This document shows, piece by piece, positions 1 through 64,000 of a DNA stretch of 64,000 bases (the first letter of the stretch is position 1; each line of letters opens with the position of its first letter). Both the position numbers and the translations under genes were made by a program. This DNA is from Arcanobacterium bovis. Its GTDB lineage: Bacteria; Actinomycetota; Actinomycetes; Actinomycetales; Actinomycetaceae. A model generated the notes under the pieces. The model saw nothing but the letters and a program-made list of their open reading frames with translations, had not been told where the DNA came from and did not search any database. The stretch lies in NCBI RefSeq assembly GCF_004331995.1, contig NZ_SJDT01000001.1, positions 248,001 through 312,000 on the forward strand, in the 5' to 3' direction.

Positions 1-1
1 G

Positions 2-358
2 TTCACTTTGGATGGTATCGACGACATAACCAGCGGCGATACTGCAGGCAACGGTAACGATGAAAGCGGTATTGGTGCTGGTTCTGGCGCTGGGATTGGC
101 TCGGGTATGGGTGCTGGTAACGGCGCAGGCTTTTCGGCAAATGCAAAGCACTACACGCGCACCGTCGTCTTCAACGACGCGAACGCAACCGTGCGTCGTC
201 TTTTCACCGAACCTCAACACGAAGCCTTCGCATCCGGCGTCTTTGCGCTGTACCTGACGGCGGTAATGCAGTCGGGCGAGGGGCTGAATGGAATTGAAAC
301 CTCCCTGCTCAACGACTCGCTCAATATTTTGCTCGACTCGGCACTTAAAGAAAGATAA
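2..358 (+). CDS. HSP90-family chaperone, C-terminal end (partial)
   Basis: The reading frame is open from the window edge, so only the last ~119 residues are present and the start lies outside. The terminal ~65 residues resemble the C-terminal dimerisation end of actinobacterial HSP90-like proteins (a VVFNDANATVRRL segment, then an amphipathic helix with LYLTAVMQ and a final LLNDSLNILLDSAL helix). A glycine-rich low-complexity stretch precedes it. The gene ends 5 bp before the TPR gene on the same strand, so the two are probably co-transcribed, and a TPR partner suits an HSP90. The family call rests on pattern memory of a short piece. An unrelated hypothetical protein is the alternative. Confidence 0.5.
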   Translation, partial: FTLDGIDDITSGDTAGNGNDESGIGAGSGAGIGSGMGAGNGAGFSANAKHYTRTVVFNDANATVRRLFTEPQHEAFASGVFALYLTAVMQSGEGLNGIETSLLNDSLNILLDSALKER

Positions 359-363
359 CGAAT

Positions 364-2640
364 ATGTGGACTGAGGAAGAAGCCGCACGGCGGCTGTGGC
401 AAGTGCGTCAGCTCCCCTACGGTCTTGCCCGCACCACGGCAACTGAGTGGATTGTACGCACGCTGTCGACCGATGGACCGGAACAGAAGTTGCCGTGGGC
501 ATTGCTCGAGCTCGTGGAAGCATACACTTTCGGCCCGGCTTCACACCACGGTTTCGCGTCATTTTCACAGCTATTGCGGATGTGGGATGAGCACCCAGAA
601 TACTTTGATGAGCAGGATCAACAAAATCTGTTTTGGGAGTTTAAGTGGATCGCCGAGGCCTTGACCTCCTATCCACAAATCTCGAAAGCGCAAGCACGGG
701 CGATGCTCGACGATATGCGCAGGCGTTTTGCGCTGGCTGGTCATAGTAGCGTTGCCGTGGACAAGGCAGAATTTGGTTGGGCGAACCATATTGGCGACGA
801 CGCCGCAGCTGAGCGTTGGCGTAGCGCTTGGCTGGCACACGGTGAGGATCCGATGGATTGTGCTGCGTGCAGGTATGGCAGCTTGGTTGCCCATTTGGTG
901 AATCGCGGCAAGTTCCGCGAGGCAATTGAGGTGGGCGTTCCTCAGAGCGTGGGTTGTAACCGCGAGCCGGCTACTACCATGCGTTACCGTGCGCTGGCGT
1001 TTTTGGAATTGGGCGACGGCGCGCAAGCCGCGCTACACCTGCTGCATGCGCAAGCTAATCGCGATAATACGGTGTTGGATTGTTACGATGTTGGCCCTGA
1101 ATTTGAAATTCTTGCCCGTGGTGGCGCGCTCGAGCGAGCACTGCGACTGCTGCGAGACCGTGGGCGGCCGGCATTTGCTGGGCAGATCGATCCTGGTACG
1201 CGCTTCGACTGGTTGATTTCTGTGATTAAGGGCTTGTCCGCCAATATGGATCAGGCTCAAACGCCAACCTCGATTCGTGAAGGCAAAACCGTTGGCGAGC
1301 TGCTCACATGGGCAATCGACCAAGCGACGCCACTTGCGCAGGCTTTTGATCGACGTGCAGAAAACACTCGTTTCACTGAGATTCTCGAGCGGGCGCAGAC
1401 TGCTAAACAAGCCGCTAAACTGGACTTTTCTACTGAGCGGCTCGAACAGGCAGCTGCTGAGGCGGCGAAAGCAGCTGCAGGTGCAGAAACGAATGCTGCA
1501 GGTGCAGCGAGAGACGCGGCGGGCGCAGCGACGACAAAGACTGCTGGTTCAGATGTTGGTGCTGGTAGTGACGGCGTTGGTGCTGCTGGCGCTGCATCCA
1601 CTGAAGCAGGTGTTAGTGGCGACACAACCGGCGTCGGTGCAGGTGTTGGCACAGCTGATGACGGTACTGGTGACGGTGGCGGTGCTAGTGATACCGCAGG
1701 AACCGACTCGGGCAAAACGGCAAGCTCAACGGCTGGCACTGACGAAACTGCTACAGACAACGAAAACGCCGATGCCGTCTACACCAAGGCCGACAGACTG
1801 GCTTCGCGCAAAGAGTACGACTTGGCAGCCAAAACCTACCTTCGCGCAGCTACGCTGCGCGAAGAAGCTGGGGATTTAGCCGGAGCCGGCATTGCTTATG
1901 CCGATTGCGCCCAGTGCAATACCTTGATTCAGGAGTTTTCCCAGGCGTGTGACTTATTTGACCGCGCATGGCCGCTGCTTTTGGTGGGAGATATTCCAAG
2001 CGCGGCGCTAATCGATATTCTTGCTGCTTGGTGTGCCTGTGCTGAGAAAATCAATGCTGTACATCAGCTCACGAGTGCAGCTGCTAATATCGAGAAGCGT
2101 CTCACCGAGCCAGACACTGCCGAGATGATTGGCGATTACGCCGAGCGCGCTAGCAAAGAATACGCCTGGAACAAGGCTCGACTCATTGATCTTAACGCCC
2201 GAATTTGTGCAGCTGTTGCAGCCGAAGCTGAACATGCTGGTAATGGCGCTGAACAGGAGATGAGCGAGGATCTCGCCCCAGTTGGTCAGCTTGGCGAGGT
2301 TGATGAGCACAGTATATTTGGGAAGTCGGGCAATTGCGCTCAGCACAAAGAAAACGACTTGCTTAACCGAGCGATTGAGCTGGCACTTGCCGCAGCTAGA
2401 GCATTTTCCGAGGCAGGAGATACGAATTCTGCCGGATCGTCGCAAGCTTTGGCAGCACAACTGTGTACGTCAACTGATTCTCAGGCATCTCAACGTCATT
2501 ACGAAGCAGCTCTAGAAACATTCACCAGTACTCGCAATTCCAAGGCTTTCGAAACCCTCATTGATGAGTACGTGACGTACCTGCACTCTATCGGCCTAGA
2601 CAACAAGGCTACCGAGCTGATGGCACGCCTATTTTCATAG
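364..2640 (+). CDS. Tetratricopeptide-type helical repeat protein with low-complexity middle
   Basis: A 758-residue protein without signal peptide or membrane segment. The N-terminal ~355 residues and the part after ~471 are alpha-helical repeats with TPR-like spacing (for example ASRKEYDLAAKTYLRAA followed by DLAGAGIAYADCAQC). Between them, residues ~360-470 are an Ala/Gly/Thr/Asp-rich linker with no predicted fold. It starts at ATG 364, five bases after the upstream HSP90-like gene, with only a weak AAAGA before it. TPR proteins act as scaffolds, and its placement suggests a client or co-chaperone role with the HSP90-like protein. That role is inferred from the neighbourhood only. Confidence 0.7.
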   Translation: MWTEEEAARRLWQVRQLPYGLARTTATEWIVRTLSTDGPEQKLPWALLELVEAYTFGPASHHGFASFSQLLRMWDEHPEYFDEQDQQNLFWEFKWIAEALTSYPQISKAQARAMLDDMRRRFALAGHSSVAVDKAEFGWANHIGDDAAAERWRSAWLAHGEDPMDCAACRYGSLVAHLVNRGKFREAIEVGVPQSVGCNREPATTMRYRALAFLELGDGAQAALHLLHAQANRDNTVLDCYDVGPEFEILARGGALERALRLLRDRGRPAFAGQIDPGTRFDWLISVIKGLSANMDQAQTPTSIREGKTVGELLTWAIDQATPLAQAFDRRAENTRFTEILERAQTAKQAAKLDFSTERLEQAAAEAAKAAAGAETNAAGAARDAAGAATTKTAGSDVGAGSDGVGAAGAASTEAGVSGDTTGVGAGVGTADDGTGDGGGASDTAGTDSGKTASSTAGTDETATDNENADAVYTKADRLASRKEYDLAAKTYLRAATLREEAGDLAGAGIAYADCAQCNTLIQEFSQACDLFDRAWPLLLVGDIPSAALIDILAAWCACAEKINAVHQLTSAAANIEKRLTEPDTAEMIGDYAERASKEYAWNKARLIDLNARICAAVAAEAEHAGNGAEQEMSEDLAPVGQLGEVDEHSIFGKSGNCAQHKENDLLNRAIELALAAARAFSEAGDTNSAGSSQALAAQLCTSTDSQASQRHYEAALETFTSTRNSKAFETLIDEYVTYLHSIGLDNKATELMARLFS

Positions 2641-2669
2641 TTATGAGCCAGCGTGCCGCTAACCTTTGT

Positions 2670-2739
2670 CCTAACTTAGGCGCCGACTTATCTATCGCGC
2701 TTATATAGCGCGATACCCCAAAGATCGCCTAAGTTACGG
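2670..2739. repeat. Double-hairpin intergenic repeat, copy 1
   Basis: A 70-bp imperfect palindrome. The outer arms are CCTAACTTAGGCG and CGCCTAAGTTACGG. An inner perfect hairpin has arms ATCGCGCT and AGCGCGAT around TATAT. A second copy lies at 36446-36514 with the same order of blocks, so this is a dispersed element and not a one-off terminator. It has no T tract. It sits 30 bp after the TPR gene and could act as a transcript-end structure. Confidence 0.75.
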
Positions 2740-2853
2740 AAGTCCCCCGCTCCCGTCACCCACTTCTCCTCACTCGAGGCATGACATCTGTCATGCCCAT
2801 ATCCTTACACCTCACACTTCCAGCGATCTGCGCAGCCCCACCATAATTGGGGT

Positions 2854-3687
2854 ATGAGCATAAAACTGACCAATGTGGTGAAAACTTTTGGTATCGGAGC
2901 AAAGGTAACAGCCGTTGCCGGCATCAATCTCAGTATTTTACCAGGCGAAGTGGTAGCACTCCTTGGTCCCAATGGCGCAGGTAAAACTACCACAATTGAT
3001 ATGATTCTCGGATTAACGAAGCCGAGCGAAGGACAAATCGAAGTCTTGGGCGCGAGCCCACGCACCGCCGTCATCGAAGGAAAGATAAGCGCCCTGCTCC
3101 AAACGGGCGGCCTCCTGCGTGACATGCGCGTTGGCGAAACTGTGGATTATATCGCGGCCACGTACAATAAGCCGACTCTCGGACGCGCGGCACTTGAGCG
3201 CGCCGGCATCTCCCACCTTGCCAATCGCAAGATTTCAAAGTGCTCCGGCGGCGAGCAACAGCGCCTCAAATTCGCTCTTGCTCTTCTTCCCAATCCCGAG
3301 CTGCTGATTCTCGACGAGCCAACTACCGGCATGGATGTGAGCGGGCGTCGAGATTTTTGGACCACTATGCGCGAGGAAGCCACCGCAGGACGCACCGTCA
3401 TTTTCGCCACCCATTATCTCGAAGAGGCACAAGATTTCGCTGATCGTATCGTATTGATGAACCGCGGCAAGATCGTTTCGGACGGTTCGGTGAGCGAAAT
3501 ACGCAATATCACTGGTCAGCGGCGCGTCAATTGGATTCAAGACGGCGAAAGCCACACAGCACTGAGTGCCGATTCAGATAATTTCGCGCGAGAGTTACTC
3601 GCAACCCCAGGCGTCCACAGCCTCGAAATCGCAACTCCTTCGCTCGACGACGCATTCGTTTCACTCACCTCGGAGAACGCCTTATGA
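2854..3687 (+). CDS. ABC transporter ATP-binding protein
   Basis: A 277-residue cytoplasmic ATPase with all ABC motifs: Walker A GPNGAGKT at 38-45, Q-loop near 83, signature SGGEQ at 131-135, Walker B LLILDEP at 150-156 and the H-loop His at 187. It powers the adjacent ABC-2 permease, whose gene overlaps its stop by 4 bp (ATGA). The following kinase and response regulator suggest a self-regulated exporter module of the drug or antimicrobial-peptide type. The substrate cannot be read from sequence. The start at 2854 follows a GGGGT stretch and gives the usual N-terminus for the family. Confidence 0.93.
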   Translation: MSIKLTNVVKTFGIGAKVTAVAGINLSILPGEVVALLGPNGAGKTTTIDMILGLTKPSEGQIEVLGASPRTAVIEGKISALLQTGGLLRDMRVGETVDYIAATYNKPTLGRAALERAGISHLANRKISKCSGGEQQRLKFALALLPNPELLILDEPTTGMDVSGRRDFWTTMREEATAGRTVIFATHYLEEAQDFADRIVLMNRGKIVSDGSVSEIRNITGQRRVNWIQDGESHTALSADSDNFARELLATPGVHSLEIATPSLDDAFVSLTSENAL

Positions 3688-4439
3688 AAATTCCAACCCT
3701 TATTTCCATCGATTTCAAACGCGCGCTACGCGATTCTGGCACTATCTTTGTGCTGGGAATTCCGCTGCTCATGTTTATTATTTTCGGAACTACTACGTCG
3801 TATGCGGAGTTTCCATTCGGCAACGGGAACGTCGCGATGATGACGATGATCAATATGGCTCTGTACGGCGCTACGTCGGTGACCGTAGCACTAGCTTCCA
3901 ACGCCGCGGTTGAGCGCATGCAGGGCTGGGGACGGCAGATCGCGCTCACTCCCCTGCGCGATTCGCAATATGTATTAGTAAAAGTAGTGGTAGCTGGCTT
4001 GTTTGCACTCCTGCCCATGCTCGCAATTTACCTCACTGGGTTTGTGACCACGTCCGAAGCTCCGGCGCGGGTGTGGGCGCTGAGCTTCGTGCTTATCCTC
4101 GCAGGTGCACTAGTGATGGCGTTGTACGGTCTGTTTTTCGGTCTGGCACTGAAATCGGACAGCGGCACTACAATTGCCACCGGCACGCTCGTGGTGCTGA
4201 GCTTTTTGGGCAATCTTTTCGTTCCACTTTCTGGCACGATGCTCACGATTTCCAAGTTCACGCCGCTGTATGGCTTTGGAGTTATCGCCCGTTGGCCGCT
4301 GGCCGAAGGTGCGAATGTGGGTATGGACGGAAATGCCGTACAAGAATCGCTTCAACTTGCCGTTGCCAACTTTGCGGTTTGGGCGCTCGTGCTGGCTGCG
4401 GCGTCACTCTGGGCATTCAAACGTTCACGCTCGCGTTAA
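3684..4439 (+). CDS. ABC-2 type transporter permease
   Basis: A 251-residue integral membrane protein with about six hydrophobic segments, of the size and topology of ABC-2 exporter permeases. It begins with a short cytoplasmic leader (FKRALRDSGTIFVLGIPLLMF) and ends in a basic tail. It overlaps the ATPase gene by 4 bp, so the two are translationally coupled and form one transporter. The kinase gene starts 9 bp later. Substrate is unknown; DrrB/YadH-like exporters of lipids, antibiotics or peptides are the closest functional class. Confidence 0.88.
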   Translation: MKIPTLISIDFKRALRDSGTIFVLGIPLLMFIIFGTTTSYAEFPFGNGNVAMMTMINMALYGATSVTVALASNAAVERMQGWGRQIALTPLRDSQYVLVKVVVAGLFALLPMLAIYLTGFVTTSEAPARVWALSFVLILAGALVMALYGLFFGLALKSDSGTTIATGTLVVLSFLGNLFVPLSGTMLTISKFTPLYGFGVIARWPLAEGANVGMDGNAVQESLQLAVANFAVWALVLAAASLWAFKRSRSR

Positions 4440-4448
4440 TATGGAGTC

Positions 4449-5903
4449 ATGAGCTCACATAAGTTCGAACGTTCTGTAGTGCCACACGTCGAACCGGCGG
4501 CATTACCTGCGGCGTCGCACGCAGATCTGCCTGCCGATTCGGCGTTGACGGCGTGCGATTTCGTTACGGAACACCATACAGGCGACGGCGCTGATGGACG
4601 TTCGTACGGCACTAACGTCCATGAGCACGACGGCGCAGCTCACCGCGGTAGCGAGCCACGCAACGAGGTGGGCAGCGTTGTTCCTAGGCGAGCGGCGTCG
4701 TCCCTCCCCGAGCAAACGCCGTCGCCCACACCCACGCCCACGCCCACGCCCACGCCCACGAGAACTCAATCTGCCATTCCTTCCAATATCTCTACAGGCC
4801 CACATATAACTATGCACGCTAAACCTCATTCTCCCGCCGACGACATCGAACGGCACGGCACGCTCGCCGGATACATCTCCGGTCTCGTGTGGCTCGGCTT
4901 TCTGTTCTACCCTGTTTACGCAGCACTACACTACGAGCCGCTCATCAAATACGCAGCTCTAAGCTTCACAGGCCTGTTTATTCTCACTTACTGCGCATCG
5001 CTCGCTGTGGCGTTCAAAAATGAAATTTTTCTTCGTGGGCAGTTTATGCCGCAGGCTATTGCGCTGATTTTGGCGGCAATCGGCATCACAGCAATAGAGT
5101 TTTTCCTGCTAGGAGATATCGCCGTTACGTACGTCGTGTACCTAGTGCCGATCTGTATATTTTTGTTACCTATGCCGTGGAATTTCTATATTTCCGGTTT
5201 GCCAGTGATCTACACCTTCATTCTCGCGTTTACACGGGACTTTGGAATTCTATCGATTGCGATTGGTTCCATCGGAACTTATATCGCGGTGACTGCCTCG
5301 GTGTTCTTCCAGATCCTCGGCAACAAAAAGACGGCGCTCGTCACTCAAATGGCAACTCTTGAAGAACGCGAACGAGTGGCGCGAGACGTGCACGACGTGC
5401 TCGGGCACTCACTCACCGCTATCGCCCTCAAATCGGAGCTAGCCCGTGAGCTGGTGGAGCGCGATCCGCAGCGGGCACGTGCTGAGATCGACGCTATCTA
5501 CAACCTCTCCCGTCAGGCGATTGGCGAGGTAAGGTCCACGGTTTCGGGCTTGCGTGTGCGCCAGTTGGTGCATGAGCTGGACGCTGTGCGCACCATCGTA
5601 AGCGACGCCAATATCGAATTTTCGCTGGTAGGAAGCCCCGATGAGGTTACGCCCAGTGCACGCATACTGTTCGCTTGGGCGTTGCGCGAAGCCGTCACCA
5701 ATACGGTGAGACATGCAAAAGCCCAGCATATTTGGGTTACCTTGCGAGAAACTTCGATTTCTATTCGCGACGACGGCGTTGGGATGGGTTCGCACAGTTT
5801 CGGTAACGGTTTGTCTGGTTTGCGGCATCGGGCGGAAGACGCCGGTGCCAAGCTGAGCGTTTCGAGCCCCGATCCAGGTACTGAGGTTAAAATTGAGCTA
5901 TGA
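4449..5903 (+). CDS. Sensor histidine kinase (HisKA_3/DesK-NarX type)
   Basis: A 484-residue membrane kinase. A ~120-residue low-complexity, Ser/Thr/Pro/His-rich N-terminal region precedes about five or six membrane helices (residues ~140-290), the HisKA_3 dimerisation helix with phospho-acceptor His315 in ARDVHDVLGHSLTA, and a HATPase domain with DDGVGMG and GNGLSGL motifs. It phosphorylates the response regulator encoded 16 bp downstream and probably controls the upstream ABC exporter. The start at 4449 has a GGAG only 2 bp away, which is poor spacing. ATG 4813 would drop the low-complexity region and give a normal-length DesK-like kinase, so the start is uncertain. Confidence 0.88.
   Translation: MSSHKFERSVVPHVEPAALPAASHADLPADSALTACDFVTEHHTGDGADGRSYGTNVHEHDGAAHRGSEPRNEVGSVVPRRAASSLPEQTPSPTPTPTPTPTPTRTQSAIPSNISTGPHITMHAKPHSPADDIERHGTLAGYISGLVWLGFLFYPVYAALHYEPLIKYAALSFTGLFILTYCASLAVAFKNEIFLRGQFMPQAIALILAAIGITAIEFFLLGDIAVTYVVYLVPICIFLLPMPWNFYISGLPVIYTFILAFTRDFGILSIAIGSIGTYIAVTASVFFQILGNKKTALVTQMATLEERERVARDVHDVLGHSLTAIALKSELARELVERDPQRARAEIDAIYNLSRQAIGEVRSTVSGLRVRQLVHELDAVRTIVSDANIEFSLVGSPDEVTPSARILFAWALREAVTNTVRHAKAQHIWVTLRETSISIRDDGVGMGSHSFGNGLSGLRHRAEDAGAKLSVSSPDPGTEVKIEL
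4725..4760 (+). repeat. Hexanucleotide tandem repeat (CCCACG) in the kinase gene
   Basis: Six tandem hexamers (one CCCACA and five CCCACG) encode an alternating Pro-Thr run in the N-terminal region of the histidine kinase. Unit changes would alter length without shifting frame. If translation begins at 4813 the tract is instead 5' untranslated. Confidence 0.85.
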
Positions 5904-5919
5904 ATCGAGTGATCAGAGC

Positions 5920-6627
5920 ATGATTAAGGTGTTACTCGCAGACGACCAAGCGATGATCCGCGGCGCGCTCTCGGCGCTACTTTCACTAGAAGGCGATATT
6001 GACGTCGTGGCAGAGGTAGGCACTGGTGATGCGGTGATTCCCGCCCTGGATCGAGCCTTTGGAGGATGCGATGGCGCTGATGGGCACGATGGTGCTGGTG
6101 CGAACGAAAGTGCTAGTTCCTACGAAAGTACTGGTGCGCACGAGAGCACTCGTGGAACCGGCGTCGACGTCGCTATTTTGGATATTGAAATGCCGGGCTG
6201 CTCCGGAATTGAAGCTGCGAAACTCGTACACGAAAAGTATCCGCAGGTGAAATGCCTCGTCTTGACCACATTTGGGCGGCCTGGCTATATGCGACGTGCA
6301 CTCGATGCGGGCGCGCTCGGATTTATGGTCAAAGAGACTCCTGCGCGCGAGCTCGCCACCGCGATCCGTCGTCTCAATCAAGGAGAACGCGTTATTGATC
6401 CCAGCCTGGCTGCGGCGGCACTGGTTGAGGGCGCGAATCCACTGAGCGAACGGGAGCGTGAGCTATTGCGACTGACGCTCAGTGGGGATCGGATTTCAGA
6501 TATTGCGCGGCGAGTTTTCCTCTCGGAGGGCACCGTTCGTAATCATTTAAGCGCGGCGATGGCCAAGACTCACACCGAAACACGGATGCAAGCTGCACTA
6601 TTAGCCGAAGATAACGGCTGGCTTTAG
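5920..6627 (+). CDS. LuxR/NarL-family response regulator with receiver insertion
   Basis: A two-component regulator partnering the preceding kinase. The receiver has acidic Asp8/Asp9, phospho-acceptor Asp88 in LDIEMPG, Thr116/117 and Lys138. The C-terminus is a LuxR-type HTH (PLSERERELLRLTLSG, then ISDIARRVFLSEGTVRNHL). About 30 extra residues rich in Gly, Ala, Ser and His (about 50-80) interrupt the receiver just before the phosphorylation strand, which is unusual because that loop is normally short. I chose ATG 5920 because it places the canonical MIKVLLADD at the N-terminus. The longer TTG frame at 5893 overlaps the kinase stop. Probable target: the ABC exporter promoter. Confidence 0.9.
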   Translation: MIKVLLADDQAMIRGALSALLSLEGDIDVVAEVGTGDAVIPALDRAFGGCDGADGHDGAGANESASSYESTGAHESTRGTGVDVAILDIEMPGCSGIEAAKLVHEKYPQVKCLVLTTFGRPGYMRRALDAGALGFMVKETPARELATAIRRLNQGERVIDPSLAAAALVEGANPLSERERELLRLTLSGDRISDIARRVFLSEGTVRNHLSAAMAKTHTETRMQAALLAEDNGWL

Positions 6628-6658
6628 ACTCTTATTGAGAACAGATGTCGTTGCATAA

Positions 6659-6682
6659 ACATATTGCAATATCTTTATATGT
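6659..6682 (+). promoter_or_regulatory. Candidate SmtB-type operator
   Basis: An inverted repeat ACATAT-N12-ATATGT lies directly in front of the SmtB-like gene. AT-rich imperfect palindromes of this kind, in the promoter of the regulator's own gene, are typical operators of the SmtB/CzrA family. The overall reading is inference; the palindrome itself is seen. Confidence 0.5.
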
Positions 6683-6698
6683 ATGATTGGATGGAGTC

Positions 6699-6998
6699 AT
6701 GAGAACGTTGGACGGCCAAGCCGAGGTTGCGAGAATCTTCAAGGCGCTCGGAAACGAAGGGCGACTGGTCGTACTATGGGCTCTCAGTCAAAATGACTGC
6801 ACAGTTAGCGAGTTAGCAGCGACTACGGAACTATCCCAACCGCTCGTCTCGCAACACTTGCGGTCACTAAAACAGGTGAAACTCGTGAACGGCACCCGCC
6901 AAGGCAAAGAAGTTATTTACTCCCTTGCCGACCACCACGTTGCACACATCGTGGAGGATGCGTTCATTCACGTTACCGAAGGAGATAATCATGACTAA
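6699..6998 (+). CDS. ArsR/SmtB-family metal-sensing repressor
   Basis: A 99-residue winged-helix repressor. The recognition region is VSELAATTELSQPLVSQHLRSL. The C-terminal alpha-5 helix carries Asp78-x-His80-x10-His91-x2-Glu94, matching the D-H-H-E zinc site known from SmtB (CzrA has His at the last position). No ELCVCDL-type alpha-3 cysteine site is present. It is therefore most likely a Zn(II)-type (or Co/Ni) de-repressor of its own operon, whose second gene encodes a histidine-rich protein and overlaps it by 8 bp. ATG 6699 is preferred over the TTG at 6687. Confidence 0.85.
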   Translation: MRTLDGQAEVARIFKALGNEGRLVVLWALSQNDCTVSELAATTELSQPLVSQHLRSLKQVKLVNGTRQGKEVIYSLADHHVAHIVEDAFIHVTEGDNHD

Positions 6999-7287
6999 CA
7001 CCGACATTCACGCAGAGCACACAGTCTCCGAGCACGAGCACGGCGAAAACTGCGGACACGAAGCAGTACAGCACGGCGATCACATCGACTACGTACACGG
7101 CACACACCACCATGCTCTTCATGGCGACCACTACGACGAGCACGAAGCGGTTGCAGAGCACACCGTTGCCGAGCACGCACACGGCGAAGATTGCGGCCAC
7201 GAGGCTGTTGAGCACGGAGATCACGTTGATTACATTCACGATGGTCACCGCCACGCAGCACACGGCGAGCACTACGACGAGCACTGA
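6991..7287 (+). CDS. Histidine-rich metal-binding protein, tandem duplicate
   Basis: A 98-residue soluble protein composed of two ~46-residue copies, each with EHTV-x-EH-x-HGE-x-CGHEAV followed by HGDH-x-DY-x-H and ending HYDEH. About a quarter of residues are His, with one Cys per copy in a CGHE context. The related single-copy small protein is common in actinobacteria beside ArsR-type regulators; here it is doubled head to tail. It has a good ribosome site (GGAG, 7 bp before ATG 6991) and overlaps the SmtB-like gene. Likely role: zinc buffering or storage in the cytoplasm. Nickel or cobalt cannot be excluded. Confidence 0.85.
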   Translation: MTNTDIHAEHTVSEHEHGENCGHEAVQHGDHIDYVHGTHHHALHGDHYDEHEAVAEHTVAEHAHGEDCGHEAVEHGDHVDYIHDGHRHAAHGEHYDEH

Positions 7288-7306
7288 GTTTAGCTCAATA
7301 CCCGTA

Positions 7307-7417
7307 CTCTAAATAGGCGATTTTGCAGGCAATTCGCACAGTGGGTTTCTCGGCAGGTTTTTGATTCCTCCGCAGATTCTCATAGACGCGCGGAGCTTGT
7401 GAAGTCGCCTATTTGAG
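7307..7417. repeat. Inverted repeat in the 7288-7824 gene-free stretch
   Basis: The 537 bp between the His-rich gene and ahpC contain no credible gene. An inverted pair CTC(T)AAATAGGCGA and TCGCCTATTTGAG, ~100 bp apart, encloses a CTCCGC/GCGGAG hairpin. The arms resemble the outer arms of the dispersed repeat at 2670 and 36446 (TTAGGCG/CGCCTAA). It could be a diverged relative or the terminator of the zinc operon. The ahpC promoter must lie in 7420-7810, but I see no convincing -35/-10 pair there. Confidence 0.4.
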
Positions 7418-7824
7418 TTTTCGAGGAGCCAGTTGCGGCTTTGGATTGTCGGTCAACACTAGAGACGTAATCACCCAAGACAAAGGTGCTCGAATCCAAG
7501 AAATCTCCCGATGCACTCCACGATTCACGGACCGCGAACAAACAATAGCACTGCACACCTTGGCAATTTCCGCACGCCACGGTAGAGTAATACATGCTAT
7601 CTGGAACTATTCCAGTTTGGAAGAGTTGGAGAGTTGACGCAACGCAGAAACAACACGAGGCGAGTGCGCACGCAAGGCGGATCCGGCGACGTCGGTATAA
7701 AACACCGGAAAAACTGGACAAGCCTACGCAAACCAACAGTCAACAGCGCATAACCAGCAAAACGCAAGCACCTCCCCCAAGCCAATAGCAACACAAAATC
7801 CAATACTCAACTAAGGAGAATGAG

Positions 7825-8388
7825 ATGTCGCTTATCAACACCAAGGCAGCCGAATGGGCAGGAACCGCATACCACAACGGCGATTTCGTGGATCTTTCCA
7901 GCGAAGACCACAAGGGATCGTGGGCAATTCTTTTCTTCTACCCTGCCGATTTCACCTTCGTTTGCCCAACCGAGCTTGAGGACATGGCCGATCACTACGC
8001 AGAGTTCGAGAAGATGGGCGTGAAGGTTTACGCATTCTCGACCGACAAGCACTTCTCACACAAGGCTTGGCACGATTCCTCCGAGCGCATTGGCAAGATC
8101 ACTTTCCCAATGGTGGGCGATCCTACCTGCAAGATTGCAGAGGATTTCGAAACTCTCCGCCCAGGCGAAGGCGCAGCAGACCGCTCCACCATCGTCATCG
8201 ATCCAGACGGCGTTATTCAGTACGTTGAGACCACTTCCGAGGGTGTTGGCCGCAACGCCGCCGAACTCCTGCGCAAGGTAAAGGCAGCTCAGTACATCTA
8301 CAACCACCCAGGCGAAGTTTGCCCAGCTAAGTGGGAAGAAGGCGAAGAAACGCTCGCTCCTTCATTCGACCTTTCCGGAAAGCTCTGA
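7825..8388 (+). CDS. ahpC: Alkyl hydroperoxide reductase subunit C (2-Cys peroxiredoxin)
   Basis: A 187-residue AhpC/Prx1-type peroxidase that reduces hydrogen peroxide and organic hydroperoxides in the cytoplasm. Peroxidatic Cys47 lies in DFTFVCPTELED and resolving Cys166 in EVCPAKW, both at the positions of E. coli AhpC, and the length is that of the family. A strong AAGGAG precedes ATG 7825. The stop overlaps the start of ahpF by one base, so the two form one operon in which AhpF re-reduces AhpC. Confidence 0.97.
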   Translation: MSLINTKAAEWAGTAYHNGDFVDLSSEDHKGSWAILFFYPADFTFVCPTELEDMADHYAEFEKMGVKVYAFSTDKHFSHKAWHDSSERIGKITFPMVGDPTCKIAEDFETLRPGEGAADRSTIVIDPDGVIQYVETTSEGVGRNAAELLRKVKAAQYIYNHPGEVCPAKWEEGEETLAPSFDLSGKL

Positions 8389-9932
8389 TGTTTCTCGACG
8401 ACAACACAATCAACCAGCTCAAAAGCTTAGTTACCAATATTAAGCTGCCGATTCGCTTCGAGGCTTCGCTCGACGATTCAAAGCGCTCCCAGCAGATGCG
8501 TGAGATGCTCAACCAAGTTGCGCAACTGTCGGATCTCATCGAGTTTACTGAGGTAGCTCACGAGCGCACGCCGTCGTTCGCCATCTCCCGGGTGAACTCA
8601 GACGTGTCTGTGCGAATCGCTGGCTTGCCAATGGGCGAGGAATTCTCAAGCTTCGTATTGGCGATGGTGCAGGTTGGCGGGCACCCTGTGCGTGCGGATG
8701 AGGACGTTATTGAGGCGATCAAGGCCATCGACGAGCCCCATGAGTTTGTCACGTATATGTCTCTCACCTGCCAAAACTGCCCGACCGTGGTGCAGTCGCT
8801 CAACTCGATCTCGATCCTCAATCCGCTGATCAAGCACACCGCAGTTGAGGGCGGCGCTTTCCAAGACGAAGTGAACGCGCGCGGCATCAAAGCGGTGCCC
8901 GCCGTCTTCATGGACGGAGAGCCGTTTGGCCAGGGACGCATGGGCTTCCAGGAGATTCTCGCGAAACTCGACACCGGATCGCATACCAAGCGCGCCGAGA
9001 GGCTCAACGCTTCCGAACCGTTCGACGTGCTCATCGTTGGTGGCGGACCGGCGGGTGCGACGGCGGCCGTCTACGCTGCTCGAAAAGGCCTGCGTGTTGG
9101 AGTGGCCACAGAAAATGTGGGTGGTCAGGTACTCGATACGGCCTCGATTGAAAACCTCACGGTGATCGACAAGATCGGCGGCACAGCGCTCGGCAGCGAG
9201 CTTGAGCAGTCGATGCGCAGCTACGGCGTGGAGATCATGACCGGCCTGCTCGCCGAGAAGCTGCACAACAAGGACGACGCCGGGTTGTTCGCGATCGATT
9301 TTTCCGGCGGCGTTACGCTGCGCGGCAAGAGCGTGATCGTCACGACGGGCGCGCGTTTCCGCACTACAGGCGTACCGGGCGAAAGCGAGTACCGCAATAA
9401 CGGCGTAAGTTTCTGCCCGCATTGCGACGGACCGCTGTTCAAGGGCAAGCCGCTCGCTGTAATTGGTGGAGGCAACTCCGCGATTGAGGCAGCGATCGAC
9501 TTGGCTGGGATTGCCGAGCACGTGACCGTTGTGGAGCTAATGCCCGAGCTCAAGGCAGACGATGTGCTGCTGAAGAAGCTCGATTCGCTGAGCAATACCA
9601 GCGTGATTACGTCCGCTGCGTTGCAAAGCGTTGAGGGGGACGAATCCGGCGTAACCGGAATAACCTACAAGGACGCCGATGGCGAGCTACACGAAGTGCC
9701 CGTTAACGGTATCTTTGTACAGATCGGTCTAATTCCGAATGCCGAGTGGCTCGATGGCACGCTTGAGCTCAAGCGCGGCGCCGTGGTGGTTGACGGGCGA
9801 AATGCCACTTCAATGGCCGGTGTTTTCGCAGCTGGTGACGTTACCGACATCCCGTACAAGCAAGTAGTGATCTCGCTTGGAGCTGGCGCAAATGCTTCGC
9901 TCGGAGCGTTCGATTACTTGATCCGGCAGTGA
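8388..9932 (+). CDS. ahpF: Alkyl hydroperoxide reductase subunit F
   Basis: A 514-residue flavoprotein that passes electrons from NADH to AhpC. The N-terminal tandem thioredoxin-fold domain has the Cys128-x-x-Cys131 centre (TCQNCPT). The FAD motif VGGGPAGA lies near 217-224, the redox-active Cys343-x-x-Cys346 in FCPHCDGP, the NAD(P) motif GGGNSA near 360-365, and the C-terminal FAD motif is VFAAGDVTD. ATG 8388 overlaps the ahpC TGA. The longer frame from 8331 would run inside ahpC. A strong hairpin terminator closes the operon at 9987. Confidence 0.96.
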   Translation: MFLDDNTINQLKSLVTNIKLPIRFEASLDDSKRSQQMREMLNQVAQLSDLIEFTEVAHERTPSFAISRVNSDVSVRIAGLPMGEEFSSFVLAMVQVGGHPVRADEDVIEAIKAIDEPHEFVTYMSLTCQNCPTVVQSLNSISILNPLIKHTAVEGGAFQDEVNARGIKAVPAVFMDGEPFGQGRMGFQEILAKLDTGSHTKRAERLNASEPFDVLIVGGGPAGATAAVYAARKGLRVGVATENVGGQVLDTASIENLTVIDKIGGTALGSELEQSMRSYGVEIMTGLLAEKLHNKDDAGLFAIDFSGGVTLRGKSVIVTTGARFRTTGVPGESEYRNNGVSFCPHCDGPLFKGKPLAVIGGGNSAIEAAIDLAGIAEHVTVVELMPELKADDVLLKKLDSLSNTSVITSAALQSVEGDESGVTGITYKDADGELHEVPVNGIFVQIGLIPNAEWLDGTLELKRGAVVVDGRNATSMAGVFAAGDVTDIPYKQVVISLGAGANASLGAFDYLIRQ

Positions 9933-9986
9933 GCTAGCGCCGCTTAGGCGGGCGTCGCGCGGGTTAGCCGGGCGAAGCGCAGATTC

Positions 9987-10044
9987 TTGGGGCGATAGAC
10001 GCAACTTCTTGAAATATATTCAGATGTTGCGTTTATCGCCCCAA
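9987..10044 (+). terminator. Terminator of ahpCF
   Basis: Nineteen-base arms TTGGGGCGATAGACGCAAC and GTTGCGTTTATCGCCCCAA (one G-T pair) enclose a 20-nt loop and are followed by CTTTTT. A textbook intrinsic terminator with an unusually long stem. Confidence 0.9.
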
Positions 10045-10062
10045 CTTTTTGCCAAATTATTC

Positions 10063-10097
10063 TTGACTATTCATTCTTGAATGATTATTCTTAAAAC
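10063..10097 (+). promoter_or_regulatory. Promoter and operator of the TetR gene, probably leaderless
   Basis: TTGACT (10063-10068), a 17-bp spacer and TATTCT (10086-10091) place the transcription start about at the ATG of 10098. No ribosome site is present, so the mRNA is probably leaderless. The spacer contains a perfect palindrome TCATTC-tt-GAATGA (10071-10084), well placed for autorepression. Confidence 0.6.
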
Positions 10098-10598
10098 ATG
10101 GGTAGAAATAGATCATTCGATACGGCGCAAGCGCTGGCAGCGAGCGCACGCTTGTTTCGTACCAAAGGCTATGAAGCGACGTCGATTGACGACGTCGTCG
10201 CAGCCACCGGCATACACCGCGGCAGCTTGTACAACACGTTCGGCAGCAAACACGGGCTGTTCATGCAGGTATTAGAAAACGCCCTGCTCAGTCTCAGCAA
10301 CAGCGAGAATCTTGAGATCTTGCTGGTAGCACTATTTGACATCGCACCAGAAAATCCAAGCGTACGAGATGCTATTAGCGGCGCGATCAACGACGCCATC
10401 GGCGATTCCACTGGTAACAGCGCGAACCAACAAGGTGCAGAAAATATCGAAGCTGTGCTTGGCCGAGCACTGTTGAAACGCGCAGGCATTGCAGCTAACG
10501 ATTCCATCAACGAAACCGCCGACAAAACCACCTACGAAACCGTCACCAAAGACGCAACCACAGCGGCGTCGTCCACACAGAGAAACGAGGAAAAATGA
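10098..10598 (+). CDS. TetR/AcrR-family transcriptional regulator
   Basis: A 166-residue protein with a classic TetR N-terminal DNA-binding domain (GYEATSIDDVVAATGIHRGSLYNTFGSKHGLF). The ligand-binding half is shorter than usual (TetR proteins are typically ~190-220) and ends in a Thr/Ala-rich low-complexity tail. It probably represses its own operon through the palindrome inside its promoter. The downstream PH-like gene overlaps by 4 bp (ATGA), so it is in the same transcript. The inducing ligand is unknown. Confidence 0.85.
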   Translation: MGRNRSFDTAQALAASARLFRTKGYEATSIDDVVAATGIHRGSLYNTFGSKHGLFMQVLENALLSLSNSENLEILLVALFDIAPENPSVRDAISGAINDAIGDSTGNSANQQGAENIEAVLGRALLKRAGIAANDSINETADKTTYETVTKDATTAASSTQRNEEK

Positions 10599-10954
10599 CT
10601 ACCACCAAAATCTTCGTCACGCCTACCGAGCTGGTCGTACGCCCGTGCGGAATCAACAAATTGTGGAGCTTGAAAAACGAAGTGCGAGTGCCACTGCGTA
10701 ACGTACGCGGAGCCACGCACGATCCAGGCATGCGCCATGAGCCAAAAGGGATGCGCGCACCTGGTTTGCGCTGCGGCAATAAACTTGCAGGCACCTTCCA
10801 TATTGACGGCATGCGCAACTTCTGGAACGTGAGCGGCTATGAGAATGCCATCGTGATTCAGCTAGCGCCCGGCGAACACTTCAATCAGCTTATCGTGAGC
10901 GTGGATCACCCCAGCGAGAGCGTGGATCTCATTAATAACGCCGTGGCGAAATAA
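10595..10954 (+). CDS. Small PH-domain-like protein
   Basis: A 119-residue protein without membrane segments. The beta-rich pattern (TPTELVVRPCGINKLWSLKNEVRVPLRNVRGA, then FWNVSGYENAIVIQL and LIVSVDHPSESVDLIN) resembles bacterial PH-like domains, a membrane- or protein-contact fold of unclear function. It is translationally coupled to the TetR gene, so it is probably the regulated target. Similar stand-alone PH-like proteins occur in actinobacteria. No catalytic residues are recognised. Confidence 0.65.
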   Translation: MTTTKIFVTPTELVVRPCGINKLWSLKNEVRVPLRNVRGATHDPGMRHEPKGMRAPGLRCGNKLAGTFHIDGMRNFWNVSGYENAIVIQLAPGEHFNQLIVSVDHPSESVDLINNAVAK

Positions 10955-11107
10955 GCCGCGATAAGTCGCGCGATAGGCGGCACAACAGGCGCTACAACGC
11001 GCGGCGCAGCGAACGACCCAGTAAATTGCGCAAAAACTTGCCCGGCAAGCAGCACAGTAAGTAGCGCAGTAAGGTACCCAGTAGCTTACCTGGTGAGAAG
11101 TGGATGC

Positions 11108-11293
11108 TTATTCTGAACCGAGTTTGTCGTCGGCTGCGTCGCGTGCAGAATCAAGCTTGTCGGTGAATTTGCCACCGGTGAGCTTGTCTGTAGCGTCGTG
11201 AATTGCGTCGAGCGCCTGATCAGTTTTCTCTTCGTCGTTCTTGATGTTGTCTAATGCTTCGGCAGCTTTATTTTTAAGATCGTCGAAATTCAT
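11108..11293 (-). CDS. Rv0909/MT0933-like small helical protein
   Basis: A 61-residue acidic, helical protein (MNFDDLKNKAAEAL, repeated DKLTGGKFTDKLDSARDAADDKL). The TGGK(F/Y)-x-DK signature is that of the MT0933/Rv0909 family, annotated as antitoxins. No toxin gene adjoins it, and many family members are solitary, so an antitoxin role is doubtful. ATG 11293 is chosen because of the AGGGAAA upstream and the family N-terminus. The longer frame from 11350 adds unrelated sequence. Confidence 0.7.
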   Translation of the reverse strand: MNFDDLKNKAAEALDNIKNDEEKTDQALDAIHDATDKLTGGKFTDKLDSARDAADDKLGSE

Positions 11294-11545
11294 GGCTTTC
11301 CCTTCCGTGTGAGTATCGGAGAACATAGCCTGACCTGCCGCGCTAGTCATGCCTCACGACTAGCGTGCCGGCAGGGCAAACCGAGCAATGTTCACTATAT
11401 GCACGTCACGGTCAAAACATGCACATTTAGCACACACGTTCCAACCGCCAGCACACATTTATTCTATATTTTTTGTTCGGGAGATTCAGGGCGAAAACGG
11501 GGGCGCGAGCCTCTCAATATTGCACTAACTGCTTGACACCACAAT

Positions 11546-11566
11546 AGTGACCCGTAGGAGGTCACT
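11546..11566 (-). terminator. Hairpin at the end of the Abi_2 gene
   Basis: Perfect 7-bp arms AGTGACC and GGTCACT around a 7-nt loop overlap the stop codon of the Abi_2 gene. No T tract follows, so it is a weak terminator candidate. The rest of 11351-11545 shows nothing else. Confidence 0.35.
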
Positions 11567-12428
11567 TCATTCGCGGCGTTAGGATGCCCTGTTGATATAG
11601 CACGTTGCTATTGAGCAGATTTTCTACCTCTTCGAACCACGACTCACAGATATTGAGAGCTTTCAGCCATCGTCTAATTACTAAGATACCGCCGTAACTT
11701 CCTGGATGTGAAAACGGTGGTGCACAACGTTTTTCTTTTCCTTGCACTTTGAAGGCAATATCAAATGAACGATTCCATAGTTGACCATAATGAGCACAAC
11801 GATTTCGAAGGCTTAAAAAGGCATGCAAAGTATCGGAAAAACTTTGTCGAGTAATCGAAAGCGAATCAGCTGTATCCAAAACTACTTGTGGTTTCGCAAT
11901 GTATTGGCATATTCTCACCAAAGATCCAAAACTCATGGTCTCTACCGCAACCCAGATAGGGAGGGCCGAGTAGTCACCATTGGGGGCATAACGCTCAACT
12001 GTAGGCTGATTTTTCCGAGAGAGCTGATGTTCAAGCTTTGAAATAAATTTTTCAAGATCTTGTGTCTGAGATACATACTCTGACGGATTTAAGTAGAAAG
12101 CTTGGTTTCCATAGACTTTCCCTGCTTGATAAGCAAAAGCAGACCTTACGGATATTTCGATATACTCTAAAGCTTGAAGCAGTAAACGGCGCAGTTGCCT
12201 GTCGCATTCCATTAACTCTTGAATTTTTTCAAAAGACACACCGTCAACAAATTTGTTATCGCCATTTCGGGGATCCTCTTGGAACTCCCTCGCATATCCC
12301 GAGAATCGATAGTAGTTATTGGTCTTCAAAAAACTCTTCGCACTTTCAGGCGTTGTGACAAGCAGCCCTCGATCTTGCAGCAGTTTGAGCTGGTCATCTA
12401 ACGAAAGAAACGGTTTTTCTCCAGGCAT
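11562..12428 (-). CDS. Abi_2 (AbiD/AbiF) family abortive infection protein
   Basis: About 288 residues, cytoplasmic. The N-terminal FLSLDDQLKLLQDRGLLV and NNYYRFSGYAREFQ segments and the C-terminal FLSLRNRCAHYGQLWNR mark the Abi_2 family. The R-x4-H motif in RNRCAH is that of HEPN-type RNases, which cut RNA during phage infection and cause abortive infection. I chose ATG 12428 (preceded by GGGGA) because the family begins near there. The frame stays open to 12539 but the extra residues are unlike the family. It borders the defence island. The 12429-12799 stretch upstream contains no other gene that I can support. Confidence 0.85.
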   Translation of the reverse strand: MPGEKPFLSLDDQLKLLQDRGLLVTTPESAKSFLKTNNYYRFSGYAREFQEDPRNGDNKFVDGVSFEKIQELMECDRQLRRLLLQALEYIEISVRSAFAYQAGKVYGNQAFYLNPSEYVSQTQDLEKFISKLEHQLSRKNQPTVERYAPNGDYSALPIWVAVETMSFGSLVRICQYIAKPQVVLDTADSLSITRQSFSDTLHAFLSLRNRCAHYGQLWNRSFDIAFKVQGKEKRCAPPFSHPGSYGGILVIRRWLKALNICESWFEEVENLLNSNVLYQQGILTPRMK

Positions 12429-12799
12429 GATTCCCCAAAAGGTACAGATTGGCCCTCCGCATTTTAGGAAGACCAAAATATTTCTGGTCAGTAACCTTGG
12501 GAGGGCGCTGATAGATTCAGTATACATACTTTTCTTCATTAGGTGGATATTTAAGTCGAACTATGAATACCGGCACAGAACCAGGACACCGGATATTGGA
12601 TTGAGGTACGTCGCAGGTTTCTTCACGAGACGACGACGGAGCGACTCACTTACCCCAGAGACATCCGTATCACATAACGTCAACGAAAACGCTACGATGT
12701 ATAGCGACTTTGGTATCCGCGTCGTCGCTTGCTGGTGATGACATTCGTACGACGGCTTGTGGGCTTTCCGTATCCGCACACTCCCCTAGGCGCAGTTAT

Positions 12800-13045
12800 A
12801 TGGCTTCCACCACTGAATATCTTGACTATGTGCTTGACCTTCTGCGTGAAGTCCTAGAAGCACTTTCATACGACACACCACTCAAGGTGCACGACATCTC
12901 CATCGCAACCCAACGCACTGCGAATGCATTACGTCCTATCCTTCGCGAGTTGATTGAAATGGGACTTGTCAAGGCTACAGCTCCTGCACAAAGTCGTCGC
13001 CGCGCCTATTTACGCTCTCAATCTCCACACGATACGACAAACTAA
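12800..13045 (+). CDS. Small predicted winged-helix protein
   Basis: An 81-residue protein from ATG 12800. Residues ~4-18 (TEYLDYVLDLLREVL) are helical, and ISIATQRTANALRPILRELIEMGLVKA followed by RRRAYLR is a plausible recognition helix and wing of a small winged-helix DNA-binding protein. It is divergent from the Abi_2 gene and convergent with the WYL gene. No exact family is recognised. The MASTTEYLDYVLDLL start is reminiscent of TfoX N-termini, but the rest does not match TfoX. Confidence 0.55.
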   Translation: MASTTEYLDYVLDLLREVLEALSYDTPLKVHDISIATQRTANALRPILRELIEMGLVKATAPAQSRRRAYLRSQSPHDTTN

Positions 13046-13086
13046 GCACGTTTCCGACGATATTCGAAACGGGATCCACAACGCTC

Positions 13087-13926
13087 CTACTCCGTTTCGA
13101 CGACGGCGTCCTCCACAACGATTGCGGAGATGATGCGATCGAGCCGGAAGTGACGCAGACTTTCACGCAGGTAGCAGTGTGAATACACAAGAATTCCGGT
13201 TTGGGTGGGAATAAAGCGAAATGGACGAATCGTGCGCACAGTGAGCCGCGAATCTTCGCTCATGTACACAATTTTTACCGCGCGAAATTCGGTCATGGCA
13301 GTGCGGATGATTTTGTAGATGATCCGAACGCGGCGCTGGTCAGAATCGAGCGGGCCAGACGGCGACTTTAACCATGGGCGAATATAGTCCGGTATGGCGG
13401 CGAAAAGCTTTTCTCCTAGGTTGGTGGCCTGCTTTGGATCGATGAATCCGGAGGCACCAGCACTGGCTACGTATTCGTAGAGACCACATAGCTCGTCAAA
13501 TGTGAGTTCTAGATTACCCACGATCGTATTGCGGTCGATGACGAGATCGTCGGCAAATTCGGCGTCAAGCTTAGTAGCGTCGTCATGAGGAAGACGGCGG
13601 AGAGACTCGCGATGGTCTGCGGCGTCGTCGCCCTCGAAATCTTCACCGTCCTCGGCATTCAATGCGGCGAAATATATACTCGGAAAATGATCTGGATCGC
13701 GTAAGACCATCGCGTTGAGAGCGGAAAGGCGCTGGTCACGCTCAGCAACGGTAACTTCACCCTGCTCATTCGTGGTAAAAGTAATCTCAGTGCGGGCAGG
13801 GAGCGGGCGGAAGAGCATGAAAATTTGGTGGCTGCGCATGTTAAACTCCGAGGCCAGAGCGCTGATTTTCACTCCTTCGGCACCGGCGGCTACCACGCGC
13901 GCCATAATGTTATCGATGAGATCCAT
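13087..13926 (-). CDS. WYL-domain regulator
   Basis: A 279-residue protein with an N-terminal helix-turn-helix-like segment (ISALASEFNMRSHQIFMLFRPL), an acidic middle, and a C-terminal WYL domain (VKIVYMSEDSRLTVRTIRPFRF, then LVYSHCYLRESLRHFRLDRI). WYL proteins bind nucleic acid or nucleotide ligands, and many control defence or DNA-damage genes. It lies between the Abi_2 protein and the rest of the island, so it may regulate neighbours. The canonical W-Y-L triplet itself is not conserved, as in many members. Start ATG 13926 is the only good one. Confidence 0.75.
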   Translation of the reverse strand: MDLIDNIMARVVAAGAEGVKISALASEFNMRSHQIFMLFRPLPARTEITFTTNEQGEVTVAERDQRLSALNAMVLRDPDHFPSIYFAALNAEDGEDFEGDDAADHRESLRRLPHDDATKLDAEFADDLVIDRNTIVGNLELTFDELCGLYEYVASAGASGFIDPKQATNLGEKLFAAIPDYIRPWLKSPSGPLDSDQRRVRIIYKIIRTAMTEFRAVKIVYMSEDSRLTVRTIRPFRFIPTQTGILVYSHCYLRESLRHFRLDRIISAIVVEDAVVETE

Positions 13927-14159
13927 AAGGTTATTGTCGCATTTCGGGCGAAGAATGGTTGATATTTACAAGAGAAAAATACTTGTCGACTGTTTCTTAG
14001 ATTCTGTCTTCTATAGAAAATAGGGATGAGCCGGCAGTCAGTGGCACTCCACATCAATAACTTTTGCCCGCTTGCGCGGGAACACGGTTGTGTCGAACAG
14101 TTAGACTTTCATTCCTGTGTGCTTTAATCCCACTTTGTCAAGATCCGGGAACGCGTGCC

Positions 14160-15317
14160 TCAGATCCCTTCCACAGCGGCAAAGCGCTTCGCCAGTTCTT
14201 CTAGGTAGTCACGGCGTTTGACGGCGTCGAGCCAGTTGCGTGGGATCGATTCGGCGCCATACGCAATGCCCGCGGCCGCGCCCACGATCGCCGCGTAGGT
14301 ATCGGTGTCGCCACCGAAGCGGACGGCGGTGCGGATAGCTTCGGGGTACGACGTCGTATGCAACAGCGAGTACAACGCGATTTCGAGGGTATCGACCACG
14401 TACGCCGACGCCGTGAAGTCCGCAGGAGTAAGCGAAACAAACTCGGGACTGAAGATTTTTGAATGTGCCGCGAGCGCCTCCTGCCATTGTGGATCGTCTG
14501 GGCGCCAGTCGCTGTATGGGAGGGCGACGGCGCGCTGGTACGCCCGCGTAACGTCAAGACCAGCGAGGATTCCCCAGAGAAACTCGCAGAAAATAATGCA
14601 CGAGAGCTGGGAGATCGCGTGTCCGTGCGTAATTTGCGAAGCTTGGGAGACGACGTTCCATCTGTGTTCGCGGGAATGAGGTGGCTCATGGGAAAGGATT
14701 TGTTCGCGAGAGGGGTTGGACGCGGTGACTTCGCTGCACACGCTCGTTGGCACATGTTCACCTGTTGCTGTGTGCCCACAGCTTGCCCCGTAGCCACCGG
14801 CAGATGCATGCCCACCGGCTGCCAGGTGAAGAGCGATCGGGAAAATGCGCATCAGGGCGCCGTTGCCGTTGTCGCGCACACGTGTTGCGCCGGATTCAAG
14901 GGCGGGCGTGCCTCCTTGGAAGCGTCCGAGCGCCATCATCACCGTCATTCCCAATCCAAATGGACGCTCGATGGAGCAGTATTTTATTTCCTCCCACCAG
15001 GCTAAGAATTGGCGCATGACGTCGGTGAGGTCGAGGCGGCCCTGGTGGGAAATAATCGATTCCATTGTGGCGACGGCCATGGAGGTGTCGTCACTCCAGG
15101 CGCCAGCAGGTATCGCGCGGCACGGCCGGGAATTGGCTGAGTCAACGTCACTCGCAGCATACATGGCGTCGAGTGGGTGTTGGGCGACTTGATCCGCGTT
15201 TAGAAACTCGAACGGAACGCCAAAGGCATCACCGACTGCCGCACCGAGCAGGGCAGACGTTACCTGGGAAGCAGTGAGTGACCCGACGCCGGACGCGCTG
15301 GTGATGTTGATACCCAT
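14160..15317 (-). CDS. ADP-ribosylglycohydrolase-family protein (DraG-like)
   Basis: A 385-residue enzyme of the ADP-ribosyl-glycohydrolase fold, removing ADP-ribose from proteins or related nucleotides in the cytoplasm. The di-metal motifs are present: SDDT at 75-78 (GAWSDDTSM), DNGNGALMR at 149-157, and GGDTDT at 335-340. About 55 low-complexity residues (167-222, rich in Gly, Ser and His) are inserted before the HGH helix, while the catalytic residues are intact. An AAAGCAGG precedes ATG 15317. No toxin-type ADP-ribosyltransferase is visible nearby. Confidence 0.9.
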   Translation of the reverse strand: MGINITSASGVGSLTASQVTSALLGAAVGDAFGVPFEFLNADQVAQHPLDAMYAASDVDSANSRPCRAIPAGAWSDDTSMAVATMESIISHQGRLDLTDVMRQFLAWWEEIKYCSIERPFGLGMTVMMALGRFQGGTPALESGATRVRDNGNGALMRIFPIALHLAAGGHASAGGYGASCGHTATGEHVPTSVCSEVTASNPSREQILSHEPPHSREHRWNVVSQASQITHGHAISQLSCIIFCEFLWGILAGLDVTRAYQRAVALPYSDWRPDDPQWQEALAAHSKIFSPEFVSLTPADFTASAYVVDTLEIALYSLLHTTSYPEAIRTAVRFGGDTDTYAAIVGAAAGIAYGAESIPRNWLDAVKRRDYLEELAKRFAAVEGI

Positions 15318-15557
15318 AAGAACCTGCTTTCAGTGGACTAGTTGCGCTAGGACGATGAAATGACGCTGCCAAGGCCATTATATGTGCGAGGGTTCAGAAG
15401 CTGGGGAATATGTTTGGAGGTTTATGACCTGGCGAAGGAGAGCCATTCGTTAGGAAACGTTAGCTAATTTCTGATGCTACCTCGCAATAAGAAAAATCCT
15501 TTATATTGATGAAAAGTCCTAGTTCTAATTAGCCCACTCAAGCTGGGCAAGCTTTCG

Positions 15558-16295
15558 TCAGTATATGGTATCTCCCTCGACTTGACGCTCTGCTAATTTG
15601 AGATCACAGCCCAAGGTTTTTGCACGATCTCCCAATACTCCTTGTTTTGCCGCAACTGCAATCAACTCGCGCCAAGTCTCCAAACTTTCAGCTATTTTGG
15701 CGGTCAGAGTTTGGATATACTCCTCACGACGACACTCACGCGAGATGTACCGATGTAAGAGATCCTGCAAACTTGGATCCATTTCTATCACCTTATTCTC
15801 AACCTTCTCCCAATAGTCTTTCGGACTTTCCTGTGTTTGAGGGTTGTCACCAAGCGCATCAAGATAATAAAAACGTCCAGATTTCCCATAACGGTCAAGC
15901 GTGTCGAGAATCAAGGGCCACAAAGGATCCCTTTCGAGCTCGTGTAAGGCATCTTTAACGTACTGAGGATGCGTTGCTTTGTTTATCCCTTCCTCAATTA
16001 CTCGTCGTAGTGCGGCATCCATCTTTTTTAGATCATGACCATAATCTTTTTTGAGAATTTTGGCAGGTATCCATTCACGATTCTTATCCAGATAGACATA
16101 ACCAAGCGCCAACTTCAATAATTTTTCAACACCTATCGAGAGCAACGTCAGTACAGGCTCACGCGTAGTGTCAATAAATACAGCCGATCCGAGCGTATGC
16201 ATGCCGTACTGCAATAAGCGTTTCGCAGAATCCAGTTCTTCGGACAGATAAAACGCCTGTTGCCCTGTCAATTTGTCGTTGTATTGATTGTTCAT
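15558..16295 (-). CDS. Hypothetical helical protein
   Basis: About 245 residues, mostly alpha-helical and charged, with no signal or membrane segment. The N-terminal half (GQQAFYLSEELDSAKRLLQYG, VLTLLSIGVEKLLKLALGYV) resembles HEPN-like helical bundles, but no R-x4-6-H motif is obvious, so no family is claimed. It starts at ATG 16295 with AGGCGG seven bases upstream; an alternative ATG lies at 16313. It is divergent from the SNF2 gene and shares the 16296-16612 intergenic region with it, and may belong to the defence island. Confidence 0.6.
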   Translation of the reverse strand: MNNQYNDKLTGQQAFYLSEELDSAKRLLQYGMHTLGSAVFIDTTREPVLTLLSIGVEKLLKLALGYVYLDKNREWIPAKILKKDYGHDLKKMDAALRRVIEEGINKATHPQYVKDALHELERDPLWPLILDTLDRYGKSGRFYYLDALGDNPQTQESPKDYWEKVENKVIEMDPSLQDLLHRYISRECRREEYIQTLTAKIAESLETWRELIAVAAKQGVLGDRAKTLGCDLKLAERQVEGDTIY

Positions 16296-16531
16296 AGCCG
16301 CACCGCCTACCATCGCTAATATTTCAAAATCCGAAACTCTAGTCCGGATCGTTATTAAATCTTGCGTTTATTTCTTGATCTCATCCTACTTATCGATTGC
16401 AAAATATCGAACCACGTAATATTTTCGCTTTCCTTCACCTGTGGCCCTTCGAGGAATTCTTCAAAAACCGAGATTCGTCAATGAACCTCAACATTCGCAT
16501 ACACTTAATACAACAATATTAATGATTACGT

Positions 16532-16578
16532 TTTCTTTTTGATCAAGAAAGAAATGTACGTGCTTGAATATGTATAAT
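16532..16578 (+). promoter_or_regulatory. Promoter region of the SNF2-Mod-Res operon
   Basis: A perfect TATAAT box (16573-16578) lies 20 bp before the AAGGAG of the SNF2 gene. Upstream is a near-palindrome centred on TTGATCAA (16532-16554, A/T-rich arms TTTCTT and AAGAAA), a candidate operator. No good -35 is seen at the correct distance. The remainder of the 16296-16612 stretch is AT-rich and otherwise featureless. Confidence 0.5.
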
Positions 16579-16612
16579 TTTCAGTACGCCGTAGCACAAC
16601 GAAGGAGCATCT

Positions 16613-19498
16613 GTGGGCAACGATGCCAGCGCCACTTCCCTGAATGATTATCAGGCAAAATATTTCGCTCACCAACTGGAACGTTCATATTCCAATGAAC
16701 ATGTTGGGAAACTTGCCGGCCTGCTCTTTGATGCACAAGTAGAACCAAAACCACACCAAATCGACGCTGCCCTTTTTGCTCTGCAAACGCCATATATGAA
16801 GGGAATTATCCTAGCCGACGAAGTTGGCCTTGGTAAGACTATCGAAGCAGGAATTGTTATCAGCCAATTCTGGGCTGAACGTAAACGTCGAATATTGATT
16901 ATTGCCCCCGCCAGCCTCCGCCAACAGTGGAAGCAGGAGCTGTGGGAAAAATTCATGCTTCCCGCTGAACTCATCGATCACAAAACGAAAGATAAGCTTC
17001 ACAAACACGGCCCGTCAGCGGAGCCCACGGTATTGATCGTTTCGTACGAGTTCGCGAAATCAAACCAAGAAGCATTATTGCGTCAGTGGGATATTATCGT
17101 TGCAGACGAAGCACACCGTCTGCGTAACTACTGGTCAGGTAACGCGAAGACGGCGAACGCAATCTCTCACGTTTTCCGTCAAGCTAGCAAAGTTGTATTA
17201 CTTACCGCTACACCTCTCCAGAATCGCCTTGAGGAGCTTTACGGATTAGTTTCTACATTCGATACCTATTTTTTCCATTCGCTTGACGCTTTTCGCGAGC
17301 GGTATATCAAAAACCGCTCACTAGTGGGCGGCGATGATCTTGCCGAACGAGTGCGCACCATCGCGAAACGAACACTTCGCCGTGACGCTGAAAAGTATAT
17401 CCGTTTCACCCAGCGTATCCCTATGACAGTAGAGTTTGAACCATCAGACGATGAAAAACGCCTCTATGACCTTGTAGATGCCTACCTCCAACGCGACGAT
17501 CTTTACGCATTCGCGAGTTCTCAACGATTCCTTTCTGCGACGATCATTCGCAAACGTCTCGGGTCATCAACCTACGCTGTTGCACACACCCTGGAGAATA
17601 TTGCGAACCGTTTACAATCAGAGCTAGAGGCTGGGCAACTTCGCAACCGGCGTGGCAACTTATTCGAAGATGAACAGTTCGATTTAACAAGTGACGAACT
17701 CGAAGAACTGGAAAACATCAACGCGCAACATAACCCGATTTCTGATCGTAACGTTCAGGAAGAAATCGAAGCAGAAATCAATGAGCTCCGTAGCTACGCA
17801 GCACTGGCTCGCTCCATCACTGTCAACCAAAAAGCAGTGCATGTACGCGACGCCCTTGAGCAGGGTTTCGCCAAACTTCGTGAAATCGGTGCTCCAGAAA
17901 AAGCGATTATCTTTACCGATTCAACGGTCACTCAAGCTTATTTGGAACGCCATCTTACTGACATTGGTTATGGCGATGGCCTCGTGCTTTTCAACGGTAC
18001 AAATAACTCTCCGCGAGCTAACCAGATTTACCGCGACTGGCTTGAGGCGAATGCCGATACCGATCTCATTACTGGAAATCCTTCAGCTGATCGCCGTAAA
18101 GCTCTTGTGGATTACTTCCGTGATCACGGAAAAATTATGATCGCTACCGAGGCAGCGTCCGAAGGTGTGAACTTGCAGTTCGCTTCAATGCTCATCAACT
18201 ACGATTTGCCGTGGAATCCTCAGCGAGTTGAACAGCGTATCGGCCGTATCCACCGATTCGGACAAAGGTTCAATGTGGTGATTGCAAACTTCCTCAACAA
18301 AGAGAATGTTGCAGAGCAGCGAATCCTTGAGCTTCTTACTGAAAAGTTCCAACTGTTCAGCTCAGTATTCGGAGCTTCCGATGAGATCCTCGGTAGTATT
18401 GAAGACGGCTTAGATATGGAACGAAAAGTTGCCGCTATTCTTGCCGAATTTAAGACGGCGGAAGAGATCAGTGCCGCGTTCGACCAGCTGGAAGCAGAAT
18501 ATGCAAGCGAAATTGACGCAGAGATGAAGAAGGCGAAGACGAAAGTCTTCGATCACCTCGATCCACACGTGCAAGATCGTTTGAAGAATTACGACAAGCA
18601 GTCAGACCAAGTTCTCAACCAATTTGAACGCTTGCTGATGAGTCTCACGCGCTACGAACTTGCCGATTACGCGACATTTGATTCTGATACACACAATTTC
18701 CACCTCAACCGAGCACCAGCTGAAGAAGTAAAGGTTGGCCAGTATTTCTTCAAATCCAGCCCACTTCCACATGCTCACCAGTATCGTTACGCGAGCCCGC
18801 TCGCTCGATACGTCATTGACTCAGCTTTGCAGAGCCATACCCCAGAGGTGGAGATTGAGTTCAGTATTAGCAAGTCTCCTCGCGCTACCAAGTCCGTGCG
18901 CGAGCTTGCTGGCCAATCGGGAATCTTGACGGTTCGGAAACTAACCTTTTCGATATTCGCCCAAGGTCAAGATCTATCTGAGTCGTACCTTATTTCCGCT
19001 GGCCGAACTACCCACGGGAAGAAACTCGACAGTGAATACGTGGATGACATCTTAAATCTAACTCCAGTTCAGACCACAGCCACCAGTAACGTCGATATAG
19101 CCCCTTTAAGCGAAGCACTGGAAGCACAAGCCGAATCCCTCAATAAAGAAGTCAAGCATCGCAATTCGCGTTATTACTCTGAGCAAGAAGACGTCACCTA
19201 TCGCAATCTACAAGACCGCAAAGCCGAGCATGAGAAGCTCATGCGAGAGCTCGAAGCCAAAATTAAGCAGTTACGCAAGGAAGCAAAAAATACCGACGAC
19301 GCACTAGAGAGCTTGAAGCTCAAACGGAAAGCAGATCGTCTTGAAGATCAGATTGACGACGCCGAAGATACGTTTCGCGAGCAAAGGCGACAACTCCGCA
19401 AGGAATCGAGAAACTACCTTGATTCTGTGGAAGACTCGTTGAAGGGTAGCGAAACACAGGAAGAACTGTTTACGATCCGTTGGCGAATCGTAAAGTAA
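16613..19498 (+). CDS. SNF2/RapA-type DEAD-box helicase of the defence island
   Basis: A 961-residue superfamily 2 helicase. It has Walker A DEVGLGKT at 69-76, DEAH at 165-168, TATPLQNR (motif III), and in the second RecA domain IATEAASEGVNLQFA and QRIGRIHRFGQ (motifs V-VI). The last ~130 residues form a charged coiled coil ending in ELFTIRW. SNF2 helicases in restriction-like loci (for example DrmD of DISARM) translocate on DNA. It starts at GTG 16613 behind AAGGAG. The methyltransferase gene follows after 41 bp and the restriction subunit after that, so the three probably form one operon and one complex. Confidence 0.9.
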   Translation: MGNDASATSLNDYQAKYFAHQLERSYSNEHVGKLAGLLFDAQVEPKPHQIDAALFALQTPYMKGIILADEVGLGKTIEAGIVISQFWAERKRRILIIAPASLRQQWKQELWEKFMLPAELIDHKTKDKLHKHGPSAEPTVLIVSYEFAKSNQEALLRQWDIIVADEAHRLRNYWSGNAKTANAISHVFRQASKVVLLTATPLQNRLEELYGLVSTFDTYFFHSLDAFRERYIKNRSLVGGDDLAERVRTIAKRTLRRDAEKYIRFTQRIPMTVEFEPSDDEKRLYDLVDAYLQRDDLYAFASSQRFLSATIIRKRLGSSTYAVAHTLENIANRLQSELEAGQLRNRRGNLFEDEQFDLTSDELEELENINAQHNPISDRNVQEEIEAEINELRSYAALARSITVNQKAVHVRDALEQGFAKLREIGAPEKAIIFTDSTVTQAYLERHLTDIGYGDGLVLFNGTNNSPRANQIYRDWLEANADTDLITGNPSADRRKALVDYFRDHGKIMIATEAASEGVNLQFASMLINYDLPWNPQRVEQRIGRIHRFGQRFNVVIANFLNKENVAEQRILELLTEKFQLFSSVFGASDEILGSIEDGLDMERKVAAILAEFKTAEEISAAFDQLEAEYASEIDAEMKKAKTKVFDHLDPHVQDRLKNYDKQSDQVLNQFERLLMSLTRYELADYATFDSDTHNFHLNRAPAEEVKVGQYFFKSSPLPHAHQYRYASPLARYVIDSALQSHTPEVEIEFSISKSPRATKSVRELAGQSGILTVRKLTFSIFAQGQDLSESYLISAGRTTHGKKLDSEYVDDILNLTPVQTTATSNVDIAPLSEALEAQAESLNKEVKHRNSRYYSEQEDVTYRNLQDRKAEHEKLMRELEAKIKQLRKEAKNTDDALESLKLKRKADRLEDQIDDAEDTFREQRRQLRKESRNYLDSVEDSLKGSETQEELFTIRWRIVK

Positions 19499-19539
19499 AT
19501 TTTATTTAGAACTTGAACATTGGTAACAGGAGATTAACT

Positions 19540-21531
19540 ATGACAGACGGTTTTGGCGTTGTAGAAGAAACTGGCGACATTCACGAGATTTCACCCGCTT
19601 CGCCAGATTTTCGCACCGAACTTGCAGAACAAATTGCCGATCTCGCTCCTGAAGCAGTAGCGGACGGAAAAATCGACTTCGAAAAGTTAAAAGAACTTCT
19701 CAGCGACGACGTATCTAGTTCTCCTGAACGCTTCGGCCTATTCTGGCCAGGCAAGAAACAAGCAATTCGCACGGCTCAGTCTCCTACTACTGCCACGCTT
19801 CAGCCCGACTTCGAGAACTCCAAGAATTGGGATACCACTCAGAATGTGTTTATCGAGGGTGACAATCTCGAAGTGCTCAAAGTTCTACAGAACCATTACT
19901 ATGGCAAGATCAAGATGATCTATATTGATCCGCCATACAACACAGGTAAAGATTTCGTTTACAAAGACGATTTCCGTGATGGCATGAAGAATTATCTTGA
20001 GTGGACTGAGCAGGTAAACGGCGAAGGGAAGAAGGCATCCAGCAACTCAGAATCTGAGGGACGTTACCATTCTAATTGGCTCAACATGATGTATCCGCGC
20101 CTTAAACTTGCGCGAAATCTGCTCACTGACGACGGTGCCATCGTTATTTCCATTAACGAAAAAGAACAATCGCACCTTAAAGACCTCTGCGATGAAGTAT
20201 TCGGCGAAAATAATCTTATCGCCCAATTTATATGGCGAAACGAAGGAAATGTGGATCAGCAAAGCAAAGTTAAAGGCGTTCATGAGTATATTCTCGCCTA
20301 TGCACGCCAAGCTGATCGCTTTGCAAAACCTACAGTTATCGACCCGAATATTTCAGAAAACAGTAAGCTTTTCAAAAAGGAAATTGAGAACTCAATAACT
20401 AAAAATGGACCAGCGAACCCACCTTCATCCGTATTCCTACCCAAAGGCTTTCCAGCGAATTTCGACTCAGGAATAATCAGAAAACGAACCGATCTATATC
20501 CTTATTATGAAAATGACATTCAAGTTGAATCTGGAAAAACTCGGAACCCAGGAAATGTATATAGCGGTTGGAGCTCTCGCAATCTTTTAGAACTTTTTAT
20601 CAAAAATGGATTTACCCCCATAGTAGACTCTGAGGACAGAGAAACTCGATTTGAACTCCGAGAAACCGGAGCAATATACATGGTAAAACTCCGCAAGGAC
20701 GACCAAGGACATGTGATCTCAGTTCTTAGTAATTTTGGGACTACTAAGAAAAACAGCTCGCTGCTCGGAGATATGGGCATCTTTTTTAGTTTTCCCAAGC
20801 CTATATTGCTTATCCAATACCTAATCAGTATCTTCACTGCAACCTCTTCAGGAGATCAAATTCTCGATTTCTTCGCAGGATCTGCAACTACGGCTCATGC
20901 CGTGATGCAGTTGAATGCTGAGGACGGTGGGAACCGGAATTTTATTATGGTTCAGCTTCCTGAGCCAACAGACGAAAAGTCTGAAGCTCGCCAAGCTGGT
21001 TATTACACTATTCCTGAAATCTCTCGTGAGCGCATTCGCCGCGCAGGCGAAAAGATTCTCGCAGAAGAAAAATCCAAGCTTGACGGCCGTACAGATCTCG
21101 ATACCGGCTTCCGCGCATACAAGCTCACTGACACGAACTTTACAAAGTGGAACGTTGGAAGTGACGTTACGGAAACTATACTACAGGGCGAACTACTCTC
21201 AACGGTAGATTCTGCCTCAGATGGATCACGCATCGATGATCTCTTCACAGAGCTTCTCCTAAAACAGGGTATGTCCCTTACGGAAAAAGTAGACAATATC
21301 GAGATTTCTGGCGTCAGCCTTCGCGCCGTTCATGATAATGAAGGCGGGCTAGCCGTGCTGGCCTACCTTGATGAGCATCAGTCCCCAACTTTGGAGCAAC
21401 TTCGCGCGTTTATCGATACAAAGCCAGCACGCTTTGTCATCCTTGAAGATGCCTTCAAAGGCAACGATGAGCTAAAAACGAACCTAGTGCAGATGTGCAA
21501 AATCAATCACGTTGAACTCTGGACTGCGTGA
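19540..21531 (+). CDS. Type III restriction-modification DNA methyltransferase (Mod)
   Basis: A 663-residue adenine-N6 methyltransferase of the beta class found in type III systems. Motif IV is DPPY at 130-133 (IYIDPPYNTGKDFVY) and the AdoMet motif is DFFAGSATTAHAV near 444-456, so motif IV precedes motif I as in beta-class enzymes. The middle (~200-400) is the target recognition region. It is notably more A/T-rich than the flanks, as expected for an exchangeable specificity domain. ATG 19540 has AGGAG seven bases upstream. The restriction subunit starts nine bases after the stop. Confidence 0.93.
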   Translation: MTDGFGVVEETGDIHEISPASPDFRTELAEQIADLAPEAVADGKIDFEKLKELLSDDVSSSPERFGLFWPGKKQAIRTAQSPTTATLQPDFENSKNWDTTQNVFIEGDNLEVLKVLQNHYYGKIKMIYIDPPYNTGKDFVYKDDFRDGMKNYLEWTEQVNGEGKKASSNSESEGRYHSNWLNMMYPRLKLARNLLTDDGAIVISINEKEQSHLKDLCDEVFGENNLIAQFIWRNEGNVDQQSKVKGVHEYILAYARQADRFAKPTVIDPNISENSKLFKKEIENSITKNGPANPPSSVFLPKGFPANFDSGIIRKRTDLYPYYENDIQVESGKTRNPGNVYSGWSSRNLLELFIKNGFTPIVDSEDRETRFELRETGAIYMVKLRKDDQGHVISVLSNFGTTKKNSSLLGDMGIFFSFPKPILLIQYLISIFTATSSGDQILDFFAGSATTAHAVMQLNAEDGGNRNFIMVQLPEPTDEKSEARQAGYYTIPEISRERIRRAGEKILAEEKSKLDGRTDLDTGFRAYKLTDTNFTKWNVGSDVTETILQGELLSTVDSASDGSRIDDLFTELLLKQGMSLTEKVDNIEISGVSLRAVHDNEGGLAVLAYLDEHQSPTLEQLRAFIDTKPARFVILEDAFKGNDELKTNLVQMCKINHVELWTA

Positions 21532-21539
21532 GGCAAACA

Positions 21540-24506
21540 ATGAAACTGAAATTCGACGAGAATTACGGCTACCAGCTTGACGCAATCAACACAGTGGTAG
21601 ACCTTTTCGATGGTCAGCCATACGATTCTGGGCAATTGACTGAGGCCCTCTTAGGGCTACATTCACTTCCCATCGTTCTTGGACAAAGCAGGCTACCTGG
21701 AGCCGATGAACAGTTTGGAGTAAACACAGATTCAGAGATACAGCAAGAAATCGGAGCTATCGGCAATAATCTCGTGCTGGGCGAAGCAACGATCCTTGAC
21801 AACCTCAAACGACGCCAAGAACATAACGGTTTACCCGAGTCTGCATCGCTCGTTGACGGTCTCCAATTCGATATTGAAATGGAGACAGGCACAGGAAAAA
21901 CCTACGTGTATCTGCGCACTATCTTTGAGCTAGCGAAGAGATACAACTTTACGAAGTTTGTGATTCTCGTGCCGTCAGTACCTATTCGCGAGGGTGTGAA
22001 TTCGAGCATTCACTTGATGAAAGATCATTTCAAGAAGCTCTACCCTACCTTAAATTTCAACCACTTCGTGTATTCCGGAAAGAACGCAGAACAAGTTCAG
22101 AGCTTTGCGACATCTACCGCTATCCAAATTATGGTGATGACGGTAGATGCAATTAAAGGCGATGCCAAAAACCGTATTCTCCATCAGCACCGTGACCGTC
22201 TCAATGGTCTTCGTCCTGTGGATTTCCTCCGCGCCGTCAAACCAATTGTAATCATGGACGAACCACAGAATATGGAATCAGATCTTTCCAAATCTTCGGT
22301 AAAGGAGCTCCGTCCCGCTTTCACACTACGTTATTCAGCGACCCATAAGAAGAATCGCAACCTCGTATACCAGCTCGATCCAGTAGCAGCCCACAACCTT
22401 GAGCTGGTGAAAGGCATCGCAATTGCGGAAACTCTCCAAAGCGGAACCAACACTACTCCTTATATCAAGCTATTGGAGGTGCGCCACGGGCCAAAAAAGT
22501 GGGAAGCGAAACTTGAGCTCAATATTCGAAAGAAAGACGGAACCGTTTCCCGCTCCTCAAAGTGGGTAGCACAAGGAGTCGACCTCGCTCGTGCTACAGA
22601 CAACGATACTTACTCAGGAAACTGGCGAATTAACGAAGTAAGCATCGAACCACCGTACATTGAGCTTTCAAAGCATGGGTTGTTGCAGATTGGCGAACAA
22701 ATTGGCGGTAGCCAAGACGCCGTATACCGCGAGATGATTCGCGAAACAATCCGCGAACATTTCCGCAAAGAAACAATGCTTCGTCCACGCGGAATCAAAG
22801 TACTGAGCTTATTCTTCGTCGACAGAGTAGCGAGCTATCTAGGCGACGGTAGCTCAAATGAAGAAGCCAACGGGAAATTTGTGCAATACTTCGACCAAAT
22901 TTTTGAAGAAGAACGCGAACGTAATCCGCGAGTACTAGAGCTGCTTCCGGAGCGACCCATTGACTATCGCCGTGCGTACTTTTCAAAAACTAAAGGTAGG
23001 TACTACGATCCGAAGACAGGAACTGCTAAGGATGACGACTCCTACGATCTGATTATGAAAGACAAGGAACGCTTGCTCTCTGAGGAAGAACCAGTAAGAT
23101 TCATCTTCAGCCACTCTGCTCTTCGTGAAGGTTGGGATAATCCCAACGTGTTCCAAATCTGTACACTCCGTGAAATAGGAAGCGAAACCGAACGCCGTCA
23201 AACAATCGGCCGCGGCTTGCGCCTCCCCGTCAACGCAGCTGGTGAACGCGTATCGGATCGAGCGGTGGCGCAACTGACCATCGTCGCCGATGAAAGTTAC
23301 AAAGAATTCGCTAACGCCCTGCAAAACGAATACGAAAAAGCGGGCGTAAAGATCGGCGTAGTGCGCGAAAACGAGTTTACGGATCTTCCATGGCACAACG
23401 GTGACGAAGTCATCAACCTCGGATTTACCCGTTCCAAAGAAATCTGGAATCAGCTCAAAGACAACAAAATCATTGACGCTAAAGGGCATCTCACGGAAAA
23501 ATTTGCGCCGGAGGTACCTGATTTCAGTCTGAACTTATCCGCTGAATTTTCACCCATTGAGCAGCTCATCATTGAACGGCTAAAGGATCTCAAAATCGAG
23601 CGAATCGTGAAATCGACACGACATCGAGTGACGAGAAAACTCAACAAACAGATTTATGATTCACCCGAATTCGAAGCATTTTGGGCAGCGATTAGTGCGA
23701 AGACAACATACAGTGTGCGGTTTGATAGCGACGAGTTGATCGCCAATGCAATTAAGCGGATTAAGAAGATCGAGTATATTGAACCGCTACGTATTCAAGT
23801 GACGAAAGCACAGTTGCGTATTGAGCGCGGCGGGGCGCATGCGGATGAAACTTCGCAACGCTCTGCTGATCTCCGCAGTAGTTATCCGCTTCCCGACATT
23901 GTGAAACAGCTTCAGGAGGCTACATCCCTCACACGCAAAACAATCGTAGATATTCTTATTGGATCTGGCAGACTTAATGAATTCATCGGTAACCCCAACG
24001 ACTTCATCAAGCTGGTGACTGAAGCTATCCAGGACGAACTGGCTGAGGTTGTAAGCGAAGGCATCCAGTATGAGCGAATCGGCGGCAGCGTGTATTCATT
24101 GCGTGAGCTTCAGCAAGATGGTGAAAAAGAAAAAGCATACTTCTTAGATAATCTCTACAAGGTCAAGAACGAGCAAAAGACCGATTTCGACTATGTGGTA
24201 TTCGATTCCGACACTGAAAAGAAGTTTGCTGAGATTCTCGACGGTCGCGAGGATATAAAACTCTTTACCAAGCTGCCGCCTAAGTTTAAGATCGATACCC
24301 CAGTTGGGCCGTACAATCCCGACTGGGCGATTGTTAAACACGTAGACGGTGAAGACCGAATTTACATGGTGCGCGAAACGAAGAGCACAGCTAATGCGGC
24401 TTTACTACGTCCGAAGGAACAAGCGAAGATTGACGCTGCAAAGAAGCACTTTGAAGCGCTTGGAATTGACTACAAGAAATCGAGCCCTGAAGGGTGGAAT
24501 TTGTAG
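21540..24506 (+). CDS. Type III restriction subunit (Res)
   Basis: A 988-residue SF2 helicase-nuclease that forms the restriction complex with Mod. It has Walker A ETGTGKT at 115-121, a Walker B-like MDEPQNM near 239, a motif VI region ETERRQTIGRGLRLPV, and a C-terminal PD-(D/E)xK-like nuclease (PDWAIVKHVDGEDRIYMV followed by RETKST). ATG 21540 is preferred over GTG 21528, which overlaps the Mod stop. It should cut unmodified DNA at the Mod recognition site. The associated SNF2 helicase is an extra component compared with classic type III loci. Confidence 0.92.
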   Translation: MKLKFDENYGYQLDAINTVVDLFDGQPYDSGQLTEALLGLHSLPIVLGQSRLPGADEQFGVNTDSEIQQEIGAIGNNLVLGEATILDNLKRRQEHNGLPESASLVDGLQFDIEMETGTGKTYVYLRTIFELAKRYNFTKFVILVPSVPIREGVNSSIHLMKDHFKKLYPTLNFNHFVYSGKNAEQVQSFATSTAIQIMVMTVDAIKGDAKNRILHQHRDRLNGLRPVDFLRAVKPIVIMDEPQNMESDLSKSSVKELRPAFTLRYSATHKKNRNLVYQLDPVAAHNLELVKGIAIAETLQSGTNTTPYIKLLEVRHGPKKWEAKLELNIRKKDGTVSRSSKWVAQGVDLARATDNDTYSGNWRINEVSIEPPYIELSKHGLLQIGEQIGGSQDAVYREMIRETIREHFRKETMLRPRGIKVLSLFFVDRVASYLGDGSSNEEANGKFVQYFDQIFEEERERNPRVLELLPERPIDYRRAYFSKTKGRYYDPKTGTAKDDDSYDLIMKDKERLLSEEEPVRFIFSHSALREGWDNPNVFQICTLREIGSETERRQTIGRGLRLPVNAAGERVSDRAVAQLTIVADESYKEFANALQNEYEKAGVKIGVVRENEFTDLPWHNGDEVINLGFTRSKEIWNQLKDNKIIDAKGHLTEKFAPEVPDFSLNLSAEFSPIEQLIIERLKDLKIERIVKSTRHRVTRKLNKQIYDSPEFEAFWAAISAKTTYSVRFDSDELIANAIKRIKKIEYIEPLRIQVTKAQLRIERGGAHADETSQRSADLRSSYPLPDIVKQLQEATSLTRKTIVDILIGSGRLNEFIGNPNDFIKLVTEAIQDELAEVVSEGIQYERIGGSVYSLRELQQDGEKEKAYFLDNLYKVKNEQKTDFDYVVFDSDTEKKFAEILDGREDIKLFTKLPPKFKIDTPVGPYNPDWAIVKHVDGEDRIYMVRETKSTANAALLRPKEQAKIDAAKKHFEALGIDYKKSSPEGWNL

Positions 24507-24546
24507 CGGATGACGTTGCAACCGATTTTATACGTAAAAGGTTTTT

Positions 24547-26169
24547 ATGAAGAAAAGTTTGTACGCTCGGCAGCTTAATGCGATATCCAAGACTGCATTA
24601 ATGGAGGGCTTATTCGTGCATGGAATGTTTTCTGACAAGTTACCTCCGATTTTTCAGAGCCATCTTTTTGCCGAATGGAGGAAAGCTTACAAACCTTGCA
24701 CACAAACGGGCACGTGGCGCGGACACATCGAATTTTGGCAACATCGCGATAACGGTAAACGAAGGAAAATTGATATTCCTGAACCATTTTCATATTACGA
24801 CCTTTGCAACGCAATCGCTGAACATTGGTCTAGCGACTTGGTGCCACACTTTGAACGGATGACCGAAGACGATCAACATAAAGTGAGCAGACTCCATGTC
24901 AGAAGGCTTCGTGATACGAAGTCAATTTTTAAGATGACATATAAAAATTTCAAAATAGATGGTTCTGACGAAATCCAGATGAGCACGAATAACCGGTATG
25001 TTGTTAGAACCGATATTTCATCCTGTTTTCCATCAATTTACACTCATGCTTTTTCCTGGGCCGCGATAGGAAAAAATGAAACCAAAAAACAAGTGAAGAA
25101 TAACGAACATAAGACTGTGTGGGACACACTCGATACACTCACTCAAGCGCATATGAATGGTGAGACCCATGGTGTCCCAATCGGTCCTATAGCCTCACAC
25201 GTTCTCGCGGAAATAATTTTGACAGCTGTCGATAAGGATATAAAAGAGGCAGGTTTTCGATTATTTTATCGCAATATTGACGACTACACCTTTTACGGAA
25301 AAACAATTGATGAATGTGAACGCTTTATAGCACAATTTACAAGATCACTTAGCATGTTTGGGCTAACGCCAAATACAGAAAAGACTATGATCGAGGAATT
25401 ACCCCAGTCAGCAACATCGGCTTGGGTAAGAAAGGTTCGTAATCATATTGTTGTTTCGAAACGCTTGAATAGAAAGAAGAATCAAGCGAAGGGTTTACTC
25501 AAATTCCCACAAATCAATGATTTTCTTGATGATGTTCTGGAAATCGTTCATAACGATGGAAACAAAGCAACGTCAATGAAATATGCCTTTAGTATGCTCA
25601 AGAAATACAAGCTAACTACGAATGCAAAAAAGGCATTAATTTCACGAGCCGTTAATATGTGCTACATATTTCCGTACATAACACCTTTGCTCTGGGAGGG
25701 CATTATTGAACCGCATGACCTTGTTTTTTATACGCGAACCAATATGCTTAATTCACTGAAAGATCTTTATCAAAATAGGCTTTCAATGAATGACTACTCA
25801 AGTTGTGCTTGGATAATTTATCTATATGACAAGCTCGACGTCCACGACGAAACCTTTGATGTAAAGTTCGACAATAAACTAATAGAGGATGGAGTTCTCC
25901 TTGCTACTTATTATTTCTATTGCCTTCGTAGCAATAATGTTAACAAACTTGTCGATCTCCGCAAAGAAGCAGACAAGATTCTAGACACAATTATCGAACA
26001 AGCTCAAAAGGATAAATCCAAAGCACTCCCATATTTTGATGAAAATTGGTTGTTTCTATACGAAGCATGCAGCAAAAAGAAACTTAACGCGCTTAACCAA
26101 CATTATGGACAAATGAGAAAAAACGGAGTTACTTTCTTCGTGGATTCCGCTAACGATAAGGCCAGTTAA
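24547..26169 (+). CDS. Abi/UG-type antiphage reverse transcriptase
   Basis: A 540-residue protein with an RT palm: first catalytic Asp156 in RTDISSCFPSIYTH, HGVPIGPIASHVLAEI, and the second pair Asp245-Asp246 in YRNIDDYTFYG. The usual YxDD is therefore NIDD, with Asn in place of the Tyr. The C-terminal ~200 residues are helical, as in Abi and UG RTs, with no integrase, maturase or intron domain. The IYTH-x3-W-A stretch is shared with Abi/DRT RTs, but I cannot assign a UG group. It is strongly A/T-rich, unlike its neighbours. AAAGG precedes ATG 24547, 40 bp after Res, so it may be co-transcribed. Confidence 0.85.
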   Translation: MKKSLYARQLNAISKTALMEGLFVHGMFSDKLPPIFQSHLFAEWRKAYKPCTQTGTWRGHIEFWQHRDNGKRRKIDIPEPFSYYDLCNAIAEHWSSDLVPHFERMTEDDQHKVSRLHVRRLRDTKSIFKMTYKNFKIDGSDEIQMSTNNRYVVRTDISSCFPSIYTHAFSWAAIGKNETKKQVKNNEHKTVWDTLDTLTQAHMNGETHGVPIGPIASHVLAEIILTAVDKDIKEAGFRLFYRNIDDYTFYGKTIDECERFIAQFTRSLSMFGLTPNTEKTMIEELPQSATSAWVRKVRNHIVVSKRLNRKKNQAKGLLKFPQINDFLDDVLEIVHNDGNKATSMKYAFSMLKKYKLTTNAKKALISRAVNMCYIFPYITPLLWEGIIEPHDLVFYTRTNMLNSLKDLYQNRLSMNDYSSCAWIIYLYDKLDVHDETFDVKFDNKLIEDGVLLATYYFYCLRSNNVNKLVDLRKEADKILDTIIEQAQKDKSKALPYFDENWLFLYEACSKKKLNALNQHYGQMRKNGVTFFVDSANDKAS

Positions 26170-26323
26170 ATCCAAAAACCTGCAGCAAACAATACCCTAA
26201 TAGTAATATTAAGATCACTACTCTAAGCTGTTTGACAAACTTACGGTCAACTTCAATTACTACTACTTTCACGCAACAATCAAAGCACCAAACAATTTTC
26301 ACCTAATACTATAGGACAAACAT

Positions 26324-27520
26324 ATGGCACTCGATAAAGAAACAATCATTATAGCCATAAAGCATGAGAAATGCGCAATAAGCCGATCGGTGTTCGAGAT
26401 GCTACTTGAGAATTCGATTGCTTACAGTGATTCTAATTTTCTTGATGCACTAGAACACGGTCGAGTTCAGTTTGCAACACTTCGACAGCTCGCCGAGAAA
26501 ACACGTGTACCTTTACCACTATTCTTTGCTCCTGAGGATTTCGTAAAATCACAAATCAAACAACAAAACGATATTTTGATTGCAAATTATACCAACCAGA
26601 CCATCTATATGAATTCGCGTAATTCATTGGATGTACGAGATATCCAGCTTATAGTCAAAGATTTAATCCAAAAACGCGAGACAATCAAAAGGCTGTATAA
26701 ACCAATTCCAGATAACAACATTACTGGCAGCCTCAAACGACGTGGGCTCTCAATTCAGGATGATGCAACAAAACTATCGAAATTATTAGGTTTTCACATA
26801 GAGCATTTTCGGAGTTATCGAGAGAAAGAAGACGCATTCAGATATATAGTGGAACTCGCCGAGCAATCCCGCATTTACGTTTCTCGGACACAACAGCACG
26901 TAATGCCTCAACGAATAACCAAGCCATCATTCAGTGGTTTTCTTCTAAAAGATAGAAAAATCCCCTACATATTTTTGGCAAATAACAGCAATGGAGAATT
27001 TGAAGAAGTTGCAGGGCGCAGAATCTTCACACTTTTATTGCTAATCGTCATGCTAGCACGGGGCATATACCAACCTGTTGCTTTGTCTGACGTTGAAAAT
27101 GAATCAAGTGATTCATACGAGTATGATCTCGTCGGAGAAATTTTGCTTCCCAAAGAAGATTTAATCAAAGCAGACCCCGTTGGACTTGAAGAGATGAAAA
27201 CACTCGCTTCAGAGTGCAAAGTAACTCCGAGCATGGTCGTGGTCAGATGCCAGCGTGTTGGATTGATTTCCAAAGAAGCAAGAATGCAGCTCCTAGACGA
27301 ACTTCGGGAAGAGTGGGAAAACTCTACGAGTCATTATAGGCGAAATCCATCACGATGGAATCAAGTGCTACGGTATAGCGGCCACGAGTTTACACGACAG
27401 ATGTTTAGTGCGCTGGAGAAAGGAAAGATCAGCCGTCCAGACTTCCTTCGCATTGCTACCCTGAACAAGTTGACTAGTAAGCAGATTTCTTCACTTCAGG
27501 AAGCCGCATATGGACATTGA
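26324..27520 (+). CDS. XRE-ImmA/IrrE-family protein lacking the zinc motif
   Basis: A 398-residue protein that follows the XRE plus ImmA/IrrE layout. It has an N-terminal TLRQLAEKTRVPLPLFFAPED segment of the HTH domain, the peptidase fold in the middle, and a C-terminal GKISRPDFLRIATL helical tail. Where the family has a GRRRFTLAHELGH-type zinc helix, this protein reads GRRIFTLLLLIVMLARG (about 231-247), so HExxH is gone while the later E-x-LLP element (VGEILLPKED) remains. It is probably a non-proteolytic antitoxin or regulator. It overlaps the PIN gene by 11 bp. An ATG with no clear ribosome site and a TACTAT box nearby suggests its own promoter. Confidence 0.75.
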   Translation: MALDKETIIIAIKHEKCAISRSVFEMLLENSIAYSDSNFLDALEHGRVQFATLRQLAEKTRVPLPLFFAPEDFVKSQIKQQNDILIANYTNQTIYMNSRNSLDVRDIQLIVKDLIQKRETIKRLYKPIPDNNITGSLKRRGLSIQDDATKLSKLLGFHIEHFRSYREKEDAFRYIVELAEQSRIYVSRTQQHVMPQRITKPSFSGFLLKDRKIPYIFLANNSNGEFEEVAGRRIFTLLLLIVMLARGIYQPVALSDVENESSDSYEYDLVGEILLPKEDLIKADPVGLEEMKTLASECKVTPSMVVVRCQRVGLISKEARMQLLDELREEWENSTSHYRRNPSRWNQVLRYSGHEFTRQMFSALEKGKISRPDFLRIATLNKLTSKQISSLQEAAYGH

Positions 27521-27953
27521 TACGCACTACTTTTTGGATACCAACGCGCTCACACGGCTACATCCAAAGGAACGCACCGGTAACTTCTTCATGAAAAATT
27601 GCCATATTCCATCATCAGTCTTAAACGAAGTTGGAGACCCCATTGACAAAGGCAAACTTTCAACTTTGGAATATCCAATAAATGCTAAAATCCTTGAAAT
27701 CGTGAAACGAATCATGGAAAAGCTGGACATCCACGATACCTCTCTCGTCAATTTATACTCTAATAAGGGAACAGCCGATCCATTTCTTGTTGCCACTGCA
27801 ATCTACGCTCGTGATCTAGAAGCTACAAAATTATTCTCAACGTTATACATAGTCGTTTCTAATGATAAAGCTGTCCGTAAAATTTGTGACTGTTTTGATG
27901 TTGAGACGATTGATTCGACTACTTTCCTAACAATTCTTAAGGACAACACATAG
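27510..27953 (+). CDS. PIN-domain nuclease (toxin candidate)
   Basis: A 147-residue PIN-fold protein. The conserved acidic set is visible: Asp10 in FLDTNALT, Glu40 in SSVLNEVGD, Asp90 in GTADPFLVATAI and Asp119 in VVSNDKAVRKI. These coordinate metal for RNA cleavage. It resembles the DUF4411-like PIN proteins encoded next to XRE-ImmA/IrrE proteins. The gene begins inside the end of that upstream gene (ATG 27510), so the pair is translationally coupled and reads as a toxin-antitoxin or abortive module. Whether it targets tRNA, mRNA or phage RNA is unknown. Confidence 0.8.
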   Translation: MDIDTHYFLDTNALTRLHPKERTGNFFMKNCHIPSSVLNEVGDPIDKGKLSTLEYPINAKILEIVKRIMEKLDIHDTSLVNLYSNKGTADPFLVATAIYARDLEATKLFSTLYIVVSNDKAVRKICDCFDVETIDSTTFLTILKDNT

Positions 27954-28066
27954 TAACAACATTTATCTACCGAGCAAACACAAAACAGCAACTTCAGACC
28001 AACGCATTAGATGCCTCGAACACATTCTAAATAAACTTAAGCAATTCCACCTGAGAGGACTCAGCT

Positions 28067-28756
28067 ATGGATACACTGGCAGACATCGCGACGGTAATCA
28101 CCGCAGTCCCTGTGTTAATTGCAACTCTTATATTAATCGGCAAAACGGTTCCTTCGTGGTTTCTATACCCAGAAGGCTTGGAGATCATACCTGACCTAGC
28201 AAGGGGAGACCTTGGCTACACAGTTAAAGTTACAAATCGAAGCAACATCAATAAAGAAATATTAATAGTTGGGGTCGTACGAGGTTCATTTCTGCCGCTT
28301 ATGATACACCTTACTAGGCGGCTTAACTCCAGCATAGCTCTCGAGGGAAGCTTGTTTTCTTGTACTATTCCACGGAATGTAAACGACTCACTTAAGACCG
28401 GAGATTTCAGCTATTTCCTCGTTCCCAAACCTGCATCTCCAGCCGATAATTACTGGAAACATAATACTTACGTGGATTTATGCGAACGTTTCAAAGATTG
28501 GATGCAAACATCAGAGAAAAATGACCGCATTTTCGCCTATGTACTCCTGAAAGATGGAAAATTTCTATTAGGAAAATCGATCCCAATCAGTTTCTCTTCA
28601 GCTCCACCGATGCCACCGATATGCAAATGTGGTCACTCAATTGCTTTACATCGCATGAAAGAGCCCAAGCGTCTATCTGCAAATATGACATATTTTGGCC
28701 GTTGCAAAGACTGTTTATGCTGGCGGTTTAGAAATGACCACTTTCTTCACCGATAA
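28067..28756 (+). CDS. Hypothetical membrane-anchored protein with C-terminal Cys motif
   Basis: A 229-residue protein with one N-terminal membrane helix (VITAVPVLIATLILIGKTV), a beta-rich middle, and a C-terminal CKCGH...GRCKDCLCW cluster of five cysteines and a histidine, which suggests a zinc ribbon. GAGAGG precedes ATG 28067. No family is recognised. Its A/T-rich composition matches the RT-PIN segment, so it probably arrived with it. It could be a membrane effector of the neighbouring defence genes, but nothing in the sequence proves this. Confidence 0.65.
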   Translation: MDTLADIATVITAVPVLIATLILIGKTVPSWFLYPEGLEIIPDLARGDLGYTVKVTNRSNINKEILIVGVVRGSFLPLMIHLTRRLNSSIALEGSLFSCTIPRNVNDSLKTGDFSYFLVPKPASPADNYWKHNTYVDLCERFKDWMQTSEKNDRIFAYVLLKDGKFLLGKSIPISFSSAPPMPPICKCGHSIALHRMKEPKRLSANMTYFGRCKDCLCWRFRNDHFLHR

Positions 28757-28815
28757 ACTCAATAGTATTCCAAAAAGAGCAGTTGATAAATACTGAGTAA
28801 AGGACTCCCCACCCC

Positions 28816-29730
28816 ATGTCCACGCCAAAAACAATCGAATTATTCCTTCTGGACGGTACCGCTGCGGGACGTAAGAAAGCATCGCTCAGCAACTGGACCG
28901 GCGTCGTCTTCCTGTTGCCCCGCACCACAATCGAAACCTCTCGAGACCGCGACGATCTTCGCCAGACCGGCGTCTACTTCCTCTTTGGCACCGACGATTC
29001 CGACAAAACAAAGGTATACATTGGCCAAGCCTGCGAACGCAAGAACGGCCAAGGTGTACTCGCCAGAATCATCGAACATCGCGAGGAAAAACTTGACTAC
29101 TGGACCCACGCGATCGCTCTGATCACTTCCAACGACTCGTTCGGCCCCACCGAGATCAGCTACCTCGAACACCGGTTCACACAGATGGCACGCGATGCGG
29201 GACGCTACGACGTCGCCAACGGGAACGATCCTTCAATCGGCAAAGTGACAGAAGAAAAGCGCGCAGAGCTGGACGAATTCATCACCAACGCTAAGCTACT
29301 AATCGGAGTGCTTGGCTATCGCGTCTTCGATCCGATCAACGAGGCACGTAGCGTCACGCCAGAGGCTCCCCACGAGCTCACCAACGCCGATGCCGGAGCC
29401 ACTGCCACCGTCGAACCGTTACTACAACTCACCTGGGGAAGCGCTCAGGCCACTGGCCGGCAAACCTCTGACGGATTCGCCGTGCTCGCCGGCTCAAAAC
29501 TCCGCCCGGAAACGGAATTCACCAACACGGTTCCTGGTTCTGCACTCAAACAACGCGAGCGCTACCGCGACGCTATCGACTCTTCAACCTCTACCCTGGT
29601 CAAAGACGTGTTGCTCGCTAGTCCCTCGGGTGCGGCGGCATTCGTCGTTGGCGCTTCGGCCAACGGTATGACAGCATGGAAAACTGAAGACGGCGTCACG
29701 CTTGCGGAACTTGAGAGGCGGGAAGAATAG
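28816..29730 (+). CDS. GIY-YIG nuclease family protein with DUF4357
   Basis: A 304-residue protein. The GIY-YIG core is present: GVY at 52-54, YIG at 68-70, the arginine helix ARIIEHRE near 83-90 and the metal-binding glutamate near 117 (SYLEHRF). The C-terminal ~110 residues match DUF4357 (GFAVLAGSKL, then SPSGAAAFVVGASANGMTAWK). Such proteins occur in bacterial genomes as stand-alone nucleases of uncertain role, often near restriction systems. Its G/C-rich composition resembles the chromosome rather than the RT-PIN segment, so it may be older than that insertion. Confidence 0.88.
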   Translation: MSTPKTIELFLLDGTAAGRKKASLSNWTGVVFLLPRTTIETSRDRDDLRQTGVYFLFGTDDSDKTKVYIGQACERKNGQGVLARIIEHREEKLDYWTHAIALITSNDSFGPTEISYLEHRFTQMARDAGRYDVANGNDPSIGKVTEEKRAELDEFITNAKLLIGVLGYRVFDPINEARSVTPEAPHELTNADAGATATVEPLLQLTWGSAQATGRQTSDGFAVLAGSKLRPETEFTNTVPGSALKQRERYRDAIDSSTSTLVKDVLLASPSGAAAFVVGASANGMTAWKTEDGVTLAELERREE

Positions 29731-29845
29731 TGTTACCCATGCTCTTCTCGATACTTTCCAACCAAGTTGTCCCCTCGGTCTCTGGCTCTCCGATTCTGTA
29801 TTCCGTCTATGAATACAGCCAGTTCATATCATCTGTTGTCTCCCT

Positions 29846-30187
29846 TTAATGCACAGTCTTGCAATCATCCAGAACCACCCGCACGAGCTCCTCAAGATCC
29901 TCTTCACTCAACGGAAGCTCAAACGCCGTCGGCGCCTGCTCTACCAATGGATCGCGTGGCGTCGCACGCTTGCCACCCAGATTCACCTCCACACTTATCC
30001 GATCTACCAGCGCGTGTACATCCCCAGAATTCGGATCCTTGTCAAGCGACTGCAAATTCACCAGCACCTGCACATCGTCCCGCCATGCCTCAACCCATTG
30101 CCAGCCGGTGAGGTCAAACGGAGGATCCAGCCGCCGCCCACTTCCATCTTCGCGACAAGATTCCCATCCCCACAACAAGACTTTCAC
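29846..30187 (-). CDS. Unknown small protein behind the TTTACACTCT array
   Basis: About 113 residues from GTG 30187, reading KVLLWGWESC, then WQWVEAWRDDVQVLVNLQSL and an acidic C-terminus (PLSEEDLEELVRVVLDDCK). Codon composition is coding-like, but there is no ATG, no clear ribosome site, and a longer frame reaches 30214. It lies downstream of the AlbA_2 regulator gene and just after six TTTACACTCT-type motifs, so it looks like a regulated second gene. It could also be a remnant. No family is recognised. Confidence 0.45.
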   Translation of the reverse strand: MKVLLWGWESCREDGSGRRLDPPFDLTGWQWVEAWRDDVQVLVNLQSLDKDPNSGDVHALVDRISVEVNLGGKRATPRDPLVEQAPTAFELPLSEEDLEELVRVVLDDCKTVH

Positions 30188-30198
30188 AGTGCAAAAAT

Positions 30199-30328
30199 TA
30201 CACTTACAGTCCAAGTATTTTTACACTCTGAAAAAAAGTTACACTCTCGAGTCGATATTTACACTCTTCGCTCCGAAGTGCAGTTTTGCACCAAAGAGAG
30301 CAACTCCCTGCGTCACTTTTTCACTCTC
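30199..30328. repeat. TTTACACTCT motif array, gene-distal (left) block
   Basis: Five motifs in one orientation: TTACACTTA (30199-30207), TTTTTACACTCT (30219-30230), TTACACTCT (30240-30248), TTTACACTCT (30259-30268) and TTTTTCACTCT (30318-30328). Three are spaced ~20 bp apart. The array lies between the end of the AlbA_2 regulator gene and the small gene 29846-30187, where that gene's promoter must be. It is probably a set of operators for the AlbA_2 protein. Confidence 0.75.
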
Positions 30329-30339
30329 GAATTAGCAAT

Positions 30340-31938
30340 CTACTTATTCCAAAGCCCCTCGCGCGCCCAGGGTTCCACGCTGTACTTGGTTGTTTTGACT
30401 CCCCACCCTCCGTCACGTTGCACTATTCCTACAGCAAGCAGTTTGTTCAATACATACCGCACTTGCCCAACGGACAATCCCGAAGATTCAACAAGCTCAG
30501 AAACCGACATGCCGTCAGGTGCATTTCGGAATGCTGCAAGTAACGCGTATGCATTCTTTCTAATTGCACGCCCAAAATTTTCTAGTAATACAACTTCCGG
30601 CACTCTCTCAGCAGACGGCAAGGTCGCGCTTTCCAAAGTAAGTTTCGATGTTTCCTCGCGTTCTAAGGCTTCAACACCCGATTCGGAACCACGCTTAAAA
30701 TTTGATTTTGATGCGTATAAAATCACCGTAAATTGCACACCTGTATCTTGAAACGAAGGTTCCGGTAATCCCGCATCGCGTACCTGTTTGAATACTTCTC
30801 GAACTCCTGCACCTTCACCTTCAATAACATTGTTACCCGAGGCTGAAGTTACATGTTTAGCCATATCGTACAGCCGTGGATTGACTGCGTTTTTCGTCAA
30901 AGTTGCACTCTTCAACTGTTCAGTAGACACGCCACGCAATCCACCTGGATTTACGATCACCAAGCGATCAGCACGCACACGTACCTCAACCCACTTGCCC
31001 TCAGTGTTTGGGCTCAAATCTCGATGCACCAATGCGTTAGCTAAAAGTTCCCGCACTGCAGGCAATGGATACACACTCTCTTCTCGCATATTTCCATCAC
31101 TTAAATAACGATTCTGGCGAGGAGTGTTCTCCTTTACCCATGCGAGTACGTCTTCCAACAGGTCAGGCAACGGCCCATCAAAATCTTTTCTATTTCTAGT
31201 CCGAATACCTTGAGCATTGGCAGGATTCTCCACTGCGGCGGTAATGCGCAATTGCGGAGCTTTCGCCTGCGGATAGTAACCAAGGGCATATAGTCCAGCT
31301 AATGTTAACTGTCCATCTTCAGTTTGAATGTTGCATGTGCGGAGCAATACGTCGTCATCCTCTATTTGCGCTAGGCGCTTACTCTTCGCACGCACGTCTT
31401 TGAGATATCTATCGACAAGTCCCTGATCGAGATCATCTACTGCCGAATTCGTCACCGGCACAACGTCAAATCTATATTGTTCTGTATGCGATGCTTTCTG
31501 AATTTCAATAAGCGCATAATCAGAATCATTCATCACATAATCGCCATCCGACTGGCGCAAATATGCTTTCCCACCGTAACGCGCCGGGCGTTGTGACAAT
31601 GGTAGCGGAATTACTTCAATAACGAGCACGCTTTTACCGTCAATATCAAAAATCTCATGCATAAGCTGCGGAGCAGGAACCACAGCATTACGAATCTGAC
31701 TCACTACCTCGTTAAACATCTTATTAGGATCATCAAGACCTATAACAGCAAAGTTGTACTCTTCTGCGACTCCCAGAATGATCGTTCCACCTTCAGGCAT
31801 GTTCGCGAAAGCACACACGGTTTCCGGCAGATTCTTCGGCAAATGCGATGCGCGTTTCACCTCAATACCAGTTGCGTCACGCCCAATCTCGCGAAAATCA
31901 GCGAGGCGTTGAAGTATCGCTTCTTTAGTCCACGTCAT
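30340..31938 (-). CDS. AlbA_2/HATPase_c_4 transcriptional regulator
   Basis: A 532-residue cytoplasmic protein of the COG2865 class. The N-terminal AlbA_2 (Schlafen-like) domain has GIEVKRASHLPKNLPETVCAFANMPEGG-type residues (seen at ~22-52, ending GGTIILGV). The centre has the HATPase_c_4 region (RELLANALVHRDLS, RLVIVNPGG). The C-terminus is a winged helix (GMSVSELVESSGLSVGQVRYVLNKLL). These proteins are predicted DNA-binding regulators with an ATPase-like domain. Its gene is flanked on both sides by TTTACACTCT-type motifs, which makes autoregulation likely. It lies at the edge of the defence island and may also control the small gene downstream. Confidence 0.85.
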   Translation of the reverse strand: MTWTKEAILQRLADFREIGRDATGIEVKRASHLPKNLPETVCAFANMPEGGTIILGVAEEYNFAVIGLDDPNKMFNEVVSQIRNAVVPAPQLMHEIFDIDGKSVLVIEVIPLPLSQRPARYGGKAYLRQSDGDYVMNDSDYALIEIQKASHTEQYRFDVVPVTNSAVDDLDQGLVDRYLKDVRAKSKRLAQIEDDDVLLRTCNIQTEDGQLTLAGLYALGYYPQAKAPQLRITAAVENPANAQGIRTRNRKDFDGPLPDLLEDVLAWVKENTPRQNRYLSDGNMREESVYPLPAVRELLANALVHRDLSPNTEGKWVEVRVRADRLVIVNPGGLRGVSTEQLKSATLTKNAVNPRLYDMAKHVTSASGNNVIEGEGAGVREVFKQVRDAGLPEPSFQDTGVQFTVILYASKSNFKRGSESGVEALEREETSKLTLESATLPSAERVPEVVLLENFGRAIRKNAYALLAAFRNAPDGMSVSELVESSGLSVGQVRYVLNKLLAVGIVQRDGGWGVKTTKYSVEPWAREGLWNK

Positions 31939-31942
31939 ATTT

Positions 31943-32024
31943 AGAGTGTAAAAACTTTCACTCTAGAGTGCAAATATTTTTACACTCTACATCTAGATTT
32001 ACACTCTTTAAAAAGTTTCACTCA
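31943..32024. repeat. TTTACACTCT motif array, promoter-proximal (right) block
   Basis: Six motifs directly upstream of the AlbA_2 gene (start at 31938): AGAGTGTAAA (31943), TTTCACTCT (31956), AGAGTGCAAA (31965), TTTTACACTCT (31978), TTTACACTCT (31998) and TTTCACTCA (32016). The second and third form a 19-bp palindrome at 31956-31974. It is a strong candidate operator array covering the promoter. Confidence 0.8.
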
Positions 32025-32082
32025 TACCGATGTTTGATCCACACAAGTCAAACTTGCCTTTGCACTTGATACCAATCAAAAC

Positions 32083-32131
32083 GACGACGGACGCGCACCA
32101 CACCTTAAAGTGTAACCACACGTCCGTCGTC
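32083..32131 (-). terminator. Terminator of the choice-of-anchor M gene
   Basis: Eleven-base perfect arms GACGACGGACG and CGTCCGTCGTC, with an inner CACACC/GTGTGG-like pairing, are followed on the minus strand by CGTTTTGATT. It is well placed to end transcription of the 32235-35030 gene. The gap to the regulator (31939-32234) otherwise holds only the motif array. Confidence 0.7.
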
Positions 32132-32234
32132 ATCCGGTTTCATTTACGAATCCCTGGGATCACACAGCCCCAAAGCTCGCTAGGGCTATGTCACTGGGAG
32201 CGACCCTATCCAGCCCTCCAGGGCAACCCGATCC

Positions 32235-35030
32235 CTAAGCCATCCGGCGCATCTGAACCAGTCGCATCGCCTGTAGCACCGTATTTGCCAGCAACAACAC
32301 CACACCAGAGCCGATCAGCGTATTGGTGGTCGTCCACCCGCCTGAGCCTGAGCCTGCACCGTCGGAACTCACCATAGCGTCGCCCAAACCGGTGCCGCTC
32401 AGCGACTTCACGCTGGCATTCTCGCCACCCGCAACGCCATCGCCCAAGCCAGTACCATCAGCCAAGCTCGCATCGCCGCCCGCAAGTGCATCGTTAAGCG
32501 AACCCAGCACATTCGTGGCCACCGTGCCTCGGCCTACGCCGCCACCTGCACCGCCGCGTCCAGCACCAGTTCCAGCAGAACCGGCGAGCGCTTGACCAAT
32601 CGCTGCTCCGAAATCGAAATGACCGCTGGTCACGCCGTCGCCCGAACCAACATTAAACACCAAAGTGCCGTGGTTCGACACCGTCTTCCCATTCTTGAGC
32701 GTCGCCGTGGTGGTAATTCCTACCCGATACGTGCCCGCCTTGGTAAACACCCAGTTCGGATGGGCGTGCACGTTCGGATTGAGCACGATCGAGCCGCCTA
32801 CCGACCCGTTCACACCCGAGAAAATCCGCTGGCCCGCGCCTCCAAAGTTATTCGAATAAAACACTTCCATCGCGCCCGGCCCCGAGAACGACGTAAGCGC
32901 CAGCTTCAAATGACCAGTCGTCTTCGCAAGGAGTGTGGGGTGTTGGGAGTTGATACCCAGCCACGGCACGCCCGCCACCTGGCTACTCGAGATCATCCAC
33001 ACCGCGCTACCAGCTGGAATACGCCCGATATTCTCCGACGTCGTCGCGCGCCCAGCGTCGCCAATCGCAAACGCGAGCGAACCCGGATTCACCCACTTCG
33101 CAGGTTGTGAGCGGTCATCTTTAATCATCGGCAAAATCGCGTCAACGTATTGCGGTTGATTCACCGCCGGAACCACAGTGGCGATGCCGCTACCATGCGT
33201 CGGAGTTCCAGGCGCATTGCCCGACGCCGGTTGCGGGCTTAGTTGCGAACCAGGCTGTGGGCCGGGGGCAGGTTGCGAACCAGGCTGCGGCTGCGCGTTT
33301 CCTGTATCTGTACCCGATCCGCCTGGCACGCCGTCATTCGGCAGCCCATCGTTCGCACCCGGCATCGGCTGCACGTCACCTGGCGATGGCTGCACCTCGC
33401 TCGGATCGCCCTTGTAGGTGCCGTCAATCAGCTCTTTTGGCACATCATTGCCCACGTACCAAATATAAGTTGCCTCGTTCGACACGGTAGACGCACCCGC
33501 GCGCGCATCCTTCGCCCGCATCTTCATCGTGTAGACGCCGGGCTTTGTGAAAACCCAGTTAGTGTGCACGTGCGCAGGATATGCTTGATGAATCTTGTCG
33601 CCCGTTTGCAACTCAAAATGACCCGAGGCCAGGGGTGATGCGGGACCGTTGAAACCACCAATTTGATAAGTAAATACTTTTCCTGGCCCCTTGACCTCGA
33701 GAAACTCTAAATCAATCGCGTCAAAATCAGGGCGCACCGCACCGGTATCCCAACCGGGGAATGGTAGCACTCCCTGTTTATCACCACTTTGGCCAAGGAA
33801 GTAACCTGCCGGCACTCCAAATTTGCTTGCGAACTGCGCGGGAAACTTCGTAATGGCCGCCTCCCCCACGTGCACAATAATATCCTCGGCCCTGCGCTCA
33901 ACCGGGCTCGACCCCGTGTCGTCCTTGGCATTCAGAACGAGTTTTCCGTCCTTCGCAATCACGTGGAAAAGGTCGATATGTCCTTTACTCAGCACCAAGC
34001 GGGGTGACGACGCCGTTCCAGGAGTTCCAGGAACAGGCGAGTTTGTCTCGGGGGACGTTCCGTCCGTGTTTCCGGTGCCAGGCTGCGTTTCGCCAGGCTG
34101 AGTTGGTGACGGCGTATCCGCGCCGTCGTTTGCGTCGTCGTTCGCACCGTCATCAGCATTTCCTGGATCGGTATTGCCGCTACCGGGCTGTACAGTGCCA
34201 GTATCGCCAGAACCTGGATTTGCTGGTGACGGAGCAGCAGGAAGCTCGGCAGTATCTGGGATTTCAGACAGCACCTTCGCGGCCGGAGCAGGTCGCTCAT
34301 CGAGACCATTCTTCAGCACGTTGAAAGTGAGCGTGAAAGAATCGGAGGCTACTTGCGAACCATCCTTCTTAATGACGATCGCACGGCCGGTTAACGTGTA
34401 CTTTCCAGCATGCTCGAAGTACCAGTGTCCATGCTGGTGGCCCGGAATAGGCAGCACATCGCCCGCTTGGATATACAGGTTCTTACTTTCCATGAACGGC
34501 ACGATAGCATCGGAACCATCGTCAGCCACCGACATCTCGTTGTTGTTGAAGAAGCTGATCTTGCCTGGACCGGTGACCTTCGTGAACTTGATCTTCACTT
34601 TCGCGCCGAGGTCGTCTTGACCAGGGGCGCTCATGCCCGGCTCGGCACCAGAAGCACCACAAGCACTGTAGTATCCGTCTTTGCTCGACTCTCCAAGTTG
34701 CGGGTAGTAGCCGTTGTCGAAGAGTTCGAACACTTCAGCACACTTCTCAGTTTTGATGTAAGCGGAGTTCGCAATCTGAATCTCAGTGGAATCCATATTA
34801 TAGAGGTTGTTATTTATGCCGTTGCGAATCATCACCTTGGGATTATCGCCGGTGATGTCCACATAGAATGCGTCGGTATGATTACGGTCAATAACCGTCT
34901 GTCCAAAGGCTTTTGCCGTCAGTGGGGCGAATACAAGCGCGAATGCTGCCACGAACGCGAAGATGATCTTTACTCCGAGACCATTTCGGTGTAGCCGCGG
35001 CTCGTGTGCCTGCGGGTTTGAGATGCTCAT
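32235..35030 (-). CDS. Choice-of-anchor M surface protein
   Basis: A ~931-residue exported protein. The signal peptide is IIFAFVAAFALVFAPLTAKA and the C-terminal helix (TNTLIGSGVVLLLANTVLQAM) with MRRMA tail anchors it. Three modules carry the actinobacterial surface repeat H-x-H-x2-W-x-F (GHQHGHWYFEHAGKY, HVHTNWVFTKPGVY, HAHPNWVFTKAGTY), separated by Pro/Gly/Asp-rich linkers. No LPXTG is present. Relatives are linked to zinc or manganese ABC transporters. ATG 35030 is chosen for its AGGAAG at the correct distance; the frame opens at 35060. A Zur-like palindrome lies just upstream. Confidence 0.85.
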   Translation of the reverse strand: MSISNPQAHEPRLHRNGLGVKIIFAFVAAFALVFAPLTAKAFGQTVIDRNHTDAFYVDITGDNPKVMIRNGINNNLYNMDSTEIQIANSAYIKTEKCAEVFELFDNGYYPQLGESSKDGYYSACGASGAEPGMSAPGQDDLGAKVKIKFTKVTGPGKISFFNNNEMSVADDGSDAIVPFMESKNLYIQAGDVLPIPGHQHGHWYFEHAGKYTLTGRAIVIKKDGSQVASDSFTLTFNVLKNGLDERPAPAAKVLSEIPDTAELPAAPSPANPGSGDTGTVQPGSGNTDPGNADDGANDDANDGADTPSPTQPGETQPGTGNTDGTSPETNSPVPGTPGTASSPRLVLSKGHIDLFHVIAKDGKLVLNAKDDTGSSPVERRAEDIIVHVGEAAITKFPAQFASKFGVPAGYFLGQSGDKQGVLPFPGWDTGAVRPDFDAIDLEFLEVKGPGKVFTYQIGGFNGPASPLASGHFELQTGDKIHQAYPAHVHTNWVFTKPGVYTMKMRAKDARAGASTVSNEATYIWYVGNDVPKELIDGTYKGDPSEVQPSPGDVQPMPGANDGLPNDGVPGGSGTDTGNAQPQPGSQPAPGPQPGSQLSPQPASGNAPGTPTHGSGIATVVPAVNQPQYVDAILPMIKDDRSQPAKWVNPGSLAFAIGDAGRATTSENIGRIPAGSAVWMISSSQVAGVPWLGINSQHPTLLAKTTGHLKLALTSFSGPGAMEVFYSNNFGGAGQRIFSGVNGSVGGSIVLNPNVHAHPNWVFTKAGTYRVGITTTATLKNGKTVSNHGTLVFNVGSGDGVTSGHFDFGAAIGQALAGSAGTGAGRGGAGGGVGRGTVATNVLGSLNDALAGGDASLADGTGLGDGVAGGENASVKSLSGTGLGDAMVSSDGAGSGSGGWTTTNTLIGSGVVLLLANTVLQAMRLVQMRRMA

Positions 35031-35062
35031 CTGAATCTTCCTAGTATTTCCTGTACTCATTC

Positions 35063-35081
35063 AGTGATAATGGCTATCACT
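35063..35081 (-). promoter_or_regulatory. Zur-like palindromic operator
   Basis: The perfect palindrome AGTGATA-atggc-TATCACT lies ~33 bp upstream of the start of the surface-protein gene. Actinobacterial Zur sites have a TGATAATnnTTATCA-like form, and choice-of-anchor M proteins are often zinc-regulated, so control by a zinc uptake regulator is plausible. Assignment to Zur and not to another Fur or DtxR member is inference. Confidence 0.55.
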
Positions 35082-35214
35082 AATATAGGTATTGACAATA
35101 CTACTTTGTTTAGAATCTTTCTCAAGAGCAAAGGGTGTGACACATCTTGCTTATTGAGTTCCGTTCTCATTGAGATATCGTTTCCCGGCTGCGTTATCCA
35201 TTAGAATTCTTGGT

Positions 35215-36450
35215 ATGGCCCCAGACTTTTCCCACGACCACCGCAATTCTCACGGTCACCCAGACGCGCGAACATCTACCAGCTCCACACCCGCTATACC
35301 GTTCAACAACACAGCTTCTCCAGCTACTCCGGCACCCATCACGCCTGAGCGCACTACGCCTGTAGCTACCACGCCGCCCGTTGGTGCGCACACGCCTATC
35401 GCACCCCTCCCCGCGAAACCGGGCGACGCCGTCGCCCTCCTCTCGCCCGCATGGGCAGCACCGGGCTACTTCCCACACATTCACGAGCAGGCGATACGCC
35501 GTCTTGAAGAACGGCTCGGCATCAAAATCGTCGAATATCCTACCACCCGCAAGCTCAATGCGAGCCCCGAGGAGCGCGCCGCAGACCTCCAATCTGCGAT
35601 GAGTGATCCGGCAATTCGCGCGATTTTCACGTCCGTCGGTGGCGACGACGAAATTCGGGTAATTCCCCACCTCGACCCCGCCGCAATCCAAGCCGACCCG
35701 AAACCCGTGTTTGGCTACAGCGACAATACCAACCTACTGAACTGGCTGTGGTGCAACGGCGTCGGTTCATACCACGGCGGCGCTACGATGGTGCACTGGG
35801 GTGCTGCTGGCGATCCTGCACCTGAACACCTATCCACATTGCGCGCTGCCCTTTTCGGCGCGGGTTCGATCAAACTTCCACTACCCGCTACCAGCCAAGA
35901 CTTCGGTTTTGATTGGTCTGATCCGCGGGCACGTTCAGAAGAATCTTCTTATGATCCCGCACTTGAACTGGAGTTTTATGGTGCGAGTGACGATCCAGTG
36001 CGTGGTATTACGTGGGGAGGTTGCCTTGAGGTGCTTGACCAGCTCGCATGGGCAGGCCGTTTACCCGATGCCACTGCTCTCGAGGGTGCAGTATTGATTT
36101 TTGAAACCTCGGAAGTAATTCCGCCACCAGATTACGTGGGACGATGGATTCGCGCACTGGGCGAACGCGGTTACCTCGAAGCTGCTGGGGCATTGGCTTT
36201 TGCGCGCCCCGTCGTCGCCAATCGCGATGCTCCCGCCACTCCCGAAGTACTGCACGCGCGCCGCGAAGCATACACCGACTACCTCTTGGCAAATATCGCC
36301 CACTATCGCAACGATCTTTTGGTGTGCCTTAACCTTCCGTTCGGGCACACAAAACCGCAGCTCATTTTGCCGTACGGTGGCGAAGTCACGATAGACCCAG
36401 CCCGCGAATGCGTGATCGCGCACTATCCTACAACGGAATGCGTGCCCTAA
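35215..36450 (+). CDS. S66-family peptidase (LD-carboxypeptidase/MccF type)
   Basis: A 411-residue serine peptidase. Nucleophile Ser169 lies in FGYSDNTNLL, with a Glu in LIFETSEVIPPP and a His in LPFGHTKPQ completing the S66 triad. Substrates in the family are peptidoglycan LD-tetrapeptides (LdcA) or microcin C-like conjugates (MccF). The N-terminal ~55 residues are Thr/Pro/Ala-rich low complexity, absent from family members, with no signal sequence. ATG 35215 gives the MAPDF start; the upstream frame to 35170 is less likely. The stop codon lies inside copy 2 of the dispersed repeat. Confidence 0.88.
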   Translation: MAPDFSHDHRNSHGHPDARTSTSSTPAIPFNNTASPATPAPITPERTTPVATTPPVGAHTPIAPLPAKPGDAVALLSPAWAAPGYFPHIHEQAIRRLEERLGIKIVEYPTTRKLNASPEERAADLQSAMSDPAIRAIFTSVGGDDEIRVIPHLDPAAIQADPKPVFGYSDNTNLLNWLWCNGVGSYHGGATMVHWGAAGDPAPEHLSTLRAALFGAGSIKLPLPATSQDFGFDWSDPRARSEESSYDPALELEFYGASDDPVRGITWGGCLEVLDQLAWAGRLPDATALEGAVLIFETSEVIPPPDYVGRWIRALGERGYLEAAGALAFARPVVANRDAPATPEVLHARREAYTDYLLANIAHYRNDLLVCLNLPFGHTKPQLILPYGGEVTIDPARECVIAHYPTTECVP

Positions 36451-36514
36451 CTTAGGCTCTGACTTGTTCATCGCGCTATATACGCACGATACCTAAAGAT
36501 TCGCCTAAATTAGG
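36446..36514. repeat. Double-hairpin intergenic repeat, copy 2
   Basis: The same block order as 2670-2739: CCTAACTTAGGC, a GACTTgTTCATCGCGCT stretch, an inner CGATACC, and terminal CGCCTAAATTAGGG. The inner hairpin is less perfect than in copy 1 while the outer arms keep pairing. The stop codon of the S66 peptidase lies within the first arm, so the element has become the 3' end of the gene. Confidence 0.75.
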
Positions 36515-36564
36515 GCAAGCTTCGAGAACAAAGAACAGCACACAACCATAAAATAGCCAAACAA

Positions 36565-36596
36565 AAAGGGTGGAGCTCATTCAAGCTCCACCCTTT
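36565..36596. terminator. Bidirectional terminator
   Basis: Perfect 13-bp arms AAAGGGTGGAGCT and AGCTCCACCCTTT around loop CATTCA, with A residues before and T residues after. It serves the S66 gene and the convergent YagU-like gene. Confidence 0.9.
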
Positions 36597-36678
36597 AGTT
36601 CCTAGTCTCGCTCAACTGTGCACACTCCAACCAGACCGCAACAATCATGAACACATTCGGTCACCTATCAAAGCACGG

Positions 36679-37242
36679 TCAAGCTACAGATAACTCGACC
36701 TCAGGATCAGGACGACCAGTAATACGATTACGCATATCACGCCTAAAGATTTCAATAACCCAGAGCCAAATTGCGTGTCCGAGAATTTCTGAGAAGTGCT
36801 CCTGCCATGGCTGATCCCAAGGTGCGGGAACAGTACCCATCAAAGGCATCAGCACAACATGGAACACAACCCAGATTCCCACACCAAAAGCAACCCCTTG
36901 CCAGAGTTTTATTTGCGGGAAACGCTCAGCTAAAACGCAATATAAAACCGCAAAGAAGATCGCGAACCCAAAATGAATCAAGAACGAGACCCAAGGTAAG
37001 CCTGCATTTCCATTAAACGTGTAGCTTAGGTGAGTAGTGTGATCTGAGAATCCTAATTGTTCAAGGAAAGCCTGCGGTGGGTTGGTGGCATTACGCTCGG
37101 GAGTGCGTGGTGGAAGTGGAACTTCCCAGCCAAACTTGATGATTGCTGAAACAATTCCAGCGATAATTCCTACGATTACTGCTACGCCGTACTCGCGGCG
37201 GTCTTTTGCTGTTTGTTGTATTTTCACACGACAACGATACAT
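36679..37242 (-). CDS. YagU-family inner membrane protein
   Basis: About 187 residues with four or five membrane helices (VAVIVGIIAGIVSAIIKFGW, FLIHFGFAIFFAVLYCVL, GVAFGVGIWVVFHVVLMPLMG) and the family features WEVPLPPR and PAPWDQPWQEHFSEILGHAIW. YagU/DUF1440 proteins are linked to acid resistance in E. coli; the biochemical role is unknown. The start is not certain: GTG 37254, ATG 37242 and GTG 37227 are in frame and none has a clear ribosome site. Its upstream region contains short palindromic repeats. Confidence 0.8.
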   Translation of the reverse strand: MYRCRVKIQQTAKDRREYGVAVIVGIIAGIVSAIIKFGWEVPLPPRTPERNATNPPQAFLEQLGFSDHTTHLSYTFNGNAGLPWVSFLIHFGFAIFFAVLYCVLAERFPQIKLWQGVAFGVGIWVVFHVVLMPLMGTVPAPWDQPWQEHFSEILGHAIWLWVIEIFRRDMRNRITGRPDPEVELSVA

Positions 37243-37261
37243 CTGATATATCACGATACAT
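37234..37261. repeat. ACGATACAT direct repeats around a TGATATATCA palindrome
   Basis: Two ACGATACAT copies (37234-37242 and 37253-37261) are spaced 19 bp, with the perfect 10-bp palindrome TGATATATCA (37244-37253) between them. They overlap the start of the YagU-like gene. A regulatory site is possible; no known family is recognised. Confidence 0.35.
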
Positions 37262-37377
37262 ACGACATATAACTAGATGTGATATTTTAGGCGGTTTTGG
37301 CAGGTCGTTGCTTTGTACCGTCTCAGACTAACTGCTCACCGCGCCGTTTATCATATTCCGCCATCAAAATTCACTCG

Positions 37378-38295
37378 TTAAGCACAGGAAAAACTATCCT
37401 TCTGCATATGCTTTAGAGCTTGCTTGCCCTGCTCAATACCCATTTCTACCAGTTCTCGCAGCCTATCTGAACGGTACTCAAGCACCCCAACTTGCAATGG
37501 TTCTGGTGGAAAGATCAATACTGCTTCCCCACGTTCTTCTAACTGTAGATACCGACGTTTAGTGGCGTTATATCGTTCAACACGTCCACGTAATGCCTTA
37601 GCTACCTGCGGAAGAGCTTGTACTCCTTTTGTCCATTCGCGCGGAATATCCCCCTCAGTGAGCCACACATCCCGAGGCCTCGTAAATACCGCGACATGCC
37701 GCGAATACCCGTGAGCTTCTGCTACGTCTAAACTGAACCCTTCATAAACCGCGCCGTCCATATAGCGAACACCATTTATGTCAACTTCTTCACTCGTGCC
37801 CGGCATCGAGCACGACGCCGCCACCACAGGTACATATTCCGCCCACGTTTGGTCTTGGTTCAGCCCAATCCATGTATATTCGCCATATTCGCTGGTCAAA
37901 CCCGAGTATATTTTACTCGGCACATCGGCGCTGGAGTCGCCCTCAACACCGAACTCCATGTCGATATGCAAGACCCTAGCCATCCATGGAAAAAATGCAG
38001 TGAGATCAGAAATGTCTAAACCTGTGGAAATACACCGTGAAACTTCCTGTGGAAGATCGTCAATCCGCTCAATGGTTCGCCGTATTTGCCGTGCTTGATA
38101 GAGGCAAGCACAGACCGCTCCAGCCGAAACGCCATACACCGTCGGAAATACTAACCCGTTATTTTCAAAAACAGACAGCACTCCCAAGGTGAAAAAGCAA
38201 CGAGAGCCTCCACCTTCGAGATGCAAACAAGTAGTTTTTTTACTTTCCACATCTCTAAGGTATATCAATCCAAAACTGCTCGTACAGCAGCACAC
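37378..38295 (-). CDS. Patatin-like phospholipase (YjjU type)
   Basis: A 305-residue acyl hydrolase. It has the oxyanion loop EGGGSR at 27-32, nucleophile Ser57 in GVSAGA, and catalytic Asp180 in the DGA motif (YMDGAVYEG). It is cytoplasmic or peripheral, with no signal peptide. It should cleave acyl chains from phospholipids. The start is uncertain: GTG 38295 gives the full frame, while GTG 38250 would begin just before KKTTCLHLEGGG and match family lengths better. No operon partner is evident. The gap to the next gene (38296-38436) has no recognisable structure. Confidence 0.88.
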   Translation of the reverse strand: MCCCTSSFGLIYLRDVESKKTTCLHLEGGGSRCFFTLGVLSVFENNGLVFPTVYGVSAGAVCACLYQARQIRRTIERIDDLPQEVSRCISTGLDISDLTAFFPWMARVLHIDMEFGVEGDSSADVPSKIYSGLTSEYGEYTWIGLNQDQTWAEYVPVVAASCSMPGTSEEVDINGVRYMDGAVYEGFSLDVAEAHGYSRHVAVFTRPRDVWLTEGDIPREWTKGVQALPQVAKALRGRVERYNATKRRYLQLEERGEAVLIFPPEPLQVGVLEYRSDRLRELVEMGIEQGKQALKHMQKDSFSCA

Positions 38296-38436
38296 CTAGC
38301 TATTGCGTTCACGCACAAATGTCCACCGCAATTTATATCAATCAATGTAAGCCTATTTACATACGAAGGGAATGAGCGCGCAGCATTTAAATAGTATGCA
38401 CACTCGAGGCGCCCAACAGCATGCAAGCCCTGACAT

Positions 38437-41400
38437 TTAACGCGATTCTTTGCGCCGCAACGTCATTAACAAGCCAATAAACAGTGCCATCACAGATATG
38501 ACGCTTGTGAGAACAATGCCAACCGAGCCAGTTTTAGCCAGAATTGGATTTGGCGGAATTGGTTCAGCAGATGCAGGCGGTGTGACAGCAGCAGGTGGGA
38601 TCACCGGCTCCGGCGGCAGCGGCAAAATCACCACCGAATCCTTCGATTCAGCGGAGTTCACCTGCGTATCTTTTGGATCAATTCCCGAGGCAGTGGCTGT
38701 GTTATTAATCCGGCCGTTCCTTGCATCGGACTTGGTCACCAGATCATCACTGGCCACACAGGTAGTCGTATCGCCTGGCAACAGCTCCGTCTTTTCACAG
38801 GCAATCACAGCATCAGGCACTCGATCAAGCAGGATCTGATCATGGACTTCTACCCCATGTAGCGTCACATTCGACGTATTCGTTACCGTAAATCGCCATT
38901 GCACGCTCTGCCCGAATTGTGCTTCATCACTTGCCACGCCACTTACGAGGTGCGACTTCACAATTCCAATCGAGCCGCGCAACTCAAGCGGTTGCACAGC
39001 GTCGTCGCTCGGATCAGCAGGCGGCTCTGTGCCATCAACTGGCACGCCATGAACGCTCGCAGTATTTTGCATAGTACCAGCGAGAATATCGCTTTCCTTC
39101 ACCACCGACGCCGCTTCACAATCCATCTTCTCGCCAACGGCGAGCGTCGTCTGCGGGCAACGAATGGTAGCCGCGTCCACGTTGGTATCAGTGATAGTCA
39201 CGTCCTTAAGTGCCACATCACCCGAGTTTCCTACCGTAATCTTCCACGTCACAACGTCGCCTGGGTTGATTAGCGCCGGAGTGCTCTGCAAATCCTCGCT
39301 ACCACCATTTCGCGTTACAGAAAGAACATCTTTAGCAATCGAAATGCCAGGAATCGACGGGCGAACCAGCACCTTTACGTCTGCCTTTAGTGAAGCTACC
39401 GGGGTACCACGATCATCGCCATGCGCGATAGCCGAGTTGTAACGATAGCCGGTGGCGGCATCGTCAAGTGTCAAAGCCGTGGTCACCGTAGCAGCACACG
39501 GCGTGCTCTCCCCTGGGTTGAGCGACGTCTTCTCGCAGGTGATCGTGCCAGTAAATTCTGGATCTTCTACCGTAATATTAGCTACTGGCACATTTCCGGT
39601 GTTGGTGACCTTAAAACGCCACAGCACCGCATCGCCAACACGATGTATCGAGCCGTCGTCAGCAACCCCATTCACATCGGCGGTTTTGACGATCGTCAGT
39701 ACTGGACTCGCTCCCAGCGGTTGCACAGCGTCATCGCGCTGATCAGGTACCGATGGTAATCCCGGAGGCGACGTCACACTAGCCGCCGCCACATTCGTGT
39801 ACTGACCAGCCAAAATATCAGCCACAGTCACGGTATGCGTGGCGGTGCAATCAACGCTTGCCCCCACAGCCAGCGGCGTCGTATCCGAAACACTCGGCGC
39901 GCAACTGAGGTTTTCGGCGTCGGCATCGGTAATGGTAACTGCCATCAATGGCACGTTGCCGGTGTTGGTCACCTTAATCGTGTAGTGAATAACGTCGCCC
40001 GCGAAAATCTTGTTCGGGGTGGAAGCCAAATCGGTCGGATCGCTGCCATGAGTCACCGAAGCAATATCTTTCGTGAGCGCAAATGCAGGCGCGCCAGTTA
40101 CCGTCACGCTCGCAGTATCATTAGCGCTGACAGCGATGCCGTTGCCCGTGCCATTCACGGTCGCTTTATTTGTTAGCGCCGCATGCACATCAGGTGTCGA
40201 ACACTCGAAGCTAGTCGATTCGCCCATCGCAAGATCTGCCAAATCCCGCTCGCAATTGACGCCTTGCGGATCGGTGATATGCAGTGCAGTCAACGTGGTT
40301 TCGCCGGTATTTTTCACCGTAATGCGCCACTTGGCAGCATTCCCCCAAATCACTGGCGCGTTCTTATACCATTGCCCATCCTGACCTTGCACTTCTTTCA
40401 CAAGCGACACAGCTGGCACACGCTCTGCAAAACCAAAATTCACATTCGGCACCGTCTTGTCCATGCCCACAACTACGGCACTCGTCTTGTCAAGCGCAGT
40501 ATTTACCGGAGCATTGTCGTAACGATACGTCGGGATTGCATCTGCCGGCACGCTATTTCGCTTGGCAACCTGCACATAATACGTGCCGGAATGGAGCTCA
40601 TTAAATGCATACGTGCCATCCGCTTTCGTTGTAGTAGTGGCGACGACGTTACCAGCGTTATCCAAAAGGTTTAGTTCGACGCCGGCATAGTGACTTTCCG
40701 TGGCGCCCACCGTGGCATTGCGATCCACATCGTGCCACACCAAGCCGGAAATTTCTGACGCAACTACGCGCGTAGTAACTGGATCTGGCGACGGCACAAC
40801 CACGCTAAATCCTTGCGCGCGTCCCACGCCTAGTCGGTTGATCAGCACATCGCCATCAAGGCCGCCGTTGACATAACCAAAAATTTGCACCGAATGTCCG
40901 GTATTCGCTTTCAAGCCAGAATCGACAAAACGTAAGGCCGTAACCTCACCAGCCGAGGCAGGGCACGTTCCGCCACTGAAACCTGCACACCAAACAGTTG
41001 CGCCGCCAGCCTGGTTGGACGCATCGGCAGGGTCATTGACGACGTTCACACCCGGCGTCTTCGTGTACTCCACGGTGACTCCAGCCGGCACTGCCACCTT
41101 GGTAAAACTCAATGTTCCATTGAGCTTGCTGCCTTGGGCATCACCGTTGTACGGAAGCACATCAATCCAGGTTGCCGCAGAAACATCAGTAGTTAGAGAG
41201 TTGCGCCAGGAGAGAGTCCACGAAATATCGGAATCACGTTCCAGCATCGCAAAATCAGCTGCCTTTTGCGCCGTTAATGCCGCCGTATATGTCATGTTGA
41301 AATTCCACGATCCAGGAACCAATGCGATGAGCGGCTTGTTCGGAAGAATTGGCGTGGTAGTCACCGTAATTTGTGGTTTCGTTATCAGCGGTGAGACCGC

Positions 41401-43554
41401 CATCGTGATGCGGAAGAATTTTGAAGGATCTGCACCCCATCCGCCAAAAACCACTTCCGCAGCTGTGAGTGTACGGGTCGGCGTGAAAGTGACGATGCCA
41501 GGAATATCATCCTCACAGCCGGGTCCTCCAGCCGCAGCACCAGGAGTTATTGTGTAGGTCCAGTCCGCGCTCGGAGTGCCAGCAGATAGCGGCGTGGTAC
41601 ATGGATCTACTTTATATTCCACTTTCAAACCATCAAGCGGAAGCGTGGAAGGCGAAACGTTCATATTCAAAGCGGCAGTTGCAGTGAAAGTACTACCGGG
41701 TACCAGCTGCACACTCGTGGGACCAGTGATTGATGTGCCATTTATCTGTCCGCTGTAGGAGATGAAGTTGAAATATGCTGCCGCAGTTGCATTCCACGCC
41801 GCACTATCCAAAGACACCGAGGCATAATCGTAGTTTGGCCCAGAAACTCCCCATTCATCAAAAGGAGTCATGGTGGTCACTGGCGTAAATTCTGCCGAAA
41901 CATACATTCCATAATCGACCGCTACCGGGTTTTTAGACACAATTCGAACCGAATTAACAGCCGTGCGTCCACCAGGAACCTGCGCAGGATCCGTGTACCA
42001 GCCCGCAGTTTCGCTTGGACTCCCACAGCCAGTCTTTGGCTGTTGCGAGGAATATTCAATCTTGAAGTTCGCCGGTTTTATGTACTGACTAGGATCGAGA
42101 CCGGTTGCCGCCCACTGCGCATCGGACATAGAGGTTACCGTAGTAATCGTAGGAATCATATTGGTTACCTGTTGTTTTGCAGGATCCCATGCGTCACAGA
42201 TAACAACCGGTTTCAAGCCAACGTTCGGTTGCAGTGTGAAATAATCTCGGAAGTTATCGTTTCCTGACACCACGTTTGAATAGTTCTTAGGTACCCCAGT
42301 TGCGTTAGTCATCGTTTTGTACGTACCGCCGGCACTTTTGCTGAACAGCACGCCAGGTTGATTGAACACAACAGTTGCCAATGAGCAATCGTTATTCAAA
42401 CTTGACGTGCGTGAGGGAACACCGCCGAGAGTCTTTGTGTCCGTTGTGCAAAGCGCTTCGGTTGTGCCAGGCTGCGGAGTTCCACCCCAGTTCGCGCTTC
42501 CATCGGCCGCCATAACCGCGGGAGTGCTTTGCGCGATGCGGTATCCAAGCTGCACTTGTGCGCCGGGCGCAACAGCGTCAACTGGCACCAAGATAGCGTT
42601 CACATTGTATAGGTCTATGTTGCTTCCATTGAACGCCGCTAGATAGTTACCCCCGTTCAAGGAGCGCGATGCGTTCACTGCGGTGCCATTTTCAAAAATT
42701 GATCCAGCAGGAGCATTGAGAAGCTCAAAATTCACCACCAGCGGATCCGTAATTGCCAAACGTCCATTCGCCGAATATGCCGCCTTGTTGTACGTCTTGG
42801 AGCCTATCGAGAGATCCGCCGGCACTCGGTAATACAGCTTGCCGTTTCGATACGTGGTAGCTGCTGAGGTTCCAACCGTGAGTGGTCGCGCAAGCAGGTC
42901 AACTTCAAGCTTCCCGATCACTGTGAAAGGTTGCGCAGTTGCTGCGGTTGTATACCCAGCACCGGTATCGACGAGGACGCGCGGTTGGCTCACAGTGCCT
43001 GTGCGCAACGACGTCATCAACGTCAAATTAGCATGATAAGCTGCATTAATATTCGGAGCAGGTGTAATCTGGCAGGCGTAGAACTGTTTGCCGTTTTCTA
43101 TGTAATCGATAGCCTTGCCCGTCCAAACGCCGGGGTTATCTTTACAAATGTCGTAGACTCCCACGGTACTTTCTTTGAGCGGGAATTGGTAAGTGTTCGA
43201 TCCATACGGGGCGTTTTGATCCCCCATTCCTAAAGGAAAAGCGATCTTAAAAGGAGTGGGCGTAGCATCGGATTTGATATTAATATCAACGCTAAAGCCA
43301 ACCGTGTCGCCAGTACAGACGATATCGTCCGCGGCAGAATCATCGCCAGGCGTGATGCCGTTTGCGGAGTTAAGCACGCACGCCCACGACGTGCCGTGTT
43401 GGGTTCCGGTGTACGTGCGTACCAATTTGGCGGTCACTTCCGGCACTCCTGCATAGGAGCGAGTAATGGGCGCCACAATTCCCATGCCTACAAAAATCAC
43501 CAGCACTATCGTCAAGATTGTGACTCTGTGATGTGCCCAAACACGTCTATTCAT
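38437..43554 (-). CDS. Giant LAXTG-anchored surface protein with DUF11-like repeats
   Basis: A 1705-residue secreted protein. The signal peptide is ILTIVLVIFVGMGIVAPITRSYA. A ~1000-residue beta-rich N-terminal region follows, then one SdrD_B-type module (SGLVWHDVDRNATVGATE, DGTYAFNELHSGTYYVQVA) and about five ~115-residue DUF11/DUF7507-like repeats. These share W-x-(F/I)-x-V-x-N-T/S-G and NxA(T/A) signatures, with cysteine pairs. A Pro-rich spacer leads to the LAKTG sortase motif at ~1672, a hydrophobic helix and RRKESR. LAXTG suggests a class E type sortase. It is probably an adhesin or stalk protein. An AGAGG precedes ATG 43554, with TATAAT at 43616-43621 (minus). Confidence 0.92.
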   Translation of the reverse strand: MNRRVWAHHRVTILTIVLVIFVGMGIVAPITRSYAGVPEVTAKLVRTYTGTQHGTSWACVLNSANGITPGDDSAADDIVCTGDTVGFSVDINIKSDATPTPFKIAFPLGMGDQNAPYGSNTYQFPLKESTVGVYDICKDNPGVWTGKAIDYIENGKQFYACQITPAPNINAAYHANLTLMTSLRTGTVSQPRVLVDTGAGYTTAATAQPFTVIGKLEVDLLARPLTVGTSAATTYRNGKLYYRVPADLSIGSKTYNKAAYSANGRLAITDPLVVNFELLNAPAGSIFENGTAVNASRSLNGGNYLAAFNGSNIDLYNVNAILVPVDAVAPGAQVQLGYRIAQSTPAVMAADGSANWGGTPQPGTTEALCTTDTKTLGGVPSRTSSLNNDCSLATVVFNQPGVLFSKSAGGTYKTMTNATGVPKNYSNVVSGNDNFRDYFTLQPNVGLKPVVICDAWDPAKQQVTNMIPTITTVTSMSDAQWAATGLDPSQYIKPANFKIEYSSQQPKTGCGSPSETAGWYTDPAQVPGGRTAVNSVRIVSKNPVAVDYGMYVSAEFTPVTTMTPFDEWGVSGPNYDYASVSLDSAAWNATAAAYFNFISYSGQINGTSITGPTSVQLVPGSTFTATAALNMNVSPSTLPLDGLKVEYKVDPCTTPLSAGTPSADWTYTITPGAAAGGPGCEDDIPGIVTFTPTRTLTAAEVVFGGWGADPSKFFRITMAVSPLITKPQITVTTTPILPNKPLIALVPGSWNFNMTYTAALTAQKAADFAMLERDSDISWTLSWRNSLTTDVSAATWIDVLPYNGDAQGSKLNGTLSFTKVAVPAGVTVEYTKTPGVNVVNDPADASNQAGGATVWCAGFSGGTCPASAGEVTALRFVDSGLKANTGHSVQIFGYVNGGLDGDVLINRLGVGRAQGFSVVVPSPDPVTTRVVASEISGLVWHDVDRNATVGATESHYAGVELNLLDNAGNVVATTTTKADGTYAFNELHSGTYYVQVAKRNSVPADAIPTYRYDNAPVNTALDKTSAVVVGMDKTVPNVNFGFAERVPAVSLVKEVQGQDGQWYKNAPVIWGNAAKWRITVKNTGETTLTALHITDPQGVNCERDLADLAMGESTSFECSTPDVHAALTNKATVNGTGNGIAVSANDTASVTVTGAPAFALTKDIASVTHGSDPTDLASTPNKIFAGDVIHYTIKVTNTGNVPLMAVTITDADAENLSCAPSVSDTTPLAVGASVDCTATHTVTVADILAGQYTNVAAASVTSPPGLPSVPDQRDDAVQPLGASPVLTIVKTADVNGVADDGSIHRVGDAVLWRFKVTNTGNVPVANITVEDPEFTGTITCEKTSLNPGESTPCAATVTTALTLDDAATGYRYNSAIAHGDDRGTPVASLKADVKVLVRPSIPGISIAKDVLSVTRNGGSEDLQSTPALINPGDVVTWKITVGNSGDVALKDVTITDTNVDAATIRCPQTTLAVGEKMDCEAASVVKESDILAGTMQNTASVHGVPVDGTEPPADPSDDAVQPLELRGSIGIVKSHLVSGVASDEAQFGQSVQWRFTVTNTSNVTLHGVEVHDQILLDRVPDAVIACEKTELLPGDTTTCVASDDLVTKSDARNGRINNTATASGIDPKDTQVNSAESKDSVVILPLPPEPVIPPAAVTPPASAEPIPPNPILAKTGSVGIVLTSVISVMALFIGLLMTLRRKESR

Positions 43555-43957
43555 GCAATACCTCTACAATATGTGCACCCAGCCAAAGAAAGGGGGTACA
43601 TTCTCTCAAAATTCTATTATAGAGAGAGCAAATATCAGAAAAATTAAACTATATGTATCTCGTATTTTTTACATTAGTTTCGAACAACGACGCCGGCGCA
43701 CACGTTTTCGTTTCAGGTTTGGCGATATTTTTTTCATCAGTTTATAAACATATATGCACGTCACGAGAGCAAGCGATAGTCCACAATAATTACAGGCAAC
43801 ACACAGGGAGCCTGAAAATCTACTCACATCCAGGGGCATGTGATTTCACATACGCCACATATTTGTACGTTTTGCGATGATTGCTGTGCATAAATTTACA
43901 TAATCTTGTATTTTTCAAGGCACTTTATCGAAACTGAGAAGGATGGGCACATAAAGG

Positions 43958-44002
43958 TGGGGTTTTGATGCCTACCAACAACCTATCGGCATCAAAACCC
44001 CA
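43958..44002 (-). terminator. Terminator of the protease gene; gene-free stretch 43555-44023
   Basis: Perfect 15-bp arms TGGGGTTTTGATGCC and GGCATCAAAACCCCA around a 15-nt loop. On the minus strand a CACCTTTAT follows. Between the 1705-residue gene and this hairpin, 43622-43950 contains A/T-rich sequence with no credible gene. Confidence 0.8.
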
Positions 44003-44023
44003 TCACCGAGTTTGCGGGTACTC

Positions 44024-44763
44024 CTAAATTCCAGCTACGTCCTTAACCCATTGGCGGTAATGAGAAAGGTCAACCGCCTCTGAGGGAGCATACGGATCAC
44101 ACCAAGCCGCGTGAGAGCCAAGCACATTAACCCCAATAATTTCCCCAGCAGCATTTACTACTGGGCCACCCGAGTCACCATGGTTAGATGCGCCGGTTAT
44201 GCCCTTCATTTTAAGAGTTTCGCCAGCAATGTAGGAGAAGTCTTGGCCAACAACTTTCAGTTGCGCTCGGCGCAAGCTCTTCACCTCCGCATCGTGCAGA
44301 CCTTTTCCATACCCATACAAGGTAACGAGTTCGCCAACTCTGAATTGATGAGAATCTGAAAGCACCCCATATTTACTAAGCTTGTGCGGCTTCGAGAGAC
44401 GCAGCAATGCCATGTCGGCTGATGGAGAGATCTGGTAACTGTCGATTGAATACGCCGGACCAGGATTTACTTTGCTATTCGAAAAGTGCACTTTTACCAC
44501 GTGGGCGGGCACATTGGGATCAGTATGCTTTCCCCTTCCAAACAATGACCTGCAGTTAGGATCCATCGCTCAGAAATTGCCGTTCCTGTACATTTATGTG
44601 CTGTACCGTCAGGTTTGTCCCAGATTTTGACCTGCACCACCTCCGGAGCTTTCGCTTCTTCACCCAAGTTGATTGCCTGCGACATAGGCAACACTGCAAA
44701 GAACCCTAATACGAGAACCATCAAAAACAGTGCTGAACTGCGTACTTGCCGAGAAATCTGCAT
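44024..44763 (-). pseudogene. Trypsin-like serine protease, interrupted by a frameshift
   Basis: The N-terminal frame (44763 to ~44542) encodes a signal peptide (SSALFLMVLVLGFFAVLPMSQA) and the catalytic histidine in ILTAGHC. The C-terminal frame (from ~44540 to 44024) carries the aspartate in SADMALL and the serine in NHGDSGGPVV. The two frames meet within 44528-44542, in a GGAAGGGGAAAG-type tract. A one-base deletion or a -1 ribosomal shift would join them. It would encode a secreted protease of ~245 residues if intact. Sequencing error cannot be excluded. Confidence 0.8.
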
Positions 44764-44818
44764 TCTCCCCCCTCTCTATTGATAATCGTTCTCTTTTATA
44801 TTAGGGCCTATTCTCCCG

Positions 44819-45598
44819 CTATTGCGTAGGTGTGAAATACTTCTCTACCAGCGCATATAAGATAGCAGCAGTTTCACAATCCATCACGCCGTCGTACTTC
44901 TCTTGGCGAAAATGCAACTGAAACGCTTGCACAAGATCGTGGAATCCGGCGTCTGTAGCTGCGGCCGCAACACCATAACCGTAGGTAGCGAAATGAGCCA
45001 AAAACTCACTTCGATCCGGAAGCCCTCCCTTCTCGAACTGGCTCAGATACGTAGCTTTTGTATCGTCGTCATACCACGCACCGACACCTGCTTCATACAG
45101 TTCCTTCCAAGGGAAGGCCGCACCAGGATCCTTTTTGCGCCCCGGTGCCACATCCGAATGCCCCAGCACGTGCACTGGCTCAATATCTGGGTAACGCTGC
45201 ATGACGTTGTGCGCCAATTCTTTAACTGCGTCAATCTGTGTGGAGTTGTACGGCGGAAACACGAGCTTTCCGTCTTTTTCGCTCGCAAGATTGACTATCT
45301 CCACACCGATTGAGGAGTCGTTAATATTGGTACGGCCCGCCCAGAAACTTACACCCGCATGCCAAGCCCGGTCGTTTTCATCAACAAGATTAAATATGCG
45401 CATATCCTTATATCCAGCGTCGATATAGGTCTGCTCAGTTGGATCAGGCACAAGATAATGTGCACTCACTTTCCCGTCACCAGCAAGCAACTTCGCAGAT
45501 GTCACGAAATTTTCTGCCGTGTAGTGGAGAATTAAGAAACGAACGCGCTTACCGTAACCCTTGACCGAACGGTATGCGTTGTAATCGATCTGATACAT
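44819..45598 (-). CDS. N-acetylmuramoyl-L-alanine amidase (Amidase_2/AmpD-like)
   Basis: A 259-residue zinc amidase that cleaves the bond between N-acetylmuramic acid and L-Ala of peptidoglycan. The zinc ligands are the His in FLILHYTAENF, His in VLGHSDVAPGRKKDPG, and the Asp nearby; the family GVEIVNLA strand is present. The C-terminal ~60 residues resemble a peptidoglycan-binding domain (DLVQAFQLHFRQ, then GVMDCETAAILYALVEKYF). No signal peptide is seen, so it may recycle muropeptides in the cytoplasm. ATG 45598 has an AAAGGATT nearby. Confidence 0.9.
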   Translation of the reverse strand: MYQIDYNAYRSVKGYGKRVRFLILHYTAENFVTSAKLLAGDGKVSAHYLVPDPTEQTYIDAGYKDMRIFNLVDENDRAWHAGVSFWAGRTNINDSSIGVEIVNLASEKDGKLVFPPYNSTQIDAVKELAHNVMQRYPDIEPVHVLGHSDVAPGRKKDPGAAFPWKELYEAGVGAWYDDDTKATYLSQFEKGGLPDRSEFLAHFATYGYGVAAAATDAGFHDLVQAFQLHFRQEKYDGVMDCETAAILYALVEKYFTPTQ

Positions 45599-45635
45599 AA
45601 CAATCCTTTCAGTTTGCTGTTGTTTTCTTGACGCA

Positions 45636-46988
45636 CTAGCCGATTAAGCGCCACAGTGCCACGCCAATTGCACACACACTTATCGTGGACACTAAACCGG
45701 CTGGCCAAGCGCGATATTTATTCGTCGTACCGGTAACGTCAATTTCTTCAGCGAAAAGTAAGGTCGGGAGCGCCGGAATCACGTACTGCACATTCACTGC
45801 CTGCACGAGCGCCGCTAGGAAACCAGCCGGTACGCCCACACTGAGAGCCAGCGGGAACATGATAGAAATTGTTGCAGTCTGCGACATCACAATCATTCCC
45901 AAAACCGCAATCAGCAGCGCCACCAGCCACGGCGCTTTCTCAACCAACGGCGCGAGGTTCTCTTTCAGCACACGCATGTTACCGGCGTCGCCAAAAATGG
46001 TGGAACCCAACAGACCCGGTCCCAACACCGACATCATCGCCGTCACGCAGGAGGTAAATACTTTCGCCTCGAAAATACTACGCACCGGAATTCGGGTAAC
46101 AACTAACGTAAACACAGCAGACATATAGAGCATGAGCTGCACCATCATCGTCGCAGGCATCCACGTAACCTTGGACGTAACCGCATGATCCACAATCACG
46201 TCCCGCATCGCCCCCGGAATAAGCGCGTGCCCCAACGTGTCATAGTTGAGCCCCACAATCATCACGCAGACAATCGCCGATACGAAGCCAATTACTGCAG
46301 CGTATTGGGTACGCGAGAAACGTTGCGCCGCATCGTCATCACGCGTTTCTTTGACGACGCCGGTGCGTACGCGTTCCAGATACACCGGATCGCGATCGAG
46401 AGGCTTTCCCCAGAAATTCAAAAATAACGAGGTGAGCAGGGTGGACAGCAAAGCAGCTGGAATCACTATCGCCATATAGGAAGCCATCGAGAAGCCGTGA
46501 CCGGAAAGAAAGCCGACGGCGGTGAGCGCGCTCGATGCCGCTGGGCTGGCAACTAAGGCAGTATTCGAGGCCAATACCGATGCAACAAGCGGTCGCTCGG
46601 GGCGCACCCGCGCACGTAACGCCGTTCGGGCAATAACTGGTTCAAGTGACATCACAATATTGCTCGTGCCTACGCCAAAGACGAATAAGAAAGTGATGAG
46701 GGGCGCTACGAACGTGATCGCGGCGGGATACTTTTTGATAGCCTGCGACGCCCAGTGAACAAGCAGGTCAAGACCGCCGGCGGCTTCGAGGATACCAGCA
46801 CTGATCGCTATGGAGAAAATAATCATTATGGGAACGACGGGAATATTCCCGGGCGGCAACCGAAAAACGACCACCATAATGACCGTGCCCAACAGGCTAA
46901 ATAGGCCAACTCCGATAGCTCCACCGAATTTTATACCGACGATGATCAATGCGATCATCACGGCCATCTCGCATAACAACAAAAACAC
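45636..46988 (-). CDS. DcuA/DcuB-family C4-dicarboxylate transporter
   Basis: A 450-residue, ~11-helix permease. The family motifs are GGLDLLVHWASQAIKKYP, FVAPLITFLFVFGVGTSNIVMSLEPVIA and the R-x-RPERPL cytoplasmic loop, with a C-terminal TATISIMFPLALSVGVP. Dcu carriers exchange fumarate, malate, aspartate and succinate during anaerobic growth. GTG 46988 is preferred because GGAGG stands seven bases upstream and the product then begins with a membrane helix; the longer frame to 47042 lacks a ribosome site. Two hairpins lie in the upstream intergenic region. Confidence 0.8.
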   Translation of the reverse strand: MFLLLCEMAVMIALIIVGIKFGGAIGVGLFSLLGTVIMVVVFRLPPGNIPVVPIMIIFSIAISAGILEAAGGLDLLVHWASQAIKKYPAAITFVAPLITFLFVFGVGTSNIVMSLEPVIARTALRARVRPERPLVASVLASNTALVASPAASSALTAVGFLSGHGFSMASYMAIVIPAALLSTLLTSLFLNFWGKPLDRDPVYLERVRTGVVKETRDDDAAQRFSRTQYAAVIGFVSAIVCVMIVGLNYDTLGHALIPGAMRDVIVDHAVTSKVTWMPATMMVQLMLYMSAVFTLVVTRIPVRSIFEAKVFTSCVTAMMSVLGPGLLGSTIFGDAGNMRVLKENLAPLVEKAPWLVALLIAVLGMIVMSQTATISIMFPLALSVGVPAGFLAALVQAVNVQYVIPALPTLLFAEEIDVTGTTNKYRAWPAGLVSTISVCAIGVALWRLIG

Positions 46989-47081
46989 CAGTAACCTCCA
47001 GACAAATGAGCTGCTAGCGCAGTTGCTGCGAGTGTTGACCATACGGCGCTAGGCGCGCGGCGTCAGGAGACGCGACGTGGC

Positions 47082-47139
47082 GGTGCGAGGGCGTTAGATC
47101 GTCGCTGTTGTGCCTACAGGCACACGATCTACTCGCACC
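47082..47139. other. Nested hairpin upstream of the Dcu gene
   Basis: Three nested arm pairs form one long imperfect stem: GGTGCGAG/CTCGCACC, AGATCGT/ACGATCT and GTGCCT/AGGCAC around a 2-nt loop, with bulges of 6 and 7 nt on one side. It lies ~95 bp upstream of the transporter start. A structured 5' leader, attenuator or element end is possible. No known riboswitch class is recognised. Confidence 0.5.
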
Positions 47140-47265
47140 TAGGTGGTGAGCAAGCTACGCCATTTAACAAGCTTAAAAGAAAGTCTGGCAAATGGGAACA
47201 ATCCCGACATTTTCAACTATTTTTCGTGCCGATGTTCGGGAGCTTGTGCGGTGATGTGTTGAAAC

Positions 47266-47323
47266 TTGGTGTGTTTTTGGCAAGATCTCGATATATTTCG
47301 AGATCTTGCCAAAAACACACCAA
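47266..47323 (-). terminator. Perfect 26-bp hairpin after the small membrane protein gene
   Basis: Arms at 47266-47291 and 47298-47323 are perfectly complementary (26 bp) around a 6-nt A/T loop, centred on AGATCTCGA. It is probably the terminator of the 47429-47920 gene, with its arms far longer than usual. The remaining gap to 47428 is featureless. Confidence 0.7.
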
Positions 47324-47428
47324 CAAAAGGAACTTAATCATCGCTTAAGCCATCACGCAACGCCACACCACAGCTTTAGACGCAGATTATGATTGCTGAA
47401 ATAACACAGACCACCTATGGTTTGTCCG

Positions 47429-47920
47429 CTATTTCCCATCTTGGAAAATTTCTCGGGCGGCTTTCAACGTATTCCGCTTCGCTTCAGCAACTTCTTCATC
47501 ACTGAGACCGTCACGCCAAGAGCGCATGGCGATGGCTTCACAAACAGAAACGATCATTGTGCACCCGACAATCACTGCAGTTAGACGAGTAAGACCCGAC
47601 ATCGCGAGCGCAAGCGCTAAATATGCCACGCAACGAACGACGACGCCGGCAACCGTATTCGCTATCGAACCGACTGTGCTCCTCTTTCGCCGCCGCTCGA
47701 GCCGCCGGTCAAGCAACGTGATAAGAAACTGTGCCACAAATTCAGCTGTAGCTAAACAGGCGATAAATACGCCGAAGTTGGGCAGCTCTTGACCGAGTCC
47801 CCACACCCACGCCACAACACCGATTAGTACAGCAGTAATAGTGAGGGAGACACCGCCTGTGAGCAGGTGTCCAATGAGAGCGTATTTAAACGGAACTTGG
47901 ATCCAATTTTGCGAATTCAT
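47429..47920 (-). CDS. Small membrane protein of unknown function
   Basis: 163 residues with four membrane helices (LIGHLLTGGVSLTITAVLIGVVAWVWG, FGVFIACLATAEFVAQFLITLL, GVVVRCVAYLALALAMSG, LTAVIVGCTMIVSVCEAIAM), an Arg-rich cytoplasmic loop (DRRLERRRKRS) and a charged C-terminal tail. The topology resembles phage holins and small accessory membrane proteins, but no family is recognised. An AGGAAG stands about 11 bases before ATG 47920. Its terminator is an unusually long perfect hairpin. Confidence 0.65.
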   Translation of the reverse strand: MNSQNWIQVPFKYALIGHLLTGGVSLTITAVLIGVVAWVWGLGQELPNFGVFIACLATAEFVAQFLITLLDRRLERRRKRSTVGSIANTVAGVVVRCVAYLALALAMSGLTRLTAVIVGCTMIVSVCEAIAMRSWRDGLSDEEVAEAKRNTLKAAREIFQDGK

Positions 47921-47972
47921 GAGTCACATCTTCCTATTTGTCCATTTCGATCTTAACGCCAAACCCCAATGA

Positions 47973-48188
47973 AAAACAGACTCTGGCGATGAAGAAAATC
48001 GTATTGAACAAAATTCCCTCAGCAGGTACGGCGGAGACGAACTAATCGTCTTGCGCTCAGATTTCGCGACTGATGCCAATACTGGATCGATAGGACTCAA
48101 TCCAAGCTCAGAATATTGGGGGTATGGTCATATTCTTGTACGCGAGCGCGGCGGCGAATGGCGCGTTTTAGACGGCGGATACCCGTAA
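47973..48188 (+). pseudogene. Truncated gene remnant without a start
   Basis: A continuous 71-residue frame ends at a TAA and has no ATG, GTG or good TTG near its beginning. It reads RYGGDELIVLRSDFATD, then EYWGYGHILVRERGGEWRVLDGGYP, which has the texture of a real protein end. It is cut off at its 5' side close to the start of the 47429-47920 gene. No family is recognised. It lies in a small cluster with another broken gene and an unknown gene. The sequence 48189-48390 also has protein-like frames but nothing I can support. Confidence 0.45.
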
Positions 48189-48393
48189 AGACGACGTTTG
48201 GCTGGCTATCGCTTTTCCTCTGGCACGAACCAACCAGCAACTTACTGGCTCGGCTGTGCGCCCCGACCAGGACACCCACGCCCGCGCTTCTGCAACATTT
48301 CGACGTCGTACCCGTGTTCAGCTTCAAATACCCAATCCTGAGAATCTGAGCATCAATGGCTTGATTGCCTTCAATAGGCTCACGCACAAAAAT

Positions 48394-48413
48394 AGCGTAT
48401 TACAAAATACGCT
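48394..48413 (-). terminator. Terminator of the 48434-49222 gene
   Basis: Perfect 8-bp arms AGCGTATT and AATACGCT around ACAA; the minus strand continues ATTTTTGTG. Confidence 0.75.
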
Positions 48414-48433
48414 CATATATGAGTGATGCTCAA

Positions 48434-49222
48434 TTAAGGTTCTATCACAAGCGAGATAAGGCACGCTTCGTTATTTTCTAAGCGATACGCTGCAAACAGT
48501 ATGTCTATTAACAGCCCAAGATCGGCACTCCGATTGTTTGGTAGTTGTGCAGAGAAGCTAACCGACTCGCACATGCGAGAGCGAAAAAAATTTATGCCAT
48601 TGCTTTCTGTAACACACAAGTCATAACTTGGCGTACGTTTCTCCACATCTATTCTAACCCTGTCCTGCGTTAACTGAGAGCACGCCCTCTTAATATTCTC
48701 TATAAGATGTGGTCTCAGGCTACTGGCAGATCTTAGACTCAAGCCAACCGTATAGTATTCATCGTCCGATATAGAAAATTCGTCCCAGAGATAGCTTGCA
48801 CGATACTGTAACGACCACTCATGGTGAGGCACCAATTCGGCAGGAATAAGCAAATCAGAGGCATTGATCGTCCAATCGCCCATCATTTCCATTGCAGCAG
48901 AAGCCGAATAGAGAATCTGGCTCAGTGCAAGTGGCGCGTTAGCTTCCGAGTGATCAACATGAAACTCTATATCGATTCCAGAAGTACACGATTTGTCGTC
49001 AAGAGGGTTGTCACTAAAAGTGAAGATTGCATCGTGCAGTTCAAGACCATTGACAGAATTCGCAACAGTTGACCCACTGCATAATGCGCTAATGGCCGAG
49101 TATTTGTTAAGAGCAAACTCTGGTGTAAATGTCCCATTTTGCAGCGAAATTTTCAAGGCTTGATTGGCAACTAGTGTTCCTGACAAACAAGCGAGGAGTG
49201 GTACGTTAGTTGTTGTGGACAA
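48434..49222 (-). CDS. Hypothetical protein (immunity-like context)
   Basis: 262 residues, soluble, acidic, alpha/beta, with no signal or membrane segment. No motif or family is recognised. The start is probably TTG 49222, with AAGGA eight bases upstream; no in-frame ATG lies nearby. It begins 10 bp after the end of the broken 49233-49462 frame, as in an operon, and has its own terminator. Acidic, solitary proteins next to gene fragments are typical of degraded toxin/immunity loci, but this is a suggestion only. Confidence 0.55.
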   Translation of the reverse strand: MSTTTNVPLLACLSGTLVANQALKISLQNGTFTPEFALNKYSAISALCSGSTVANSVNGLELHDAIFTFSDNPLDDKSCTSGIDIEFHVDHSEANAPLALSQILYSASAAMEMMGDWTINASDLLIPAELVPHHEWSLQYRASYLWDEFSISDDEYYTVGLSLRSASSLRPHLIENIKRACSQLTQDRVRIDVEKRTPSYDLCVTESNGINFFRSRMCESVSFSAQLPNNRSADLGLLIDILFAAYRLENNEACLISLVIEP

Positions 49223-49232
49223 TCTGCATCCT

Positions 49233-49462
49233 TCATCTTATTACAGGGTAAACAAACCAAGTGACACCAATATTGTCTAGAGCTCCTGATTCATCAGTTC
49301 CAAGCCAATCACACGACTGAAAATCTGGTACAGGAGTCCCATCCTTGAAATCTCTTTCACCCAACTCTACGTGGTTCGATATACAACACGTGGGTTACGA
49401 GGTCTTTCGCATTAATCGGTACTAAACCTACGCCCAAATACTAAGCGCTCATAACCGGAAGT
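49233..49462 (-). pseudogene. Frameshifted gene remnant upstream of 48434-49222
   Basis: Three successive frames fit together as one protein: SGYERLVFG, then VGLVPINAKDLVTHVLYIEP, then HVELGERDFKDGTPVPD with DWLGTDESGALDNIGVTWFVYPVIR to a TGA at 49233. The last part (49233-49394) is the longest. At least two frameshifts are needed to join them and no start codon is seen, so the gene is decayed. It is directly upstream of and in line with the 48434-49222 gene. No family is recognised. The 49463-49506 stretch up to the tRNA contains nothing more. Confidence 0.5.
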
Positions 49463-49506
49463 CTAAAAGTAAAGACCCAAGAAGCAAGCTTTCAACACTT
49501 CCCCAA

Positions 49507-49582
49507 TGGTGGAGCATAGGGGATTCGAACCCCTGACCTTTTCATTGCGAACGAAACGCGCTACCAACTGCGCCAATGCCCC
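49507..49582 (-). tRNA. tRNA-Ala (anticodon CGC), CCA encoded
   Basis: A full cloverleaf on the minus strand: acceptor GGGGCAT/ATGCTCC, D-arm GCGC/GCGC, anticodon stem TTTCG/TGAAA with loop TTCGCAA (anticodon CGC, reading GCG), T-loop TTCGAAT, and an encoded CCA. Confidence 0.97.
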
Positions 49583-49655
49583 AGACGTAAAGATATTAGC
49601 ACTGCCCCGCGTCCAAAACAAACAATAACGGGACACGCACCTACTCTACGCGAGC

Positions 49656-50927
49656 TTACGCGCGACGGCGATCAAGCAAGTTGTCGAGCGCAGCGCCGCT
49701 TCCGAGCAAGTCTTGACGCAATTCCTCGTTACCAGTCATCTGCGGAGCCTCGTGAGCAGCCTCAACAGCACCATCTCCAAGTCGCTCGCCGAGAGTTGCA
49801 GGGCGATATGGCACAGCAGCTACCGCACTTTCCGGAGCAACGAACGGCTTAACTTTCCGCTTTTGAATACGCGGTTTCAAGGTGTAACCCGGCGTTGACG
49901 CGCCACTTATCTGCTTGCGAGCCTCGCCACTAACCGCGACATTTTGCGCATTTTCTACCGCACTGCCAGCACGTTCACGCGCAGCTGCAGATTTTCCGAC
50001 CCCAGACTTTCCAGCCACAACCTTCGCAACGTTCAATCCAGCACCTGCCACAATACCAGCACTAGCGCCTGCCGAAACGCCAGCTCCAGAGTCCGCGACC
50101 ACGCCCGCCTCAGATGCCACGCCATCAGCGTCATTATTCTTCGACGCCGCATTTCCACGCCGCATGGCCTGCTTATTTGCCACGCGCACAACATGGTCAA
50201 CAGACATACCTTTTGCCTGCTTACCGGCCGCACCACTAAGCATAGCCTCGCCACGAGCTACGTCACCACGCTTTGCATCGCGCGAAGAATCGTCCGCATC
50301 GCGAACCGATCCAGCCTCACCACGAGCCACCTCAGCGTCAGCCAACTCCGCACGATCCTGCCGAGCAACAAATTCGCCGCTTCCAGCACCAGCCAAAATC
50401 GCATCGTAACGCTCAATACGGGCGCGATCAGCGGCGTCGTACTTTTGCCACACATTGATCATCATGGTCAATGCGCCAAGATAAACCGCGCCAACCGCCG
50501 TCGAAATACCTGCAACAACGCTCGAGAGCGAAACCGCTGCAACCAAAATCCAGAAAAGAACCGACAAACCTACCAAAGCGGTACCGGCAACCATGCCGCG
50601 AACATGATAGGAATAGCGCTTGGCGATCCGCGCTTTTGCCTGCGCACGTTTGCGGGCGACGGCGCGCACGTCAAGAGTCTTGGGCCGCCGTGCCGCCTTT
50701 GCTCTCGTGATAGGTTCCATATTGCGCTCCGTCGTAAAAATTGTTCCGCGTTCGGTGTGTGTTCTTGTAATTTTATGGGTGCGAGCTTGGATGATACGTA
50801 GCTCTTGTGCGTACTTTTCGTCAATTGGCGCTTCGTTCAAAACCGTTCGACGTCGGAACAAAGCAGGCAATACGTACAGCAGCAAGAGCAGTATCACTAA
50901 CGCAATTGCAATACCATCTCCACCCAC
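49656..50927 (-). CDS. Membrane protein, candidate GlpR-type receptor of Glp
   Basis: 423 residues. An N-terminal helix (IAIALVILLLLLYVLPALF) is followed by a basic cytoplasmic stretch (KAARRPKTLDVRAVARKRAQAKAR), two more helices (MVAGTALVGLSVLFWILVAAV, VVAGISTAVGAVYLGALTMM), and a long Ala/Gly/Asp-rich disordered tail. Next door is a MoeA-like gene in the same direction. In corynebacteria, Glp (a MoeA/gephyrin homologue that binds FtsZ) and its membrane receptor GlpR are neighbours in the same genomic setting (5-FTHF cyclo-ligase and MscL nearby), so this gene is a candidate GlpR. Sequence identity cannot be judged here. Confidence 0.55.
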   Translation of the reverse strand: MGGDGIAIALVILLLLLYVLPALFRRRTVLNEAPIDEKYAQELRIIQARTHKITRTHTERGTIFTTERNMEPITRAKAARRPKTLDVRAVARKRAQAKARIAKRYSYHVRGMVAGTALVGLSVLFWILVAAVSLSSVVAGISTAVGAVYLGALTMMINVWQKYDAADRARIERYDAILAGAGSGEFVARQDRAELADAEVARGEAGSVRDADDSSRDAKRGDVARGEAMLSGAAGKQAKGMSVDHVVRVANKQAMRRGNAASKNNDADGVASEAGVVADSGAGVSAGASAGIVAGAGLNVAKVVAGKSGVGKSAAARERAGSAVENAQNVAVSGEARKQISGASTPGYTLKPRIQKRKVKPFVAPESAVAAVPYRPATLGERLGDGAVEAAHEAPQMTGNEELRQDLLGSGAALDNLLDRRRA

Positions 50928-51112
50928 ACTCTTACGGTATTAAATTCAACCACAACAGCGGCTCATTGAGCAGGGCGTGTTGTGATCAAATTTATGTGAA
51001 ATGACAGGTCACAGTCACATGAGTAACACCTTTAACACCTGTCACGTTATTCGCACCTTTTGCCGACGACGCGCGCTCGCCATTCTCGTTGGCGAACCCC
51101 TCCGCCAAGAAC

Positions 51113-52324
51113 TCAGCGGTCTAGCACAATACAATCCAGCGTATCGCCAACTGCCACAGATCGCTGCGCGGCAGGAACCACCGCCAAGCAGTTTGCCTCG
51201 GACAAGCCCGTAAGCAGGGGCTTTCCAGGCTCAGCCGTGGGCTCCACCTGATAACCACGAGTGGGATTGCCAAGCACTTTGGCGCGTACGAACTCCTCAA
51301 CGCCTAGCGGCGACTCCCAACCACGAATCACGCTCGCCTTGATTGAGCGGCGATGAATATGCGTATGGCCAGCCATTTGGCGCAAGGCAGGTCGGATAAA
51401 CACTTCAAAATTGGTGAGCGCTGAAACGGGCGAACCTGGCAAGCAGAAGATCGTCGTCTCCCCCAAACGCCCCACGCCCAACTGACGGCCAGGAGCCATC
51501 GCAATATTATCGAAACGCACAGAGCCCAGCGGCGAAAGCACCTCTTTCAAGGTGTCGCCGCCTCCATACGACAGCCCGCCCGTCGTAATGATGATGTCGG
51601 CACGAACGAGCTGGTCTTCGATCATTTCCCGCAGCTCGCGCTTGTCGTCCGAAACTTGACCGACTCGGTAAACTTCCCCGCCGGCGTCGGAAACCGCCAT
51701 CGCGAGCGCATGCGAATTCGCGTCATAAATCTTTCCTTGACGCGCCGGTCTACCCGGTTCTTGCAGCTCATCGCCGATAGACATGATGACGACGCGCGGC
51801 TTCGGGTTCACCAACACGGTGGCGTGCCCGGCCGATGCCAAAAGTGCCACTTGACGTGAGCCAATACGCACGCCCTCTTTCAAAATTACCTCACCTGCGG
51901 CGAGGTCTTCGGCGCGGGGACGAACATTCGCGCCGTGCTCAACGGCAATTTTCAACGCAACTTCCGCGCGACCGCCGTCGGTAGCTTCGATCGGCACCAC
52001 CGCATTTGCTTCGCGCGGCATCGGAGCGCCGGAAGAAATCTTCACCGCCGTGCCCGCAACTAGGGCAGATGCTTCTAGCGAGTCCGCGCGCACTTCTTCT
52101 ACCACTGGTAACACAATCGGGTTGGTGGCCGAGGCACCAAATACATCTTCTACCCGCACCGCGTATCCGTCACGACCTGCCAAATCTGCTTGCGGAACAT
52201 CCACTAAGGAGCGCACATCTTGTGCGAGCATGCAGCCCACGGCGCCGTCAATGGCAACGTTAAAAGGAGGCAGAGGGCTCGATACCGCCAAACACTCAGT
52301 TAAATGCTCAGCAACCGTTTTCAT
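51113..52324 (-). CDS. Glp/MoeA-family protein (gephyrin-like)
   Basis: 403 residues of the MoeA fold, with MoeA motifs GRDGYAV, VVPIEATDGG, MSIGDEL, GKIYDANSHALA, DIIITTGGLSYGGGD, and a C-terminal MoeA_C domain. MoeA inserts molybdate into molybdopterin, but no other molybdenum-cofactor gene lies in the window. In actinobacteria the paralogue Glp joins the divisome. The DGYAV loop keeps the core but GRDG replaces the usual SAMDG, so a divergent Glp role is favoured. A ribosome site lies 5-10 bp before ATG 52324. It is divergent from the 5-FTHF cyclo-ligase gene. Confidence 0.75.
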   Translation of the reverse strand: MKTVAEHLTECLAVSSPLPPFNVAIDGAVGCMLAQDVRSLVDVPQADLAGRDGYAVRVEDVFGASATNPIVLPVVEEVRADSLEASALVAGTAVKISSGAPMPREANAVVPIEATDGGRAEVALKIAVEHGANVRPRAEDLAAGEVILKEGVRIGSRQVALLASAGHATVLVNPKPRVVIMSIGDELQEPGRPARQGKIYDANSHALAMAVSDAGGEVYRVGQVSDDKRELREMIEDQLVRADIIITTGGLSYGGGDTLKEVLSPLGSVRFDNIAMAPGRQLGVGRLGETTIFCLPGSPVSALTNFEVFIRPALRQMAGHTHIHRRSIKASVIRGWESPLGVEEFVRAKVLGNPTRGYQVEPTAEPGKPLLTGLSEANCLAVVPAAQRSVAVGDTLDCIVLDR

Positions 52325-52420
52325 AATGCTCCTTTAGATTTCGTGGGATACACACCTAGCTTACATCTCTCTTGCAGCGTAATAGTACCTATCTTGCGCA
52401 ACAAGTGGGATAATTGACGC

Positions 52421-53050
52421 ATGCCTAATTTAGCTCTGGATCTTCCCAACGTCTCAAGCCTCGAGGACGAAGAGGCCAAAGACCTTCTTCGTTCTTACGT
52501 GCGTGAGCACCGCCAACAGCGCTCGGATCAAGCGCGTGCACACCTTGCGGAGCTTTGGAAAGATACAGTTCTTGAATTTATTGGGGATCGAAAGATCGTG
52601 GCCGGCTTCGTTTCGACGCACTTCGAGCCACCCACGCTTGAGCTGTGCAAAGTGATTGCCGACGCCGGAAAAACGCTTTTGCTTCCCAAGCTTGGGCCAG
52701 GTTTGACGCGCGCTTGGGGATATTTCAAAGGCGTTGACGATCTCGTCCAAATGGCGCCGGGTAGACCGCCAGAGCCATCTGGACCTGCATTTGATAACGA
52801 GATCTTGCTTGACGTGGACGTGATCGTCCTGCCTGCGCTTTTAATGTCGTATGCCGGTGAGCGGCTTGGTCAAGGCGGCGGTTGGTATGATCGCGCCTTA
52901 AAAGAAAAAGGCGAACAGACACTCGTAGGCGCGATGGTTTTCCCCGAAGAACTCGTTCATTCGCATATTCCACAAACTGAGTTCGACGTGCCAATTCCTT
53001 ACGTACTCCGACCAGCAGAAATCGTGGAGACGACAGCCGCGCAGCAATAG
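52421..53050 (+). CDS. 5-formyltetrahydrofolate cyclo-ligase
   Basis: 209 residues. The enzyme converts 5-formyl-THF to 5,10-methenyl-THF using ATP in one-carbon metabolism. Family motifs are present: the basic Arg-rich N-terminal segment, FVSTHFEPPTLELCKVI, LLLPKL, and the signature LGQGGGWYDRAL. It is divergent from glp, a conserved actinobacterial arrangement. ATG 52421 follows GGGATAATT with weak pairing, but the N-terminus fits family length. It is well conserved and probably essential to folate recycling. Confidence 0.92.
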   Translation: MPNLALDLPNVSSLEDEEAKDLLRSYVREHRQQRSDQARAHLAELWKDTVLEFIGDRKIVAGFVSTHFEPPTLELCKVIADAGKTLLLPKLGPGLTRAWGYFKGVDDLVQMAPGRPPEPSGPAFDNEILLDVDVIVLPALLMSYAGERLGQGGGWYDRALKEKGEQTLVGAMVFPEELVHSHIPQTEFDVPIPYVLRPAEIVETTAAQQ

Positions 53051-53074
53051 CGCACCGAGTGATGATGTGCCTGT

Positions 53075-53146
53075 GGGCGTAGTTTTTGCCCAAGGGTGTA
53101 GTTTTTGCCCGTAGGCACAGTTGTACCCGCGGGCGCAGTTGTCCAC
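53075..53146. repeat. Four imperfect ~19-bp tandem units
   Basis: GGGCGTAGTTTTTGCCC (53075-53091), GGGTGTAGTTTTTGCCC (53094-53110), GGCACAGTTGTACCC (~53114-53128) and GGGCGCAGTTGTCCAC (53131-53146) are spaced 19 bp. The first can form a GGGC/GCCC hairpin. It lies between the cyclo-ligase and the SAF-domain gene, and may act as terminator or regulatory element. Confidence 0.6.
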
Positions 53147-53225
53147 ATTTTCTCGTAACGACGACGCCGTCCACAGTTCGCGCCGAGCACGCCTATCTGT
53201 GTTGCTATTTTGCGATAGTAACCCT

Positions 53226-53975
53226 ATGAAACGACGAACTGACCATCGTCGCAATCGAGCGGGTTCGCATTCCTTGCGAAGCAACTCGATGCGGACATCT
53301 CAAACACGATCCTCACAAGCCCATGTACAGGAGCGAAAGGTGGGAGTCGCCTCTCCGATTCGTGCCGTACTGTGGCGCTGGCGGTGGATGGCGTTTGCCC
53401 TCCTAATAGCAGGAGTTGTGCAAAGTATAATTGTGGCTCTTGAGTTCACTTCCGTTGCTATGGGTCAAGTATTAGTGGCGAAATCTGATCTCGCCACTGG
53501 CGATACACTCAGTTCGAGCAATGTGGAAGTGGTAGATATTCCGCAAAAAATCCTACCTGAGCATGCAGTTTCTACACTTGCTGAGGTAAAAGACGAAGTT
53601 ATTGCCGCGCCACTGCCACGTGGCATGCCCGTGGTCAAGGAACAATTGCTTGATTCTTCCTTTTCGAAACGCGCACCCGCCAACACTGTAGTCACAACTA
53701 TTACTCTGGCAGACGACGCCTCGTTGGCAATGCTTCAACCAGGTAACCGAATCGATCTGTACGCACCTCCACGCGAGAACACCAAAGATCTTGATGCGGA
53801 ACTACTTGCGAGCAATGCAGTTGTACTCTCCACAGTGTCACAGCAGAACAAAGGAGGTATATTCAATGACTTTAGTAACAAATCGACCATCATGGTCGCC
53901 ATACCAAGTGATGCAGCTAGGCTGGTAATTGGAATAGGAGCAAAGACACCCCTCCGTGTAGTTATTTCAAAATGA
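53226..53975 (+). CDS. SAF-domain (CpaB/RcpC-like) membrane protein
   Basis: 249 residues from ATG 53226. An Arg/Ser-rich basic cytoplasmic leader, one membrane helix (WMAFALLIAGVVQSIIVALEF), then an extracytoplasmic SAF domain (VLVAKSDLATGDTLSSSNVEVVDIPQ, then AAPLPRGMPVVKEQLL) and an RcpC-like tail (LQPGNRIDLYAPP, VAIPSDAARLVIGI). CpaB-type proteins are part of Flp pilus secretion, but no pilus genes are visible; stand-alone SAF proteins are common near mscL in actinobacteria. No strong ribosome site is present. Confidence 0.8.
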   Translation: MKRRTDHRRNRAGSHSLRSNSMRTSQTRSSQAHVQERKVGVASPIRAVLWRWRWMAFALLIAGVVQSIIVALEFTSVAMGQVLVAKSDLATGDTLSSSNVEVVDIPQKILPEHAVSTLAEVKDEVIAAPLPRGMPVVKEQLLDSSFSKRAPANTVVTTITLADDASLAMLQPGNRIDLYAPPRENTKDLDAELLASNAVVLSTVSQQNKGGIFNDFSNKSTIMVAIPSDAARLVIGIGAKTPLRVVISK

Positions 53976-54111
53976 TTACACGCCGCATTAATCCGTGGCT
54001 CTGCATTAATCCGCAGGGCAATGCGCGTCAGTGACGAGAAAAATCTCAATCTAACGGCGGAAATGCAACACGTCGAGCATCTATTCCATCCCTACCAGAA
54101 AAGGATCACTC

Positions 54112-54519
54112 ATGCTCAAAGGTTTCAAAGAGTTTATTAGCCGTGGAAACGTCGTTGACCTCGCAGTTGGCGTTATTATCGGTGGCGCTTTCAGCCCGAT
54201 CGTTGTTGCGCTCACTGATAAGGTTCTCATGCCACTAATCGCTGCGATTTTTGGCAAGCCAAATTTCGATCAGGTTGGTGCGTTCACACTCAACGGCGCG
54301 CAGATTATGCCGGGTACTGTGATTACAGCTCTGATTAACTTCCTCATTGTTGCAGCTGCCATCTACTTCTTCGTCGTTACACCAATGAACAAGCTCAACC
54401 GCAAGCGCGACGAAGAGCCAGAAGCTGTGGAAGACGTTCCAGCTGACGACGTCGCACTGCTCACCGAAATCCGCGATCTCTTGGCACAGAACGCCAATCG
54501 TCCACATAGTAGCCTCTGA
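54112..54519 (+). CDS. mscL: Large-conductance mechanosensitive channel
   Basis: 135 residues, the normal length for MscL. The N-terminal helix FKEFISRGNVVDLAVGVIIGGAF contains TM1 with the pore-lining GVIIG, TM2 is MPGTVITALINFLIVAAAIYFFVV, and a charged C-terminal helix follows. It opens under membrane tension to release solutes during osmotic shock. A clear AAAGGA precedes ATG 54112. It is the terminal gene of the cyclo-ligase-SAF-mscL run. Confidence 0.97.
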   Translation: MLKGFKEFISRGNVVDLAVGVIIGGAFSPIVVALTDKVLMPLIAAIFGKPNFDQVGAFTLNGAQIMPGTVITALINFLIVAAAIYFFVVTPMNKLNRKRDEEPEAVEDVPADDVALLTEIRDLLAQNANRPHSSL

Positions 54520-54574
54520 GAATACTGGCTACTGAGCGCCGGATTTAGCTACTGAACAGCTGCTCAATCTGGCA

Positions 54575-54841
54575 CTAAATCTTCCCAAAATGTGGAGGAA
54601 GATTTTCCAATAGCTCTCGTTCGTGCGGGCTGAGCGATTTATTCGCTTGGCCCGCACGGCCATATGTGCCCATGCCTTGGTTAGCGTCACGCTGAGCGGG
54701 AAACTCTGGGCGCACTGGCGGAGCGTCATGAATATGCAGAGCTTCTTCGGGAGTGGCGATCTCCCCGCGCATCAGTCGTTCCTGATCCACGCGAGATAAT
54801 CTCACAACCCGCTTTGCCTTAGGCTTGCTCGTTTTGCCCAT
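54575..54841 (-). CDS. Small basic protein coupled to the large helicase-like gene
   Basis: 88 residues from ATG 54841 (ATG 54853 is an alternative). It reads MGKTSKPKAKRVVRLSRVDQERLMRGEIATPEEALHIHDAPP and ends LSPHERELLENLPPHFGKI. Basic at the start and otherwise polar, with no known domain. The gene begins inside the end of the large upstream gene (overlap ~23 bp), so it is translationally coupled. Its conservation next to that gene family is my recollection, not tested. Confidence 0.7.
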   Translation of the reverse strand: MGKTSKPKAKRVVRLSRVDQERLMRGEIATPEEALHIHDAPPVRPEFPAQRDANQGMGTYGRAGQANKSLSPHERELLENLPPHFGKI

Positions 54842-57800
54842 AATCCGGTTCATCTGAGATTTCGAGATTATCAACGGCTTGTTGATTAGGCATTTCACCA
54901 TCAACAGTAGGTGTTTGCGTCTCGACACCGGCTGAATCAGCCACCGACACATCAGCCACTGAAGTTTCAGCCTTTGCGCTACTGCCGTCCGAATTTTCAG
55001 CGCCGTTTTCCGCACTATCTATAGCACTATCTTTCGCGCTCTCTGCAGCAACGAATTCCACATCAGCTTTCGCCAGACCAGAACGACGCACCACGTTATG
55101 CAATACAGCGTCATATTGGCCGCCCCGACGCACCAAGGCAAGTTCATCGCGCATTGCTTTAACAAGCTGGTCCGCCGTACGCGGCACAGCATCGGAAGCA
55201 ATCCATTCAACTATTTCATCAAGCTGATCGTCGGTATATGCAGCCAGCTGCAAACCTGGAATTACATTCGGACGTGGTCCACGAGGAACAGGTGCCACAA
55301 TCTTCTTTATCGCCTGCGTATCGCCAGCTAGAGTGCCTAGCTCTCCAGTTCCAGCACCAAATTCAGATTGAACATCAGCATCTTGCGATACCTCAATCCA
55401 CTGACTATCCGAAATCTCTTGGAGGTTCGGCACGCTCAATGGAGAATCCGCCGGCTTACCGCGCAATTTTTCCAATTTGGCAATAATCGCATCAGCTTGA
55501 CCAACCGGATCAATAAACAACGACGTCGAAAAAGTCTGGAACACGTCCCAGCCACGCGCCTCAAAGGCTTCGATCCGGTAACGATCACGACGCCGCAGCG
55601 AGGCTTGCGCAACGTAATCGTCGTCGTCGAGCAAAACAGCAACAGCCCACGTACCAGGGAAATCATGGTGTCCAGCAACCAGAGGAATCCGCACAGACCC
55701 CTCGAAACCGTAATTAAACTGCGCTTCCCACCCGGCAGCGCGCAAACGTTCAGCGAGATCATCCAGTAGCGGCGAATCCGTAGCATCTTCGCCACTCGCC
55801 TGTGAGACGACGTCGCCATTGGCATATTCGAGCAGGTCAGCAAGCAGCAATGGCCCCGGCGTAGAAACGCGCGACACATCAATATCGCCCGCCCCGAGTG
55901 AACTGATCACAGTCATACTCGAGCGAGGAGCCTCAATAGCATCCACCAAGCCAATCAGCCCCTGCGGCTGTGCGAGCTGGCCAAACGAATGCAAAACTCG
56001 TCCGTGCACCGTCTTACCAAAGCCAGGCGAGAAAATAATGTGATCGCGGCGCACACCACTCGCTTGCGAAATGTCAATAACGGTAAACGGCTCTGCGCTA
56101 TCACGATTCATGAAACGGTCAAGCGCAATCGACGTGGTACGCATTTCCTGCAAAGAATCCCGCACTCGCTGCGCGTGAACTGGCGAAACGGTGATCACCG
56201 CCATGGAATCAGGATTCTGATCCAACGCATATTCGACGACGGCGTCCACCACCGCTTCGACCTCAAGTTTCGTTCCTTCAATCGCACCGTTTCCAGATGC
56301 ACTCGGCACTCCGCGCCCGTCAACTACAACCAAACGCGAAGAACGCGCACTCGGCCGCACTGGAATTGGCTGGTACAGATCGGCATAGCCGTGGTTCATC
56401 AACGCACGAGTTGAAAGCTCGTCTTGGCGCACTCGGCAAGTCGGCAGCTCAATAACTGGCAGCACCCGGGAAAATGCATCAATCGCGCTGGAACCGAGCA
56501 AAGTGCCATCACTTGCCGTTGCAGTATCGCTCGCCGGTGCGGCGTCGTCATCATCATAACCATTCAGAAGCGAGGAACGGCGAGTATCGCCCACAATAAC
56601 AGCTTGGCGTCCACGCAATACCGTGGATACCACGCCCGCAACGCTGGCGGAATCATTGGTATCGGCAATCACCACATCAGCCCACGGCATAGGCGGAATA
56701 TAATCGGCAACGAGCACCGGTGGCACGATCCAAACTGGCCTTGCGACCTGCACTAAGCGGGCGTAAGTCGCAATCGCATCACGAAGAGCACCAATATCAT
56801 ATTGTGCAAGCACGGAGTCGAGCTTGAGGGTATCGTCGCGGTGAGCCCGCGCGACTTCACGCATCACGTTGATCGCTGCAAGCTGCACCGGTCCTGCCAG
56901 CGCCGCTACATGCTGCGAATCTAGTTCGCGCAACCGCACAAGAAGATTAGAAATATCGCGCGGTCCAAAAGCAGCCAGCACTTCTGATTTCGTAATCAAG
57001 CGTTCAAAAATTGAGGACGTATTGGCCAGATCAAGCTCGGCGTTAATCATTTCGCGAGCCACGGAACGGTTGCGCAAGTCCTCCACGAAACGGGCAAATC
57101 CCTGCTCATTGAGTCGCTGAGTTACCGCATTGCGCTCGGGCAAAGAATCCATATGCGGCGCATCAGTAACCAGCTCTTTGAGGCGAGCTTCGAGATCGCT
57201 AAATGGTAGCGCGACGAAATCCAGCCCGCCAACCTGGGCAGACAACACTTCGAGCTCCGCGCGTACTTCGTCACGAGTATTGCGAATCTGAGTCAATCCA
57301 TCGGGAAGCGTAGGCCAACCGCCGTCATGCGTGTAGCGACGCCAAATTTCGCGTCGCTCCTGCACCAGCATAAGTGCCGAATGTAAATCACGTGGCGTTA
57401 CGCCCGGGCGCACCAAACTCTCTGCCTCACGCTTAAGAGCACGGCGTTCTCCCGCCTTCATCGTGTGACCATGCCGCTCGCGCCACTCTTTCGTGGCCGT
57501 AGCAATAGCCATGTCCATCGGCGAAGTTTCAAATACGTGCGGCTTGAAAGTGTCCAGACTCTCGGAAATTCCCTCAAGCACACCGATCTGTTCGAACCAT
57601 TCAGCGAGGTTATTCGCTTGACGCAAACCAGTTTCGCCTGCTGCGCGCGCTGCCTGCGAGATTGTGGCAGGCACGGTAATTGTGGAAAGACGACGGGCGC
57701 GTTCGAGCGCTTCTGCGCCTTCGACATCGTCCGAAATGGGAGACTTCGCCCATGCAGACGAGGCCATCACTGCGTCAAAAACGCCCAGCTCAGCGGCACG

Positions 57801-59519
57801 ACCAAGATCGCGTTCCACGTCTTGATATCCGTCACCCTTGAGAGCTTCAATTGCCTTTTCGCCCAGGCGCACCCGTGTTTTAGGAGCGTTTGGCCCTGCG
57901 GTGAGCCGCGCCAGCTTTTCGAGCATATCGTGTACCGATACACCCCATTCGGGATCAATCGTGTGTAGATCATCCACAAAAGTGCTGAGCTTCGAGCGGG
58001 TATCAACGAGCTCTTCGCGCAGCTCAAGCAGAGCATCAGCATCGATTTCGGGCTTGTTCAGGCGCAGGCCGGTGCGCAACCGCAAAGGCACAGCTTCGAG
58101 GTTGGTAAAATCGAGGACTAGCTCACCCAAACCAATCTTTTCCAGCTCAGCGCGCAAGTTTTTTCCTGCTGAGGCACGCGACGGAATGTAGATCAGAGAT
58201 TTGCCCGACGCTGCCGCATCAGCCGTAATGGACGCAATAACCCCGGCACGTTCAGTTCCAGGAGCAGCGTCAATAACCAAAGAACGGCCAGAAGCAACGG
58301 CCTCAACCACATCCAGTTCGGCAACGTCGTGATCGCCCGCGCCACGCTCAGCTTCGGGAAGACGGTCACCTTCAAGCCCAGCCGGCAGTGGAATGGAGGA
58401 ACGACGCCGGCGCTCAGCGTCGCCCGCAACCGCAGCCATCACGCCTGAACTGCGCAGATATGGAGCCATCGCCTCAAAATCAGCGAGCATCGTCTGCGCA
58501 GGACTCGTGAAGAATCCGATGACTGCTTGATCTTCGAACGAGAATCCGGGCAGGTAGATACGCCCAAGCTCAATGAGGCGCGCAATAATTTCGTCTGCAT
58601 TGCGCGAATGGCTCGCCATCTGCCGCAACTGCGCGACGTCCTCAGCTGGGATTCCGTTGCTACGGAAAGCTTTTTCCAAGCTTGGATCTATGCGCACTTG
58701 TGACGAAAGCTGCAGCTTTGCATCGCCGTCAGCAAGGAAATGCACCCGCATACGCTGCAACAATGCGGCTGAACGACATTCAGTAGCGACCCGCGGTTCG
58801 TTACTCGGTTGCTCGGCGGCATCACGTGCGTTGTTGGCAATGCGCATCTGCTGAGTAATTCGCGGCATATCACTAGGTGCCAAGCGAAGTTCGCCGGTGA
58901 GCTCGTAGGCATCAGTCCATTCCGAAGGCGATTCCTCCTGCTCAGGCAACTGCGTCCAAGACACGCGCCCAACACTGAGCGAAATTGGTGCATAACCGTG
59001 TTCTTCTTCGATTTTCGCCACGATGGTACGGAGCTGGGCAAGCCGCTTCTTAGCACGCTCCAACGCGTGCGGTTCACGGATTAAGCTGGAAAGACGCGTT
59101 TCCATTCCCGAATACAAGTTGGCTGATCCGGTTGGATGGGCGCGAGTTATGTCGATCTGGCCCGAGTCGCGAGCGTCGTCGGCCTCGCGGTCTGCTTCAA
59201 GCACTTTGGCTGTGAGCTCGTCCCGCCACGTTGAGCAGGCAATATCCATCAGTTCGTCACGGGACTGCGTTCTTCCTGACGGCGTTCCGTTCACTCCCGG
59301 TTCGCCAGCGATAGACGTGCGGACGACGCCGGCGTCGCCTTTCGCTATGCCGTCTGCGGTATTTTTCGCGCCAGTTGTCTCGAAAGCTTCCGACGTCGAA
59401 TCGGACAGCGCAGAATCAGACTCTGCACCGGCTCCTAGGTTGCGGGCACTTTGCCGCTCCGCATCGCGCTCAGGTGCAGAATCGTGCTTTTTGGACTTAC
59501 GACGAAAGAAAGGACTCAC
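54819..59519 (-). CDS. Very large degenerate SF1 helicase-like protein with nuclease-like C-terminus
   Basis: 1566 residues. The layout is that of DUF4011-type SF1 (AAA_11/AAA_12) helicases: P-loop position at VIDAAPGTERAGVIASI, Walker B at VVIADTNDS, motif III at VIVGDTRRSSLL, motif V/VI at HIIFSPGFGKTVHGR. The lysine-threonine of the P-loop is absent and DE of Walker B is DT, so ATP hydrolysis is unlikely. The last part (AGWEAQFNYGFEGSVRIPLV, then FPGTWAVAVLLDDDDYV, RRRDRYRIEAFEARGWDVFQTFSTSLF) matches the REase_MTES_1575 (Vsr-like) domain. It may be a structural or regulatory DNA-binding protein. Start ATG 59519. Confidence 0.75.
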   Translation of the reverse strand: MSPFFRRKSKKHDSAPERDAERQSARNLGAGAESDSALSDSTSEAFETTGAKNTADGIAKGDAGVVRTSIAGEPGVNGTPSGRTQSRDELMDIACSTWRDELTAKVLEADREADDARDSGQIDITRAHPTGSANLYSGMETRLSSLIREPHALERAKKRLAQLRTIVAKIEEEHGYAPISLSVGRVSWTQLPEQEESPSEWTDAYELTGELRLAPSDMPRITQQMRIANNARDAAEQPSNEPRVATECRSAALLQRMRVHFLADGDAKLQLSSQVRIDPSLEKAFRSNGIPAEDVAQLRQMASHSRNADEIIARLIELGRIYLPGFSFEDQAVIGFFTSPAQTMLADFEAMAPYLRSSGVMAAVAGDAERRRRSSIPLPAGLEGDRLPEAERGAGDHDVAELDVVEAVASGRSLVIDAAPGTERAGVIASITADAAASGKSLIYIPSRASAGKNLRAELEKIGLGELVLDFTNLEAVPLRLRTGLRLNKPEIDADALLELREELVDTRSKLSTFVDDLHTIDPEWGVSVHDMLEKLARLTAGPNAPKTRVRLGEKAIEALKGDGYQDVERDLGRAAELGVFDAVMASSAWAKSPISDDVEGAEALERARRLSTITVPATISQAARAAGETGLRQANNLAEWFEQIGVLEGISESLDTFKPHVFETSPMDMAIATATKEWRERHGHTMKAGERRALKREAESLVRPGVTPRDLHSALMLVQERREIWRRYTHDGGWPTLPDGLTQIRNTRDEVRAELEVLSAQVGGLDFVALPFSDLEARLKELVTDAPHMDSLPERNAVTQRLNEQGFARFVEDLRNRSVAREMINAELDLANTSSIFERLITKSEVLAAFGPRDISNLLVRLRELDSQHVAALAGPVQLAAINVMREVARAHRDDTLKLDSVLAQYDIGALRDAIATYARLVQVARPVWIVPPVLVADYIPPMPWADVVIADTNDSASVAGVVSTVLRGRQAVIVGDTRRSSLLNGYDDDDAAPASDTATASDGTLLGSSAIDAFSRVLPVIELPTCRVRQDELSTRALMNHGYADLYQPIPVRPSARSSRLVVVDGRGVPSASGNGAIEGTKLEVEAVVDAVVEYALDQNPDSMAVITVSPVHAQRVRDSLQEMRTTSIALDRFMNRDSAEPFTVIDISQASGVRRDHIIFSPGFGKTVHGRVLHSFGQLAQPQGLIGLVDAIEAPRSSMTVISSLGAGDIDVSRVSTPGPLLLADLLEYANGDVVSQASGEDATDSPLLDDLAERLRAAGWEAQFNYGFEGSVRIPLVAGHHDFPGTWAVAVLLDDDDYVAQASLRRRDRYRIEAFEARGWDVFQTFSTSLFIDPVGQADAIIAKLEKLRGKPADSPLSVPNLQEISDSQWIEVSQDADVQSEFGAGTGELGTLAGDTQAIKKIVAPVPRGPRPNVIPGLQLAAYTDDQLDEIVEWIASDAVPRTADQLVKAMRDELALVRRGGQYDAVLHNVVRRSGLAKADVEFVAAESAKDSAIDSAENGAENSDGSSAKAETSVADVSVADSAGVETQTPTVDGEMPNQQAVDNLEISDEPDYGQNEQA

Positions 59520-59663
59520 CCTTTTACCGTACTTTGTTTCAAGAAAATTCGGGAAACGCGCGCCGTAAAGATCAGTGAAATATTCACTATCAGGGAACTA
59601 CGGTGCATTTGCGTGCGTAAATCTTGAGCAAGAAATGGTGTACGTTGCTCAACGTATAGTTAG

Positions 59664-60932
59664 TTAGTCACGCCCCAAGGCTAACAATGGGAATGTTTGC
59701 ACCCCGTTCGGCAAGGTATAGGTCATTCCTGTTCCTGATATCACTGCGATAAAACTTGGTGGTTGATCAGCGTCAATTTGTTCGACTGCTTTGAGGAGAC
59801 GCTCAGCACCAGACTCAATCTGACCTGATCCTAGTTTAACTTCTATCGCTCCCCAACGACCATCGCTCAGCTGGACAACTGCATCTATCTCATATCCGTT
59901 TGAATCCCGATAATGGTAGAGGTTTCCGCCTAGTGATTCGACGATAACGCGCAAATCATGTATTGCGGCAGATTCAAACAGGAATCCGGTGGTTTCAATG
60001 TCTGACCTTAACTGTTCGATTCCTGCTCGTAGGCCTGCCGCTGCCAATGCAGCATCTGCCAAGTGGTATTTTTTGCTGCGGCGCAACCGTGCTTTTGAAC
60101 GCAACCTCGGCGTCCATGCAGGAACGGTTTCAATCACAAATAATCTTTCGAGAATTCCAACCAGATTCGCTACCGTAGCCTCGGTGATATTAGGAGCAAT
60201 CGTCAGCAGATCTTGACGCAATGTCTTGAAAGTAACTTCGGAAGCACTGGATCGCGCCAAAGATTTTATAAGCCTATCCAGCACCTCAGGACCATACCGC
60301 ACATCTGCGATTCGGGGTACATCAGTTCTCGTTATTTCTTGGAGATATGCACGTAAGGCTTGCTGGGCGCTTTCAATTGGCAGGTTTTTCTGGGCTGGGA
60401 ATCCCGAGCTCAACAAAGCATGGAGATTTTCATTGAGTGTAAAAGTCTGCGGATCTGTTTTGACGTGGTTTCCGCTAAAAAGCGACGTTAGAGAAACTTG
60501 TTCGGTAGAGAACCCTTTTTCCGCCCATGTCATCGTACGTTCAGAGATGCGCATAAAACGGGCAGCTCCGCTATGGCGCGTAACGTCGTCGCTCGGAACA
60601 GACGAACCCGTCAAAATATAATGACCGAAGCCCTCAGTCCGATCTACACTCCTGCGAACTAAGTTCCAGATTGATTCATACAACTGCCACTCATCTATCA
60701 GATGAGGGCTTTCGCCTTGCAGCGGATAGCTAGGATCGACTTCAATTAGTCGTTGCACATCTGGATCGTCCAAAAAGATCGCCGAATTGGCATGCTGCGC
60801 CGCCGTCATTGTCTTACCACAGCCTCGTGGTCCCTCAATCAGAACAGCTCCGCTTATCTGTAGCAGATTACTCACCAAGGAATCTACGATTCGCGGCGAG
60901 TACTCTTTTCCCAATAATTCTCTAGTATCCAC
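59664..60932 (-). CDS. AAA_14/DUF4143 ATP-binding protein
   Basis: About 422 residues. The AAA_14 domain carries Walker A GPRGCGKT at 34-41 and the Walker B-like PHLIDEWQLYESIWN segment; the C-terminal DUF4143 half has the DGRWGAIEVKLGSG-type PD-(D/E)xK-like element. These widespread proteins are thought to be DNA-related ATPases, often mobile or toxin-like; the actual function is unknown. The start is uncertain: GTG 60932 gives VDTRELLGKEYSPRIVD, close to family N-termini, and the frame is open to GTG 60956 inside the iterons. Confidence 0.82.
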   Translation of the reverse strand: MDTRELLGKEYSPRIVDSLVSNLLQISGAVLIEGPRGCGKTMTAAQHANSAIFLDDPDVQRLIEVDPSYPLQGESPHLIDEWQLYESIWNLVRRSVDRTEGFGHYILTGSSVPSDDVTRHSGAARFMRISERTMTWAEKGFSTEQVSLTSLFSGNHVKTDPQTFTLNENLHALLSSGFPAQKNLPIESAQQALRAYLQEITRTDVPRIADVRYGPEVLDRLIKSLARSSASEVTFKTLRQDLLTIAPNITEATVANLVGILERLFVIETVPAWTPRLRSKARLRRSKKYHLADAALAAAGLRAGIEQLRSDIETTGFLFESAAIHDLRVIVESLGGNLYHYRDSNGYEIDAVVQLSDGRWGAIEVKLGSGQIESGAERLLKAVEQIDADQPPSFIAVISGTGMTYTLPNGVQTFPLLALGRD

Positions 60933-60947
60933 ATTCACAGCATAGCA

Positions 60948-61036
60948 CCTACACACATAAATGCAGACAACCTACACACATAAATGCAGACAACCTACAC
61001 ACATAAATGCAGACAACCTACACACATAAATGCAGA
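60948..61036. repeat. Four tandem 23-bp iterons upstream of the AAA_14/DUF4143 gene
   Basis: Four consecutive copies of a 23-bp unit (CTACACACATAAATGCAGAC plus CAA/C) at 60948-60970, 60971-60993, 60994-61016 and 61017-61036 (last copy slightly short). They are identical and without spacers, so not a CRISPR. They cover the promoter of the ATPase gene on the minus strand, and are a strong candidate for regulator binding or phase variation. Confidence 0.85.
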
Positions 61037-61155
61037 ATTTTTGTGGCGCTACAAAGCCCACAATCTCAGCAAAAGAATCAATTCAGAAAGTTCAGCCACA
61101 AAAATCCAGCATGGAACATGCTTCGGCCAACGATACAAAGCTCGCACGGTTTCAG

Positions 61156-61228
61156 TGCCCCCGGGCAGAATCGAACTGCCGACACCCGCTTTAGGAGAGC
61201 GGTGCTCTATCCACTGAGCTACGAAGGC
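61156..61228 (-). tRNA. tRNA-Arg (anticodon CCT), no encoded CCA
   Basis: A full cloverleaf on the minus strand: acceptor GCCTTCG/CGGGGGC (two G-T pairs), D-arm GCTC/GAGC, anticodon stem CCGCT/AGCGG with loop CTCCTAA (anticodon CCT, reading AGG), T-loop TTCGATT, discriminator A. The 3' CCA is not encoded. Confidence 0.96.
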
Positions 61229-61330
61229 GGACTCCCCTATTCTAGCCGAATGGGAGCACACGCCATAATCTACAAGCGCACACTCCCAAACAGCAACATG
61301 ATTTCAACAAGCTTGCACTCCTGCTGAAAC

Positions 61331-62251
61331 TTACACTACAGCTGGCGAGTAAGCCGGACCGACGTCGTCACCTTCGCGAACGCGACGCGGCACAACCATC
61401 GTAGGACATGCCGAATGCTCGAGAATCGCCTGCGACGTCGATCCCAACAACAGCCCCTTGAATCCTCCGCGACCACGCGTGCCCAACACCAGCAAATCGG
61501 CCTCTTTCGAGAACTCGCTGAGGAGCACAACCGGATTTCCTTGCATAACATGCACTTCGACGTCGATATCGCGACCTTCATCAACTTCCGCGAGCTGCTC
61601 TTCCACATTAGCGGCGATTTCTTCATAGAAATCATCGTCGAGCGAGAACTGTGGCACCCAGCTTACGGCGTCCACATTCACCGAGCACACGATCGAGAGC
61701 TTCCCACCCCAACGATCAGCTTCCCAAACCGCCCTTTGCAGGGCTTTCTTCGCATGTTCGGATCCATCCACGCCTACTACCACGTGTTTTATCGGCAATG
61801 AACCACCTTCTGCCACGTGAGGAACGACGACGGTGGGGCAACATGCGTAGGATGGCACCGCCGTCGACACTGTGCGCAAGAGACGGTCGGCGATACGCCC
61901 CGAGCGCGACGACGTGCCACCCACCACGATGAGTGCCACCTTTTTAGACATTTCTACTAGGACTTCGGATGGGTCGCCATCAACAAGCTCCCAGCTCACT
62001 TTCACGCCTTGCCCTTCAACCGACTTCACCATCGACGTGATCATCTTCTCCGCGGCAGCATACAAGTGCTGCCCCTCCTCAGCGATGCGTCCGGTGGCAA
62101 TAGTGTGCGCAGCATAAGACGGAAGTTCATAGACGCACACAAGGCGAAGTTCTGCGTCACGCTTGCGCGCCTGTTCAAGCGCCCACTTGAGCGCGGAAAT
62201 TGACGGCTCGGAACCATCAACGCCAACTACAACAACATTGTCATGAGCCAT
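61331..62251 (-). CDS. Universal stress protein, two UspA domains
   Basis: 306 residues, two tandem Usp domains (1-~145 and ~155-295). Each has VGVDGSE near its start, and the second has the ATP-binding GTRGRGGFKGLLLGS loop (G-x2-G-x9-G-S/T). In the first, the loop reads GGTSSRSGRIADRLL, which is less canonical. These proteins bind ATP and support survival under starvation or hypoxia. No ribosome site is obvious but the start ATG 62251 matches the family N-terminus. It is followed by a terminator-like region and a tRNA gene. Confidence 0.93.
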   Translation of the reverse strand: MAHDNVVVVGVDGSEPSISALKWALEQARKRDAELRLVCVYELPSYAAHTIATGRIAEEGQHLYAAAEKMITSMVKSVEGQGVKVSWELVDGDPSEVLVEMSKKVALIVVGGTSSRSGRIADRLLRTVSTAVPSYACCPTVVVPHVAEGGSLPIKHVVVGVDGSEHAKKALQRAVWEADRWGGKLSIVCSVNVDAVSWVPQFSLDDDFYEEIAANVEEQLAEVDEGRDIDVEVHVMQGNPVVLLSEFSKEADLLVLGTRGRGGFKGLLLGSTSQAILEHSACPTMVVPRRVREGDDVGPAYSPAVV

Positions 62252-62437
62252 AATAGCCTCCTTGGTAGGTAGCTCTATTATCGCACGTCACAACTAAGTT
62301 TTACACACCAGCAATAAATACATTCTCCCCAGCCATCAGTGCAAGGCAGATAAGGTAAGAGCCACCGAAAGAAAACCACCCACGTTCGGCAACACCTGCC
62401 CCCATCCCACCACCTAGCTCCCACGCCTATATAAAGA

Positions 62438-62468
62438 AAAACGTGAGCAGCATAGCTACTCACGTTTT
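62438..62468. terminator. Terminator of the NlpC/P60 gene
   Basis: Arms AAAACGTGAG and CTCACGTTTT around an 11-nt loop with A-rich and T-rich edges, so it works in both directions. It lies just after the NlpC/P60 stop. Confidence 0.85.
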
Positions 62469-62486
62469 CCCAAAAGAATTACTAAA

Positions 62487-63239
62487 TCACGGAATGCGGA
62501 TGAAGATTGGGCTTCCGTAGATCGGACGCTCTATCGTGTTTGTACGGTAGTCTTCAGCGCTTATATGCATGCCATTTCCAGTGTAGATACCTACATGACC
62601 TGGCCAGTAAACGAGGTCACCTGGCTGAGCTTCAGCGCGAGCAACGCGAATACCATAACTTGTCTGCGCGCCGGACTGATGCGGTAACGACACACCAAAA
62701 TGTGCGAACACGTAAGATGTAAATCCAGAGCAATCCCAACCAGCCGGCGTTGAACCGCCTGCACGATATGGAGCGCCTGCAAACTGGCGAGCAAAAGCCA
62801 CCACCGATGCGCCGCGCGATCCAGCGTCTGGAACATTTTCGTTAAAAACAGGAGCTTCTTCAGTAGCCTTAGCCTTTACGGAACGCGTTACTGGAGCTTC
62901 CTGCGTACGGACAACAGTTCTTGGTGCAACAACAGGAGCCTTTACATCAACCTGCACATCAGAAATAGACCAGTTACCAGCAGTTGTTCCACTTGTCGCG
63001 GTTTGAACTTCAACAGAAGGAATCTCAAAGCTTGGCTGCTCAGAATTGAGCGAAACAGTTGCAGCGACTGCAGTCTGTGCCGTATTTGTGGTAGTTTCAG
63101 CCTGCTGCGGTGCGGCAAATGCTGCAGGAGCTCCGATTCCAAGAAGCGTTCCTGCTGCGGAGGCGGTTACAAAACCCTTCACACCCTGCTTCCCTAAAAA
63201 GCCAGGAGTTGCCTCCACCATCAAGTGACGTCCAGCCAT
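62487..63239 (-). CDS. Secreted NlpC/P60 peptidoglycan hydrolase
   Basis: 250 residues. The signal segment is VKGFVTASAAGTLLGIGAPAAFA. A ~95-residue Thr/Val-rich spacer (~50-140) leads to the NlpC/P60 domain with catalytic Cys170 (GWDCSGF), His215 (GHVGIY) and His225 (GMHISA). It is a D,L-endopeptidase that cuts stem peptides of peptidoglycan, acting at the cell wall during growth and separation. GGAGACAG precedes ATG 63239. Upstream lies an array of GTNAC half-sites typical of MtrA control. Confidence 0.95.
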   Translation of the reverse strand: MAGRHLMVEATPGFLGKQGVKGFVTASAAGTLLGIGAPAAFAAPQQAETTTNTAQTAVAATVSLNSEQPSFEIPSVEVQTATSGTTAGNWSISDVQVDVKAPVVAPRTVVRTQEAPVTRSVKAKATEEAPVFNENVPDAGSRGASVVAFARQFAGAPYRAGGSTPAGWDCSGFTSYVFAHFGVSLPHQSGAQTSYGIRVARAEAQPGDLVYWPGHVGIYTGNGMHISAEDYRTNTIERPIYGSPIFIRIP

Positions 63240-63310
63240 TAACTGTCTCCAATGTTTTTTGATTTGGGTTATGCCCTAACGAATACATAACTTCTTCAAC
63301 ATCATTTAGC

Positions 63311-63384
63311 ATAACGACTTAGCAACGGATTGTCACAATTATGTAACAGTGGATTAGGTCACGGTTTTATAACGATTTTGTAAC
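63311..63384 (-). promoter_or_regulatory. GTNAC direct-repeat array upstream of the NlpC/P60 gene (MtrA-like)
   Basis: Seven pentamers on the plus strand, mostly 11 bp apart: ATAAC (63311), GCAAC (63322), GTCAC (63332), GTAAC (63343), GTCAC (63358), ATAAC (63369) and GTAAC (63380). OmpR-type MtrA sites in actinobacteria are GTNAC-like direct repeats with about 6-bp spacers, and MtrA is known to control NlpC-type hydrolases. The rest of the 63240-63695 gap has more TGTAAC/GTTACA near 63491-63530, no gene, and no recognisable c-di-AMP riboswitch. Confidence 0.65.
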
Positions 63385-63539
63385 ATTCAACTTTCGGCCG
63401 AAAATTGGGAATTTTCCACACTCTGAACTGGCAATTCACAAATTAGACAAAACGCAATACCAAACCAGCCCCAAGCCCTAGATAACAAAATGTAACGCAG
63501 ATTACATCTTTTCTGTTACATTCTGTTTACCAAAGATTC

Positions 63540-63571
63540 ACGACGACGTGCCGCACAGCGGCGAGCGTCGT
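63540..63571 (-). terminator. GC-rich hairpin, possible terminator of the DtxR-family gene
   Basis: ACGACG/CGTCGT and GCCGC/GCGGC arms form a compact stem with a 3-nt loop, followed by no clear T tract. It sits ~125 bp downstream of the DtxR-family stop on the minus strand. Confidence 0.35.
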
Positions 63572-63695
63572 ACAAGAGCAATTCGATACGCACACTACGC
63601 TAAGCACCCGCAGGTGTCGCGAATAGCACGCGCCACATCGCACCCTTACCACGCGGTACGACATACTCAGCACCGCACCGCAGTAACAGGCTCAA

Positions 63696-63998
63696 CTACG
63701 CCACAAATATTGACTGCGCAGCAAAAGACGAGAGCTCAAGCTCAAACGCGCCACTACGCACCAAAACATGACCGCCAACCGAAGTCCGAACATCAACCTC
63801 GGCACCTGGAACGACCCCCGCATCAATAAGCGCAGCAAGTTCATCAAAATCTGCTTGCACGTTTTCCGCAATCCGCTCCACAGTCACAGTGAGATGCTCG
63901 CCGTCACCCACTACCAATTCCGACAATCGGCGCAAACCTTTATTCGTCACTGAATTTCGCACCGGATCGAAAGCAGAGCTCGTGGGAATCGGATTACC
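63696..63998 (-). CDS. DtxR-family metal-dependent repressor, C-terminal part (partial)
   Basis: The frame runs off the right edge; only the last ~100 residues are present. They begin with the GNPIP element of the DtxR/IdeR/MntR dimerisation domain, and continue into an FeoA/SH3-like C-terminal domain (LRRLSELVVGDGEHLTV, ADFDELAALIDAGVVPGAEVDV). The full-length protein would be a Fe(II)/Mn(II)-activated repressor with an SH3-like third domain, as in DtxR and IdeR. The gene reads towards the NlpC/P60 gene on the same strand, with a 456-bp gap. Confidence 0.85.
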   Translation of the reverse strand, partial: GNPIPTSSAFDPVRNSVTNKGLRRLSELVVGDGEHLTVTVERIAENVQADFDELAALIDAGVVPGAEVDVRTSVGGHVLVRSGAFELELSSFAAQSIFVA

Positions 63999-64000
63999 AA

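Follow-up and report, generated by a model that had tools for sequence, protein, structure and literature searches.

Arrays of a private, operator-like motif bracket a solitary Schlafen-type gene of Arcanobacterium and suggest negative autoregulation

P0001, a Schlafen RNase-type protein encoded by a solitary gene in a 64,000-nucleotide stretch (the window, G000:C1:248001-312000) of a 2.02-Mb Arcanobacterium sp. genome, probably represses its own gene by cooperative binding of its winged helix-turn-helix (wHTH) domain to phased copies of a private motif, and the repeats of this motif that bracket the gene would make it excisable. A sequence-only reading of the window had proposed the motif as an operator, and the comparative data support this proposal, as the motif is locus-specific, kept in a relative, helically phased, self-specific at many homologues and diverges along with the protein. 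A private motif that is located at the gene's own promoter and co-diverges with its product is the pattern to be expected of a putative autorepressor. The features of the locus and its surroundings are compiled in Table 1.

Table 1. Features of the P0001 locus and neighbouring elements in window coordinates.
Feature	Position	Strand	Basis or remark
P0001 gene, AlbA_2 (Schlafen core)-GHKL ATPase-wHTH, 532 aa	30340..31938	-	Pfam, profile matches, AF2 model, Foldseek
Operator-like array upstream of the gene, six sites in both orientations	31942..32024		in the roughly 90 bp preceding the start codon
Site TTTACACTCT, exact	31943..31952	-	window scan
Site CTTTCACTCT, left half of CACTCTAGAGTG palindrome	31955..31964	+	
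Site TTTGCACTCT, right half of CACTCTAGAGTG palindrome	31965..31974	-	
Site TTTACACTCT, exact	31979..31988	+	window scan
Site TTTACACTCT, exact	31998..32007	+	window scan
Site GTTTCACTCA	32015..32024	+	
Palindrome	31956..31974		two sites facing each other
Downstream array, echoing the upstream array	30186..30330		four clear and two weak sites, up to about 155 bp past the stop codon
Clear downstream sites	30220, 30238, 30258, 30318(+)		
Weak downstream sites	30186(-), about 30196(+)		
Decayed 5'-truncated gene remnant, not a regulon member	29846..30214	-	matches in three Arcanobacterium genomes
Replaceable block, P0001 gene with both arrays	30143..32077		G059 homology breakpoints
Probable terminator of the surface-protein gene	32083..32131		11-bp perfect inverted repeat
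Probable DRT4-like reverse transcriptase gene	24547..26169	+	PADLOC, NCBIfam
Overlapping genes resembling a toxin-antitoxin pair	26324..27953	+	398-aa and 147-aa proteins
Candidate defence gene, PDC-S14	28816..29730	+	PADLOC

Allowing at most one mismatch, the motif TTTACACTCT occurred 14 times in the window compared to 2.8 expected occurrences, a number reached by none of 100 shuffles, and eight of these 14 matches fell within the two previously described blocks that bracket the P0001 gene. An exact-pattern search of the whole genome, one of the checks suggested by the sequence-only reading, returned seven copies: five were part of the P0001 locus, and the remaining two had no second site within 300 bp. 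A wider regulon was rejected on the grounds that these two exact copies, the only ones elsewhere, are lone sites. The count of six sites before the start and about five beyond the end of the gene was confirmed, with five or six found downstream depending on the weak ones, and the clustering lies far beyond chance. The upstream array exceeded dinucleotide shuffles (p=0.01), and the motif defined in it recurred in the downstream block (p=0.003). When aligned as direct repeats the two blocks matched at 50 of 63 positions. The reported 19-bp palindrome does consist of two facing sites with a perfect 12-bp core (CACTCTAGAGTG), but over its full 19 bp it is imperfect.

Both blocks are kept in the sister species A. 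pluranimalium, the only one returned by a first genome-wide scan for relatives, where the counterpart of P0001 is 94% identical at the protein level. The upstream block is 97.8% identical between the two species, with all 60 of 60 site bases unchanged, and the downstream block 94.5%. Identity is 67% for the DNA just outside the upstream block and 80.5% for the next gene, so that it steps at the outer edge of the array. This step hints at recombination ending there, although the cause may simply be the fast evolution of a surface gene. Past the stop codon of this surface-protein gene an 11-bp perfect inverted repeat (GACGACGGACG...CGTCCGTCGTC) is kept in relatives and probably constitutes its terminator. 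Since a promoter scan detected no sigma-70 promoter above chance in the upstream array, our explanation has to assume that the sites serve repression and not activation. A reading of the arrays as RNA structure was discarded, as no Rfam match was obtained in 29700-32300 and the sites occur in both orientations with DNA-like phasing.

Pfam divided P0001 into an SLFN_AlbA_2 domain (residues 24-136; PF04326, E 7e-18, 65.7 bits at a cut-off of 25.3), a HATPase_c_4 domain (residues 314-407; PF13749, E 6e-20, 71.4 bits at a cut-off of 26) and a C-terminal HTH_IclR winged helix (residues 463-510; E 3e-7, 30.4 bits at a cut-off of 22), and no transposase or integrase domain was among the domains found. 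A profile of the family matched 3lmm, 2kyy, SLFN8/11/12/14 and MarR-type wHTHs. The AF2 model (mean pLDDT 86, about 90 for the helices of the C-terminal winged helix) matched 3lmm along its length in Foldseek (E 2e-23), with weak matches to the SAMD9 tRNase domain, GHKL kinases and TubR. Near-invariant positions in the family alignment were D21 (58/61), E26 (58/61), K28 (59/61) and E59 (57/61), which we take to be counterparts of the Schlafen RNase active-site residues. The GHKL motifs (R296, E297, N301, H305, R306 and NPGG) were invariant or nearly so. P0001 thus carries all four putative hallmarks of the Schlafen-GHKL-wHTH proteins, namely core domain, acidic residues, GHKL and winged helix. 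The earlier assignment of DNA binding to the AlbA_2 domain appears doubtful, as this domain resembles Schlafen RNase cores with the acidic triad kept and would be expected to have RNase activity; the C-terminal winged helix is the more likely DNA-binding part. A PADLOC match to pAgo (2e-23) covered residues 12-414, the AlbA_2-GHKL part, and profile positions 30-441 of 1121, and in the absence of a PIWI domain in Pfam an Argonaute identity was rejected. Such pAgo profile matches to AlbA_2-GHKL proteins without PIWI may yield false Argonaute calls.

PMC12839542, which cites Taboada et al. (bioRxiv) on bacterial Schlafens, presents Schlafen RNases of bacteria in which a wHTH and a minimal histidine-kinase (GHKL) domain are fused to the core and which are linked to BREX/BR loci. 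The class including an anti-phage role is already described. P0001 shares with these proteins the three-part architecture, the acidic triad, the GHKL motifs and the nearby defence genes, but it is solitary and not part of a BREX operon; no BREX genes were found among the scanned immediate neighbours of the P0001 gene, which is thus not BREX-associated there. Genes of this kind are presumed to defend against viruses. For the P0001 gene the sole defence context is the reverse transcriptase gene listed in Table 1, nearest to Drt4 (PADLOC 1e-155; NCBIfam 296 bits, below the cut-off of 450), together with the PDC-S14 gene, which encodes a DUF4357 C-terminus, adjoins the variable slot described below and is kept in G059 and A. 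pluranimalium. Between these two genes a 398-aa protein is encoded in overlap with a 147-aa DUF4411-like (PIN-type) protein.

The best fold matches of the P0001 model were the structural-genomics protein 3lmm of Corynebacterium diphtheriae and the RecG-related N-terminal domain 2kyy, for which the papers searched gave neither function nor DNA site. Genes of this kind are usually annotated as COG2865 or 'RecG-related ATP-dependent DNA helicase', a label that stems from HATPase_c_4, whereas P0001 has no helicase domain. Operator arrays, bracketing repeats and solo arrays are unmentioned in the available portion of PMC12839542, and the open literature searched yielded no description of self-specific arrays, bracketing repeats, solo arrays or a defined binding site for the class, which is not proof of their absence.

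To place the arrays in a family context we analyzed 59 usable homologues, mostly from Actinomycetaceae, several of which are orthologues and hence non-independent. For each gene we took the 200 bp preceding the start, determined the best repeated 9-mer there and then scored it in the 200 bp past the stop, with 150 neighbour genes treated in the same way as controls, mostly ordinary neighbours rather than matched accessory genes. An upstream array (p<=0.02) was present in 27 of 59 homologues compared to 4 of 150 controls and not significant in the other 32, and at least two downstream matches to the upstream motif were found for 14 homologues and one control. The array trait is thus frequent in the family, not universal. 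Outside Actinomycetaceae arrays were seen in L168, L169, L176, L186 and L192, whereas most of the more distant homologues had no significant array; scoring of the more distant homologues covered all except L188 and L193-L195. Spacing between adjacent sites clustered near 11, 20-21, 31-32 and 41-42 bp, a pattern that proteins aligned along one face of the helix would produce, and L084 had eight upstream sites exactly 21 bp apart.

The motifs fell into about 15 classes that differ between loci (e.g. GTTGGA, TAGACAA, GAGATAACT, CTATGAGATAG and CATGGACAC) and were common to close homologues only. On average a motif matched the promoter of another family gene 0.00-0.11 times when the proteins were less than 50% identical, 0.54 times at 50-70% and 4.8 times above 70% identity, compared to 5.3 matches at its own gene. 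A paralogue in the window genome (26% identity to P0001) had its own motif GTGTAGTGT, present seven times upstream and five times downstream of the gene. Under cognate autoregulation a private motif would be expected to co-diverge in this way with the protein encoded next to it. Across 20 loci no conserved partner gene was shared, and no consistent gene followed the downstream arrays. A plasmid-borne family was rejected with just three distant plasmid matches. In two phages the family gene adjoins the integrase gene or lies a few genes from it, with repeated ACTCTAAA sites in Gordonia phage Nymphadora and a palindrome at the gene start in Mycobacterium phage Squirty. The actinophage members L196 (2884-4314) and L197 (2914-4350), near an integrase gene and annotated as DNA helicase, may be phage repressors; in phages immunity repressors are usually located near the integrase gene.

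The downstream block had previously been placed in front of an unknown small gene. Matches to this ORF were confined to three Arcanobacterium genomes (G000, G032 and G059), and its homologues were broken in both relatives, by a split frame in A. pluranimalium (G032) and by a stop codon in G059. The G059 frame runs further 5', which identifies the window ORF as a truncated remnant, and the ORF had no Pfam, NCBIfam or PADLOC match. G059 does not contain the AlbA_2 gene; its homology with the window breaks off at 30142 and restarts at 32078, and the slot is filled by an unrelated gene for a 440-aa membrane protein (L104, 8088-9410). Based on these breakpoints the P0001 gene and its arrays are the occupant of a variable slot and have removed the 5' portion of an older gene. 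No clean empty counterpart of the window gene's site was found; the G059 slot holds the unrelated gene. That P0001 controls this small gene in addition to itself, as initially suggested by the array lying just before it, is now very improbable: the decay and truncation of the ORF remove the chief argument for a two-gene regulon, and the downstream arrays of other loci lead to no consistent gene. A better explanation of the downstream block is that the array is present in a second copy, which in many relatives is a near-identical direct repeat.

This was examined by aligning the 350 bp before with the 350 bp after each gene and counting scores of at least 45. Direct repeats were found around 22 of 59 homologues compared to 1 of 149 controls, including near-identical arrays at L106 (150 bp, 96%), L088 (88 bp, 93%) and L083 (76 bp, 97%). 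In other cases the repeat was host DNA instead of an array: terminator-like hairpins were repeated at L034, L052 and L073, the 3' end of a gene that we take, from its translation, to be purB at L035 and L071, and a 178-bp gene 3' end of the host at L045. As five relatives have this 178-bp end just once at the collinear position, L045 represents an insertion with duplication of host DNA. In several genomes of genus g4 (L035, L037 and L071-L073) the Schlafen gene directly follows the presumed purB, whose 3' end is repeated beyond it in L035, L071 and L072.

The paralogue in G000 is bracketed by an 88-bp array, and the collinear A. pluranimalium site has a single array and no gene; with both flanks collinear the two loci differ by 1617 bp, corresponding to one gene and one array. 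Conversely, the bracketed A. pluranimalium gene L106 is represented in G000 by a single diverged array. Collinear empty sites with one repeat copy were thus found for both of these genes, unlike for the window gene, whose own slot differs, and recombinational deletion explains them equally well as insertion. At L105/L151 identity between the sister species also steps at the array, from 94-97% on the ybaK side to 84-86% on the other, hinting at recombination ending there. No array was found at the ybaK site in more distant Arcanobacterium, where the noncoding DNA is hard to compare.

Several other readings of the arrays were weighed. Both could be functional operators bridged by bound protein, the loop silencing the whole gene, a possibility we entertain tentatively in view of the 94.5% conservation of the downstream sites in A. 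pluranimalium and the motif common to both blocks in 14 of 59 members. Such looping is compatible with autorepression, but neither it nor the downstream array can be generally required, because many members with strong upstream arrays lack it (L084, eight sites upstream and none downstream). Another highly improbable reading takes the arrays as iterons or centromere-like sites for replication or segregation. TubR binds repeat arrays, and the P0001 wHTH resembles the part of TubR that binds DNA (Foldseek TMt 0.71, E 0.01), so that a TubR/ParB-like protein was considered; the gene is, however, solitary and chromosomal without a partition NTPase or replication gene, one genome has two private arrays, and several phylum members have none.

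Rather unlikely, in our estimate, is a single-gene mobile element with the arrays as ends or attachment sites, whose protein, a putative sequence-specific binder and ATPase with a nuclease fold, would help to excise the element or to integrate it at arrays. This reading would account for the alternation between array-gene-array and solo array in both directions between the sister species, the direct repeats at 22 of 59 homologues, the insertions duplicating host DNA (L045, and L035/L071 with the presumed purB 3' end), the absence of conserved neighbours across 20 loci and the members beside integrases in Gordonia and Mycobacterium phages. On the other hand, an integrase or transposase domain is absent, the acidic triad fits Schlafen RNases, RecA-dependent recombination between direct repeats suffices for solo arrays, and no further array copies were found elsewhere in the genome. 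We likewise give little credence to a combined version with array-bracketed, self-contained units, in which the private array serves as operator and recombination site, the protein promotes excision or insertion and solo arrays record lost copies.

According to the autorepression explanation that we favour, the wHTH of P0001 would bind the copies of its private motif (TTTACACTCT) at the promoter of its own gene, and oligomers placed side by side on the phased sites would repress the gene. The level of a potentially harmful RNase may thereby be kept down until the gene is released by a signal. This signal would most likely be phage infection, and the ATP-binding module is the likely switch through which it acts. 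The direct-repeat arrays would provide a substrate for recombination by which the gene is removed leaving one array or is reinserted there, and the downstream array could be a by-product of the unit's acquisition or a second anchor for looping. With respect to known systems, P0001 resembles the BrxR/WYL defence regulators and AbiEi as a wHTH protein encoded near defence genes that would use repeated sites to govern the locus it comes from; in those systems the regulator is separate from the effector, whereas P0001 appears to be both in one. Similar to LTRs and solo LTRs, direct repeats flank a coding unit and recombination leaves one repeat, but the P0001 unit contains neither reverse transcriptase nor integrase and its repeats are predicted binding-site arrays.

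Schlafen-GHKL-wHTH proteins are widespread and mostly annotated as RecG-related helicases. A private operator that can be read from sequence alone would provide a ready binding assay and reporter for each protein, and the array illustrates how a possibly toxic RNase might stay quiet. From the about 15 natural protein-motif pairs a recognition code for the wHTH could be learned, and solo arrays would let lost defence genes be read from genomes.
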